Origin: Microcaldota archaeon
Lineage (GTDB): Archaea; Micrarchaeota; Micrarchaeia; Anstonellales; Anstonellaceae
Length of the DNA: 50,513 bases
Direction: 5' to 3'
Assembly: GCA_018304295.1 (NCBI GenBank)
Contig: JAGVWK010000008.1
Coordinates: forward strand, 1 to 50,513
In this document: one piece after another, positions 1 to 50,513 of the stretch
How the letters are laid out: each line of letters starts with the position of its first letter
How positions within the stretch are numbered: position 1 is the first letter of the stretch
Position numbers and translations under genes: made by a program
The notes under the pieces: generated by a model
Told to the model about the DNA's origin: nothing
The model's input: the letters and a program-made list of their open reading frames with translations, nothing else
Databases searched by the model: none

Positions 1-2
1 CC

Positions 3-1037
3 CTGCTTTACGGCTATTCAAACGCGCGCGTGCGCGCAATGAAGGGCGAGCTTCTCAAAAAGCCCCAGGTGCTTGACCTTCTTGGCGCAAAGACGCAAAA
101 TGGCATAATAGAGATGCTTTCCCACACGCCTTACAAGGAGAATATACTTTCCCTTTCCCTGCGCTTTAAAAACGAGGAGCTCGTAGAGCTTGCGCTTGGG
201 CAAAACTTTGCGTATAACTCTCAAAAGCTGCTTCGCATAGCCCCAAAGCCCAGCCGCCGCGCCCTACTTGCATTCATGGAGCGCTACGACATCCTCAACA
301 TAAAAACAATACTGCTTTCAAAGCGCCTTGGGAAAAAGGGCGAGGAAATGGCGCACTATACCATGGGCGCCGGCTCGCTTTCCTTTGGCGACCTAAAGGC
401 AATGTGGGAGCTTCCTGATGCGCTCTCCGTCCTCTCCTACCTGCGCTACAGCGAAATAGGGCAGAAAATATTTGCAATGCATTCTTTTGCAAAGGCAAAG
501 GAATCCGTGTCAGGCGGAAGGGATTTTGAGCAGCTCTTTGGCATGCTTGACTCGTACTACTACGCATCAGCAACAGCCGCAATAATTGGCACCGGCAAAG
601 ACTCGCAGCTTTTGCGCTCCATCATACTTTCCGAGGCGGACGCAAAAAATGCGCTCACAGTGCTGCGCTGCAAGGCCGCAGGCATGGATACGGAAGGCGC
701 GCTTTTGCATCTTGTAACGTTCGGGACGCTGCAAAAGGGATTTTTTGAGTCCATTGCAAACGAAAAAGACATGAAGGGCGCAATTGCAAAAGTGCGCTCA
801 AAATTTGGCATTGAAGAAAGCAAGGCCCTTTCCCTTTCCATTATTGAGGCAGAGCTTGAATCAAGGCTTGTTGCAACAAGCCTGCGCGCGCTTTCATTTT
901 CCATGATGTCAATAGGTGCGATAGTTGGCTACCTTTTCCTTAAGGAAGAGGAAATGAGCAACATAAGGAAAATATCAAGGGGCAAGGCGCTGGGGCTTTC
1001 CGACGCACAGATTTCGCAAATGCTTGTGTTCGCATAA
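3..1037 (+). CDS. atpC: A/V-type ATP synthase subunit C (5'-truncated by window edge)
   Basis: Frame is open from the window start; LLYGYSNARVRAMKGELL precedes the first ATG at 30, typical of internal subunit C sequence. Directly upstream of atpF-A-B-D. Confidence 0.9.
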   Translation: MLYGYSNARVRAMKGELLKKPQVLDLLGAKTQNGIIEMLSHTPYKENILSLSLRFKNEELVELALGQNFAYNSQKLLRIAPKPSRRALLAFMERYDILNIKTILLSKRLGKKGEEMAHYTMGAGSLSFGDLKAMWELPDALSVLSYLRYSEIGQKIFAMHSFAKAKESVSGGRDFEQLFGMLDSYYYASATAAIIGTGKDSQLLRSIILSEADAKNALTVLRCKAAGMDTEGALLHLVTFGTLQKGFFESIANEKDMKGAIAKVRSKFGIEESKALSLSIIEAELESRLVATSLRALSFSMMSIGAIVGYLFLKEEEMSNIRKISRGKALGLSDAQISQMLVFA

Positions 1038-1077
1038 TGGGCTGGAAATGAAGTTGAACCGGAACTGAAGTGATGAA

Positions 1078-1407
1078 ATGGAATTGGACGAAAAAATAGC
1101 AGTGATAGGGAATTCCTCCCTTGTGAGCGGCTTTAGGCTCGCGGGCTTGCGGGATTTTTTCACCCTTGAAGGCAAACAAGCCGAAGACAAGCTCTCAGAG
1201 CTTATCGGCGATCCGACCTACGGGATAATAATACTGGAGGAAAGCATTCTGGAAAAGGCGGACTGGAGGCTCAAGCGGCGCATTGAGGCGATTGCAAAGC
1301 CCGTTGTCGTGAGCGTGCCCTCCCCAAGCGGCCCAATGGAGCAGTCGGAATCCATAAACATGCTTGTGAAAAGGGCACTGGGCTTTGAGCTTGCGGACAA
1401 GAAATGA
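1078..1407 (+). CDS. atpF: A-type ATP synthase subunit F
   Basis: 109 aa, IAVIGNSSLVSGFRLAG...GIIILEES motif, operon position between C and A. Confidence 0.9.
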   Translation: MELDEKIAVIGNSSLVSGFRLAGLRDFFTLEGKQAEDKLSELIGDPTYGIIILEESILEKADWRLKRRIEAIAKPVVVSVPSPSGPMEQSESINMLVKRALGFELADKK

Positions 1408-1433
1408 ACGGATAAAATTTACGAGGTGTTAAA

Positions 1434-3176
1434 ATGGGAGCATTAAGCAAAATTTCAGGGCCCGTAGTAGTGGCAGGCGGCATGAAAGGCGCCAAAATGT
1501 ACGATGTCGTGAAAGTGGGGAACGAAAAGCTCATAGGCGAAATAATCCGCCTTGTGGGCGACAACGCAACAATACAGGTTTACGAGGACACTTCGGGCCT
1601 TAAGCCCGGGGAGCCTGTGGAAAGCACGGGCGAGCCGCTCTCAGTGGAACTTGGGCCGGGACTTCTCCAGTCCATTTACGACGGCATCCAGCGCCCCCTT
1701 GACGCTATTGCAAACAAGCACGGCTCTTTCATACCCCGCGGCGTTGCAGTGGCGCCGCTGGACAGGAAAAAGAAATGGGATTTCAAGGCAAAAGTGAAAA
1801 AAGGCGACAAGGTGCAAAAAGGCGACGTGCTTGGCATAGTGCAGGAAACCGACATAGTTGAGCACCGCATACTTGCGCAAACCGACGGCACGGTGCATTC
1901 CATTTCCTCGGGCAAATACACCGTAACAGAAAACGTGGGCTCAATAGACGACGGCAAAAAAAAGCACGATTTCTCCCTTATGCACCGCCATTTCGTCCGC
2001 GAGGCGCGCCCATACGCGCAAAAGTTTGACCCCAACATCCCCCTTGTAACAGGGCAGCGCATTGTTGACATGTTTTTCCCGATTGCAAAAGGCGGCACAG
2101 CATGCGTTCCGGGTCCCTTTGGAAGCGGCAAGACGGTTACGCAGCACCAGTTTGCAAAATGGTCAGACACCCAAATAGTCGTTTACATAGGGTGCGGGGA
2201 GCGCGGCAATGAAATGACTGAAGTGCTTACGGAATTTCCCCACCTTGAGGACCCCAAAACAAAGAAGCCGCTCATGATGCGCACAGTCCTGATAGCAAAC
2301 ACTTCCAACATGCCCGTTGCAGCCCGCGAAGCCTCAGTATATACTGGCATTACGATTGCGGAATACTACCGCGACATGGGATACGACGTTGCGCTCATGG
2401 CGGACTCCACTTCCCGCTGGGCAGAGGCAATGCGCGAGATTGGCGGCCGCCTTGAGGAAATGCCCGGCGAGGAAGGCTACCCCGCATACCTTGCGCGCAG
2501 GCTCGCAGAGTTCTACGAGCGCGCAGGCCGCGTGCAATGCCTTGGCTCTGCCGACCGCAAAGGCTCAGTAACAATAATAGGCGCCGTCTCCCCGCCCGGC
2601 GGGGACATAAACGAGCCTGTTTCGCAAAACACGCTGCGCGTTACCAAGGTGTTCCTTGCGCTTGACGCATCCCTTGCGCAAAGAAGGCACTTCCCAGCAT
2701 TCCACTGGCTGCGCTCCTATTCTCTTTACACCGACACCCTTGACCCGTGGTATGCGAACATTTCCTCGGACTGGATAAGCCTTCGCACGCAATCCATGGC
2801 GCTTTTGCAAAAGGAGGCCGAGCTGCAGGAAATAGTGCAGCTTGTAGGCCCGGACGCGCTGCCTGAAAAGGAGCAGGTAATCCTAGCCGTTACAAAGATG
2901 ATACGCGAGGACTATTTGCAGCAATCCGCTTTCCACGACATAGACACATACTCCAGCATGAAAAAGCAGTATCTGATGCTGCGCAGCATCCTCAAGTTCT
3001 ACGAGCGTGCAACCGCATCAGTTGACCTGGGCGTGCAGCTTAAGCACATGTCAGCAATGAAAGTGCGCGAGAAAATCGGCAGGATGAAGGAAGTGCCGGA
3101 AAAAGAACTCAAGGAGCTTGAATCCCTTGCAGGGGAAATAGAAGGAGAGTTTGACTCCCTTGTAAGAAAGCAATAA
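1434..3176 (+). CDS. atpA: A-type ATP synthase catalytic subunit A
   Basis: 580 aa; Walker [46 protein letters not shown]-like gaggtg upstream. Confidence 0.98.
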
Positions 3177-3206
3177 TCAAATCAGAATAATCAAACAATA
3201 TAATGG

Positions 3207-4595
3207 GTGGTAATCATGAAAGAATACAAAACAGTGTCAAAAATTGCAGGCCCTCTTGTGTTTGTTGAGGGGGTGGACGCAATCGGCTACAACGAGATTG
3301 CGGAAATAACGCTTCCCTCTGGAGAGAAGCGCAAGGGGCAGGTGCTTGAAACCTCCAAGGGCGTCGCGGTGGTGCAGATTTTCGGCTCCACAGCAGGCCT
3401 TAACATACCCGACACGCGCGTAAAGTTCCTTGGGGAAACAATGAAGCTTGGCGTTTCAACCGAAATGCTCGGGCGCGTTTTCAACGGCCTTGGCGAGCCG
3501 CGCGACAAGGGGCCAAAAATCATCCCCGAAGCGCGCATTGACATCAACGGCTCCGCAATAAACCCCTATTCGCGCTCGGAGCCGCGCGACTTCATCCAAA
3601 CCGGCGTTTCCACAATAGACGGCATGAACACCCTTGTGCGCGGGCAAAAGCTCCCCATCTTTTCAGGAAGCGGCCTTCCTCACAACGCGCTTGCGGTGCA
3701 AATAGCCCGCCAAGCAAAGGCGGTTTCCTCAAAGGGGGAAAAGTTCGCAGTGGTGTTTGCGGCAGTGGGCATAACGCACGAGGAAAGCTCCTTTTTCATG
3801 CGCGATTTTGAAAAAACCGGCGCCCTTGAGAGGGCGGTGCTTTTCCTTAACCTTGCGGACGACCCGTCCGTTGAGCGCATCATCACCCCCCGCCTTGCCC
3901 TCACAACCGCGGAATACCTTGCATACGAAAAAGACATGCACGTGCTTGTGATAATAACCGACATGACGAACTATTGCGAGGCATTGCGCGAAATCGCATC
4001 CGCGCGCGAAGAGGTGCCCGGAAGGCGCGGCTACCCCGGCTACATGTACACTGACCTGTCCACGATATACGAGCGCGCAGGCTGCATAAAGGGAAGGAAA
4101 GGGACGGTTACGCAGCTTTCCATCCTCACAATGCCCGGCGACGACATCACGCACCCGATTGCGGACCTTACCGGCTACATTACGGAGGGGCAGATAGTGC
4201 TTGGACGGGATTTGCACCGCAAAAACATCTACCCGCCTGTTGACGTTCTTCCCTGCTTGTCAAGGCTCATGAACCTTGGGATTGGAAAAGAGCGCACGCG
4301 CGAGGACCACCGCGGCGTTGCAGACCAGCTTTACGCAGGATACGCAACAGGGCGCGACCTTCGTTCCCTTTCCGCAGTTGTCGGCGAGGAGGCGCTTTCA
4401 GAGAACGATAAGCTCTATTTGAAATTCGCAGACGCGTTTGAGCAGCGCTTCATAAAGCAGGACGCGCACGAGGACCGCACAATAGAGCAGACCCTTGAGC
4501 TTGGCTGGGAGCTCTTTGCAATGCTGCCTGAAAGCGAGCTCAAAAGGCTCAAGAAGGAGTTCATAGAAAAATACGGCAAGAAATACAGGAAGTAA
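3207..4595 (+). CDS. atpB: A-type ATP synthase subunit B (ATG probably at 3216)
   Basis: [48 protein letters not shown], typical subunit B. Confidence 0.97.
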
Positions 4596-4696
4596 AAACC
4601 GCAACCCATGAAAAAAATGCAGCAACAGCGAACGAAACAGCGAATGTATGCATATTCGTTGTTGCGGTGCATAAATCACAGCAGGAACGTGATAGG

Positions 4697-5362
4697 ATGG
4701 CAGAGAACCCAAACCCGACAAGAATGGAGCTGCTCAATGCGCGCAGCCGCATAAAGCTTGCGCGCAAGGGGCACACGCTCCTTAAGCAAAAGCGCGACGC
4801 TCTCATCCTTGGGTTCTTCAAGATACTCTCAAAGGCAAAGGATTTGCGCGGCCAGCTGAACTCCCAGATGCAAAAATGCTACTCCTCCCTTGCAATCGCG
4901 CAGGCGTATCACGGAATATATGAAGTGGAAAACGCCGCCCTTTCGGTAAAGGAGGCGCAGGGCGTAAACATCAAGGTGCGCAACATAATGGGCGTTAAAA
5001 TCCCTCACATACAATCCAGCGTGCAGGCGCGCACCCTTCTCACGCGCGGCTACTCAATCGTTGGGACAAGCGCAAAAATAGACGAGGTTGCGGAAAACTT
5101 TGAAGCGGCTTTCGCGCTCGTGGTAACCCTCGCAGAGACTGAAAATGCCATACGCAAGCTCATACGCGAAATAGAAAAGACAAAGCGGCGCGTGAACGCC
5201 CTTGAGTTTGTAGTGCTTCCGCGGCTTGAGTCGCAGGCAAAGCTCATCTCATTCCGCCTGCAGGAAATGGAAAGGGACTCCTTTGTGATGCTTAAAATGA
5301 TAAAGAAAAAGCTCAGCGCAAACGCAGCCGCCGCAGAGGAGCAAAAGGCAAAGCCGAATTAA
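4697..5362 (+). CDS. atpD: A-type ATP synthase subunit D
   Basis: NPTRMELLNARSRIKLARKGHTLLKQKRDALI...RRVNALEFVVLP; operon position. ORF extends to 4667 but ATG at 4697 fits homologs. Confidence 0.93.
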   Translation: MAENPNPTRMELLNARSRIKLARKGHTLLKQKRDALILGFFKILSKAKDLRGQLNSQMQKCYSSLAIAQAYHGIYEVENAALSVKEAQGVNIKVRNIMGVKIPHIQSSVQARTLLTRGYSIVGTSAKIDEVAENFEAAFALVVTLAETENAIRKLIREIEKTKRRVNALEFVVLPRLESQAKLISFRLQEMERDSFVMLKMIKKKLSANAAAAEEQKAKPN

Positions 5363-5380
5363 AAAAAGAAAATAAAAAGC

Positions 5381-5767
5381 TCAAATGAGCTTTATGTCCC
5401 TCTGCAAGTCCTCCAAATCCTGCTCATGCTCAATCTCATCCTCAAGTATTTTCCTTATGAGGTGGAAGGTTATCGGATCCTTTGTAACCATGATTTTCTT
5501 GAGCATGTCATTGTAGACTTTTATTGCCCATTGCTCGCCCTTTATGTTCTGCTCAATGAGCTTTAGCACGTTAGGGTCCTTTGGCTCGTCATAGCCGCAC
5601 GTTGATTTCTTGACCCACTCCCCGGGGTTGAGTATCGGCGTGCCCCCAAGCTCTATTATCCTTTTTGCAAGCATTTCCGCGTGCTTGAACTCGTCAGCGG
5701 CGTGCTCGCTTAGCTCCGCCTGCACGTTTGGGCCGCTTCTCTTAAATATGTTTCCCTGCATATCCAA
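5381..5767 (-). CDS. Ferritin-like / bacterioferritin-type protein
   Basis: ELSEHAADEFKHAEMLAKRIIELGG...EDEIEHEQDLEDLQRDI: two ExxH-type helices of ferritin-like di-iron proteins. Confidence 0.8.
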   Translation of the reverse strand: MDMQGNIFKRSGPNVQAELSEHAADEFKHAEMLAKRIIELGGTPILNPGEWVKKSTCGYDEPKDPNVLKLIEQNIKGEQWAIKVYNDMLKKIMVTKDPITFHLIRKILEDEIEHEQDLEDLQRDIKLI

Positions 5768-5792
5768 CTAACAAACCCCTTAGGTGATATTG

Positions 5793-5915
5793 ATGAGAAA
5801 AGGACAACACGCAAACAGGCTGCAGTCGCGCAAGCGCGTGGCGGCAGGAAAGAAAAAGGCAAAAAAACGCATACAGGAAAACATGTGCAAATGCGACTGC
5901 GAGTGCACGGAATAG
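5793..5915 (+). CDS. Small basic protein with Cys-rich tail (40 aa)
   Basis: MRKGQHANRLQSRKRVAAGKKKAKKRIQENMCKCDCECTE; strong SD taggtgat 5 nt upstream of ATG; not in the ORF track. Confidence 0.55.
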   Translation: MRKGQHANRLQSRKRVAAGKKKAKKRIQENMCKCDCECTE

Positions 5916-5923
5916 TTTTTCTT

Positions 5924-6127
5924 TTATTCCTTCTTTTTCATCTCTCTGTATTTGTGATATTTCCAAACTCCATTAAAATACGCCAACGCACCTGCAAGCA
6001 TGAGTATTAGCGCCAATATGACATAATCCTTATTAAAACTAAGAATTCCGTAAGCTATGCCTACTGCACCAAGACCCAAGCTTGTTTCAAAACCTGCTTC
6101 CCCAAGCAACAGCCATTTGTCCGCCAT
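5924..6127 (-). CDS. Small membrane protein
   Basis: 68 aa with two hydrophobic segments; upstream gcgaggtg SD. Confidence 0.6.
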   Translation of the reverse strand: MADKWLLLGEAGFETSLGLGAVGIAYGILSFNKDYVILALILMLAGALAYFNGVWKYHKYREMKKKE

Positions 6128-6246
6128 TTTTTCACCTCGCAAATCCACTTGCACTATATAACGATAGCCCTTTGTATATAAAAGTTAATGCCGCATACCT
6201 CCTTCTTACCAAAACCTTTATATCCTTTCTTCAAAATAATAAACTC

Positions 6247-6780
6247 ATGTTCAAAAAATTGAATTTGTTTTCAAAAACAGAGATGAAGGCGCTCATTTTC
6301 CTATCTGAAAAAGATGGCGAGCTTTACGAGCTTCAAATAGCGCAAGGCGCAGGCATAAGCGCGGCTTCCGCAAATTCCATCCTCAACAAGTTCAGCAAAA
6401 TAGGGCTTATAAAAAAAATCACAAAGGGCAAAATGTCCTTTTACAGGCGCAACGACGAAAACCCCCTTCTTCGCCAGTTCAAGGTTTTCATTAAGGTAAA
6501 CTCCCTGCTGCCGCTTATTGAAAAGGCAGTCCCTCTCTGCAAGCGCATAGTGCTTTTTGGCAGCTGCGCAACAGGCAGGAACGGCGAAAAGAGCGACATA
6601 GACCTCTACTTTCTCTCAAGCGAAAAGAATGCGCTGCGCCGCCTCCTAGAATCAGACCCCAAAATACAGGCAATAATACTAGATAGCGTTGAATATTCCG
6701 CACTTTCCAAAAAAGATAAGCCCCTTTATGGGCGGATAAACGCAGGCATTGAACTTTATGGAGGCGAGCCCTATGGATGA
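6247..6780 (+). CDS. N-terminal winged-HTH plus minimal nucleotidyltransferase (MNT) protein
   Basis: LFGSCATGRNGEKSDIDLYFLS is the NTase GS...DxD motif; N-terminal AGISAASANSILNKFSKIGLIKK HTH. Confidence 0.85.
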   Translation: MFKKLNLFSKTEMKALIFLSEKDGELYELQIAQGAGISAASANSILNKFSKIGLIKKITKGKMSFYRRNDENPLLRQFKVFIKVNSLLPLIEKAVPLCKRIVLFGSCATGRNGEKSDIDLYFLSSEKNALRRLLESDPKIQAIILDSVEYSALSKKDKPLYGRINAGIELYGGEPYG

Positions 6781-7204
6781 GCGCTTCAGCACTTGTTTGG
6801 CAGAAGGCAAGCTCGTAAAAATCGGATTGCAGCAGGACTTGGTGCAAAAGGAGTTTGATGGCGCAGAATTTGACCTCAAAACCGCGCAAACTTCTCTTTC
6901 TGAAAAAAACCACAAATGGGCAAGCGTGCAGGCATACTACTCAATGTTCCACACTGCAAAGGCGCTTGTGCTCAGCAAGGGCTATCGGGAGAAAAACCAT
7001 TACTGCCTGCGCATTGCGCTCAAGGCTCTTTTCATTGACATCCATCTTCTTGAATCAAAATACATTGAAAGGCTGCGCGATTCCATGAATCTGTGCGAGG
7101 ATGCGGATTACGGGCTCATTTATTCAGACAATTCCGCAAAAGAGGCGGTTGCATGGGCTGCCGAATTCCTGCAAGAAGCAAAAAAACTCATTAAAGGCAA
7201 ATAG
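6773..7204 (+). CDS. HEPN domain protein, partner of upstream MNT
   Basis: KWASVQAYYSMFHTAKALVLSKGYREKNHYCLRIALKALF; overlaps the upstream MNT gene. Confidence 0.85.
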   Translation: MDERFSTCLAEGKLVKIGLQQDLVQKEFDGAEFDLKTAQTSLSEKNHKWASVQAYYSMFHTAKALVLSKGYREKNHYCLRIALKALFIDIHLLESKYIERLRDSMNLCEDADYGLIYSDNSAKEAVAWAAEFLQEAKKLIKGK

Positions 7205-7212
7205 GCGTTTCC

Positions 7213-7344
7213 ATGGATTTGGATTTTGAAAAGCCGATTATCTGCCCCTTTTGCGGGGGGATAAAGCCTGAGCAAAAAAACGCAAGGGACGTAAGCTGCC
7301 TTTGCACCTGCCTTGATTGCTCCGACGCAAAGGAGCTTGACTGA
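7213..7344 (+). CDS. Small Cys-rich (putative zinc-binding) protein
   Basis: MDLDFEKPIICPFCGGIKPEQKNARDVSCLCTCLDCSDAKELD (43 aa), CPFC...CLCTCLDC. Confidence 0.45.
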   Translation: MDLDFEKPIICPFCGGIKPEQKNARDVSCLCTCLDCSDAKELD

Positions 7345-7422
7345 TTTTACCAATTCCGGACTTCCCTAACAAAAACCTTACATTTAAAAATGGCTTTTCT
7401 TCCAATTATTTGTGGTGTTAAA

Positions 7423-8136
7423 ATGAAAAAATACGTTGCGCTATTCGCACTTTTTGCATCCCTCGTGCTTTTCTATGGCTGCATTGCAGCCCCTTCAGCA
7501 GAGCCGCCAGTTCCGCCAATTGGGGGCGCGAACCAAACAAACCAGTCCAACCAAACAAATCCCAACGCCAATGCAACAGTGTGGCTTTCCTATGAACCCA
7601 TACAATGCGGGGGAAACCCATGGCAGATATGGGAGGCAGAAAGCGGGCGCCAATACATAAGGGCTCCAACCGAAGAGGAAATACTAACCGCATATTACCT
7701 TCAAGTGTACGGCGTGGAAATATTGCAATACCAAAGCAGGTACACGCACGGTATTGTATGCCTTGCATGCTCCTGCCCGCGCGGGGACACAATAAGCATT
7801 GAAGTATACGAAAAAAGCAAGGCAAAAATGCTCTCCCTTGGCTGGAGCGAAGCAACAAAGCCCAAAGACTGCCCTCAGATAATGCCCCCCTCGCCCAATT
7901 TCTGCGAAAACGGCACAATCGTATCCGGAGGCATTGACGACAACGGCTGCGAGCTTGCCCCAGCGTGCATTTTTGAGCCGGACTCGTAGGGCAAAATTTA
8001 CATAAGCACAGACAGCGAATCCTGCAGGACAATGCTCTTCCAATGCGCGCAGGGAAAGCAGCCCTTCTTTGACAGCAGCGGCTGCGGGTGCATGGATGCC
8101 AACTCAACTGCAGGAAGCAATTCAACAGGCAACTAA
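7423..8136 (+). pseudogene. Secreted lipoprotein interrupted by in-frame TAG at 7987-7989
   Basis: Lipobox-like MKKYVALFALFASLVLFYGC; after TAG the same frame continues GKIYISTDSESCRTMLFQCAQGKQPFFDSSGCGCMDANSTAGSNSTGN to TAA at 8134-8136. Confidence 0.65.
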
Positions 8137-8156
8137 GTGCGCTGCAAAGCTGAAAA

Positions 8157-8309
8157 TAGCCCCGACCAGATTCGAACTGGTGTAACTAGGTTTCTTTCAA
8201 CCGTGACGATTTTCCCTTTTTCCGCCAACGCTTTTTCGCCCGTACCCGCCTGGAGGGCGAAAAAGGGTTGTTCAAAGCCTAGTGTCCTTGGCCGCTAGAC
8301 GACGGGGCT
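8157..8309 (-). tRNA. tRNA-Gln(TTG) with 80-nt intron (8192-8271)
   Basis: AGCCCCG/CGGGGCT acceptor, GTCT/GGAC D-stem, CTAGG-CTTTGA^A-CCTAG anticodon arm, ACCAG-TTCGAAT-CTGGT T-arm; canonical 37/38 intron. Confidence 0.93.
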
Positions 8310-8367
8310 AGCGTGCATTAATATGCAACATTGATATGCAAAAAACAAGTTATAAACTCTATCCTTT

Positions 8368-8820
8368 CTAGCCGCTTGCAACCCTTATCTCCTTCTCCAC
8401 GTTCAAATCCGGCGCAAGCGGTATGTCAAGCTTTACTTTCAGCTTCCACACGGTGATTTTATTGTTTTCCCCATAGTGGTAGTCCGTTGAAGGCGCATTG
8501 GCGGGCAGCACAAATGCCACTTGAAAGTCCTCAGTGGAGAACACCCCTTCACCCGCGACTTTTTTCTCCTGCCGATGCAATATCTTATGCCGATAATCCG
8601 TCTCCTTTTTCACATGCGTGTCCGCGAACATGCCAAGGTCCCGTCTTTGCTGCCTTTCAAAGTCCGTCATCACCCTCTCAATGCTCATCTTTGTCATTTC
8701 ATCGCAGTAGAGGACCGCAACAACGCCGCGCGCTTTTGTTGGCTTGCCGCGCCTAAGGCTTATGGATACGTTTACAGTCTCCCCGGGCGCATACTCCTCC
8801 TTGTCAGTGGTTACAATCAT
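8368..8820 (-). CDS. Arrestin-fold-like hypothetical protein
   Basis: MIVTTDKEEYAPGETVNVSISLRRGKPTKARGVVAVLYC... weak resemblance to arrestin/Spo0M-like beta proteins. Confidence 0.5.
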   Translation of the reverse strand: MIVTTDKEEYAPGETVNVSISLRRGKPTKARGVVAVLYCDEMTKMSIERVMTDFERQQRRDLGMFADTHVKKETDYRHKILHRQEKKVAGEGVFSTEDFQVAFVLPANAPSTDYHYGENNKITVWKLKVKLDIPLAPDLNVEKEIRVASG

Positions 8821-8828
8821 TTTAGCAC

Positions 8829-10283
8829 CTAATATTGCCGCGCAACATAAACATATTCCGCAGCATCTTTCCCGCACACAATGCATTTTTCCCCCTGCGG
8901 CTTTTCCTCGGCATCATAGCGGGTTCCGCGCACGTCCCCTGCTGTTTTGCCTTTTATCTCATCCGCGCAGCCCTTCCCTTCAATTTCCATTGTGCAAAAC
9001 GCGACTTTCACAAGCTTCCCTGCCTTAAGCTCTTTTTCAAGCTCGCTCATCTGCTTTGCGCTTGCAAGCGTGGCAGCGAATTTCTCATCCGCCTTTTTCT
9101 TAAGAACGGAAATCATTCCTGAACCAATTCTCCCTATCTCGCCTGCAAGCTCGCCGGCTTTCACGTGTGCTTTCTCGCCGCTAACGCGGTTCGCAACAAC
9201 AAACTCGTTGCTCTGTAGCTCGCGCAGCCCAACTTCCACGCGCACGCATGCGCCCTTAAGCTCCCAATGGTTGTACTTAAAGCCCGGCGTATTGTCGCTC
9301 TTGTCCACAACAACCCGCAACCCTGCATCTTTAAGAATTGCGCCAATCTCGTCCGCCTTTTTCTCAAGGTTTTCGTTTTTTTCGCCCTTTTTGGGTATTG
9401 GCACAACAACAACCTGCACTGGCGCAAGCTCAAATGGCAGCACAAGCCCCCTGTCATCCCCGTGCGTTGATATTAGCGCTGCGTATATGCGCGAAATCGC
9501 AGGCCCATAGCACGTCTGCCAGCAATACTCATGCTTTCCGCTTTCGTCCTGATACTTGACATCAAACGCCTTTGCAAAATTCTGCCCCAAAAGATGCGTT
9601 GAGGGAAGCTGCAATACCCTTCCGTCCGGCATCATGCAGTCCGCGGCATAGGTGTTTAGCGCCCCGGGAAACTTGTCCCACTGCGGCCTGCAGAAAAATA
9701 CAAACGGAACCCCGAACTGCCCGTGTATCACGTGCTGCGCCATTTCCATGTCCTGCTTTACCTGCGCAACGCTTTCCTCATACGTCTCAAACGCATCATG
9801 CGCCTCTATCCAGTAGAACTCGCGGCTGCGTATGAAAGGCCGCGTTGCCTTTGTCTCATGCCTCCACACTTGCGAGGAGTGGTAAATTTTAATCGGCAAA
9901 TCCTTTTTCCCCTGCACCCAAAGCGAATACATCTGGTACATGGAAGTTTCGGAAGTGGGGCGCATTGCAAGCTTCTCTTCAAGCGGATTTCCTCCGGCCT
10001 CAGTAACCCAGAAAACGTCAGGCGCAAATCCCTTCACGTGCTCGCCTTCCTTTGTAAAGTTGCCTTCAGGAATGAGCGCAGGGAACCACGCAGGCAAATG
10101 CCCCGTCTTCTCAAGCTCAGCCTCATACATGCGGTACATCCTCATCATGCTCATTACGGACCATGGCTGGAAAACAACAAACCCCTTCACATTATAGCGT
10201 ATGTCCGCGAGCTCCGCCTCTTTTATGAGCTCGGTATACCATTCCGAAAAGTTAGCGTCTTTTTTATTTTGCATAACCATCAC
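8829..10283 (-). CDS. proS: Prolyl-tRNA synthetase (archaeal/eukaryotic type)
   Basis: RPTSETSMYQMYSLWVQGKKDLPIKIYHSSQVWRHETKATRPFIRSREFYWIEAHDAF. Confidence 0.97.
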   Translation of the reverse strand: MMVMQNKKDANFSEWYTELIKEAELADIRYNVKGFVVFQPWSVMSMMRMYRMYEAELEKTGHLPAWFPALIPEGNFTKEGEHVKGFAPDVFWVTEAGGNPLEEKLAMRPTSETSMYQMYSLWVQGKKDLPIKIYHSSQVWRHETKATRPFIRSREFYWIEAHDAFETYEESVAQVKQDMEMAQHVIHGQFGVPFVFFCRPQWDKFPGALNTYAADCMMPDGRVLQLPSTHLLGQNFAKAFDVKYQDESGKHEYCWQTCYGPAISRIYAALISTHGDDRGLVLPFELAPVQVVVVPIPKKGEKNENLEKKADEIGAILKDAGLRVVVDKSDNTPGFKYNHWELKGACVRVEVGLRELQSNEFVVANRVSGEKAHVKAGELAGEIGRIGSGMISVLKKKADEKFAATLASAKQMSELEKELKAGKLVKVAFCTMEIEGKGCADEIKGKTAGDVRGTRYDAEEKPQGEKCIVCGKDAAEYVYVARQY

Positions 10284-10342
10284 TTAACGCCATGAATTGC
10301 ATTACAATGCTTTAAAACCTTCTTGCACAAATCCCTCCTTGT

Positions 10343-10888
10343 ATGGAAAAGCACAATCTTCTTACGCTTGAAAACGCAAAAAGCATCCTCGCGCTTGTTT
10401 TTGCACTCGCAATTACGCTTGCAGCCTTTGAGCTTTCAAAAAACGTTGAAGCCTTGCGGGCATGGGGCTATGTTGGCGTTTTCTTCATCGCCCTCATCTC
10501 CAGCGCAACAATGTTCCTTCCAGCCCCGGGCTTTGCAATAATATTCGGCATGAGCGCGTTCCTAAACCCACTTGGGGTTGGCGTGCTTGCAGGCATCGGC
10601 TCTTCCTTTGGGGAGCTTACAAGCTACCTTGTGGGATATTCAGGAAGCGGCAAAATAAAGCGCACAAAAATTTACGCGCAGCACAAAATCGCCCTGCAAA
10701 AATACGGCATGCCCGCAATATTTGTTCTCTCCGCGCTGCCCAACCCTGTGCTTGATTTGGCAGGCATTGCCGCAGGCGCAATGCGCATGCCGGTATGGAA
10801 ATTCCTTCTTGCCACAATGGCGGGCAAAATACTCAAATACCTAGCCATCGCATACACTGGTTTTTACGTGGGCGAATATTTTCTATAG
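10343..10888 (+). CDS. VTT/DedA-family membrane protein
   Basis: AIIFGMSAFLNPLGVGVLAGIGSSFGELTSYLVGYSG...LPNPVLDLAGIAAGAMRMPVWKFLLATMAGK. Confidence 0.8.
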   Translation: MEKHNLLTLENAKSILALVFALAITLAAFELSKNVEALRAWGYVGVFFIALISSATMFLPAPGFAIIFGMSAFLNPLGVGVLAGIGSSFGELTSYLVGYSGSGKIKRTKIYAQHKIALQKYGMPAIFVLSALPNPVLDLAGIAAGAMRMPVWKFLLATMAGKILKYLAIAYTGFYVGEYFL

Positions 10889-10972
10889 GCACATCTGTTT
10901 TCCAGCCCTAAAATTTCCAGCCCCAAAATGCTTATATTTGTTTGTAGACAATATATAACAGTGGGAGTTCGG

Positions 10973-11551
10973 ATGACTAGCTCATCTTTCAGTATGCAGC
11001 CACTTACAGCCCAGAATAAGCCTCCAAATTCTGCCCCTCCAACCGCATTGCGCAGGCTCCTGCCCCTGCGCGAAGATCCGGCGCACGACAATCTTTGGCT
11101 TGTGAACAGGACAATGTCCATTCTTGAGCACGGCTCGCGCACGCACAACCTTTATGCTTTCCTGTCAAGGCTGTTTCCTAATGCAGTTTTGGCAGTGCGG
11201 TCAAATTTTCATGCGTATGACATAGCGAACCTTCCCACTGATCGCACACAAGCAGCCTTTATTTTTTCATTCATGGAAATATTGGGGAAAAATAAAACAG
11301 CGCAATGGCCCTGCCTTCCGGCTTTATCGGCAGAAGATGCCCTCGTCCTGTCGGGTCGCTTTGAAAAAATCTCTTCGGATGGGCTCGTAATTGCCACCCT
11401 TGCCCTGTTTTTCAAGATTGTGGAAGATCCCCGGAATGCAGCTGCCCGACTATACAAGACACAAATTCCGCTGGTTGCCGGCGCCACAACCGCTGAACCG
11501 CGACCGCCCGCCGCAGTGCTTGGGTTGCCTCCATCCACTCCTGCAATCTGA
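10973..11551 (+). CDS. Hypothetical protein
   Basis: Long ORF with upstream A/T-rich region; no recognisable family. Confidence 0.5.
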   Translation: MTSSSFSMQPLTAQNKPPNSAPPTALRRLLPLREDPAHDNLWLVNRTMSILEHGSRTHNLYAFLSRLFPNAVLAVRSNFHAYDIANLPTDRTQAAFIFSFMEILGKNKTAQWPCLPALSAEDALVLSGRFEKISSDGLVIATLALFFKIVEDPRNAAARLYKTQIPLVAGATTAEPRPPAAVLGLPPSTPAI

Positions 11552-11552
11552 G

Positions 11553-11669
11553 CTAAAAGCAGCATGAATCCTTAAACCCGCACTTTTTGCATACCGCGGC
11601 TTTGCTGCCCCCTATCGCATTCATCATTTCGCCGCACTGCGGGCACGGCTTGCAAATATCGGCTTCCAT
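11553..11669 (-). CDS. Small zinc-ribbon protein
   Basis: MEADICKPCPQCGEMMNAIGGSKAAVCKKCGFKDSCCF; CPxCG...CxxCG. Confidence 0.55.
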   Translation of the reverse strand: MEADICKPCPQCGEMMNAIGGSKAAVCKKCGFKDSCCF

Positions 11670-11690
11670 GCCACTCTTTCCAAACAAAAA

Positions 11691-11827
11691 TGGGCCGAAG
11701 GAGATTTGAACTCCCGACCTTTCGATTTCAAAAGTTTCTGCGCGCATGCGCAAAAATTTATCAGTCGAACGCTCCAACCAAGCTAAGCTTCCGTTAACAG
11801 TTGAAATTCAAATGTTAATACCGGCCC
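11691..11827 (-). tRNA. tRNA-Ile(GAT) with two introns (approx. 11789-11818 and 11727-11758)
   Basis: GGGCCGG(11821-11827)/TCGGCCC acceptor, GCTT/GAGC D-stem, TTCGA-CTGATA^A-TCGAA anticodon arm, GGGAG-TTCAAAT-CTCCT T-arm; removal of 30 + 32 nt gives a 75-nt cloverleaf. Confidence 0.82.
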
Positions 11828-11875
11828 GTAAGTTGGCTGGACATCACGGACAGTTTCCTTATTTTGCTGCCCGTA

Positions 11876-12169
11876 TCAAATCTTATTTCTCTCGCATAAT
11901 TTATTAAGGATTGCTTGTCTCGTATCCTCAGAACGAATCCTAAGATTTTCTTCTTGTCCTTCTGGCGCAAATAGGCTGGACTTGTAGTAATCCCTTACCG
12001 CTATGTGCCCATCTGTCATCAAATCTGCGGCTGTTTCAGCCAATTCAACTGTAGGGAGCAGCGGCAATGTTTTTTTGAAATAGGCAACTGACTCATCAGC
12101 ATATCTGCCTGTCTTATAGCTTTTCTTCAAATCATCGGTGCACACAAGTGGGCTAACATTCATGCCCAA
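11876..12169 (-). CDS. Hypothetical protein
   Basis: 97-aa ORF, plausible composition, no recognisable domain. Confidence 0.4.
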   Translation of the reverse strand: MGMNVSPLVCTDDLKKSYKTGRYADESVAYFKKTLPLLPTVELAETAADLMTDGHIAVRDYYKSSLFAPEGQEENLRIRSEDTRQAILNKLCERNKI

Positions 12170-12225
12170 TAACTGAAGTAAAATAATAAAAAAGTAACAT
12201 TTTTGGCCGTAAAAACTCAGCAGCT

Positions 12226-13107
12226 CTAAAGCAGCCTTGGTATGCCGTCCCCCCTCCTTGCCATCACTACCCTCTCCTCTCCGCTCTCAATGAACGCGCC
12301 GCGCGTGTCCAGCGCCACTATGTATTGGCGTTGCAGCTCGTCAAACGCCTTCTGCTCCTCGCCTTCAAAGGTGCGAACCTGCCTCTGCGCAGTCCTTTCC
12401 TGCATCTGCCTGCCAAAAAGCCCTATTTTTTTTTCGTTCTCGTCAAATTCCGCAAGCTTTTCGTTCGCAACCCACACGCTGCCCCTTCCCACTATCGTCC
12501 TTTCGGTTTCTGCGCCCTCTTTTTGCAACTCCACGCGCACAAGCCTTGTCCCATCAACATTCAGGCGGCATCCAAGCCGCGCAGCAAGAAGCGAAATTTC
12601 CTTTCTTTTCCCTTCCGAAAGCGTGCCAACGTCCACCGCCTCCCCCTCGCTGCTTTCCACCATCCTGCAAAGCGCCTCGCAGTCCGAGCGCGGCAGCGAA
12701 TTTGCAAGCACCGTAAGGCGCGCAATGTCCTCCCTCCTGTCAAAGTTCCCCCTTGTAAGCGCGGCCCTTTGCTTCATTTTGCCGTAAACGTCGCCGGCTT
12801 TCTTTGTTATTGCCTCGTCAAGCTCCGCTTTTGAATGCGAGTTTATCTCCGAAGTAATCCCCTCTATTTCCTTTCTGCGCGGCACAATTGCAACAAGGTC
12901 AACAACTTCCAGCTTTTCGCGTATGGGCTTTAGCTTCGCCTCTATCTCCCCGACAAGGTCGCCAAGCGCGCGCACGTGGAAATCGTCCTCCTTTGCGCCG
13001 TTGCGAAGCAAAAAGCCGTGCCTGAACTCGTTTTCGTTTTTCTTCCTTGTAAGCAGCGTGTAATCAACAAGCTCCCTGTTCGTGATAATTACTGTTTCCT
13101 CTCCCAT
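12226..13107 (-). CDS. Hypothetical protein, 293 aa
   Basis: Charged, long ORF with codon usage matching neighbours; family not recognised. Confidence 0.65.
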   Translation of the reverse strand: MGEETVIITNRELVDYTLLTRKKNENEFRHGFLLRNGAKEDDFHVRALGDLVGEIEAKLKPIREKLEVVDLVAIVPRRKEIEGITSEINSHSKAELDEAITKKAGDVYGKMKQRAALTRGNFDRREDIARLTVLANSLPRSDCEALCRMVESSEGEAVDVGTLSEGKRKEISLLAARLGCRLNVDGTRLVRVELQKEGAETERTIVGRGSVWVANEKLAEFDENEKKIGLFGRQMQERTAQRQVRTFEGEEQKAFDELQRQYIVALDTRGAFIESGEERVVMARRGDGIPRLL

Positions 13108-13142
13108 GCCAAACCCATGCCACTATACTGCGAGAATATTTT

Positions 13143-14153
13143 TTAACCCACCGTATTTATCTTTTTTCCCTTTGAAAGCGCGGCAATGCTTTCAAGCGTG
13201 GTTTTTACAATCCTCAGCATCGCGTCTTTTGTGTCAAACGCGCAGTGCGGTGTCATTATGACGTCATCGCGCTCGCGCAGCACGTGATCAATGACCGCAT
13301 TTCTAAGGCTGCACTCATTTGCTGCGCGCGATGAGGAAAGAACCGAGCAGCTTTCGCGCATGAACCTCTCCTCCTCTATCACATCAAGCCCCGCCCCTCC
13401 CAAAATTCCTTTTTGCAGCCCGTAAAGGACGGCATCAGTTTCAACAAGCGGGCCGCGCGATGTGTTTATCAAAAGCGACCCTCTCTTTACTTTGCCTATG
13501 TTGTGCATACCTATGAGGTGGTGCGTGCCCTTGGTGTAAGGCGCATGAAGGCTTATCACATGGCTTTGCGCAAGCAGCTTCCCAAGGGAAACAAGCGCAA
13601 ACCCAAGTTTTTTTGCAAGCTTTTTATCCGCAAAAGGGTCATGCACAAGCACCCTCATCCCAAACCCGTGCGCAATCCTCACAACGTTCTGCCCTATGTG
13701 CCCAGCGCCTATCACGCCTATTGTTTTTCCCATCAAATCAAAGCCGCGCAGCCCCTGCGTTCCAAAGTCCGCGCGCCTTACCTGCTCGTTTGCCTTCACA
13801 ATGCGGCGCGAAAGCGCCAACATGAGCGCAAATGCGAACTCCGCAACAGTTTCCTCCCCGTAAGTGGGCACGTTGTGCACGCTTATGCTCTTTCTTTTGC
13901 ACTCCTGCAAATCAATATGGTCAAACCCTGTTGAGCGCGTGCATATCGCCTTGAGCTTTGGAAATGCCCGCATTTGCTCAGCCCCGATATTTGAAAATGC
14001 GAAAACCGAAACAACCTGCGCATCTTGGTATTTCTTTGCAGTGCGCACGCTAAGCGGCTTTTTCTCAAATGCAATTTCGCACCCTTTCGCCGAAAAATTC
14101 GCCCCTATGTACTCCCTTTCCATCCTATCCGTGTCAAAAAATACAACTTTCAT
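13143..14153 (-). CDS. D-isomer-specific 2-hydroxyacid dehydrogenase (D-lactate dehydrogenase-like)
   Basis: GKTIGVIGAGHIGQNVVRIAHGFGMRVLVHDPF, INTSRGPLVETDAVLYGLQ, MTPHCAFDT. Confidence 0.92.
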   Translation of the reverse strand: MKVVFFDTDRMEREYIGANFSAKGCEIAFEKKPLSVRTAKKYQDAQVVSVFAFSNIGAEQMRAFPKLKAICTRSTGFDHIDLQECKRKSISVHNVPTYGEETVAEFAFALMLALSRRIVKANEQVRRADFGTQGLRGFDLMGKTIGVIGAGHIGQNVVRIAHGFGMRVLVHDPFADKKLAKKLGFALVSLGKLLAQSHVISLHAPYTKGTHHLIGMHNIGKVKRGSLLINTSRGPLVETDAVLYGLQKGILGGAGLDVIEEERFMRESCSVLSSSRAANECSLRNAVIDHVLRERDDVIMTPHCAFDTKDAMLRIVKTTLESIAALSKGKKINTVG

Positions 14154-14302
14154 TCCCCCACCCTCTCCATTCGCATAAACTTTGTAAATATTGTTTGGGA
14201 GGGGCGGCAAAAATAGGTGGGAGGTGAATTATGGCACCGCCCCTTCCCCAAAACAAGTGTTTGGTCGCCTTGCATTTTGCAAGCGTGATACGTTTCATTT
14301 TT

Positions 14303-14893
14303 TCATTTCATTTTGTAATACACTTTCCTCCCTACCTGCTGCTTTTGCAACAAGCCCATCTGGTAAAGCTTGGAGAGCCTTGCGCTTGCGGCGTTTGGCC
14401 CCTTATACCCGAACTCCCTCTTCACTTCATCCGCGCATACGTGCCCTTTTCTTTTCACCAAGCCCAGTATATCCTCGTCCTGCTTTGGAAGGAGAATTTC
14501 TTCCCCTGCCCCGATTTCCAGTTCCCTGTTTTGCGTTTTCAGCCTCTCTTCCAGCTTCGCGACCCTCTCATCCATCTGCAGAAATTTCTGGTCAATCCGT
14601 TCAATTATGCCCTTGAGCAGCCTGTTTGCATTCTCCCGCTCATTCACTGTCCTGTTCATGAGCGCTGCCAAAAATACCGGGTTGTTGAGCATGTGCGCGA
14701 TTTCCTGCGCCTCTTTCTTCATCTGCCCCTTTGTTTCGTCCATGAGCCGGTAGGCTGCCGCATTTGCATCCGTTTTATAAGCATTCTCTTCGTTTTCCAC
14801 TCTATCAACAGCCGCACATTGCGAATGTTTATTGTGATTGATGTTTTCCATCGCGAGCATGATTGTTTCGCGATGATGTCTTTGTACTATCAT
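14303..14893 (-). CDS. Winged-HTH transcriptional regulator-like protein with coiled coil
   Basis: C-terminal DILGLVKRKGHVCADEVKREFGYKGPNAASARLSKLYQMGLLQKQQVGRKVYY. Confidence 0.65.
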   Translation of the reverse strand: MIVQRHHRETIMLAMENINHNKHSQCAAVDRVENEENAYKTDANAAAYRLMDETKGQMKKEAQEIAHMLNNPVFLAALMNRTVNERENANRLLKGIIERIDQKFLQMDERVAKLEERLKTQNRELEIGAGEEILLPKQDEDILGLVKRKGHVCADEVKREFGYKGPNAASARLSKLYQMGLLQKQQVGRKVYYKMK

Positions 14894-14907
14894 GACTTAG
14901 TCATGAT
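14889..14907. promoter_or_regulatory. Palindrome ATCATGAC-TTA-GTCATGAT adjacent to TATA-like tatttataaataca
   Basis: Perfect 8-bp arms, at the start of the 14303-14893 regulator gene. Confidence 0.5.
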
Positions 14908-14976
14908 AATATTTATAAATACATAAGCCCATCCGTCGTGAAACTCACAAATTTTTCCCCTACTTAATTCCTCAAA

Positions 14977-15654
14977 ATGCAACAGGTCGGTAACATGCCC
15001 AAGGAAGAGCACCCCCACATTGTAGTTGACCAGCGGGAACGCTCAGGCGTAAAAGAGCTGCTCTCCTCAATGGGCGCAATAGTGGAAGTGCGCACCCTTG
15101 AAATAGGGGACTTTCTTACCTCGCAGCGCACATGCATAGAGCGCAAAACGCGAAATGATTTTGAAAGTTCCATCCTTGACGGCAGGCTCTTTTCGCAGCT
15201 TTCCCAAATGAAGCAAAACTACGAATGCGCAATAGTGGTTGTGGAGGGAGACGCCCCAACGGAAAGCCGGCTTTCACGCGCAGCGCTCCTTGGCGCATAC
15301 TCATCAGTAATGGCTGATTACGGCTGCTCGCTTTTTTTCACCCGCTCCCTTGAAGCAACCGCGGAACTCGTGCATGCAATCTCAAGGCACGAGCAGCTGG
15401 CGCGAAAATCCCCTCTTCGCGTATATGCAAAAAAGAAAGCCCTCACGCCCTCGCAGGCGCAACGGGGCATAATGGAGTCCCTTCCGGGGGTCGGCCCAAC
15501 GCTTGCAAAATCCCTGCTCAAATACTTCTACACAATAGAGAACGCAATTACCGCCCCTGCAAGCGAGCTTGCGCAGGTGGAGAAAATGGGCGAAAAAAAG
15601 GCAAAGGAAATAAGAAGGCTTCTCACAACCCTTTACAAGGAAGAAGATGACTAA
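14977..15654 (+). CDS. ERCC4/XPF-family nuclease with HhH domain
   Basis: VDQRERSGVKELL...ERKTRNDFESSILDGRLFSQL (ERCC4 nuclease motif) and SLPGVGPTLAKSLLKYF (HhH). Confidence 0.92.
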   Translation: MQQVGNMPKEEHPHIVVDQRERSGVKELLSSMGAIVEVRTLEIGDFLTSQRTCIERKTRNDFESSILDGRLFSQLSQMKQNYECAIVVVEGDAPTESRLSRAALLGAYSSVMADYGCSLFFTRSLEATAELVHAISRHEQLARKSPLRVYAKKKALTPSQAQRGIMESLPGVGPTLAKSLLKYFYTIENAITAPASELAQVEKMGEKKAKEIRRLLTTLYKEEDD

Positions 15655-15878
15655 AGCAGGTTTTCAAATTCTTCCCTTGCCATGTGTAAATCTTTTTTGA
15701 TTATTTTGAGCAAAAGCCCACGCCCTATCGTTTCCCCCGCATGGCAAGGAACAACTGTTGCCCTCCCATCCGGATGCGAAAAAAACATGTGGCTGCCTTC
15801 TTGGCGCACAAGGATAAAGCCTGCCTTTGCAAGTGCTTTGGCAATCTCCTTAGCGCTAAGAAGCGGCAGTTTTGCCAT
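15651..15878 (-). CDS. hicA: HicA-family toxin
   Basis: LSAKEIAKALAKAGFILVRQEGSHMFFSHPDGRATVVPCHAGETIGRGLLLKIIKK; GSH motif. Confidence 0.92.
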   Translation of the reverse strand: MAKLPLLSAKEIAKALAKAGFILVRQEGSHMFFSHPDGRATVVPCHAGETIGRGLLLKIIKKDLHMAREEFENLL

Positions 15879-15879
15879 T

Positions 15880-16086
15880 TTAAACCTCAAGTAGCTGCAA
15901 ACCCACAAAACGCTCAGTATTTGGCGCAGGTTGCCTGCACTTGACATACAGCGCAATCGCCTCCTTGGTGCGCTTCATAAGCTCATCAAGATTTTTCGCC
16001 TGCGTGTGGCAGCCGGGAAGCTCAACTACTTCCGATACAAAGCAGCCGTCCTCATCCTGCTCTATGAGCACATTATAATTCGCCAT
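15880..16086 (-). CDS. hicB: HicB-family antitoxin
   Basis: NVLIEQDEDGCFVSEVVELPGCHTQAKNLDELMKRTKEAI. Confidence 0.92.
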   Translation of the reverse strand: MANYNVLIEQDEDGCFVSEVVELPGCHTQAKNLDELMKRTKEAIALYVKCRQPAPNTERFVGLQLLEV

Positions 16087-16170
16087 GCTAAAATTCCTGC
16101 GCGGAGGCTTAAAAATCTGATGTTTTCAGGCAATGCAAACGCCGTCATGGCAGTGCCTGATTAAGAAACA

Positions 16171-16203
16171 GGCCCCTCACAACCATTTACAAGAAAGAAG
16201 AGG
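16171..16203 (+). repeat. Echo of the ERCC4 gene 3' end downstream of hicBA
   Basis: ctcacaaccatttacaagaaagaaga vs ctcacaaccctttacaaggaagaaga at 15622-15647; same-frame peptide PLTTIYKKEEG vs LLTTLYKEEDD. Confidence 0.6.
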
Positions 16204-16286
16204 GTGCATGAACGTTTTTCTCCCATAGAGTTAAAAAATTACCACACTATATCCATATTGGCATTTGTTAATCTTCAAATATCAAA

Positions 16287-17321
16287 GTGGAAAAAATGGC
16301 AAGCGCATCTGCAATACTCCCTGCCCAAACAATCCTGCCTCTAAATGTGCGACCAACAGAAGCGCATCTTCGCCGCGCTTTTTTTGAACGCATCTGGGAA
16401 ATGTCCAAAGGAAAAAAGGAGGGCAATGGCATAACAAGTTTTCAGGAAATTAACTGGCAAAAAATACGCGGCATAATATTTGATTTGGACGGCACGCTTG
16501 AGCCTTACCATAACGACAGGGATGAACTGTTTACGCAGATGCTGCTGGACAACATGGATGATTCCCAAAAGCAAGCTTTCTCTGGGCTAATTGAAGGGGA
16601 AAGCGCCTACATAAATAGTATAAAAGTAGGCACAATCTACGAACGCGACAGCGGAACGGTGCTTTGGGTGCCTCAAAACTGGAAAGAGCGCATAGCCTCC
16701 ATGCAGCAACTCCAGCTAGACGAACTTATACTCATGGCACTCTCAAGCTTATTTACGCCAATTTATGAAAAACAGGGCAAAAACCCCAAGTGCGTAAGCG
16801 AAAAACGGAAAAAAATCCGCCTTTGCGCAGTTCTGGCAGGCATGTCCCACGAACAGATAGTGAAGGTTACCGGAGATTACCATGAAAAAAGGCTGCGTGG
16901 AATACAAGAAGAGCTCAAAAAGTTCCAGCACTTTATTGAATGGGCAGAAACAATGCGCAAAGCAGGTTTCAAGATTTCCGTTGCGAGCAACAGTTCGGAA
17001 AGAATTTCCAACGCCATTCTGGATGCAAGGGGCATGCGCAAGCATGCTGATTGTGTTATCGGGGACGCGCGCAAGCCTTTCAAGGCACAAAAATCATATT
17101 CAAAAGCTGCCAACGCAATGGGCCTTGAACCACGCGAAATAATCGTAGTCGGGGACAGCTTCACAAACGATGTCCAAAGCGCACACCATGAGGGATATGT
17201 TGCTGTCTATCTTGGCTCCTCAAAAGCCGATGATTTCAACCCCTTTCAGCTTCACATGCAGGCTCCGACATTGGAAGCTTTTCTGGGTTTTATGCAAGGG
17301 CAAATTTTTGCTTGCAGATGA
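16287..17321 (+). CDS. HAD-family hydrolase
   Basis: IIFDLDGTLEPYH, SVASNSSERI, IIVVGDSFTNDVQSAHHEGY. Confidence 0.88.
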   Translation: MEKMASASAILPAQTILPLNVRPTEAHLRRAFFERIWEMSKGKKEGNGITSFQEINWQKIRGIIFDLDGTLEPYHNDRDELFTQMLLDNMDDSQKQAFSGLIEGESAYINSIKVGTIYERDSGTVLWVPQNWKERIASMQQLQLDELILMALSSLFTPIYEKQGKNPKCVSEKRKKIRLCAVLAGMSHEQIVKVTGDYHEKRLRGIQEELKKFQHFIEWAETMRKAGFKISVASNSSERISNAILDARGMRKHADCVIGDARKPFKAQKSYSKAANAMGLEPREIIVVGDSFTNDVQSAHHEGYVAVYLGSSKADDFNPFQLHMQAPTLEAFLGFMQGQIFACR

Positions 17322-17335
17322 ATGCATGGCTGCGG

Positions 17336-18382
17336 CTAAACACATTCTCCCATTTTCAAAATCGCATCGCGCAGCACACTTTCCTCCTGATTCAGGCAAA
17401 TCCTTACAAATTTCCCGTATTCCCCGAATTCGCTTCCGGCGGAAACCGCAACGCCTTTTTCAAGCGCCCTGTTTGCGAATTCCCACGCATCTTCCATTTT
17501 CTCGTGCGTTGCAAATGCGTATATCCCAGCCTGAGGCATTGCATAGGAAAACCCCGCATCATTGAGCGCCTCCGCAGCAGCCTTTAGCCTTGCCCTCCAA
17601 ATTTTATTTGCCCCTTCCAGTATCTCCTTCTCATTCTCAAGGCACGCAATGCCCGCTTTTTGCACAAAAATTGGCACGCACGTTGATGTAACCTGATTGA
17701 AAGAAATTATTTTCTGTGCAATTTCTTTTGGAGCAATCGCATATCCGAGCCTCCATCCCTCCATTGAAAACTCCTTTGAAAAAGAGCGCACCCTTATGGC
17801 ATCATAGTTCCCAATAGGCTCGTGCGCAAGCCCCTTGTATGCCTCATCAATTACAACAGGCACGTTCTTGCGGGATGCGCTTTCAATGGTGCTTTCCACC
17901 AATTCCTTACCGTACACTGTGCTTGTGGGGTTAAGCGGATTGCATATCAGCAGCATTTTCGCACCCTCAAGGGGTAGCTCCCCAAACTGCCAGTTCTCCT
18001 CCATGCTTGTTTGCACTGGGACAGCTTGCAGCCCAAGCTGCTCGCACGCAAGGTGGTATGCGGGCCAGTGCGGGGAAGGGAATACTACCTTTTTCCCTTT
18101 CCCAAGCACGCTAAGAAGCGCATAAAGAATGTGCTTTGAGCCCGGCCCCACAACAACATTCTCAACGCCGCATTTTTCCCTGCGCGCAATTTTTTCCCTC
18201 AGCTCCATAAGCCCTGCACCGCTCCCGTATCCGCTCCCGTCCTCCTGCATTGATTTTTCAGCAGCCTCCTTTGCACACTTGGGGGCGGGCATATTGGTGT
18301 CCCCTATGTGCAGCTTTGTTATTTTCCTGCCGCTTCGCTCAAGCGACGTAACTTTTTCCACAAATTCATAAAATGCCCCCAT
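17336..18382 (-). CDS. Class I/II PLP-dependent aminotransferase
   Basis: ICNPLNPTSTVYGKEL, VVIDEAYKGL, VRSFSKEFSMEGWRLGYAIAP (PLP Lys). Confidence 0.93.
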   Translation of the reverse strand: MGAFYEFVEKVTSLERSGRKITKLHIGDTNMPAPKCAKEAAEKSMQEDGSGYGSGAGLMELREKIARREKCGVENVVVGPGSKHILYALLSVLGKGKKVVFPSPHWPAYHLACEQLGLQAVPVQTSMEENWQFGELPLEGAKMLLICNPLNPTSTVYGKELVESTIESASRKNVPVVIDEAYKGLAHEPIGNYDAIRVRSFSKEFSMEGWRLGYAIAPKEIAQKIISFNQVTSTCVPIFVQKAGIACLENEKEILEGANKIWRARLKAAAEALNDAGFSYAMPQAGIYAFATHEKMEDAWEFANRALEKGVAVSAGSEFGEYGKFVRICLNQEESVLRDAILKMGECV

Positions 18383-18397
18383 ACCAACTACCCCTCC

Positions 18398-19447
18398 TCA
18401 CAACTCCTTGTAGCATCCAAGGAAGCGGAACATGCCGCTTTCCTTTTGCGTTTTTTCCAGCGCATCTTTCACATTCTTGTCCTCGTCGCTTCCTGCAAAG
18501 TCAATTATGAACCCATACTCCCCAGTCCCATTTTTCATCGGAAGGGATAGAATGCGCGTCAAATTTATTTTTGCGTCCGCAAGTATCTTCAATATCCCAA
18601 AGAGCGCGCCTGCCTTGTGTGCGGTTGTGAAGGCAATCGTGCACTTGTCCCCTTTTTCCTTTGCCTTTTCCCGCGACACAACAAGGAACCTCGTTGTGTT
18701 TGATGCATGGTCCTCAATGTTCTCCTTTATTATCTCCAGATTGTAAAGCCGCGCACACAGCGCGCTTGCTATTGCTGCCGAGCCCATCGGTTTTTGTGAA
18801 GCAACCATTTTCGCAGCCCCTGCGGTGTCGTAAAAGGGCTTTGGCTCAAGCTTGTTGCGCGCAATAAAGCCAGCGCATTGCGCAAGCGCCTGCGGGTGCG
18901 AATACACGCTTCGTATCTCCCGATAATCCATGCCGGAAGGCGCAAGAAGGCAGTGGTGCACGGGCACTTTCACTTCCCCTACAATGTGCAGCCCCGACTC
19001 CATAAGAAGTTCGTTCACTCCTGCAACCGGGCCTGCCAAGGAATTTTCAACCGGCACAACGCCCAAATCCAGCTCCCCGCTTTTCACAGCCTCAAACACC
19101 TGTGAAAATTCAAGGCAGGGAACTGGCACCGCGTTTTTAAGCGCGCCTGCGGCAATCTCGCTGTACGCCCCATGCTCCCCCTGAAATCCCACAAGCACAA
19201 GTTCTTTTTTCTGAAGCTCTTTTCCTTCCGCAATGAGCTCGGACACGATTTTCCTCCCAAACTCCGCACTCACGAGCCCGTGCGCCTTTTTCCCAATTGC
19301 CCCAAGCACCTGCTGCTCCCGCTTTCCATCCGTAACTTCGCCCTTAAACCTTTTTGTGCGAAGCGAAAGCTCCATCCTCCTGTCCATGAGCCTCAAAAGC
19401 TCAACGTCCAGCCCGTCAATTTTTTTCCTCACTTCGTCCAAGTCCAT
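18398..19447 (-). CDS. pheA: Chorismate mutase-prephenate dehydratase with ACT domain
   Basis: N-terminal CM MDLDEVRKKIDGLDVELLRLMDRRMEL; VPVENSLAGPV; HASNTTRFLVV; ACT domain KAGALFGILKILADAKINLTRI. Confidence 0.93.
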   Translation of the reverse strand: MDLDEVRKKIDGLDVELLRLMDRRMELSLRTKRFKGEVTDGKREQQVLGAIGKKAHGLVSAEFGRKIVSELIAEGKELQKKELVLVGFQGEHGAYSEIAAGALKNAVPVPCLEFSQVFEAVKSGELDLGVVPVENSLAGPVAGVNELLMESGLHIVGEVKVPVHHCLLAPSGMDYREIRSVYSHPQALAQCAGFIARNKLEPKPFYDTAGAAKMVASQKPMGSAAIASALCARLYNLEIIKENIEDHASNTTRFLVVSREKAKEKGDKCTIAFTTAHKAGALFGILKILADAKINLTRILSLPMKNGTGEYGFIIDFAGSDEDKNVKDALEKTQKESGMFRFLGCYKEL

Positions 19448-19451
19448 GCGC

Positions 19452-20780
19452 TCACCCTAGAATTTCTTTTGCAGGCTCGTAAGAGCCAATGTGCACCAGC
19501 CCCTGCCATCCTGCAATTTTTCCAACTCCCTCTTTCCTGTCAAACTCAACAACAAACTTTTCCCCATCCCTTTTCACTTTATATTCAGTCCTGCCCTGCA
19601 GCAACTCCCCAAGCCTCTCACGCACGTCATCTTTGAGCGCAGACAAAAGGTTTGCCATATGGCGCTCTGAGAATACTCTTGTTATTTCTGCTCCTGCATT
19701 CCTAATGCCATTAAGAAATAACGCAAGATCTTTCATGTCTGGCAGCCCAATTGAAACAATGTGCCTGCTGCCGCCCATCTCAGGCATTTTTGCCTCAAAA
19801 ATCAAGAAGCGTGTCCTGTTTGTCGGGTCATTTTCCAGATTACTTCTTACAATCTTAAGCCCGTAAAGCTGTGCGCACACGTTTCTTGAAATCGCGCCCG
19901 TTTCCCGCAATAATTCAGATGCAACCTTCAATGATGCACCCGCTGTATCATTGTGCTCAACAGCCTCCCATCCATTTTCAGCTATTGCATTGCTGCATTG
20001 CTTGAGCGCTTGTGGATGCGATAAAACGATTTTTATGCCACTAAAATCAGTTTCAGGCAGAGCAAGCAGGCAGTGGTGAATTGGCAAAATTATCTCTCCG
20101 CTCACTCCAAGCGAAGTATTGGCAAGTAGCAAATTTGCATTTTCAACAGCCCCTCCAATTGAGTTCTCAATCGGCACTTCCCCAAAATCAAAAATACCCT
20201 CTCCAACCCCCATGAGCACCTCTTGGAAGCTGCCGCAGGAAATGGGGATTGCCTTCTTATTCTGCGTTTCTGCAGCCAGCTCTCCATGTGCGCCCGGCAT
20301 CCCCTGATAAGCAGAAAGCATTGGATTTTCATTCAGCAGCTTCACTGTCTCGTCTATTATCCTTCTAAAAAAACTTGAGGCAACATTTGGACTCCATGCA
20401 CCTCTGGATGCATCCGTAACTCTTCCTAGCACTTCAATTTCACTGAACGACCACGGGTGCGCGGAAGCCTCTGCCTTTAGGCAGCGGAGGAGCGCACCCG
20501 CACAGGGAATGTTGTGGCTTCCGCCTGAAGCCCTTCCGCAATCTTCGCGGAACCTGCAAATCGGCGAACCGATTTGCGGTCCACTTTTCGCGGAAAGCGA
20601 AAAGTCGGAGCCACGGGCTTCAGCCCGTGGTCGTTCACGCTTAAAGTCGCTCACACCAAGCCCGCCTATTCTCTTGAGTCTGCCCACAACTAGCCCAAGC
20701 TCCATGCGTCTGCGCAGCTGGTGCACTATCAACAGGTCATTCGCATCAATTTTTCCCCTGATTTCTGCCAAGTTCGTCAT
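19452..20780 (-). CDS. pheA: Second chorismate mutase-prephenate dehydratase paralog, carrying a 65-aa insertion
   Basis: CM LAEIRGKIDANDLLIVHQLRRRMELGLVVGRLKR; VPIENSIGGAVENANLL; DPTNRTRFLIF. Confidence 0.9.
   Translation of the reverse strand: MTNLAEIRGKIDANDLLIVHQLRRRMELGLVVGRLKRIGGLGVSDFKRERPRAEARGSDFSLSAKSGPQIGSPICRFREDCGRASGGSHNIPCAGALLRCLKAEASAHPWSFSEIEVLGRVTDASRGAWSPNVASSFFRRIIDETVKLLNENPMLSAYQGMPGAHGELAAETQNKKAIPISCGSFQEVLMGVGEGIFDFGEVPIENSIGGAVENANLLLANTSLGVSGEIILPIHHCLLALPETDFSGIKIVLSHPQALKQCSNAIAENGWEAVEHNDTAGASLKVASELLRETGAISRNVCAQLYGLKIVRSNLENDPTNRTRFLIFEAKMPEMGGSRHIVSIGLPDMKDLALFLNGIRNAGAEITRVFSERHMANLLSALKDDVRERLGELLQGRTEYKVKRDGEKFVVEFDRKEGVGKIAGWQGLVHIGSYEPAKEILG
20439..20638. 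mobile_element. Palindromic MITE-like element inserted in frame in pheA paralog, flanked by TTCAC direct repeats
   Basis: TTCAC at 20439-20443 and 20634-20638; terminal inverted repeats CGACCACGGG/CCCGTGGTCG (extended TGAACGACCACGGG/CCCGTGGTCGTTCA); internal hairpins; net insertion 195 bp. Confidence 0.8.
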
Positions 20781-20781
20781 G

Positions 20782-21809
20782 CTAGCCCTCTTTCCTGCCT
20801 GCAAGCACAATGTCCGCAATGCAAAATGCCGCAACGTTTTCCACAACAGGCACCGCCCGTATGCAAATGCACGGGTCGTGCCTCCCCTCTATTTTCAGTT
20901 TTGCGCTTTCCATTTTTTCCAAGTCCACTGTGTTTTGCTCGCGGAAAACACTTGATGTAGGCTTGAATGCAACGCGGAACACAATCGGCATCCCTGTTGA
21001 AAGCCCGCCCAATATCCCGCCCGCATTATTTGTTTTTGTTGCAATTTTTCCATCCACAATTACAAACTCGTCATTGTGCGCGCTCCCCTTCATGCGCGCA
21101 GCCTCAAATCCCGCCCCAAACTCCACTCCCTTTGCGGCAGGTATCGCAAATACCGCCTGCGCGATAATGCTTTCAATGCTTGCGAACATCGGCTCTCCAA
21201 TCCCAGCAGGCAGCCCAACAACTTTGCATTCCACTATCCCTCCCACAGAATCCTGCTCCCTAATTGCATTTTTCACTTCCTCCTCCATCTGCGCCGCAGT
21301 TTTTGCATCCGGGCACCTAACCGCATTCGCGTAAGTTCCTTTCACTATTTCCTCTTCACTTGGCTCACCTTGCAGCCTCACGTTTCCAAGCGCGCGCATG
21401 AACGCCAGTGTGCGCACCCCTTTTTTCTCCAGCACTTTCTTTGCAACCGCGCCCGCCATCACAAATGCGGCAGTCATCCTGCCGGAAAAAAACCCTCCGC
21501 CGCTTTTCACTTGGCCGTATTTCACTATCGCGGGGTAATCTGCATGCCCCGGTCGGGGCATCCTTGAGAATTTTGCGTAATGCCCCGGGCGGGTGTCCTT
21601 GTTTTTCACAAGCATGCGCATTTTCCCCCCAGTAGTTTTTCCATTTTCAATGCCGCTTTCAATAACAACGGTGTCCTCCTCCTTTCTCTGGCTTGTGAGC
21701 GCGCTCTGCCCGGGCTTTCGCCCCCAACGTGGGGCCCATGGCTGCTGCCAAACACTTCCAATTTGAAGTTTTTCCCAAATGAAAATGCATTTCCCATTTT
21801 TTCCATCAT
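20782..21809 (-). pseudogene. aroC: Chorismate synthase with out-of-frame internal deletion near the N-terminus
   Basis: MEKMGNAFSFGKNFKLEVFGSSHGPHVG in one frame, RKPGQSALTSQRKEEDTVVIESGIENGKTTGGKMRMLVKNKDTRPGHYAKFSRMPRPGHADY in another; junction at about 21715-21727. Confidence 0.85.
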
Positions 21810-23050
21810 TCCACCCTCAATTTTTCCAAATCCCCAAAGAAATTCGGGTATGATTTTGCAACGCACTGCGCATCCTGTATTTGCACATCCGTGTTGCTTG
21901 CAAGCGCCGCAACCGCGCATGCCATTGCAATGCGGTGGTCCCCATGCGACTGCACGCTGCCGCCTTTTAGCTCTCCTCCCTCCACGCGCATCTCATCCCC
22001 CTGCACGCCAACCTTTGCACCCATTGCAGTGAACTCTTTCACAAGCGCAGCAGCCCTGTCGCTCTCTTTGTTTTTTAGCCGCCCGGCTCCGCGCAACACG
22101 CTTCTCCCCTTGCAGCTGCACGCAAGCGCAACAAGGGGCGGGAACAAATCCGGGCAATCCGTTGCATCAAATTCAAGCGCCCTAAGGCTTGCTTTTGCAA
22201 CCGTTATCGCATTTTCCTCCTGCAGAACTGTCGCCCCGGCATCCTTGAGCGCATCCACTATCACCCTGTCAGCCTGAAGCGATTTTTGCGCAAGCCCCTC
22301 CACCTTCACTTCGCCCGCTATCGCGCCTGCAACAAGCATGAATGAAGCGCCCGACCAGTCTCCCTCAATTTCCACGCTTGCAGGCTTGTATTGCTGCCCG
22401 CCTTTTATTGCGAACCTCTCCATCGTTGCATCCGCCCCAACCTCAACCCCAAACTCCTGCAGCATCTGCAACGTCATGCGCACGTACGGCCTGCTTTTGA
22501 GGCTTTCAACGTGCAAAAGCGAATTTTTTTCGCACAAAGGAAGCGCCATCAAAAGCCCGCTTAAAAGCTGGGAGCTTTTTGAGCCGTCCATGCGCACCTC
22601 CCCCCCTTTCATTTTCCCGCTTATTTTTACAGGCGCATGCCCGTTTTGAGTTTCGCACCGCGCCCCAAGCGCAACAATCGGCGCTTCAATTCCCCCAAGC
22701 TGCCTCTCCCCAAGCGTTCCTTTTCCAACAAGCGTGAATTCCCCATCAAGCGCAGCTGAAATTGCGCAAAACATTCTCATGCACAAGCCGGACTCATCGC
22801 AGTCCAGAGTTCCAGAAGAAGTCGCATTGCCTCCCTTTATCGCAACCTCTCTTTCCAGCATTTCAACCTGTGCCCCAAGGCAGCGTGCAATCCCAAGCGC
22901 AGCAAGAGCGTCCTCACAAAACGAGGGGTTCCTTATAATGCTCTTTCCCTTTGCAAGCGCCGCCGCTGCAACTGCCCTTTGCATCATGCTCTTTGAAGAA
23001 GGCGCGCGCATTTTACCGCACACGTTTCCAGAAGGTATTTTTTCCATCAT
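21806..23050 (-). CDS. aroA: 3-phosphoshikimate 1-carboxyvinyltransferase (EPSP synthase)
   Basis: APSSKSMMQRAVAAAALAKG, DGSKSSQLLSGLLMALP, DCPDLFPPLVALA, SHGDHRIAMACAVAAL. Confidence 0.95.
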   Translation of the reverse strand: MMEKIPSGNVCGKMRAPSSKSMMQRAVAAAALAKGKSIIRNPSFCEDALAALGIARCLGAQVEMLEREVAIKGGNATSSGTLDCDESGLCMRMFCAISAALDGEFTLVGKGTLGERQLGGIEAPIVALGARCETQNGHAPVKISGKMKGGEVRMDGSKSSQLLSGLLMALPLCEKNSLLHVESLKSRPYVRMTLQMLQEFGVEVGADATMERFAIKGGQQYKPASVEIEGDWSGASFMLVAGAIAGEVKVEGLAQKSLQADRVIVDALKDAGATVLQEENAITVAKASLRALEFDATDCPDLFPPLVALACSCKGRSVLRGAGRLKNKESDRAAALVKEFTAMGAKVGVQGDEMRVEGGELKGGSVQSHGDHRIAMACAVAALASNTDVQIQDAQCVAKSYPNFFGDLEKLRVE

Positions 23051-24363
23051 GGCTTTCCAACCCCTATTTCCATTGCTATCATGCTCGCAACTTCCTGCGC
23101 GGTTTTGCCCCCAGTATTCACCATTATGTGGCAGGCTCGCGCGTAAATTTGAAGCCTTGCTTCCAATATCCTGTGCGCAACCTCCTCTTTGTCCTGCCTG
23201 TTTACCAGCGGCCTGCTTGCATCGCCCTTTGTCCTTTCCATTGCCTCTTTTGCGCTTGCAAAAAGCCACACCACAAAGCATTCCTTTTGCAGCAGTTGCG
23301 CATTTTCCTCCCTAAGGACAATGCCTCCCCCGCACGAAATAACGCAATTTTCTTTTTGCACTGCCTCTTTGAGCGCTTCAGCTTCCATCTCCCTGAAACT
23401 AGCCTCGCCCGCCTGCTCAAATATTTCCGGAATGCTTTTCCCTGCGCTTTGCGCAATCATCCCATCCGTTTCCACAAATTCAAGCCCGCACAGCTTTGCC
23501 AAAATCTTTCCAACAGTGCTCTTGCCGCTTCCCATGAACCCTATGAGCGCAATCCTACGCCTGCTTTTCGCATCAGGCCGGTTTTCAAGCACCGCCTTTC
23601 TCATTGCTTCAAGGGGCGCATCTTTCCCTGTGAATTTCCCAAACGCATCAATGCCTTGGAACAGCACCCAGCTTGTCGCATCAACTATTTTGCACCCCGC
23701 CTCTTTTGCATCCGCAACAAGCGCGCTTTGCGCAGAGTAGTTCGCATCCAGCACCACCATGCCCTGCTTAAGCATCCTTTTTGGCACCACCCTTTCATGC
23801 GCGCTTATGCATGAAACAAGAATGGCCGCGCCTTCAAGCGCGTTTTCCAAATCCCCTTCATTTACAGAGCACGCTTCGCACCCAAATATGCGCGCAGCCT
23901 CCTTTGCTTTTTCAAGCGTCCTGTTTGCGCACACTACTTTTGCGCCTTGTTTTGTGAGCGCAAGGATTGCGGCTTTTGCAGCCCCCCCTGCCCCAAGCAC
24001 AACCGCCTTTTTGCCCCTTATCCCTGCACCCGCGTCTATGAGCGCACCTGCAACACCTTGCGGGTCCGTATTGTACCCACTGCTTTTCTTGTTTTCAAAA
24101 ATCAAGGTGTTGCACGCACGCAGCAGCTTCACTTCTTCGTTTTTTTCATCCACCTTGCTTGCAATCCCCTGCTTTAGCGGCGCAGTGATGCTCATTCCTG
24201 CAATTCCCATCTCCTTTGCTGCGGAAAAAACATCGTCCGCATCCTGTGCAAGCATGCGAAAGTATATCGCATCAATCCCCATTGCATCAAACGCGGCCTG
24301 ATGCATCTGCGGGCTAATGCTGTGCGCTATCGGCTTTCCTGCAACTGCAAACAATTTCGTCAT
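23047..24363 (-). CDS. aroE-aroK: Fused shikimate dehydrogenase-shikimate kinase (bacterial P-loop type kinase)
   Basis: AVAGKPIAHSISPQMHQAAFDA...GYNTDPQGVAGAL...VLGAGGAAKAAI, then RRRIALIGFMGSGKSTVGKILAKLCGLEFVETDGMI...CVISCGGGIVLREENAQLL. Confidence 0.95.
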   Translation of the reverse strand: MTKLFAVAGKPIAHSISPQMHQAAFDAMGIDAIYFRMLAQDADDVFSAAKEMGIAGMSITAPLKQGIASKVDEKNEEVKLLRACNTLIFENKKSSGYNTDPQGVAGALIDAGAGIRGKKAVVLGAGGAAKAAILALTKQGAKVVCANRTLEKAKEAARIFGCEACSVNEGDLENALEGAAILVSCISAHERVVPKRMLKQGMVVLDANYSAQSALVADAKEAGCKIVDATSWVLFQGIDAFGKFTGKDAPLEAMRKAVLENRPDAKSRRRIALIGFMGSGKSTVGKILAKLCGLEFVETDGMIAQSAGKSIPEIFEQAGEASFREMEAEALKEAVQKENCVISCGGGIVLREENAQLLQKECFVVWLFASAKEAMERTKGDASRPLVNRQDKEEVAHRILEARLQIYARACHIMVNTGGKTAQEVASMIAMEIGVGKP

Positions 24364-25016
24364 ATCAATGCACCCATTTCTCGCATTATTTTTCCCATCT
24401 CTTCCTTTTCCATCTGCCCATCCGCGGTTTCTTTTCCTTTCCCTGCCGACGCGAAAGTGAACTCGCTTCCCAAAAGCGGCGCAACAACCCTTGTTATTTT
24501 TCCCTTGCTTCCCATCCCGATAACTATTATCTTGCGCCCTTCTCCAAGCAGCCCAAGAAGCCTTGCATTGTCCTCCTGCTCATTCACTTTGCACGCAACC
24601 TTTGCAATGTCCGCCCCTGCCTCAAAGCATCTGGAAACAATCCCCTCAAGCTCCTCACTTGAAGGCGTCTTTTCAAAATCATGGTGCGAAACAATGGCCT
24701 TGCACGAATGCGCATGCGCCTTTTGCGCTATTTTTTGCACAGCCTCCCTTCCGCTTTCAAGCTCCACATCCACAAACTTTGCGCCTGCTTCAATTGCCAA
24801 AAGCAGCATTTCTTCCCGCTCCTGCTGCGAAAACTTCCCTGCGCGGCACGTTGCAATGAGGGAAACGGGCTGCGAGAATATCTCTCTTATCTCCTGCGCA
24901 CTTGGCTTTCCCTCCAGTGCATCAATGCGCACTTCCGCAAAGGAAAGCCCTTCCAGTGCCCTTATGCATTCCTGCAATGTTTTTTCCGCAATGCTTACGT
25001 AAATTTTCCCTTTCAT
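24360..25016 (-). CDS. aroD: Type I 3-dehydroquinate dehydratase
   Basis: FAEVRIDALEG, CKAIVSHHDFEKTPS, ADIAKVACKVNEQEDNARLLGLL. Confidence 0.92.
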   Translation of the reverse strand: MKGKIYVSIAEKTLQECIRALEGLSFAEVRIDALEGKPSAQEIREIFSQPVSLIATCRAGKFSQQEREEMLLLAIEAGAKFVDVELESGREAVQKIAQKAHAHSCKAIVSHHDFEKTPSSEELEGIVSRCFEAGADIAKVACKVNEQEDNARLLGLLGEGRKIIVIGMGSKGKITRVVAPLLGSEFTFASAGKGKETADGQMEKEEMGKIMREMGALI

Positions 25017-26089
25017 AAATGCTCACCGATTTCTTCCAGCCCCATTTGCACAACCTTTGCCTTCCCAATGCCCTCCAGCAGCACGAAGTTGAGCATCCCG
25101 CGCTCCATTTTCTTGTCCTTGCGCATTGCATCAAGCACTGCCTCCTTTTGCGCATCAGCTTTCTCAAGCGCGCCCGCCTTTTGCATAAGCGCCCCGGCAT
25201 CCCGCGCATCCATTTTCGTTGGCAATCCGGCTTTTTTCAAAAGCTCCTCAAGCCTGTCCGCGTCTTTTTGCGCCATCATGCCCTTTGCAACTGAAATTTT
25301 TGCCGCAACGCACATCCCAATCGCAACCGCTTTCCCGTGGCTTATTTTCCCTTCGCTAATTTTCTCAAGCGCATGCCCAACTGTGTGCCCGAAATTAAGC
25401 TTCCTCCTTTCCCCCTTTTCAGTCTCATCCGCCTGCACTATTTTTGTTTTCACCACAAGGCAATCGTGCACCGCCTTTTCAATCGCAGTCCTTTTGAGCG
25501 AAAGCACCTGAGCGCAATTGTCCTCAAGGAAAGAAAAGAGCTGCGCATCCCCTATTGCAGCGCTCTTTATCATTTCAGCCATCCCCTCCTGCATGTGCGG
25601 ACGCGGAAGGCTCTCCAGCATTCCAAAGTCGCACAGGACGAATTTCGGCTGGCTGAAAGTTCCAATGAGGTTTTTGTAGCCCTTGAAATTCACCCCGTTT
25701 TTCCCCCCAACGCTTGCATCCGCCTGCGCAAGCAAAGTTGTTGGCACAAATCCAAACTCCACCCCGCGCAGATAAGTTGCCGCCGCAAACCCTGCCAAAT
25801 CGCACGCAATACCGCCGCCCACCGCCACCACGCATGAACCCCTGTCAAGCCCAAGCTCAAGGAATTTCCCGTAGAGCAGCTGCACGCTTTCAAGGGTTTT
25901 TGCCTCCTCTCCCTCCCCGATTTCCACAATCCTCATTCCCTTGAATTTTTCCCCATGCAGCGCGCGCACGCGCTCGTCCATCACAAGCACGATTTCCCCA
26001 CCTTGCGCGTATTTTGGAACCTCGCTTGCGCTCTCCCCAAGCACGATTTTTGTTTCCCCTGTTTTTCCCTTTATTTCAAGCACTCTCAT
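25013..26089 (-). CDS. aroB: 3-dehydroquinate synthase
   Basis: VVAVGGGIACDLAGFAAATYLRGVEFGFVPTTLLAQADASVGGKNGVNFKGYKNLIGTF; LNFGHTVGHALE. Confidence 0.97.
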   Translation of the reverse strand: MRVLEIKGKTGETKIVLGESASEVPKYAQGGEIVLVMDERVRALHGEKFKGMRIVEIGEGEEAKTLESVQLLYGKFLELGLDRGSCVVAVGGGIACDLAGFAAATYLRGVEFGFVPTTLLAQADASVGGKNGVNFKGYKNLIGTFSQPKFVLCDFGMLESLPRPHMQEGMAEMIKSAAIGDAQLFSFLEDNCAQVLSLKRTAIEKAVHDCLVVKTKIVQADETEKGERRKLNFGHTVGHALEKISEGKISHGKAVAIGMCVAAKISVAKGMMAQKDADRLEELLKKAGLPTKMDARDAGALMQKAGALEKADAQKEAVLDAMRKDKKMERGMLNFVLLEGIGKAKVVQMGLEEIGEHL

Positions 26090-26131
26090 GCGCACACACC
26101 CAATTTTTATAATGCCTTTCCCTTCAATTTT

Positions 26132-26962
26132 TTAATCCCCATTTTCCAGCCCATTCAGCCCGCTCATGCATTTGTGCAATCCCCTAACATTTTTTGCAAG
26201 CTTCTCAAACTGCGCGTGCGTGAGCTGCTGCTCCTTGTCGCTAAGCGCCTCAGTGGGATTGCGGTGCACCTCAACGATTATCCCGTGCGAGCCGGCCGCA
26301 ACAGCCGCCATGCTCATGGGAGGTATCAGGCTTGGCTTTCCGGTTGCATGGCTTGGATCAACGATTATTGGCAAATGCGTGAGTTCCTTTATCACCGGAA
26401 CCGCGCTCAAATCCAGCGTGTTGCGCGTGTAGGTTTCAAAAGTGCGTATGCCCCTCTCGCACAATATCACGTCCGGATTTCCCTCGTTTAGCACGTATTC
26501 CGCGCTTGAAAGCCACTCCTCAATTGTGGAGTACATGCCCCGCTTAAGAAGAACGGGCTTGCCCGCTTTCCCGACCTCCTTTAGAAGCGCAAAATTCTGC
26601 ATGTTGCGCGTGCCCACCTGCAAAACGTCCGCGTATTCATTCACCCACGATACATCCTTTGTGTCCGTAACTTCTGTAATTATCGGCAGGCCCGTTTCCT
26701 CGCGCGCCTTCTCAAGTATTTTCAGTCCCCTCAGCCCAAGCCCCTGAAAAGCGTATGGGGAAGTGCGCGGCTTGAACGCACCCCCGCGCAGCATGTCAGC
26801 CCCTGCCTTTTTTACCGCGTGCGCCGTTTCCAGCGTCTGCTCCTCGGACTCCACGCTGCACGGCCCCGCCATTATTGTGAATCCCTGCCCCACCCTCACG
26901 TCCCCCACGCGCACAATCGTCCTTGCGTTGCCGTTCAATGCGGCAAGCTTTATGTTTTTCAT
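26132..26962 (-). CDS. aroF: DAHP synthase (3-deoxy-7-phosphoheptulonate synthase, AroA-Ibeta/KDPS-like type)
   Basis: [76 protein letters not shown]. Confidence 0.95.
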
Positions 26963-27080
26963 GTTTCCACCCGTTTTTTTTATCTTTCCAATATTTTCCA
27001 TCCAAATGTTATCACTAACAGTAGTTGCACCGGAAAAACCACACAAAAAAGGATTCAGAAAATTTCAGCGCGATTTTCCC

Positions 27081-27161
27081 GATGGCTAATAGCTAAAGCT
27101 AAAGAAATAGCCGAATGTGCGGAACACTCCGCTCCATGCATTTTCTTTAGCTATTGCCATC
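27081..27161. promoter_or_regulatory. Long inverted repeat / hairpin in the trpA-aroF gap
   Basis: gatggctaatagctaaag (27081-27098) pairs with ctttagctattgccatc (27145-27161) with one bulge; inner gcgga-acac-tccgc hairpin. Confidence 0.55.
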
Positions 27162-27222
27162 CAAAATCACGTTTGTGTAGTTTTTGCGGTGCATGTTGTT
27201 TATAATATTATCCCAGCCTGCC

Positions 27223-27969
27223 TCATATTTCCCTTATCTCCCTTGCAAGCCGTCCTATTTGCATAAGCGCGTCCGCCTCACTTTCCTTTTCGCATATGTC
27301 AATTATCCTGCTTCCCACAATAACGCCGTCCGCTCCCGCATCCCTGAATTTTTGCGCGCTCTGCGCATCCGCAACCCCAAAGCCAACGCACAGTTTTTTT
27401 CCGCTTCCCGCAAGCCTTCTCATTCTTTTCACAAACTCCACGCTCTCTTCTTTCACTTCCCCTCGCGCACCCGTAGTGCCTGCAACAGACACAAGATACG
27501 TGAAAAGTTTTTCCCTTGCAAGGATTTTCCCCGCCCGCGTTTCTTTCGTATTTGGCGCGATTAAATTCACAACTGCAATCCCCTCCCTCTGCGCCATCTT
27601 CTCAAATTCTTCGTCTTCTTCAAACGGCAAATCAGGCACAATAATGCCCTGCACTCCCGCCTCTTTCATTTTGCGCAGGAATTTTTCCCTTCCATGCGCA
27701 TATACGACGTTGTAATACGTCATGAAAACAAAAGGCGTTTGCACGCCGTCTTTGCGCAGCCGCATCACCATTCCAAATATTTCCTGCACGCTTGCCCCTC
27801 CCGCAAGGGCGCGATTGGCTGCCCTTTGTATTGTTTTTCCGTCCGCAATAGGGTCTGAGAAAGGTATTCCAAGCTCTATGATGCCCGAGTGCGGCGCAAG
27901 CGCTTTCACAAGCTTTTCAGTAAACGCAATCCCGCCATCCCCGCAGCAAACGTATGGTATAAACATCAT
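27223..27969 (-). CDS. trpA: Tryptophan synthase alpha subunit
   Basis: IIELGIPFSDPIADGKTIQRAANRALAGG; VQGIIVPDLPFEEDEEF; VGFGVADAQSAQKFRDAGADGVIVGSRII. Confidence 0.95.
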   Translation of the reverse strand: MMFIPYVCCGDGGIAFTEKLVKALAPHSGIIELGIPFSDPIADGKTIQRAANRALAGGASVQEIFGMVMRLRKDGVQTPFVFMTYYNVVYAHGREKFLRKMKEAGVQGIIVPDLPFEEDEEFEKMAQREGIAVVNLIAPNTKETRAGKILAREKLFTYLVSVAGTTGARGEVKEESVEFVKRMRRLAGSGKKLCVGFGVADAQSAQKFRDAGADGVIVGSRIIDICEKESEADALMQIGRLAREIREI

Positions 27970-27997
27970 ATTCTCCCCTTCTGCGCGCTCCTGCTTT

Positions 27998-30126
27998 TCA
28001 TATTTTTTCGCCTTCCATTTGCGCAACATGCTGCACGTCCTTGTCCCCCCTGCCTGACAAATTCACAATCACAACCGGCATTTTTCCTGCACCCTTCGTA
28101 GTACTCCCCACGCCACCCAATCCGCTTGCGCCAAGCGCAGTGCGTGCCCCACCATCCAATCCACCTTCTCCAAGCGCAGCCTCTGCAGCAAGCGCACCTT
28201 CCCTTAATTCTTTTGCAAGCTTGGGCAAATATGCGATTGCATGCGCGCTCTCAAGCGCTGGTATTATTCCCTCCATTCTTGCAAGCAAATGAAACGCCTC
28301 AAGCGCTTCCTTATCCTCAACGCAAACATATTGCGCCCTTTTTAGCGCATAAAGGTGCGCATGCTGGGGCCCTATTGCAGGATAATCAAGGCCAGCGGAT
28401 ACAGAGTGCGTTTCCCTTATCTGCCCATCGGCATTCTCAAGCACATAAGTGAGCGTCCCGTGCAGCACTCCCAATTTTGCATCCCCGCTTATGCGCGCCG
28501 CATGTTTTCCGGTTTGCACCCCCTCCCCGGCAGCTTCCACTCCGACCATTTTCACGCCCTCATCCTGTAAAAACGCGCCAAAAAGCCCTATCGCATTGCT
28601 GCCTCCCCCGACGCACGCAAGCAGGCAGTCCGGCAGCCTTCCCTCATCCGTAAGTATCTGCTCGCGAGCCTCCTTCCCTATCACGGATTGGAAATGCGCA
28701 ACAATGGACGGGTAGGGATGCGGCCCAAGCGCAGAGCCAAGTATGTAATGCGTATCCGCAAAATTCGTTGCATAGTCCCTTAGCGCCTCATTCACCGCAT
28801 CCTTTAGCGTGCGGCTTCCTGCCTCCACTATGCGCACATTCGCGCCCAGCATCTCCATCCTATAAACATTAAGCTTCTGCCTTTTCGCATCCTCGCTTCC
28901 CATGTAAACGTCGCATTGGAGCCCAAGCAGCGCGGCAGCAGTCGCAGTCGCAACCCCGTGCTGCCCTGCCCCTGTTTCCGCAATCACCCGTTTCTTTCCC
29001 ATGTATTTTGCAAGAAGCGCCTGCCCTATCGCATTGTTTATCTTGTGCGCGCCGGTGTGCAGCAAATCCTCGCGCTTAAGGTAAATCCTCATTCCTAATT
29101 TTTCGCTTAAATTCCCTGCAAAATAAAGCGGCGTTGGCCTGCCGGCATATTTTGACAAGTAGTGCGAAAGCTGCTTGTTGAACTTTCCGTCTTTTTTTGC
29201 ATCCTCAAACGCTTTTTCCAGCTCTTGCAGCACAGGCACAAGAAGCTCGGAAACATAGGTGCCTCCGAACTTCCCGAACCTTCCGGAACTTGATGCCATG
29301 CATCCGATTTTTTCCCCCGGCGCCCCGGCATCTTTGCTGCCACCTACTGCCTCTGTTTTTGCCGCAGTCGCCCCTTTGAGCTCAAGGATTTTCTTTTTCA
29401 AATCCTGCGCAGTCCATATTGCAGTGCCCACAAGTATCCCGCTTGCCCCAGTTTCCCTAAGAAATTGCACGTCCTCTTTGCCCCTCACGCCGCTTTCGCT
29501 TACAAGCGGCTTTGCAATGTTTGGGAATTTTTCCATTATTTTCTGCGTGCGCCGCAAATCCACTTTCAGGGTTTGCAAGTCCCTGTTGTTTATGCCCACA
29601 ATGTCCGCGTCCGTTTGCAGCGCGCGCTTCATTTCCCCCTCATCATAGCATTCAAGGAGCACCTCAAGCCCAAGTGAGTGCGCACGTGCAATGAATTTGC
29701 GCACGTCAAGCTTTTCCCTCTCCAGCACGCGCATCACAAGAAGCATGCAGTCCGCGCCGCTTGCCGCGGCCGCCTGCACCTGCCTCTCATCAAGCACAAA
29801 ATCCTTGAAAAGGACCGGCAAGCCGGTTTTTTTTGCAATTGCAACGTTCCCCAAGTCCCCCTTGAATATTCTCGGCTCAACAACAACTGAAATCGCATCC
29901 GCGCCGCACTCCAAAAATTCCCCGGCAGCCTGTCCAACGTCAATCCCGCGCATCTCATATTCCCCTGCAGGGGATGCGTGCTTTATTTCGCAAATAAGGC
30001 AGAATTTTCCGCCTGTTAATTTTTCCTTCAACGAACTCCGCTTCACATTTTCCGCTTTTGCCCCTTCGTAGTAGCCCGCCCGCACATTCTCTTTTGCCTG
30101 CGCAATGAATTTGTCAAGAATGTCCA
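27998..30126 (-). CDS. trpC-trpB: Fused indole-3-glycerol-phosphate synthase-tryptophan synthase beta
   Basis: N-term IGPS ([50 protein letters not shown]) followed by TrpB ([65 protein letters not shown]) in one 709-codon frame. Confidence 0.95.
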
Positions 30127-31193
30127 TTGTAACCACGCAACTGCTCCAGCTTTTGCATTGCTTTTCCCTCATCAATTGATTTTGCCGCAAGCTCCACTCC
30201 CTGTTTTAAGCTTGCAGCAATCCCGCTTGCATAAATTGCGCCAGCCGCATTGAGCAGCACAACGTCCCGCGCAGCGCGTTCCATTCGGGCTTGCCCCTCC
30301 GCCTGCCCAACAGCCGCTTTTTCCGCATTTGCACCCTCTTTCCTGCCGCCTTTCCCTTCAAGCACGCCAAGAATGATTTTCGCGCTCTCTTGCTTTCCGC
30401 TTGCCCTTATCTGTGCAAGCGAGCTTCTTTGAATCCCGAAATCTTCTGGAACAATTTCGTTTTTTTCAATGCCTTTTCCGCTTGCTTCACAAATTACCGT
30501 GGGCGCGCTTGCTGAAATCTCGTCCATATCCGAGCACACGACAAGCGCCTTTTGCGTCCCAAGCTTTTGCAGCGCAAGCGCAATTTTTTCAACAAGCGCC
30601 TTTTCGTACACCCCGACAACCTGCCTTTTTGCGCCCGCAGGGTTTGTGAGGGGCCCAAGCACATTAAAAACAGTCTTGAAGCCCAACTCCCTTCTCACCT
30701 GCGCAACCGCTTTCATTGCAGGGTGATAAAGGGGCGCAAAAAGGAAAGTTATGCCAATCTCTCCAAGCTGTGCCTGCGCCTGTTTTGCATCAACGCTTAT
30801 TTTCACCCCAAGCTCCTCAAGCACGTCCGCGCTTCCGCTTTTGCTTGAGGCAGCCTTATTGCCGTGCTTTGCAACCCTTGCCCCCACCCCTGCCGCAACT
30901 ATTGCGGCGGCAGTTGAAATATTGAAAGTGCCGCTCCCATCCCCGCCAGTGCCCGCCGTATCCACCAAATTCTCCAAGCTTGTTTCCACCCTCACCGCCC
31001 TGCCCCTCATCACATTTGCAAACGCAACAATCTCCTCAACCGTTTCCCCCTTTGCGGCAAGCAGCGCAAGAAACGCGGCAATCTGCGAAGGGTTAACCTG
31101 CCCGTCCATTATCGCATTGAGCGCGTCCGCTGCCTCATGCCCGGATAAATCCCTCGCCTCTATGAGTTTTTTCAAAATTCCGTCAAATTCCAT
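30114..31193 (-). CDS. trpD: Anthranilate phosphoribosyltransferase
   Basis: [64 protein letters not shown]. Confidence 0.96.
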
Positions 31194-31222
31194 ATAGTTC
31201 GCCCGTTCATCCTTTTCCGCCA

Positions 31223-31258
31223 ATTTTGCAGAAATTTTCCAACATCAGCTTCCCATCC
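31223..31258. repeat. 36-bp direct repeat, copy 1 (echo of trpG 3' end)
   Basis: attttgcagaaattttccaacatcagcttcccatcc, identical to 31405-31440. Confidence 0.9.
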
Positions 31259-31379
31259 CATAAGGGGCGCAGGCTGACCGAACCCGCCCCTTGAGGGTTT
31301 CAACCCAATTCCGGCGCACAAGTCTCAGCTATGGGAACTTATGCAACCTCTCAGTCCCTCTGAGGGTTTCACTCCCTCT

Positions 31380-31976
31380 TCATTTCCCTCTCCACAATCC
31401 TGCTATTTTGCAGAAATTTTCCAACATCAGCTTCCCATCCTGCGCCATTATGGATTCGGGATGGAACTGCACCCCGAAAATGGGGTATTGCCTGTGGCGC
31501 AGCGCCATTATCTCCCCCTCATTGCTCGTTGCGCATATTTGCAGGCATGAAGGGAAACTTTCCTCCTGCACTATGAGCGAATGGTAGCGCATCACCCGCA
31601 GCGGGTTTGCAACGCCCTCAAATATCCCCTCTCCATTGTGCCGCACAATGCTTGTTTTGCCGTGCATCGGGTTTTTTGCGCGCACCACCTTTCCCCCAAA
31701 AACAAGCGCAATGCCTTGGTGCCCAAGGCACACCCCCAAAAGGGGCGTATTTTTCCCAAGCTCTTCTATCGCCTTTGCGCACACCCCAAAATCCTTTTCA
31801 TTTTCAGGCGCGCCGGGCCCGGGAGAAATCACTATCGCATCATATTTTTCGCGCGCAATCCCTTCAACAGAAATTTCATCGTTCCGTTTCACCTGCACAG
31901 TGTGCCCGAGGCTTCCAATCGCCTGATACAAATTGTACGTGAAAGAGTCAAAATTGTCTATTAGCAATATTCTCAT
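31380..31976 (-). CDS. trpG: Anthranilate synthase glutamine amidotransferase component
   Basis: LIDNFDSFTYNLYQ, ISPGPGAPEN, LLGVCLGHQGIA, GVQFHPESI. Confidence 0.96.
   Translation of the reverse strand: MRILLIDNFDSFTYNLYQAIGSLGHTVQVKRNDEISVEGIAREKYDAIVISPGPGAPENEKDFGVCAKAIEELGKNTPLLGVCLGHQGIALVFGGKVVRAKNPMHGKTSIVRHNGEGIFEGVANPLRVMRYHSLIVQEESFPSCLQICATSNEGEIMALRHRQYPIFGVQFHPESIMAQDGKLMLENFCKIAGLWRGK
31405..31440. repeat. 36-bp direct repeat, copy 2 (inside trpG)
   Basis: Identical to 31223-31258; encodes part of GKLMLENFCKI. Confidence 0.9.
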
Positions 31977-33502
31977 TGCCTCGCCCCCCCGTTTACCGCC
32001 CTTTCGTACTTCTCATCCCCGAGCGCGTTAAGAAGCGCCCTTGCCTTGTTTTCGCTTTCCTCGTATTCCTTTTGCGCAACGCTGTCATGCACAATGCCTG
32101 CGCCGCTTTGCACGTATGCCTTTCCCCTGCTTGCAAAAAGCGTGCGTATGGTTATTGCAAAATCCGCATTCCCGTTGCTTGAGAAATATCCAACCGCGCC
32201 CGCATAAGGCCCCCGCGCGGTTCCTTCAATCTCACCTATTATTTCCATTGCGCGCTTTTTTGGCGCACCGCTCACGGTGCCTGCGGGGAATATCGCCTCA
32301 AAGGTGTCAAAGCAGTCCTTCCCCTGCGCAAGATCTCCTTCCACAAGAGACGCAATGTGCTGCACGTGCGAATACTTGTGCACCTCCATGAACTTCTGCA
32401 CTTTTACGCTTCCAACCGCGGCGACTTTCCCAACGTCGTTTCGCGTCAAATCCACAAGCATCAAGTGCTCTGCCCTTTCTTTTTCATCGGCAAGAAGCTC
32501 CTTTTCAAGCGCCTCATCCTCTGCGGGCGTTTTCCCCCTTGCCCTTGTGCCCGCAAGGGTCGCATAGCTGGTTATTTTGTTTCCCTCCACTCTCACAAGG
32601 TTCTCAGGGCTTGAGCCTATCACTTCCCGCTCCCCGAATTTCACGTAAAACATGTAGGGGGAGGGGTTTGTTGCCTTTAATTTGCGGTAAAACGGCAGCA
32701 GGCTGCCCGAATATTTTATCTCATGCCTTTTTGAAAGCACGATTTGGAACGCATCCCCGGCGCTTATGTATTCTTTTGCCTTTTGCACGTTCTGGATGAA
32801 TTTTTCCCGCCCCACGTTGCATTTTTTGTTGTACATCTGAAAATTCTGGCTTTCAAAGCTTGAGCCTTTCACAAAGCTCATTATTTCCTCAAGCCGCGAT
32901 TCCCCCCTGTGCACGTATCTTATGGAATTTGAAAGGTGGTCGTACACCATTGCATCCTCAAAAATCCCAAACTCAAAATCAGGGAACCCAAGCTCGTCCT
33001 TTACTGCCGGCAGGTTCTCTATGTGGCGCGCATACTCAAAGGAAAAATACCCGACAGCCCCTCCAACAAATCCCGCAGCCTGCCACGTATCAGTTGCGCC
33101 CGCCCCGCTTCCAGCGCCCGCGCCCGCCCGCCTTGCATCCCCTGCTCCTCTTGCATGGTCTTTTGCTTCAAAGCCCGCGCTTCCAATCCCGCCGCCGGTC
33201 CCAAAGCCCGCGCCCCTTCCCATTCCAATTTCGGCTTTGAGCTGCTGCAAGGGCTTTTTTGCCACCTGCCTTTCCCCGTTTACCTCAAAAATCCCGTTCT
33301 TTAGGACAATGTGCTTTTTTGGGGAAAACCCAAGAAAGGAAAAGCGCGCAAGCTTGCGCGGGCCCTCTGCGCTCTCAAGAAGGAACGCATTTTGCGCATG
33401 CTCGCACAAAACGCAATACATGTCCAATGGCGATATCTGCAGCTCCAGCTCCTGCGAATGCATGCCAACGTACATCCCTTTCCTTGCTTTCCATTTTAGC
33501 AC
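31973..33502 (-). CDS. trpE: Anthranilate synthase component I
   Basis: AFQIVLSKRHEIKYSG, YMFYVKFGEREVIGSSPENLVRVEGNKITSYATLAGTRARGKT, FPAGTVSGAPKKRAMEII. Start codon uncertain (33475 or 33463 also possible). Confidence 0.95.
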   Translation of the reverse strand: MLKWKARKGMYVGMHSQELELQISPLDMYCVLCEHAQNAFLLESAEGPRKLARFSFLGFSPKKHIVLKNGIFEVNGERQVAKKPLQQLKAEIGMGRGAGFGTGGGIGSAGFEAKDHARGAGDARRAGAGAGSGAGATDTWQAAGFVGGAVGYFSFEYARHIENLPAVKDELGFPDFEFGIFEDAMVYDHLSNSIRYVHRGESRLEEIMSFVKGSSFESQNFQMYNKKCNVGREKFIQNVQKAKEYISAGDAFQIVLSKRHEIKYSGSLLPFYRKLKATNPSPYMFYVKFGEREVIGSSPENLVRVEGNKITSYATLAGTRARGKTPAEDEALEKELLADEKERAEHLMLVDLTRNDVGKVAAVGSVKVQKFMEVHKYSHVQHIASLVEGDLAQGKDCFDTFEAIFPAGTVSGAPKKRAMEIIGEIEGTARGPYAGAVGYFSSNGNADFAITIRTLFASRGKAYVQSGAGIVHDSVAQKEYEESENKARALLNALGDEKYERAVNGGARQ

Positions 33503-33527
33503 CCCGCGTAATCTTTAGTGCTATTCT

Positions 33528-33565
33528 TGCATGCCTGTATATATTTAAACCTTTATGCATAAAAG
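33528..33565. promoter_or_regulatory. Divergent promoter region between trpE and ACT regulator
   Basis: tgcatgcctgtatatatttaaacctttatgcataaaa: AT-rich TATA-like stretch in the only intergenic gap separating the two divergent units. Confidence 0.45.
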
Positions 33566-33570
33566 TATGC

Positions 33571-34071
33571 ATGCTTAAGCTGCTTGAAGACTTTTTTGCG
33601 CGCGCGCACGGCAGGAAAATAGTCGCTGCTGAAATGCTGCGCCTTGGGATGCGCGTGGACCCCAATGGCAGGATATACTTTGGCAGCATAGAGACTCCCC
33701 CGGCAAAAATAGCCCGTGCCTTGGGAATAGACAGGCGCGTTGTGATAGAAACAGCCAAAGACATAGCGGAGGATGCGCGGCTTTTGCAGATATTTTCCCG
33801 CCTGCAGCCGCGCGCCTTTATCGCGGACGCCGCCAAAAGCCTTGGCTGCGACGCAATAATAATACGCGCAGAGGCAAAAAAGAAGGACATAGTGTATTCC
33901 GTAACAAAAGTGCTCTCCCAAGAGCGCGTCCTTATCCGCCAAATCGTTACCGACGACCCCTACATATACCCGGACCCGGTGCTCACGATAATAATTGACG
34001 GGCATCTTCGGCCGCAAGTGATAAAGAAGCTGCGCGAGCTTTCCTTTGCAGACAGCATCACCATAAAATAG
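33571..34071 (+). CDS. HTH/ACT-domain predicted regulator of amino acid metabolism
   Basis: IARALGIDRRVVIETAKDIAEDARL (HTH) and SVTKVLSQERVLIRQIVTDDPYIYPDPVLTIIIDGHLRPQVIKKL (ACT-like). Confidence 0.75.
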   Translation: MLKLLEDFFARAHGRKIVAAEMLRLGMRVDPNGRIYFGSIETPPAKIARALGIDRRVVIETAKDIAEDARLLQIFSRLQPRAFIADAAKSLGCDAIIIRAEAKKKDIVYSVTKVLSQERVLIRQIVTDDPYIYPDPVLTIIIDGHLRPQVIKKLRELSFADSITIK

Positions 34072-34230
34072 CGCCCCTTCGCCTTTTTTCCAACCTTCCC
34101 GCTTTCCGACGCCCATTCTGTGTTATTTCGTATTTTTTCATTACTTTTCCTGATATATCTATATAAACAACCTATCCACATATTCCCATGCATATGAAAA
34201 ACTACTTCTAAACAACAATAAGGTGATATT

Positions 34231-34734
34231 TTGGACGAAAAAATACTTTCAATTGTAAGCGCGAAACTGAAAAAATGGGAAGGCATTCCGATAAGCGAGG
34301 ACAAGCTCAAGGAAATACGCGACGAGGTTTACAAGCGCACAAAAAGCAACAAGTTTGCGCCCTTTTCCAACATAAAGAAATGGGTAAAGCACGCCCGCAT
34401 TGAGCTTAAGCGCGCGCAAAAGCCGGCCGCAAAAGCCCATCCGGTTATAAGGGCAAAAAAGGCGGAGCGCATGCAGGAAGAGCCACTGCGCGCAGCACCC
34501 GTGCAGGTGCCTGAGTTTTCCAAGGCGGTTGAGGCTTCCGTGAACGAGCTTAAGCTTTCCACGCAGCCGCATTTGCAGGAAGTGCCCCTTCCAAAGCCCA
34601 CAATAGTGTTTGACAAGGTGTATTTGCAAAGCATAAAGCACGAGATTGCAGGCATACGCCAAGTGATGGAGCGCGTGTCGCGCCAGCTTGACAAGCTTGA
34701 GCACGAGCTCTCTTCGCACCGCCCGGACGACTAA
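34231..34734 (+). CDS. Hypothetical protein (TTG start)
   Basis: aaggtgatattTTG: strong SD then TTG; long charged ORF ending just before the next gene. Confidence 0.65.
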   Translation: MDEKILSIVSAKLKKWEGIPISEDKLKEIRDEVYKRTKSNKFAPFSNIKKWVKHARIELKRAQKPAAKAHPVIRAKKAERMQEEPLRAAPVQVPEFSKAVEASVNELKLSTQPHLQEVPLPKPTIVFDKVYLQSIKHEIAGIRQVMERVSRQLDKLEHELSSHRPDD

Positions 34735-34747
34735 AAAGCCTGATTGC

Positions 34748-35953
34748 ATGCAAAAGGAACTTTTCCTTTATGCGCTGCACGGCCTCATGCAGCGGTCCCT
34801 TCGCTCCTACCTTACGATACTCGGAGTAGTTATAGGGATTTTTTCCGTATTCATACTTGTTTCAATAGGCCAAGGGGTAACTGCAAGCGTGAACTCCGAG
34901 CTTGAGGCATTTGGCTCAAGCACGATAGTGGTTTCCCCCGGCTCGCTCATGGCCGCAAGCCCCGGCCCCAACGCCCCTCCGATGAGCGGCAGGTTTTTCC
35001 TTAAGGATTTGCGCCTGCTTGAGCGCGTGGACGGCATAGATTTTCTCACCCCATACCTCTATGGGAGGATAGGGATGGAATACAAGGGCGAGCAGCTTTC
35101 CGCAACAGTGCTTGGAATAGAAGCAACAAACTTCCAGCGCGCAGTTTCCACTTTGGAAATAGAGGATGGACGGTTCATCCGCGAGGGCGACAGGCAGGTG
35201 CTTGTGATAGGCAGCAAAATTGCAACCGAATATTTCAATGATGACCTTTACGTGAACAGCGTTGTTGACATCGGCGGGAAAAAATACCGCATAGCAGGCA
35301 TCATGAAGGCAACGGGCGGAACCCTTGACGACACCGACACAAGCATTTACGCGCCCATTGAGGATGTGCGCGAGGTGCTCGGCAGCCTTCTTGCGCGCGA
35401 CGAGATACACGGGATGTACATAATAACAAAAGAAGGGTATGATGTTGAAGAAGTGGCAGAGGACATAAAATTCACGCTGCGCTCTCAGCGGGGGCTGCTT
35501 GAGGGCGAAGAGGATTTCACAATGGTTACTCCTGCATTCATAAGCGAGCAGGTGGGCATAATAACCGGCCTTCTCACCGCCTTTCTTGGCGGAATAGCCG
35601 CAATTTCCCTTCTTGTGGGCAGCGTTACGATTGCAAACACGATGTTCATGTCGGTTCTTGAACGCTACAGCGAGATTGGCGTGCTCAAGGCAATAGGCGC
35701 AAAGCAGGGCGACATACTTAAGATTTTCATTTTTGAAAGCGCAATAATAGGCTTGGCGGGAGGGGCAATAGGCATCCTTATAGGGATTATGGTTGCGCAG
35801 GTGCTATCCCTTTTTGCGGTTCCGGTTTCAATCAGCATGGAGCTTGCGGCTTTCTGCCTTTTCTTCTCCCTTGTGATAGGGGTCGTTGCAGGGTATTTCC
35901 CTGCTAAAAATGCAGCGCAAATGGTTCCTGTTGAAGCGCTTCGCACGGAGTGA
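34748..35953 (+). CDS. MacB/FtsX-like ABC transporter permease
   Basis: ALHGLMQRSLRSYLTILGVVIGIFSVFILVSIGQGV; FMSVLERYSEIGVLKAIGAKQGDILKIFIFESAIIGLAGG. Confidence 0.93.
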   Translation: MQKELFLYALHGLMQRSLRSYLTILGVVIGIFSVFILVSIGQGVTASVNSELEAFGSSTIVVSPGSLMAASPGPNAPPMSGRFFLKDLRLLERVDGIDFLTPYLYGRIGMEYKGEQLSATVLGIEATNFQRAVSTLEIEDGRFIREGDRQVLVIGSKIATEYFNDDLYVNSVVDIGGKKYRIAGIMKATGGTLDDTDTSIYAPIEDVREVLGSLLARDEIHGMYIITKEGYDVEEVAEDIKFTLRSQRGLLEGEEDFTMVTPAFISEQVGIITGLLTAFLGGIAAISLLVGSVTIANTMFMSVLERYSEIGVLKAIGAKQGDILKIFIFESAIIGLAGGAIGILIGIMVAQVLSLFAVPVSISMELAAFCLFFSLVIGVVAGYFPAKNAAQMVPVEALRTE

Positions 35954-35957
35954 TAAG

Positions 35958-36728
35958 ATGCATTTTTTCCTTCCAACAGCCTCTTTTTTGATAGGGCTTC
36001 TTGCGGGCTTTGCAGGCGGTATTTTTGGCATAGGCGGCGCAGCCCTCACGCTCCCGCTCTTTCACGTGGTGCTTGGGCTTGGCGGAAACGTTGCAATCGC
36101 AACAGCGCTCCCCCTCACAATACCTACGGCGCTTTCAGGCGCATGGACATATTTGCGCCACGGGCTGCTCAAAAAAAGGACAATACTTGTGTGCGCCATA
36201 GCAGGCTCGCTTTTTTCCATTTTGGGCGCGCTTTTCACGGGCATGTTCTCAAGCCTTGCGCTCATGCTTGCAACCGGCTTTCTTTTTGTGTTCCTTGCCT
36301 TTGCAATACGCTCGCAAAAGCCGCTTCCCAAAATTGAAAAAGTGTGCACTTTGCGCGAAAAAGTCGCAAGGACGGCCGGCATAGGCGCAATTTCAGGCTT
36401 CATATCCGGCTTTTTTGGCATAGGCGGCGGCCCCATACTTGTGCCCCTTCTTGCATATGCGCGCCAAATTCCGCTCAAAAAGGCAATCCCCTGCTCGCTT
36501 GCAATAATAGGGATTTATGCAATCCCCGGCTCCATCGCCCACTACTTCCTTGGCAACATAGACCTTGCGGTTTTCGTGCCTGCCGCATTTGGCACAATAA
36601 TTGGCGCGCAGATTGGCGCGCGCATGTCCATTGGGATAAAAGAGGCAAGGATGAAGCGCCTTTTCTCGCTGCTTCTCTTTTTGCTTGGCGCAACCCTCAT
36701 AATAAACGAGCTATTGCACCTGCTGTAA
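35958..36728 (+). CDS. TauE/SafE family membrane permease
   Basis: GLLAGFAGGIFGIGGAALTLPLF...GFISGFFGIGGGPILVPLL repeated motif. Confidence 0.92.
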   Translation: MHFFLPTASFLIGLLAGFAGGIFGIGGAALTLPLFHVVLGLGGNVAIATALPLTIPTALSGAWTYLRHGLLKKRTILVCAIAGSLFSILGALFTGMFSSLALMLATGFLFVFLAFAIRSQKPLPKIEKVCTLREKVARTAGIGAISGFISGFFGIGGGPILVPLLAYARQIPLKKAIPCSLAIIGIYAIPGSIAHYFLGNIDLAVFVPAAFGTIIGAQIGARMSIGIKEARMKRLFSLLLFLLGATLIINELLHLL

Positions 36729-36863
36729 AGCGCGCACGGCAAAACACGTGCAACCGTGCAACGCATTCTGCGCAACCGGCTTTTGGGCGAAACTGCAGAA
36801 GGGAATTACGAAATCGCAGTTTGTAATAATAACCAATATTAACTTTACACCAATTAATATACC

Positions 36864-37247
36864 ATGGCAGGGGAAATGGCCCAAGAGGTTCCGTCCACTC
36901 CAATTGATTCCTCACCTTTTTTTCAGGAAAATTTGGAGGTCTATTCCGTTACAGTAGCAGACAGGACACACGGAGGGAAAGTTTTTATTGTCATTATCGG
37001 ATTTGAGCAGAAGTCTCTTGATTCTCTGCTTCCCACAAAGGATGGCGAAACAAAAGAAGGGCAATTGACAGTTAACATAAAAGGCCTGACCCAGATAGCC
37101 CCTCAACCGGGCACGCCAAGGGAAATGAAAATGATTTTACACCTGAATGAACGGGAATGGTCATCTCTAAAAACAGCCATAAACGTAGGCGACAAGGTAA
37201 AATTGGAAATCAAAATGGGCGAATTGACCCTAAATAAAATTGGTTGA
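36864..37247 (+). CDS. Hypothetical protein upstream of hicB
   Basis: 127-aa ORF ending 5 nt before hicB start. Confidence 0.5.
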   Translation: MAGEMAQEVPSTPIDSSPFFQENLEVYSVTVADRTHGGKVFIVIIGFEQKSLDSLLPTKDGETKEGQLTVNIKGLTQIAPQPGTPREMKMILHLNEREWSSLKTAINVGDKVKLEIKMGELTLNKIG

Positions 37248-37251
37248 TATT

Positions 37252-37530
37252 ATGGACATTAAAGTGCGAGTTACGAAAGATGGCGATTTATTGGTTATCT
37301 CAGCAGTGGATCTAAATATAACCACTCAAGGCCGCACCATGGAAGAAGCAAAGGCAAATCTAGTGGAAGCGATAACTTTGTGCCTAGAAGATTCCGATTG
37401 GAGAGAATCGCACAATATCCAATCGAAAGAAAAGACAGAATTTCGGTCAGAAGAAAAAATGCCGAATATCGATTGGGAATCCATATGCTTGGGAAAAAAT
37501 TACCGGACGTCTCTGGTTTTGCCGTCCTGA
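37252..37530 (+). CDS. hicB: HicB-like antitoxin
   Basis: IKVRVTKDGDLLVISAVDLNITTQGRTMEEAKANLVEAITLCLED. Confidence 0.75.
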   Translation: MDIKVRVTKDGDLLVISAVDLNITTQGRTMEEAKANLVEAITLCLEDSDWRESHNIQSKEKTEFRSEEKMPNIDWESICLGKNYRTSLVLPS

Positions 37531-37724
37531 AGGCTTTTTGCAACAAAATGGGCTTTGCCGAAAAGAGCAGACGTGGCAGCCATGTTCTCATATGTGGCTC
37601 GCTAAATGGAAAAAAAGTCTGTTTTCCAGTACCTTTGCACGATCGTTTGTCTAAATACACACTTGTTGCAATAATACGGGAATCGGGTTTGACCAGAGCG
37701 GAATTTCTGGAGTTATTTAAATAA
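37485..37724 (+). CDS. hicA: HicA-like toxin
   Basis: MLGKKLPDVSGFAVLKAFCNKMGFAEKSRRGSHVLICG...RLSKYTLVAIIRESGLTRAEFLELF; GSH motif. Confidence 0.82.
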   Translation: MLGKKLPDVSGFAVLKAFCNKMGFAEKSRRGSHVLICGSLNGKKVCFPVPLHDRLSKYTLVAIIRESGLTRAEFLELFK

Positions 37725-37734
37725 ACAGGGGCTT

Positions 37735-38790
37735 GTGAAATTCATTTTACCACAGAAACAGCACCTCTTGCGCGTTATGCGCCCTGCTTTTATATTTTTC
37801 TTCCGATTTCCATTTGCGACCAATATGCTGCTGCCCAACATGAAGCTGAAGGTTCCGGAGTGCGAGCCACACATCGCCCTTGACCACGCGCAAGGGGAGC
37901 TTTGCTTTGTTTCCCATGCGCACAGCGACCACACCTCAGCCGTGCGTTCTCTTAAGCCCCTTTTTGCAACAGAAGAAACATTGCACTTGGCAAACGCAAA
38001 AACCGCGCATCCAATTCCCAAAAATATTTCCCTGCTTGGAGCCGGTCACATGCTTGGGGCTGCGCAGCTTTTTGCCCGGCTGGACGGCCAAAGCCTCACT
38101 TACACCGGGGATTTCAAGCTTTCCCCAAGCCTTACGTGCAAGGGCGCTCAAATAAAAGAGTGCGACACGCTCGTAATGGAAAGCACTTACGGCAGCCCAA
38201 GCATGCGCTTTCCATCGCGCGAAGAGGTGCTCTCTCACATGGAAAAATGGGTGAACGCAAACAGCTCAAAAAACGCGATAATATTCGGCGCATACACAAT
38301 GGGAAAAGCACAGGAGATTGTGAAATTCCTAAACGATTTTTGCGGCATAACCCCGATAGTGAGCAGCCGCATAGATTCAATTTGCGCAAAATACGAAGAG
38401 CTCGGAGTGCGCCTCTTGCGCGTGCGCAGCGGCACCGAAGAATCCAATGAAATGGCAAAAAGCCCTTTTGTGGCAGTAATGCCAAGCAGAAGCGTGAACC
38501 TCCAATTCGGCAGCTCGCTTTCAGGGGCGCTTAACATGAACGTCCTTACCGCGCTTGCAAGCGGCTGGGCGCATTCCTTTAGGCTTCCCGTTGACCGCGC
38601 CTTCCCGCTTTCAGACCATGCGGATTTTTCCGAAATGCTCCAATACATAGACTCCGCAAGCCCCAAAAAAATAGTGTGCGCGCTTGGGCGTGGGGAAGAG
38701 ATGGCAATGCATTTGAAAAAACTCGGCTATAACGCGATTGCGGACTCTCAAATAGGAGAGCGCATCGCAATGCAGGCAACCCTCAAATAG
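37735..38790 (+). CDS. MBL-fold / beta-CASP-like RNA or DNA processing exonuclease (start maybe 37825)
   Basis: VSHAHSDHTSAV, LLGAGHMLGAAQL, YTGDFKLSPS, LPVDRAFPLSDHADF. Confidence 0.85.
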   Translation: MKFILPQKQHLLRVMRPAFIFFFRFPFATNMLLPNMKLKVPECEPHIALDHAQGELCFVSHAHSDHTSAVRSLKPLFATEETLHLANAKTAHPIPKNISLLGAGHMLGAAQLFARLDGQSLTYTGDFKLSPSLTCKGAQIKECDTLVMESTYGSPSMRFPSREEVLSHMEKWVNANSSKNAIIFGAYTMGKAQEIVKFLNDFCGITPIVSSRIDSICAKYEELGVRLLRVRSGTEESNEMAKSPFVAVMPSRSVNLQFGSSLSGALNMNVLTALASGWAHSFRLPVDRAFPLSDHADFSEMLQYIDSASPKKIVCALGRGEEMAMHLKKLGYNAIADSQIGERIAMQATLK

Positions 38791-38798
38791 GGGTGTTT

Positions 38799-38872
38799 TC
38801 AGCACACAAAAGGAACCTTTATTTCCCGCACGCACGCTCAGCACACAAAAGGAACCTTTATTTCCCGCACGC
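38799..38872. repeat. Tandem repeat, period 39 bp, with a partial third copy near 38896-38918
   Basis: tcagcacacaaaaggaacctttatttcccgcacgc at 38799-38833 and 38838-38872; aacctatttcccgcacgcacgct at 38896. Confidence 0.9.
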
Positions 38873-38898
38873 TTAAGGCAGTTGCTTTGAGCAAAAAC

Positions 38899-39219
38899 CT
38901 ATTTCCCGCACGCACGCTTAAGCTCATTGTAATGCATGTCCGCCATGCCGACTTCAACGTTCACTTTTGCGCCCACTTGGTCATACAGCTCAATTGCAAC
39001 AAGCACTTTTGCAAGGGGCAAATCCTTTACTTTTTGAACTTCCTTAACGTAACTGTAGGGGACTTTCACGCTCTCCTCGTCCGTTTTAAGGCAGATGCCC
39101 TCCTCGCACAGGAGTATGTGCCCTTTTTCATCAAACCCTGCGCTGTAAAGTGGTATGCGTGTTTTTACTGCGCCCATGGGCGTTTTTTCTTCTGCCATAT
39201 TACCATCCGCCGTTTGCAT
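38899..39219 (-). CDS. Hypothetical protein
   Basis: 106-aa ORF with sensible codon usage; probable start at 39198. Confidence 0.6.
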   Translation of the reverse strand: MQTADGNMAEEKTPMGAVKTRIPLYSAGFDEKGHILLCEEGICLKTDEESVKVPYSYVKEVQKVKDLPLAKVLVAIELYDQVGAKVNVEVGMADMHYNELKRACGK

Positions 39220-39293
39220 TTGCCCTTATGGCTGCACTTGCACTTGCCCATTTGTCCAATTACTTTTATATAACTTGCATCCATTTTATAGGC

Positions 39294-39809
39294 ATGGCAG
39301 CCGCTAACACTTATATGCGAGGGCAGGCAGCAATGGAATACCTTGTTACCTATGGATGGGCAATCCTCGCGCTGCTTGTGGTGCTTGCAGCGTTGGTTTC
39401 CTCGGGCATTTTCACCGCTTCGCGCTTTATCTGGGAGGAGTGCACTTTCCAGCCCAACCTTCAGTGCTCCCCCTTCATACTCTACTCCTCGGACTCCTCA
39501 TCCACATTGCAATTCAGCGTGCTTAACGGGCTTGGTTTTCCGGTGCGCTTTACCGGCATAAACGCAACGCTTGCAAACGGCGAGCAGATGAACGCGCTCC
39601 TTGAAGACACGGTAACGGAAGAAGGCACAAAAGCCGCTTTTACCACAACCCTTGCCTCGCCGCTCCCCAAAGGCAGCCGCCAGACAATATACGTGCAGCT
39701 TTCCTACGTTAACTGCCTCACAACTGACACTAATGCCTGCGACGAGGCAACCGCTTCGGGCGAATACGTCTCCTCAGGCAAGATACTTGCAAACGTGCAG
39801 CCGCAATAA
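39294..39809 (+). CDS. Class III signal peptide (type IV pilin-like) protein
   Basis: MRGQAAMEYLVTYGWAILALLVVLAALVSSG: archaeal class III signal peptide. Confidence 0.8.
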   Translation: MAAANTYMRGQAAMEYLVTYGWAILALLVVLAALVSSGIFTASRFIWEECTFQPNLQCSPFILYSSDSSSTLQFSVLNGLGFPVRFTGINATLANGEQMNALLEDTVTEEGTKAAFTTTLASPLPKGSRQTIYVQLSYVNCLTTDTNACDEATASGEYVSSGKILANVQPQ

Positions 39810-39942
39810 CGTTTTGCCTTGCATCTCGCCTTCTTTTTTTGCCTCGTAAAAGACCAAAACGCTTTTAATGCTTTTATGCCCAATGCCTTTTGGCGATCAG
39901 GCATAACGGCAGCAAGGGCGTAAAATAAGTCCCAGAGCAGGG

Positions 39943-42900
39943 TTGGCAATGATATTCCTATCCAGAATACGGATGCGCGGCTTCAAGTCTTTCAAGAACG
40001 CAGACATCTCCCTCTCGCGCGGCTTTATTTGCCTTGTAGGCCCAAACGGCTCGGGCAAGTCCAACGTAACAGACGCAATACGCTTTGCGCTGGGGGAAAG
40101 CGCGCTGCGCTCTTTGCGCGCAAAAAAAGTCTCAGAGCTCATCAATACCTCTTCAAAGCATGCGGAAGTTACCATTTACATAGACGGCGATCGCAAGCTT
40201 GAGGTAAAGCGCGCCATAAAGGACGACGGCAAAAGCGGCAAATGCATTTACCGCATAAACTCAAAGCGCGCAACGCGCGCAAGCGTTATGGAGGCACTGC
40301 GCCCGCTCGGCCTTGAGGTGGGCTCCCACAACATAATAGCGCAGGGGCAGGTGCAGCGCATAATAGAGCTCAATGCAAAAGAGCGGCGCGCCGTGATAGA
40401 TTCCGTTGCAGGCATAAGCGAGTTTGAGGAGAAAAAGAAAGAGGCAATGAACGAGCTTGAGAAGGTTGAGCGCAAGATTTCAGACTCCGGCATAATACTT
40501 TCCGAGCGCGTCGCATATTTGGGCGAGCTTGAGCATGAGCGAGATGCGGCGCTTGCGCACAACGACGCAACTGAAAAACGCAAAAGCGCGCGCTACACAA
40601 TAGTGAAGCGCGAGCACGAGCACCAAGGCAGGCAGCACTACGAAATTGCGCAAAAATCCATAAGCGCAAAGGCGGAGCTTGAAAAAGCCACCCTTGAGCT
40701 TTCTTCCTTGGACTTGCAGATTTCCTCCCTTGAGGCGCGCCGCGTGGAACTGTCCGCAAAAGTGAATTCCCAAAGCGCGCGCGAGGGCACGCTCAAGCAA
40801 ATAGAGGAGCTTCGCGTTTCCATTTCCGCCTCCACTGCCTCGCTTGCTGAAAGGAAAAAAGACCTTGCGCGCATTGTGGCGCGCCTAGGCGAACTCTCCT
40901 CAAAAAGGGCTGGGCAGAAAAACAAATCCCTTGCGCTCAGCGCTGAAATTGCAAAGCTTCGCAAGGAGCTTTCCTCCCTTGACGCGAAAATAGGCAAGAT
41001 GGAGCAGGAGCAAGAGGCAGGCACGGGCACAGAAATCTCCCAGATACGCACCTCCCTTGACTCGCTTGTTTCGCAGTTGCAGCAGCTTCGCGAGCAGCGC
41101 GCCTCCCTTGCCTCCGACATTTCAAAAAGCAAGGAGATGCACTCCATGCGCCTCTCTGAAATACAGTCCATTTCCTCAACCCTTCCAAAGCTTTCGGATT
41201 CGCGCCTTGAGGGCGAAAGGGCGAACTTGGGCGCGGAAATAGATTCAATTGCAAAGGAAATAGACAAAATTTTCTCGCAGGAAAAAGACCTTAACAAAAA
41301 CATCCCACTGCTTGATCGGCGCATGCTTGAGCTTAAGGAAAAGCATGCAATAATGCGCGCAAGCGCATCCGCATCGGCAACCAATCCCGCAATAGCCTCG
41401 GTGCTCTCAATGGGGCAGCACATAAAGGGGATATATGGAACAGTCGCCGACCTGATAAAATTTGAGCCCGAATATGCAAAAGCAATAGAGGCGGCGGCAG
41501 GAAGCCGCCTCACCTACGTGGTCGTTGAGAACATTGACGTTGCAACCGCGGCAATAGACAGGCTACGTTTTCTCCGATACGCTTCTTGTAAAGGACGTTG
41601 CAGCCGCAAAGAAAGTCGGAATAGGCAAGGCGCGCATGGCAACAATTGAGGGCGAGCTTCTTGAGCGCTCAGGCATAATAACCGGCGGAAGCGCAAAAAG
41701 CAGCATACTTTCGCGCACCGCGCTGCAGACCCTTGAGAGGGAAATAGAAAGCCTGAAAAAGGAGCGCGAGGGCGCATATAGCGAGCTTTACTCAATACGC
41801 GAAACCATCTCACGCAAAAGGCGCGAAAAGGCAGAGGCTGAGATAAAGGCAAAGGGAATTGAGCTTGAGCTTGGCAGCATGGAGGCGGCGCGCAAGTCAA
41901 TTGAGTCCCTCAAGAAAAAAATCTCCCTTTTGCAAAAAGGCGCGCAGGAATTGCAGTCTCAAATTTTCCAGAAGGAAAAAAGCCTCGTTTCCCTTAATGG
42001 CAGCATTGACAAGATGCAGCAGGAGCGCGAGTCCCTCTCCTCCTCAATTGCAAGCGCGCAGGAGCTTGAAAAAGAGCAGGAGAGTGCGCAAGCATTGCAG
42101 CTTCGCTCATTGCTAAGCGACCACTCTGAGCTTGATTCTTCCATTAAGGCAAAAGAAAGCGAACTTTCACTTATGCGCGAGCAGGATGGCGAGCTTGAAA
42201 CCGAGCGCAAAAGCCTTTTTGCAGAGCAGGCAGAAGGCAAAAAACAGGCAGAGGCGCTTTCAGCAGGCATTGAAAAAGATTCGTCCCTACTTTCCCAAAA
42301 GGAAGAGGAGCTTTCCCACCTTAGCGCCTCCGCAAAGAAATTCTTTGCGCAGCTAAAAGCGCTTGAAGAGGAACTTTCAGGCATTTCCTCGCAGCGTGGA
42401 AAGTCGCAGTTTGCCTTTGATTCCCTTAACAAGCAGCTCTCAGAGCTTGAGGCAAAAAAAGCGATAATAGAAAGCAGGCTTGCGGACTACGCGGTGGAGC
42501 TTGAGAATTTCGGGCCAAATTTCCCTTCCTTGCTTGACGTGCCAAAAGCGCAGCTTGAAGAGCTCATAAAGGAGTGCGACGCGAAAATAACCTCCCTTGG
42601 CGCAGTGAACCTGAAAGCACCCGAGCTTTACGAGGAAAAGAAAAAGGACATTGACGGGGTGCGCTCAAAGCTTTCCCTTTTGGCGGACGAAAAAACAGCG
42701 GTGCTTCGCATGATGGACGAGATAGACGCAAAGAAGCGCGACATTTTCCTCTCCACCTTCAACGGAATTGCAGCGAATTTCAAGAAGCTCTTTAACCTCA
42801 TTTTCAAGGGCGAGGGAACGCTGCTTCTTGAGCAGCCCTCGGACCCGTTCAATTCCGGGCTGCAGATAAAGGTGCGCGACGAGCGCCACGAGCGCTACAT

Positions 42901-43225
42901 AGATTCCATGTCAGGGGGCGAAAAATCCCTTCTTGCGCTTCTTTTCATATTCGCAATACAGATGCACAAGGCATCCCCCTTCTACATCCTTGATGAGGCG
43001 GACGCTGCGCTTGACAAAGAGAATTCCCGCAAGCTTGCAGGGCTTTTGCGCCAGCTTTGCGCAAATACGCAGTTCATAGTGGTAAGTCACAACGATGCAA
43101 TACTCTCCTCTTCCGACATAGCACTTGGCGTGATGAAGACGGACGACGGCTCAAAAATAGTGGGGATACAGCTCACTACTGCCGCAAACATAGCAAAAGT
43201 GCGCAAAGTGCCGCAAGATGAATAG
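39943..43225 (+). pseudogene. smc: SMC chromosome segregation ATPase split by frameshift plus hinge deletion near 41560-41575
   Basis: N part 39943-41649 (GPNGSGKSNVTDAIRFALGE) and C part 41636-43225 (SGGEKSLLALLFIFAIQMHKASPFYILDEADAALD) in different frames. Confidence 0.9.
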
Positions 43226-43306
43226 TGCCACAAGATGAAAAATGCCACAAGATGAAAACGCTTTGGAGAATACTGCCGCAAGAGGAATAGTGCCGCAAGA
43301 GGATAG
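43208..43306. repeat. 17-bp degenerate tandem repeat (5 units) overlapping smc stop codon
   Basis: gtgccgcaagatgaata / gtgccacaagatgaaaa / atgccacaagatgaaaa / 14-nt spacer / ctgccgcaagaggaata / gtgccgcaagaggatag. Confidence 0.9.
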
Positions 43307-43322
43307 GTGCTTACCCTTTCCC

Positions 43323-44528
43323 TTATTTTTCCTTGCTTATTGTGTGGTTTTTCCCATCAGAACTCACCGTTATTGTCCCGTGCAAGTCCGTCCTGTAAAC
43401 GTCCCATCCGTGTATTTCAAACCTTTCAAGGGAGGTTGGGCTTGGCAAATCAAACTGGCTTGGCCCAACGGTTATTACGACATCCTGCAGCGCGTTCATC
43501 CTGCCCTCCACAAGCATTGAAGACCCGTACATGCCTCCCCTGCTCTCCCCCCTGTTGAAATATTGCACAACCGCGCACTCATCAACCCCGACATCGCTTG
43601 ATATTAGCGAAGGCTCAATCTCATGCACGGTTGGGTCAAGCAGCACAATGCAGAATCCCCCATATGCAAGCCTTAATATTATCGCGTCTGATTCCGAACT
43701 TCCTTTGAGCCTCTGGTGCTGCGGATTCATCACGCTTATGTTAAGCCCGTTCACCTGCACCCACTGGCGCGCAACCGGATATTTTACAGGAAGCATTTTT
43801 TCGCTTATTTTCTGCATGAGCGCATCTGACTGCGCAGTATCGTAGCTTATGTTGTTTGTCCAAATTTCCTGCGCGCTTATGCCATCTAACACTGTCGGAA
43901 TCCCTCCAATGCTGTTTATGTCATCGTGCGTTGCAACCATGACATTAAGCGCATCTATCCCGTGCGCGCGCACAAATTCCGCTACTTTCCCCCCCTGCGA
44001 TTGCGCCCCGGCATCAATAAGCATGTTGAAGGTGCCCTTGTTCACAAGAACCGCATTCCCAAATCCCACGTCAATGAAATAAATGTTCAGCGTTGCATTG
44101 GGCGTTTGCACGAGCGCAAAAGTCCCGTTCATGATATCGTGCGATTCCCTGCCCCTTATCGCAACTATCTCCCCGCTTGCATTAATTCCCCCTGTTGCAT
44201 TTGCCCCATTTTCAAGCGTTCCGTTCTCTCCGCTTTCATTTCCCTGCGTTGCATTTGTCGCATTATTTTCCTGCCCGTTTTCCCCCTCGCCCCAGTCAAT
44301 TCCCCCCTCTCCTGTTGTGTTGCCCGCACTAACAGCGCTTTCATTCCAGCCGCCGCTTGCGTTTATGCCGCCCCCGAAATCAATCGGCGGTATCACAATA
44401 GTGCCGTTCAGGAAGGGCTTTTGCGCATCCGGGTGCGCCTGCCCGTACTCCGCGGCAGTGCATCCCAAAAAGAAAGCAAAAAGAAATGCAAAAGAAATGA
44501 AAACTGCAAGGGTTTTTGCGCCTTCCAT
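43323..44528 (-). CDS. Lipoprotein with ComEC-like metallo-beta-lactamase fold, degenerate metal site
   Basis: Lipobox FLFAFFLGC; NIYFIDVGFGNAVLVNKGTFNMLIDAG; ATHDDINSIGGIPTVLD in place of THxHxDHIGG. Confidence 0.8.
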   Translation of the reverse strand: MEGAKTLAVFISFAFLFAFFLGCTAAEYGQAHPDAQKPFLNGTIVIPPIDFGGGINASGGWNESAVSAGNTTGEGGIDWGEGENGQENNATNATQGNESGENGTLENGANATGGINASGEIVAIRGRESHDIMNGTFALVQTPNATLNIYFIDVGFGNAVLVNKGTFNMLIDAGAQSQGGKVAEFVRAHGIDALNVMVATHDDINSIGGIPTVLDGISAQEIWTNNISYDTAQSDALMQKISEKMLPVKYPVARQWVQVNGLNISVMNPQHQRLKGSSESDAIILRLAYGGFCIVLLDPTVHEIEPSLISSDVGVDECAVVQYFNRGESRGGMYGSSMLVEGRMNALQDVVITVGPSQFDLPSPTSLERFEIHGWDVYRTDLHGTITVSSDGKNHTISKEK

Positions 44529-44575
44529 GCATTGCTTTTTCCCTTGCAGTTTAAAATGGTTTTTCCCCTGCATCC

Positions 44576-45931
44576 CTACAGCACGGGGAAATACCTTTTC
44601 TTTTCCCAATCGCTCACAGAGAGGCGGTAGTTGTCCCAGTCAGACTGCTGCACGCTTGTAAGGCTTTCATATGCGTGCTTTCCAATCGCGTTGCGCACAA
44701 CCTCGTCTTTTTCCAGCTCCCCCATTGCCTCCTTAAGCGACCCCGGCAGCGTCTTTATGTAAAGCTGCTCAAGCTTTTTGTCATCAAAGTGGTAGACGTT
44801 TTCCTCAACCGGTTTTGGCGGCTCCATTTTTTTCTCCACCCCGTCCATCCCTGCGGCGAGCATTGCGGCAAATGCAAGGTAGGGGTTGCACGAGGGGTCC
44901 GGGAAGCGCACCTCCGCCCTTGTTCCCCCGGGTTTTCCTGCCAGCGCGCGCGGTATGCGTATGAGCGCGCTGCGGTTTGTCCTCCCCCAGCAAATGTACA
45001 CCGGAGCCTCATACCCCGGCACAAGCCTTTTGTAGGAGTTCACCGTGGGGTTTGTTATTGCGCTCAATGCCCTTGCATGGTGCAGTATCCCTGCAATGTA
45101 GTGCTTTGCGGTTGCAGAGAGCAGGTAGCTGTCCTTTGCATCATAGAATGCATTTTCCCCGCCCTTCCAAAGCGACTGGTGCACGTGCATCCCTGAGCCG
45201 TTTATGCCAAAAACCGGCTTTGGCATGAAAGACGCGTGCAGCCCGTATTTTCTTGCCAATGTCCTCACAGTTGTCTTGTACGTCATCACGCTGTCCGCAA
45301 CCGCCAATGCATTCCCATAACGGAAATCTATCTCATGCTGCCCGGGCGCAACCTCGTGGTGCGCCATTTCTATTTTCAGCCCCATTGCCTCAAGCGCGGG
45401 GACAATCTCCCTTCTCAAATCAACTGCCATGTCTTTGGTCGCCAAGTCAAAATACCCCGCATCATCATGCACCACGGCGGTTTGCGGGTCAATGCCGCTC
45501 CCGTTTGCAGCCTTGAATATGAAAAACTCAAGCTCAGGCCCAACCTTAAGCTCATACCCCAATGCTTCTGCTTTTTTGAGCTGCCTTTTCAACACGCCCC
45601 TCGGGTCGCCCTCAAAAGCGGTCTTTTCATCATGGTAAACGTCGCATATTATCCGTGCGATTTTGTTGCCTGTCCATGGAAGGGTCGCATACGTTGAAGT
45701 ATCCGGAACCAAAAACATGTCGCTTTCATATATCCTTGCAAACCCCTCTATTGAGGAGCCGTCAAACCACAATCCCTCCTCAAGGGCGTGCTCCAGCATC
45801 TTAACCGTTATCTCGCACATCTTGGGGTTTCCCAATACGTCCACGAACTCAAGGTCAATGAACTCAACCCCGTTTTTCTTCACGTCTTCTATTATCCTGC
45901 CCTTTTCACCCTCACTTATCTGGTCTAGCAT
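44576..45931 (-). CDS. glnA: Glutamine synthetase type I
   Basis: FIDLEFVDVLGNPK, DGSSIEGF, GPELEFFIF, MPKPVFGINGSGMHVHQSLW, NPTVNSYKRLVPGYEAPVYICW. Confidence 0.97.
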   Translation of the reverse strand: MLDQISEGEKGRIIEDVKKNGVEFIDLEFVDVLGNPKMCEITVKMLEHALEEGLWFDGSSIEGFARIYESDMFLVPDTSTYATLPWTGNKIARIICDVYHDEKTAFEGDPRGVLKRQLKKAEALGYELKVGPELEFFIFKAANGSGIDPQTAVVHDDAGYFDLATKDMAVDLRREIVPALEAMGLKIEMAHHEVAPGQHEIDFRYGNALAVADSVMTYKTTVRTLARKYGLHASFMPKPVFGINGSGMHVHQSLWKGGENAFYDAKDSYLLSATAKHYIAGILHHARALSAITNPTVNSYKRLVPGYEAPVYICWGRTNRSALIRIPRALAGKPGGTRAEVRFPDPSCNPYLAFAAMLAAGMDGVEKKMEPPKPVEENVYHFDDKKLEQLYIKTLPGSLKEAMGELEKDEVVRNAIGKHAYESLTSVQQSDWDNYRLSVSDWEKKRYFPVL

Positions 45932-45999
45932 CTAATCGCCTCCCATTTCTCTTGCTTGCATGCGATACATATAAATACTCATAAGTTGTTATGCTATAC

Positions 46000-46034
46000 G
46001 TTTGTGCATAAAAAATGCAAAAAACTGCACAAAC
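46000..46034. promoter_or_regulatory. Inverted repeat GTTTGTGCA-N17-TGCACAAAC in glnA/Lrp divergent promoter region
   Basis: Perfect 9-bp arms at 46000-46008 and 46026-46034. Confidence 0.6.
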
Positions 46035-46074
46035 AATATAAAAGAAAACTGAAAATACCCAAAAAGGTATACAA

Positions 46075-46530
46075 ATGGCACGGGAGATGGACAAAACAGA
46101 CACGGATATACTCGCAGAGCTGCGCCGCGATTGCCGCCAATCATACCGCGAAATAGCGCATCGGCTCAAGCTCCACCCCGCAACCGTGATAAAGCGCGTG
46201 GAGAGGATGCAGCGCGAAAAGCTCATACTGGGCTTTGGCGCAAACCTTGATCTGCTTGCGCTGGGCTTTGAGTTCATGGCTCTCATAGACATACGCATCT
46301 CAAAAGGGCATCTTCTTGAGGTTGAACAAAAATTGCGCTCCCTGCCGCAGGTGGCTGCCATTTACGACGTTACCGGCGACTACGACGCGGTCGCCCTTGT
46401 CGCATGCAAAAACCGTGCGGACTTTTCGCGCATGATAAAGAAAATCCTCCACGAGCCCTACGTTGAGCGCACTAACACGCACGTTATCCTCAACGTGATG
46501 AAAGACAGCTGGGAGTTCGTGCCATTTTAG
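46075..46530 (+). CDS. Lrp/AsnC family transcriptional regulator
   Basis: DKTDTDILAELRRDCRQSYREIAHRLKLHPATVIKRVERM; C-terminal RAM domain VTGDYDAVALVACKN. Confidence 0.93.
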   Translation: MAREMDKTDTDILAELRRDCRQSYREIAHRLKLHPATVIKRVERMQREKLILGFGANLDLLALGFEFMALIDIRISKGHLLEVEQKLRSLPQVAAIYDVTGDYDAVALVACKNRADFSRMIKKILHEPYVERTNTHVILNVMKDSWEFVPF

Positions 46531-46606
46531 CATTTTTAACGCGTTTTTACACCCTTTATACGCCTTTTGCATCACCTTTTTATATCCCCAACTGCCTAAT
46601 TTTAGC

Positions 46607-47377
46607 ATGCGGTTCGGCTATGTGCCTGCCCTGCATGAAAACCTCCTATGCGAAATAGAATTTGCAAAAGAAAACTTTGATTTTGTAGAGGTAACGTATG
46701 TTCCTGGCGCAGATTTCGCGCGCATAGGGCGGCGTGCAATAGAGAAAGTACTGGGCAATTTCCCTGCAAAAGGGTGCGTGCACTGGTCGTACGATTTTTC
46801 CAATATCTCAAGGACGCAGATGCAAAAGGCAATAAGCCAGCTTTCCTTTTTCTCCTCAATTGGGATAAAGGACGTAACAGTAACTCCCTCGCTTAACAAG
46901 AACCTTTTTGTGGGCAGCATGCTCTCGCACAATATGCCATCCTTTTTGCGCGTGCGCGATTTCTGCTGGAACAACAATATCTCCCTGCACGTTGAGAACA
47001 CGGTCGCATTCCCTTTCAACAAGCCCGCTGCAATAAACTCCCTTCTCTACCATTTCCCCACCATGAAATTCACGCTTAATTTGGGGCACAGCCTTGCCGG
47101 ATATGCCGACAGCTACCCCTATTTCCTAAAGGACGTAAGCAAATCCCCCTCCCACTTCTGCCTGCATGATGCGGATTTCCACCACAGCCACCTTGCCTTC
47201 ACTGAAAAGGAGAAGATGCTTGAGGTAATGCAATACGTAAAAAGCCGCAACAGCCGCGCAAGCGTGGGGCTGCAAATATTCTACAAGGTGCAGGATGGCA
47301 AAAAAGTGTCCCTTGAAACAAAAGAGCGGCGGCAAATACTGCTTGACCACCTGAAAATACTGCACGAAGAGCTTTGA
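46607..47377 (+). CDS. Xylose isomerase-like TIM barrel protein
   Basis: FDFVEVTY, LHVENTVAFPFN, FTLNLGHSLAGYADSYPYFL, HFCLHDADFHHSHL. Confidence 0.7.
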   Translation: MRFGYVPALHENLLCEIEFAKENFDFVEVTYVPGADFARIGRRAIEKVLGNFPAKGCVHWSYDFSNISRTQMQKAISQLSFFSSIGIKDVTVTPSLNKNLFVGSMLSHNMPSFLRVRDFCWNNNISLHVENTVAFPFNKPAAINSLLYHFPTMKFTLNLGHSLAGYADSYPYFLKDVSKSPSHFCLHDADFHHSHLAFTEKEKMLEVMQYVKSRNSRASVGLQIFYKVQDGKKVSLETKERRQILLDHLKILHEEL

Positions 47378-47384
47378 AAGCCCA

Positions 47385-47633
47385 TCATCTTCTTTCAGCC
47401 ATTTTCCCATCAAATCTTTTTTTCAGGACTGGAAGAAAGCTCAGCACTGCCCCTATGGCTTCTTTGCACGCTTCAACTGAAACTGCCGCAACTCCATACG
47501 CGCATTTGTTGCGCAGCACGCGCAGCCGGTCAAACGATGAAATAAGATACTGCGAACAGCCGCACCTGTCGCGCAAAAACGCTATTTGCGCCTCATGTGA
47601 ATATGGTTTGTATCCCTCAAGCCCCATGAGCGC
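47385..47633 (-). pseudogene. C-terminal remnant of a HEPN-like protein
   Basis: ALMGLEGYKPYSHEAQIAFLRDRCGCSQYLISSFDRLRVLRNKCAYGVAAVSVEACKEAI; N-terminal half absent, frame runs into the overlapping ATPase gene. Confidence 0.5.
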
Positions 47634-49056
47634 CTGTTGTTCCGAAAACCATTTTTTCCAAATCCTTAATTTCAAAAAGCACGGTATCCACGCCAAGCGC
47701 GTCTTTTTTCCTGAAACTTTTTGCGAATAGCGCATATTTGCACTTGTATCCCTTGCTCCATTCTATTTTTGCGCATTTTTCCTTAAGCTTTCCAAGAAGT
47801 TCCTGCGCATCTACTTCTTGCGACCATTTGCATTCGCCAAACAACGCTTCTTTTTTTTCTTCATTAACGCCCACAACGTCTATTTCCATTGCCTTGCGCT
47901 TTCCATCTTCCCTATAAGCCCCCCACCACGTGCCAATTTTAGCATTTCCAATGGGGTTCTTCATGGAAATCAATTCCCTGCACACGGTTTCAAAGCGCTT
48001 TCCAACATAAGGGTTGAATTTCACGTCAAAGTTCTTTTTGAAGCCTCCGAATTCAAACGAATCAAGCTCCTGCCTGAGTGGGTAAACGAAATTGAACCAG
48101 AACAGAAAATAGTTGTCCTTGAGCTCATACCTTGTTATTTTTCCGCGTTCTTTCGCATTTATGGGGCAAATGGTCCGCACAAGGTCAAGCTCAATAAGTG
48201 TATCAAGGTATCTCACAAGGCTTGTCCGCTCAACCCCTATGGCAGTGGAAAGCTCATTTGGCGTTGTTCTTCCTGCAGCTATCTCTTTCATTAATGAGAA
48301 ATACGTTTTCGGCTCCCGAAGCTCCTCCTTTAGCAGTATCTCGGCTTCCGCATAAAGCATGCATCCGCGTGCGGCTATGGTTCCAACTGCATTCTCATAT
48401 GCACTCTTATTTGCATCAAGCTCCAAAATGTAAAGCGGTATCCCGCCAGAAATGGAGTAAAGTTCCACTAGCCGCTCAAATTGCATCTTTGGAAAAAATT
48501 TCACAAACTCGAAAAAACCCAAAGGCTCCAGCTTCCATTGTCCCGTCCTTCTCCCATACAGGGGGCTTTTTCTCCCAAGCACCTCCGTTTCCATTGCACC
48601 TATGCTTGAGCCGCACAGTATTATTGACAGCCCCTTTTCCTTAAGCGTCATGTCCCAATGCTTTTGCAAAATTGAAGGTACTGATTTGTTTGCATCCACC
48701 AAGTAAGGGAATTCGTCTATGGCAACTATTGTCCCCTCCAGCTGCTTCTTGCCCAAATACTCAAGCAACTGGCTGAAACTGCCCAAGGGGCTTATTTCAA
48801 GTGTGGAATCCCCGAAATGTCTTGCAAGCTCCATTGAAAATGAATTCACAATTTCTTTTTCAACTTCCTGCGTTGCAAGCAGATAAAGCGCCTTTTTGCC
48901 CTTAAAAAACTGCTTTATCATCTCTGACTTTCCAACCCTTCTTCTGCCGTAAAGCACTGCAAAAAAAGACTTTTTCCCAAACTGGTTTTCCAGAAACTCC
49001 AATTCTCTTTTTCTGTTTACAAAATGTATGAACTTGTTCATAATGTTCTTTTTCAT
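47617..49056 (-). CDS. Archaeal AAA ATPase with C-terminal DUF234/nuclease-like region
   Basis: FVNRKRELEFLENQF, LYGRRRVGKSEMIKQF, VAIDEFPYLVD, EIDVVGVNEEKKEALFGECKWS. Confidence 0.88.
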   Translation of the reverse strand: MKKNIMNKFIHFVNRKRELEFLENQFGKKSFFAVLYGRRRVGKSEMIKQFFKGKKALYLLATQEVEKEIVNSFSMELARHFGDSTLEISPLGSFSQLLEYLGKKQLEGTIVAIDEFPYLVDANKSVPSILQKHWDMTLKEKGLSIILCGSSIGAMETEVLGRKSPLYGRRTGQWKLEPLGFFEFVKFFPKMQFERLVELYSISGGIPLYILELDANKSAYENAVGTIAARGCMLYAEAEILLKEELREPKTYFSLMKEIAAGRTTPNELSTAIGVERTSLVRYLDTLIELDLVRTICPINAKERGKITRYELKDNYFLFWFNFVYPLRQELDSFEFGGFKKNFDVKFNPYVGKRFETVCRELISMKNPIGNAKIGTWWGAYREDGKRKAMEIDVVGVNEEKKEALFGECKWSQEVDAQELLGKLKEKCAKIEWSKGYKCKYALFAKSFRKKDALGVDTVLFEIKDLEKMVFGTTGAHGA

Positions 49057-49323
49057 ACAAATATTTATTAATCCCTCAGCCCTTTTCCCCAAACTCCAAA
49101 TGCTGCACAAAATTTTGGAAATCTTCGGAACTTTGGAAATTCTCAAATCAAGCGCACCTCCCAGCGCACCTCGCGCAATTCCCCGCCAGCGTGCAATCGC
49201 TCCACGCAATAACCTTATTTTTCTCTTTTTTTGCGCAATTAATGTGTTCTTTGGCTCATTTTCTTATGTTTTTTACTATTTTTTAACATCAATAATTATA
49301 TTCCAATAAAATACAACAATACC

Positions 49324-49345
49324 TTATATGTTGCCAAACATGTAA
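49324..49345. promoter_or_regulatory. Palindrome TTATATGTT-GCCA-AACATGTAA
   Basis: 8 of 9 arm positions pair; 47 bp upstream of the 49392 gene. Confidence 0.4.
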
Positions 49346-49391
49346 TTACAGATATACATAACTTGATAAAACACAACATGAGGTGAACACA

Positions 49392-49541
49392 ATGAGAAAA
49401 ACATGCGACTTCTGCGGCACGCACAAATTCCTCACCTGGCATGAAGAGCTTCAGATGCGCTATTGCCCCAAGTGCAAACCTGAAATGGAAAAAAAGCTCA
49501 AATATGAAAAACAATGGGGCAGCCTGCGCCCGCGCCTATAA
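49392..49541 (+). CDS. Small zinc-finger-like protein
   Basis: MRKTCDFCGTHKFLTWHEELQMRYCPKCKPEMEKKLKYEKQWGSLRPRL; aggtgaacaca SD. Confidence 0.6.
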   Translation: MRKTCDFCGTHKFLTWHEELQMRYCPKCKPEMEKKLKYEKQWGSLRPRL

Positions 49542-49562
49542 ACCGGAATATGCTGGCAACAA

Positions 49563-49627
49563 CCACTTGCCCTCCACAGCTGGAAAAAGTACACCCCTGT
49601 GCTTTTGTGGAGGGCAGTGGAATTTTT
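49563..49627 (+). terminator. GC-rich hairpin followed by T-run
   Basis: ccacttgccctccaca (49563-49578) pairs with tgtggagggcagtgg (49606-49620) with one bulge, then aattttt. Confidence 0.45.
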
Positions 49628-49749
49628 AACCCGTGGCGCGCAATATTCCAGTCTTCTTATTTTAACTTTTTTGCTCACTAGACTGAGCAAAAACTATTAA
49701 AAATGCTCAACAGAGTGAGTATTTTAAACTTTTCCGATAAAACAATGCC

Positions 49750-50513
49750 ATGGTTAGCAGGGAACTTTTGCAGGAAATACTCCAAAGCAGCAGGGAAGAC
49801 ATATCTAAGGCAGGAATAAAAGAAAGGGAAATTTCCATAGAGGATAACCATGCATCAGAGGCCGTATTGGCGAAAGGGGTACGCAGGTGCGGAAAAACTT
49901 TCCTGACATACGAGATTGCAAAAAAATATGACTGCCCTTACATAAACTTTGAGGACGAACGCCTGATTGGCTTTTCAGCGCCCGACTTTGCAAAGCTTCT
50001 TGAGGCAGCAGGCGGTATTTTCCCTGCCACGAAAATTTTTATTTTTGACGAAGTTCAAAATGCGCAGGCGTGGGAAAAATTCGTCGCAAGGCTATACGGA
50101 AAATGCAAATTCTACATAACCGGCTCTTCCTCATACTTCACCAAACACATTTCTCCTCTTACCGGAAGGCATGTTGAAAAGGATGTCCTTCCCCTATCTT
50201 TTCGCGAATATCTGTCTTTTCACTCTCATGGGGAGTTGCAATGGAAAACGTCGGAAATGCGCGACGAGCTTTTCGGGCATTTCTCCCGCTACTCCCAAAA
50301 TGGCGGTCTTCCAAAAGTGGCATTAAGCAATTCCACCGACCTATTAAAAGAATATTTCAGGGACATAGTTTCAAGGGACCTGATAAAACACTCCAAGGTT
50401 GACAGGGTTGATGCGCTTGAGCGCATGGCATATTACCTTCTTGGCAACGCAGGGGCAAAAACAAGCTATCGCTCCTTGGCAGAAAGCTGCGGCTTGCGCC
50501 ACGAGCTTACCGC
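49750..50513 (+). CDS. AAA ATPase, DUF4143-type (3'-truncated by window edge)
   Basis: VLAKGVRRCGKTFLTYEIAKKYDCPYINFEDERL, KIFIFDEVQNAQAWEKFVARLY, FYITGSSSYF, PLSFREYLSF; open to the window end. Confidence 0.88.
   Translation, partial: MVSRELLQEILQSSREDISKAGIKEREISIEDNHASEAVLAKGVRRCGKTFLTYEIAKKYDCPYINFEDERLIGFSAPDFAKLLEAAGGIFPATKIFIFDEVQNAQAWEKFVARLYGKCKFYITGSSSYFTKHISPLTGRHVEKDVLPLSFREYLSFHSHGELQWKTSEMRDELFGHFSRYSQNGGLPKVALSNSTDLLKEYFRDIVSRDLIKHSKVDRVDALERMAYYLLGNAGAKTSYRSLAESCGLRHELT

What the first reader, a model, noticed from the sequence alone, without database searches (positions are those of the whole stretch)
11691..11827. tRNA-Ile(GAT) gene needing two introns removed, one at a non-canonical site between acceptor and D-arm
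The 3' acceptor strand TCGGCCC has no partner next to the D-arm; the matching GGGCCGG lies 30 nt further upstream (11821-11827). Removing about 30 nt (11789-11818, itself bounded by ttaaca/tgttaa inverted repeats) and a second 32-nt intron at 37/38 (11727-11758) gives a complete 75-nt tRNA-Ile cloverleaf. Non-canonical tRNA introns are known in some archaea with broad-specificity splicing endonucleases, but position about 9/10 is rare.
Basis: partly seen in the sequence, partly recalled or inferred. Interest (0 to 1): 0.72.

Follow-up and report, generated by a model that had tools for sequence, protein, structure and literature searches.

The report
Archaeal isoleucine tRNA with two introns
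This tiny archaeon's only detected gene for one isoleucine transfer RNA is broken by two short introns, one at an unusual spot between acceptor stem and D-arm; relatives with and without that insert indicate that both are real introns, of a kind already known from archaea with a broad-specificity splicing enzyme.

Summary
Confirmed. The minus strand of 11691-11827 encodes tRNA-Ile(GAT) in three exons. Removing 11789-11818 (30 nt, junction 9/10; 8/9 is sequence-equivalent) and 11727-11758 (32 nt, 37/38) leaves a complete 75-nt tRNA; ARAGORN calls it Ile only with both introns out. Orthologs settle the borders: fifteen relatives, including the same-genus genome, read straight through 9/10, and three Micrarchaeota carry a homologous insert there. 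Five lack the 37/38 intron. No second tRNA-Ile(GAT) was found in the 84%-complete genome. The genome encodes an epsilon2 splicing endonuclease closely related to the ARMAN-2 enzyme, reported to cleave relaxed motifs. The 9/10 motif has standard bulge-helix-bulge geometry but a weak central helix (C4C5G6/CGG plus G7.A) and excludes the acceptor stem, so splicing probably acts on a nascent or refolded transcript. RNA-level splicing is untested. New member of a known kind: non-canonical tRNA introns. In passing: a second intron-bearing tRNA, Gln(TTG), lies at 8157-8309. Its intron holds a ~51-nt structured module repeated in tRNA introns and elsewhere in Micrarchaeota, whose tail resembles the 9/10 intron's.

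The parts
11691..11827 (-). tRNA-Ile(GAT) gene, pre-tRNA body (three exons, two introns)
   Evidence: orthologs
11819..11827 (-). exon 1: GGGCCGG T8 A9 (5' acceptor strand)
   Evidence: 7/7 pairing with TCGGCCC (G7.U66 wobble); same sequence in intronless genus-g7 relatives
11789..11818 (-). intron 1 at 9/10 (30 nt; 8/9 equivalent)
   Evidence: precisely absent in 15 relatives incl. same-genus G002; homologous intron in G012, G018, G019
11759..11788 (-). exon 2: D-arm, 5' anticodon strand, anticodon GAT, A37
11727..11758 (-). intron 2 at 37/38 (32 nt)
   Evidence: absent in G001, G003, G004, G009, G011, which read CTGATAATCGAA
11691..11726 (-). exon 3: A38, 3' anticodon strand, variable loop, T-arm, 3' acceptor TCGGCCC, A73
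11822..11824 (-). C4C5G6, 5' strand of the proposed BHB central helix at 9/10
   Evidence: pairs with 11791-11793; fold of the 5' 58 nt gives P 0.56-0.59
11791..11793 (-). intron CGG, 3' strand of the BHB central helix, followed by bulge AA|G10
   Evidence: invariant in all four intron-bearing genomes
11813..11818 (-). TTAACA, 5' strand of the intron inner helix
   Evidence: pairs with 11794-11799; pairing largely kept through changes in relatives
11794..11799 (-). TGTTAA, 3' strand of the intron inner helix

Best explanation
This is a working single-copy tRNA-Ile(GAT) gene of a Micrarchaeota archaeon. Its precursor carries two introns, at 9/10 and 37/38, cut out by the genome's epsilon2-type splicing endonuclease and followed by exon ligation. 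At 37/38 the anticodon loop pairs with the intron end (relaxed BHB, 3 of 4 pairs). At 9/10, exon nucleotides C4C5G6(G7) pair with intron (A)CGG, giving bulges U8A9|U and AA|G10 around an intron hairpin. Because this pairing excludes acceptor pairs 4-6, cutting most likely happens on the nascent transcript before the 3' acceptor strand exists, or on a locally refolded precursor. Shown: gene anatomy, precise presence/absence of both introns in orthologs, presence of the enzyme gene. Inferred: splicing, its order and its exact sites.
For: The gene is recognised as tRNA-Ile(gat) only with both introns removed. Orthologs occur in 19 of 20 family genomes, with precise intron absence in 15 for 9/10 and in 5 for 37/38, and a homologous 9/10 intron in 3 others. 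Only Ile(GAT) found in the genome. Epsilon2 EndA: 436 bits over nearly the whole length of ARMAN-2 4fz2, with the ASL Tyr-Lys and catalytic Tyr/His/Lys conserved in the family. The proposed structure is 92.9% paired across the four genomes versus at most 48.2% in slid controls. The BHB-like fold is the minimum-energy structure of the isolated 5' part in 3 of 4 species. The literature reports that ARMAN-type epsilon2 enzymes cut relaxed motifs at varied tRNA positions (PMC4033280; PMC12397907).
Against: No RNA data. In the full-length precursor the acceptor stem beats the 9/10 BHB by 6.4 kcal/mol here and 7.5-10.2 in relatives, and central-helix probability is ~0. The 9/10 central helix has 3 Watson-Crick pairs plus G.A, and the 37/38 one has a U.U mismatch. 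Covariation is not above column shuffles with four sequences. No good TATA-like box lies upstream: score 3.0, near the background mean of 1.9, versus 5.8 or more for 16 of 17 other tRNA genes here; the intronless same-genus ortholog is equally poor at 2.9. The assembly is 84% complete.
Confidence: 0.88

Rival explanations
1. A disrupted pseudogene: the acceptor-D insertion killed the gene and another intact tRNA-Ile(GAT) does the work.
For: Weak promoter-like sequence; G7.U66 wobble instead of the A7-U66 pair of the same-genus ortholog; genome only 84% complete.
Against: No other Ile(GAT) found. All tRNA positions are intact. The same insert stands in orthologs of three other genomes whose tRNA bodies are also intact. 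The intron is conserved and structured.
Confidence: 0.06
2. Only the 37/38 intron is endonuclease-spliced; the 9/10 insert is removed by another nuclease or retained as an expanded junction.
For: The 9/10 BHB is outcompeted by the acceptor stem in full-length folds; the insert folds as its own hairpin between acceptor and D-arm.
Against: CGGAA next to the 3' site, complementary to C4C5G6 through its CGG, is invariant in four genomes while much of the rest of the intron varies. Spacing around positions 8-10 is invariant in intronless relatives. Known epsilon2 enzymes take relaxed motifs (PMC12397907).
Confidence: 0.05
3. The two 'introns' mark a split (trans-spliced) tRNA whose pieces are transcribed separately.
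For: Split tRNAs are known in archaea (PMC3218864).
Against: All exons lie in order within 137 bp and the introns are 30-32 nt.
Confidence: 0.01

Closest known systems
Non-canonical tRNA introns of ARMAN-1/ARMAN-2 with epsilon2 endonuclease
   Same: Same enzyme type; introns with relaxed BHB at unusual positions, multiple introns per tRNA (PMC4033280; PMC12397907)
   Different: This intron is at 9/10 of tRNA-Ile(GAT); I could not check whether ARMAN lists include that site (the primary paper, 10.1093/nar/gkr692, is not held)
Thermoproteales multiple and non-canonical tRNA introns
   Same: Up to three introns per tRNA, positions including 3/4 and the D-arm; related introns shared among different tRNAs, read as transposition (PMC4090602; PMC4033280)
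   Different: Different phylum and, by that literature, a different (alpha-beta)2 enzyme; 9/10 is not among the positions the review names
tRNA-Thr(GGU) intron gain in Caldiarchaeum subterraneum
   Same: Intron present or absent between very close genomes; gain by recombination at a tRNA gene proposed (PMC3293823)
   Different: There a large mobile element is involved; here only a 30-nt intron and one exon nucleotide (G7) hint at exchange

Membership tests
Archaeal endonuclease-spliced (BHB) tRNA introns | Interrupts a tRNA gene whose spliced form is a complete cloverleaf | tested here: met
Archaeal endonuclease-spliced (BHB) tRNA introns | Exon-intron borders supported by precise absence in orthologs | tested here: met
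Archaeal endonuclease-spliced (BHB) tRNA introns | Bulge-helix-bulge (strict or relaxed) at the junctions | tested here: inconclusive
   9/10: 3-nt bulges, C4C5G6/CGG plus G7.A, forms in the isolated 5' part but not in the full-length fold; 37/38: 3 of 4 central pairs
Archaeal endonuclease-spliced (BHB) tRNA introns | Splicing endonuclease of a type able to take relaxed motifs in the genome | tested here: met
   epsilon2 EndA homologous to ARMAN-2 with conserved ASL Tyr-Lys and catalytic residues; cleavage itself not assayed
Archaeal endonuclease-spliced (BHB) tRNA introns | Removal at RNA level, exons ligated | not testable with these tools
   no RNA data
Split (trans-spliced) tRNA | Exons at separate loci or separately transcribed | tested here: not met
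   contiguous 137-bp gene
Self-splicing group I intron | Large catalytic core recognisable by covariance model | tested here: not met
   30/32-nt inserts; no Rfam match in the window
tRNA pseudogene | Redundant with an intact copy and/or decayed tRNA positions | tested here: not met
   the incomplete assembly leaves a small gap

The most novel reading that the evidence does not exclude
The 9/10 intron is a minimal member of a mobile tRNA-intron module of Micrarchaeota (AAC-hairpin-GTTNACGGAAR). The module has spread among anticodon-, D- and T-loop sites of many tRNAs and into non-tRNA loci flanked by direct repeats. It entered this species' tRNA-Ile recently by exchange with a genus-g7-like gene, bringing G7 with it, and it is spliced co-transcriptionally before the acceptor stem can form.
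Probability: 0.2. Interest if true: 0.65.

Novelty: new member of a known kind. Interest (0 to 1): 0.4.

Why it matters
It adds a well-supported 9/10 site to the places where archaeal tRNA genes can be interrupted, with close relatives that have and lack the intron, which makes recent gain or loss directly testable. Removing it by a BHB mechanism would require opening or pre-empting the acceptor stem, a clear prediction about the order of tRNA folding and splicing. Both tRNAs of this window are missed by ARAGORN and by Rfam's gathering threshold, so tRNA counts of such genomes made that way are underestimates.

Tried and rejected
Rfam gathering scan of the window: nothing. A 9/10-intron covariance model found no further copies in the family beyond the four tRNA-Ile genes; one E=0.39 hit in G008 shows no tRNA context. 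A phylum-wide pattern found no more carriers; the fifth hit (G004) is an intronless gene matched from a chance upstream GGGC. The ~51-nt module model scores the 9/10 intron only at E=1.6, so common descent with the module is not established. The module has no hit in the phage collection and only a sub-threshold Ocean-V match in Rfam (21.6 bits versus gathering 75). A third tail motif at 34535-34545 has no tRNA near it. The key ARMAN primary paper is not held.

Full report
Observation. The minus strand of 11691-11827 reads GGGCCGGTA-[TTAACATTTGAATTTCAACTGTTAACGGAA]-GCTTAGCTTGGTTGGAGCGTTCGACTGATA-[AATTTTTGCGCATGCGCGCAGAAACTTTTGAA]-ATCGAAAGGTCGGGAGTTCAAATCTCCTTCGGCCCA. ARAGORN reports no tRNA in the window, and Rfam's tRNA model reaches only 27.8 bits on a truncated match (positions 5-66 of 71). 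In a test of four versions, only the one with both inserts removed is called tRNA-Ile(gat). A T-arm scan of the window shows a single fully pairing acceptor strand for this T-arm within 260 nt upstream, at 11827.

Orthologs. Of 20 held genomes of the family, 19 have a match. Fifteen lack the 9/10 insert. They read GGGCCGGTAGCTTAGCCTGG (genera g4 and g7) or GGGCCGATAGCTTAG (same genus, G002; also g5); genera g2, g3 and g6 have the same layout with a slightly different acceptor. Three genomes of genus g7 carry a homologous insert: G018, G012 and G019. The 37/38 intron is absent in G001, G003, G004, G009 and G011, which read CTGATAATCGAA, and is of variable sequence and length elsewhere. So both inserts have clean empty sites in functional-looking orthologs. 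An A at both borders makes 8/9 and 9/10 equivalent by sequence; 9/10 fits BHB cleavage geometry better.

Not a redundant pseudogene, as far as the data go. Whole-genome tRNA searches found no other Ile(GAT), in an assembly estimated 84% complete. One caution: the upstream region lacks a good TATA-like box (3.0 against 5.8 or more for 16 of 17 other tRNAs here), but the intronless same-genus ortholog is as poor (2.9), so this is not specific to the intron-bearing gene.

Enzyme. The genome encodes a 406-aa tRNA intron endonuclease with two PF01974 stretches. It aligns over nearly its whole length to the ARMAN-2 epsilon2 endonuclease 4fz2 at 436 bits. The ASL Tyr-Lys (Y160-K161 in ARMAN-2) and catalytic Tyr, His and Lys, whose roles are given in PMC12397907, are conserved in this protein and its relatives (the G018 protein is cut short just after the Lys). 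Reviews credit this enzyme type with cutting introns of relaxed BHB form at various tRNA positions (PMC4033280).

Structure at 9/10. Exon C4C5G6 pairs with intron CGG. With G7.A counted as the fourth step, the bulges are U8A9|U and AA|G10, the same geometry as a 37/38 BHB. The intron inner helix largely keeps its pairing in all four genomes through changes such as A-U to G-U to G-C. Over the whole structure 92.9% of cells pair, against at most 48.2% in slid controls, though covariation does not exceed column shuffles with only four sequences. In the 5' 58-61 nt alone the central helix has probability 0.56-0.88 in three species and 0.27-0.29 in G019. In the full-length precursor it is near zero, because acceptor pairs 4-6 use the same nucleotides (penalty 6.4-10.2 kcal/mol). 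My inference is that this intron is removed from the nascent transcript, or after local opening of the acceptor stem. At 37/38 the central helix is C32-G, U33.U, G34.U, A35-U here, and a full four pairs in G012 and G013 (read from the sequences).

Evolution. On an endonuclease tree, carriers of the 9/10 intron are not one clade. At least three changes are needed, and the nearest sisters of G000 (G002) and of G019 (G013) lack it. G000 pairs G7 with U66. Its 3' half matches G002 (A7-U66), while G7 is the g7 state (G7-C66). One nucleotide is thin evidence, but it fits exchange of the 5' exon plus intron; repeated loss is the alternative. A phylum-wide pattern search of 301 genomes found no carriers beyond these four.

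Beyond the finding. Loose tRNA searches show heavy tRNA disruption in this genome, including D-loop and T-loop inserts. A ~51-nt module, AACC-stem-TCCAGRYGGGNAC-stem'-CGTTNACGGAAA, recurs at the 5' end of 37/38 introns of Tyr, Ala, Glu, Asp, Gly and Gln tRNAs, in D-loop and T-loop introns of relatives, and outside tRNAs. Its stem shows compensatory changes (covariation score 0.234 versus 0.067 in shuffles, 0 of 500 as high). A covariance model finds matches in 33 of 296 Micrarchaeota genomes, the distant ones weak. One copy lies in this window inside a second hidden tRNA, Gln(TTG) at 8157-8309. The 9/10 intron ends in GTTAACGGAA|G with AAC opposite GTT, like the module's frame, but the model scores it only at E=1.6, so kinship is suggestive, not shown.

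Verdict. An authentic doubly interrupted tRNA gene, by comparative evidence. The kind (non-canonical archaeal tRNA introns served by an epsilon2 endonuclease) is known; the site and its presence/absence pattern are the new parts. Whether 9/10 has been listed before I could not establish: the review lists 3/4, 20/21, 22/23, 25/26, 29/30, 30/31, 45/46, 53/54, 56/57, 59/60 'etc.' (PMC4090602).

Noticed in passing
window 8157-8309 (-); intron 8192-8271: A second hidden intron-bearing tRNA, Gln(TTG), 73 nt when spliced (ARAGORN tRNA-Gln ttg), with an 80-nt 37/38 intron whose end AAAG pairs perfectly with CTTT of the anticodon loop; missed by ARAGORN and Rfam on the raw window.
   Followed up: yes
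window 8219-8269 (-); G000 C43, C8, C23, C12, C40, C41, C20, C42; G002, G007, G010, G013, G018, G019 and others: A ~51-nt structured module (AACC-stem-TCCAGRYGGGNAC-stem'-CGTTNACGGAAA) repeated in anticodon-, D- and T-loop introns of many tRNAs and at non-tRNA sites; 33 of 296 Micrarchaeota genomes match. Looks like a mobile tRNA-intron family.
   Followed up: partly
G000:C40:9112-9162 (L081); G002:C4:365811-365861 (L131); G002:C1:19550-19600 (L132): Module copies outside tRNAs are flanked by direct repeats: 19 bp at the start of a gene that looks like a 2-oxoacid:ferredoxin oxidoreductase beta subunit (read by eye), ~50 bp at a different point of the same gene in the same-genus genome, 11 bp at a third place.
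   Followed up: partly
G000 C30:17343 (Lys), C12:8344 (Gly), C29:2956 (Leu), C41:3222 (Pro), C9:28387 (Ser), C27:31944 (Lys), C43:338 (Tyr): Many tRNAs have ~70-110-nt inserts in the T-loop sharing CCTAGGGGGAACACAAGC...CCCCTGAGGTTTCACCCC, with ends like TTCAA/TTGAA; similar sequence also stands at places without tRNAs.
   Followed up: partly
G000:C22:16591-16700 (L049): tRNA-Val(CAC) has a ~31-nt D-loop intron relative to tRNA-Val(TAC).
   Followed up: no
L020:1471-1977 (-) and 18 relatives (L108-L125): A second, fast-evolving EndA-like protein of ~170 aa is present in 19 of 20 family genomes; where epsilon2 has the catalytic His it has Arg-Ala/Pro-Gln or similar, and the Lys is mostly lost outside this genus, so probably a non-catalytic partner.
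   Followed up: partly
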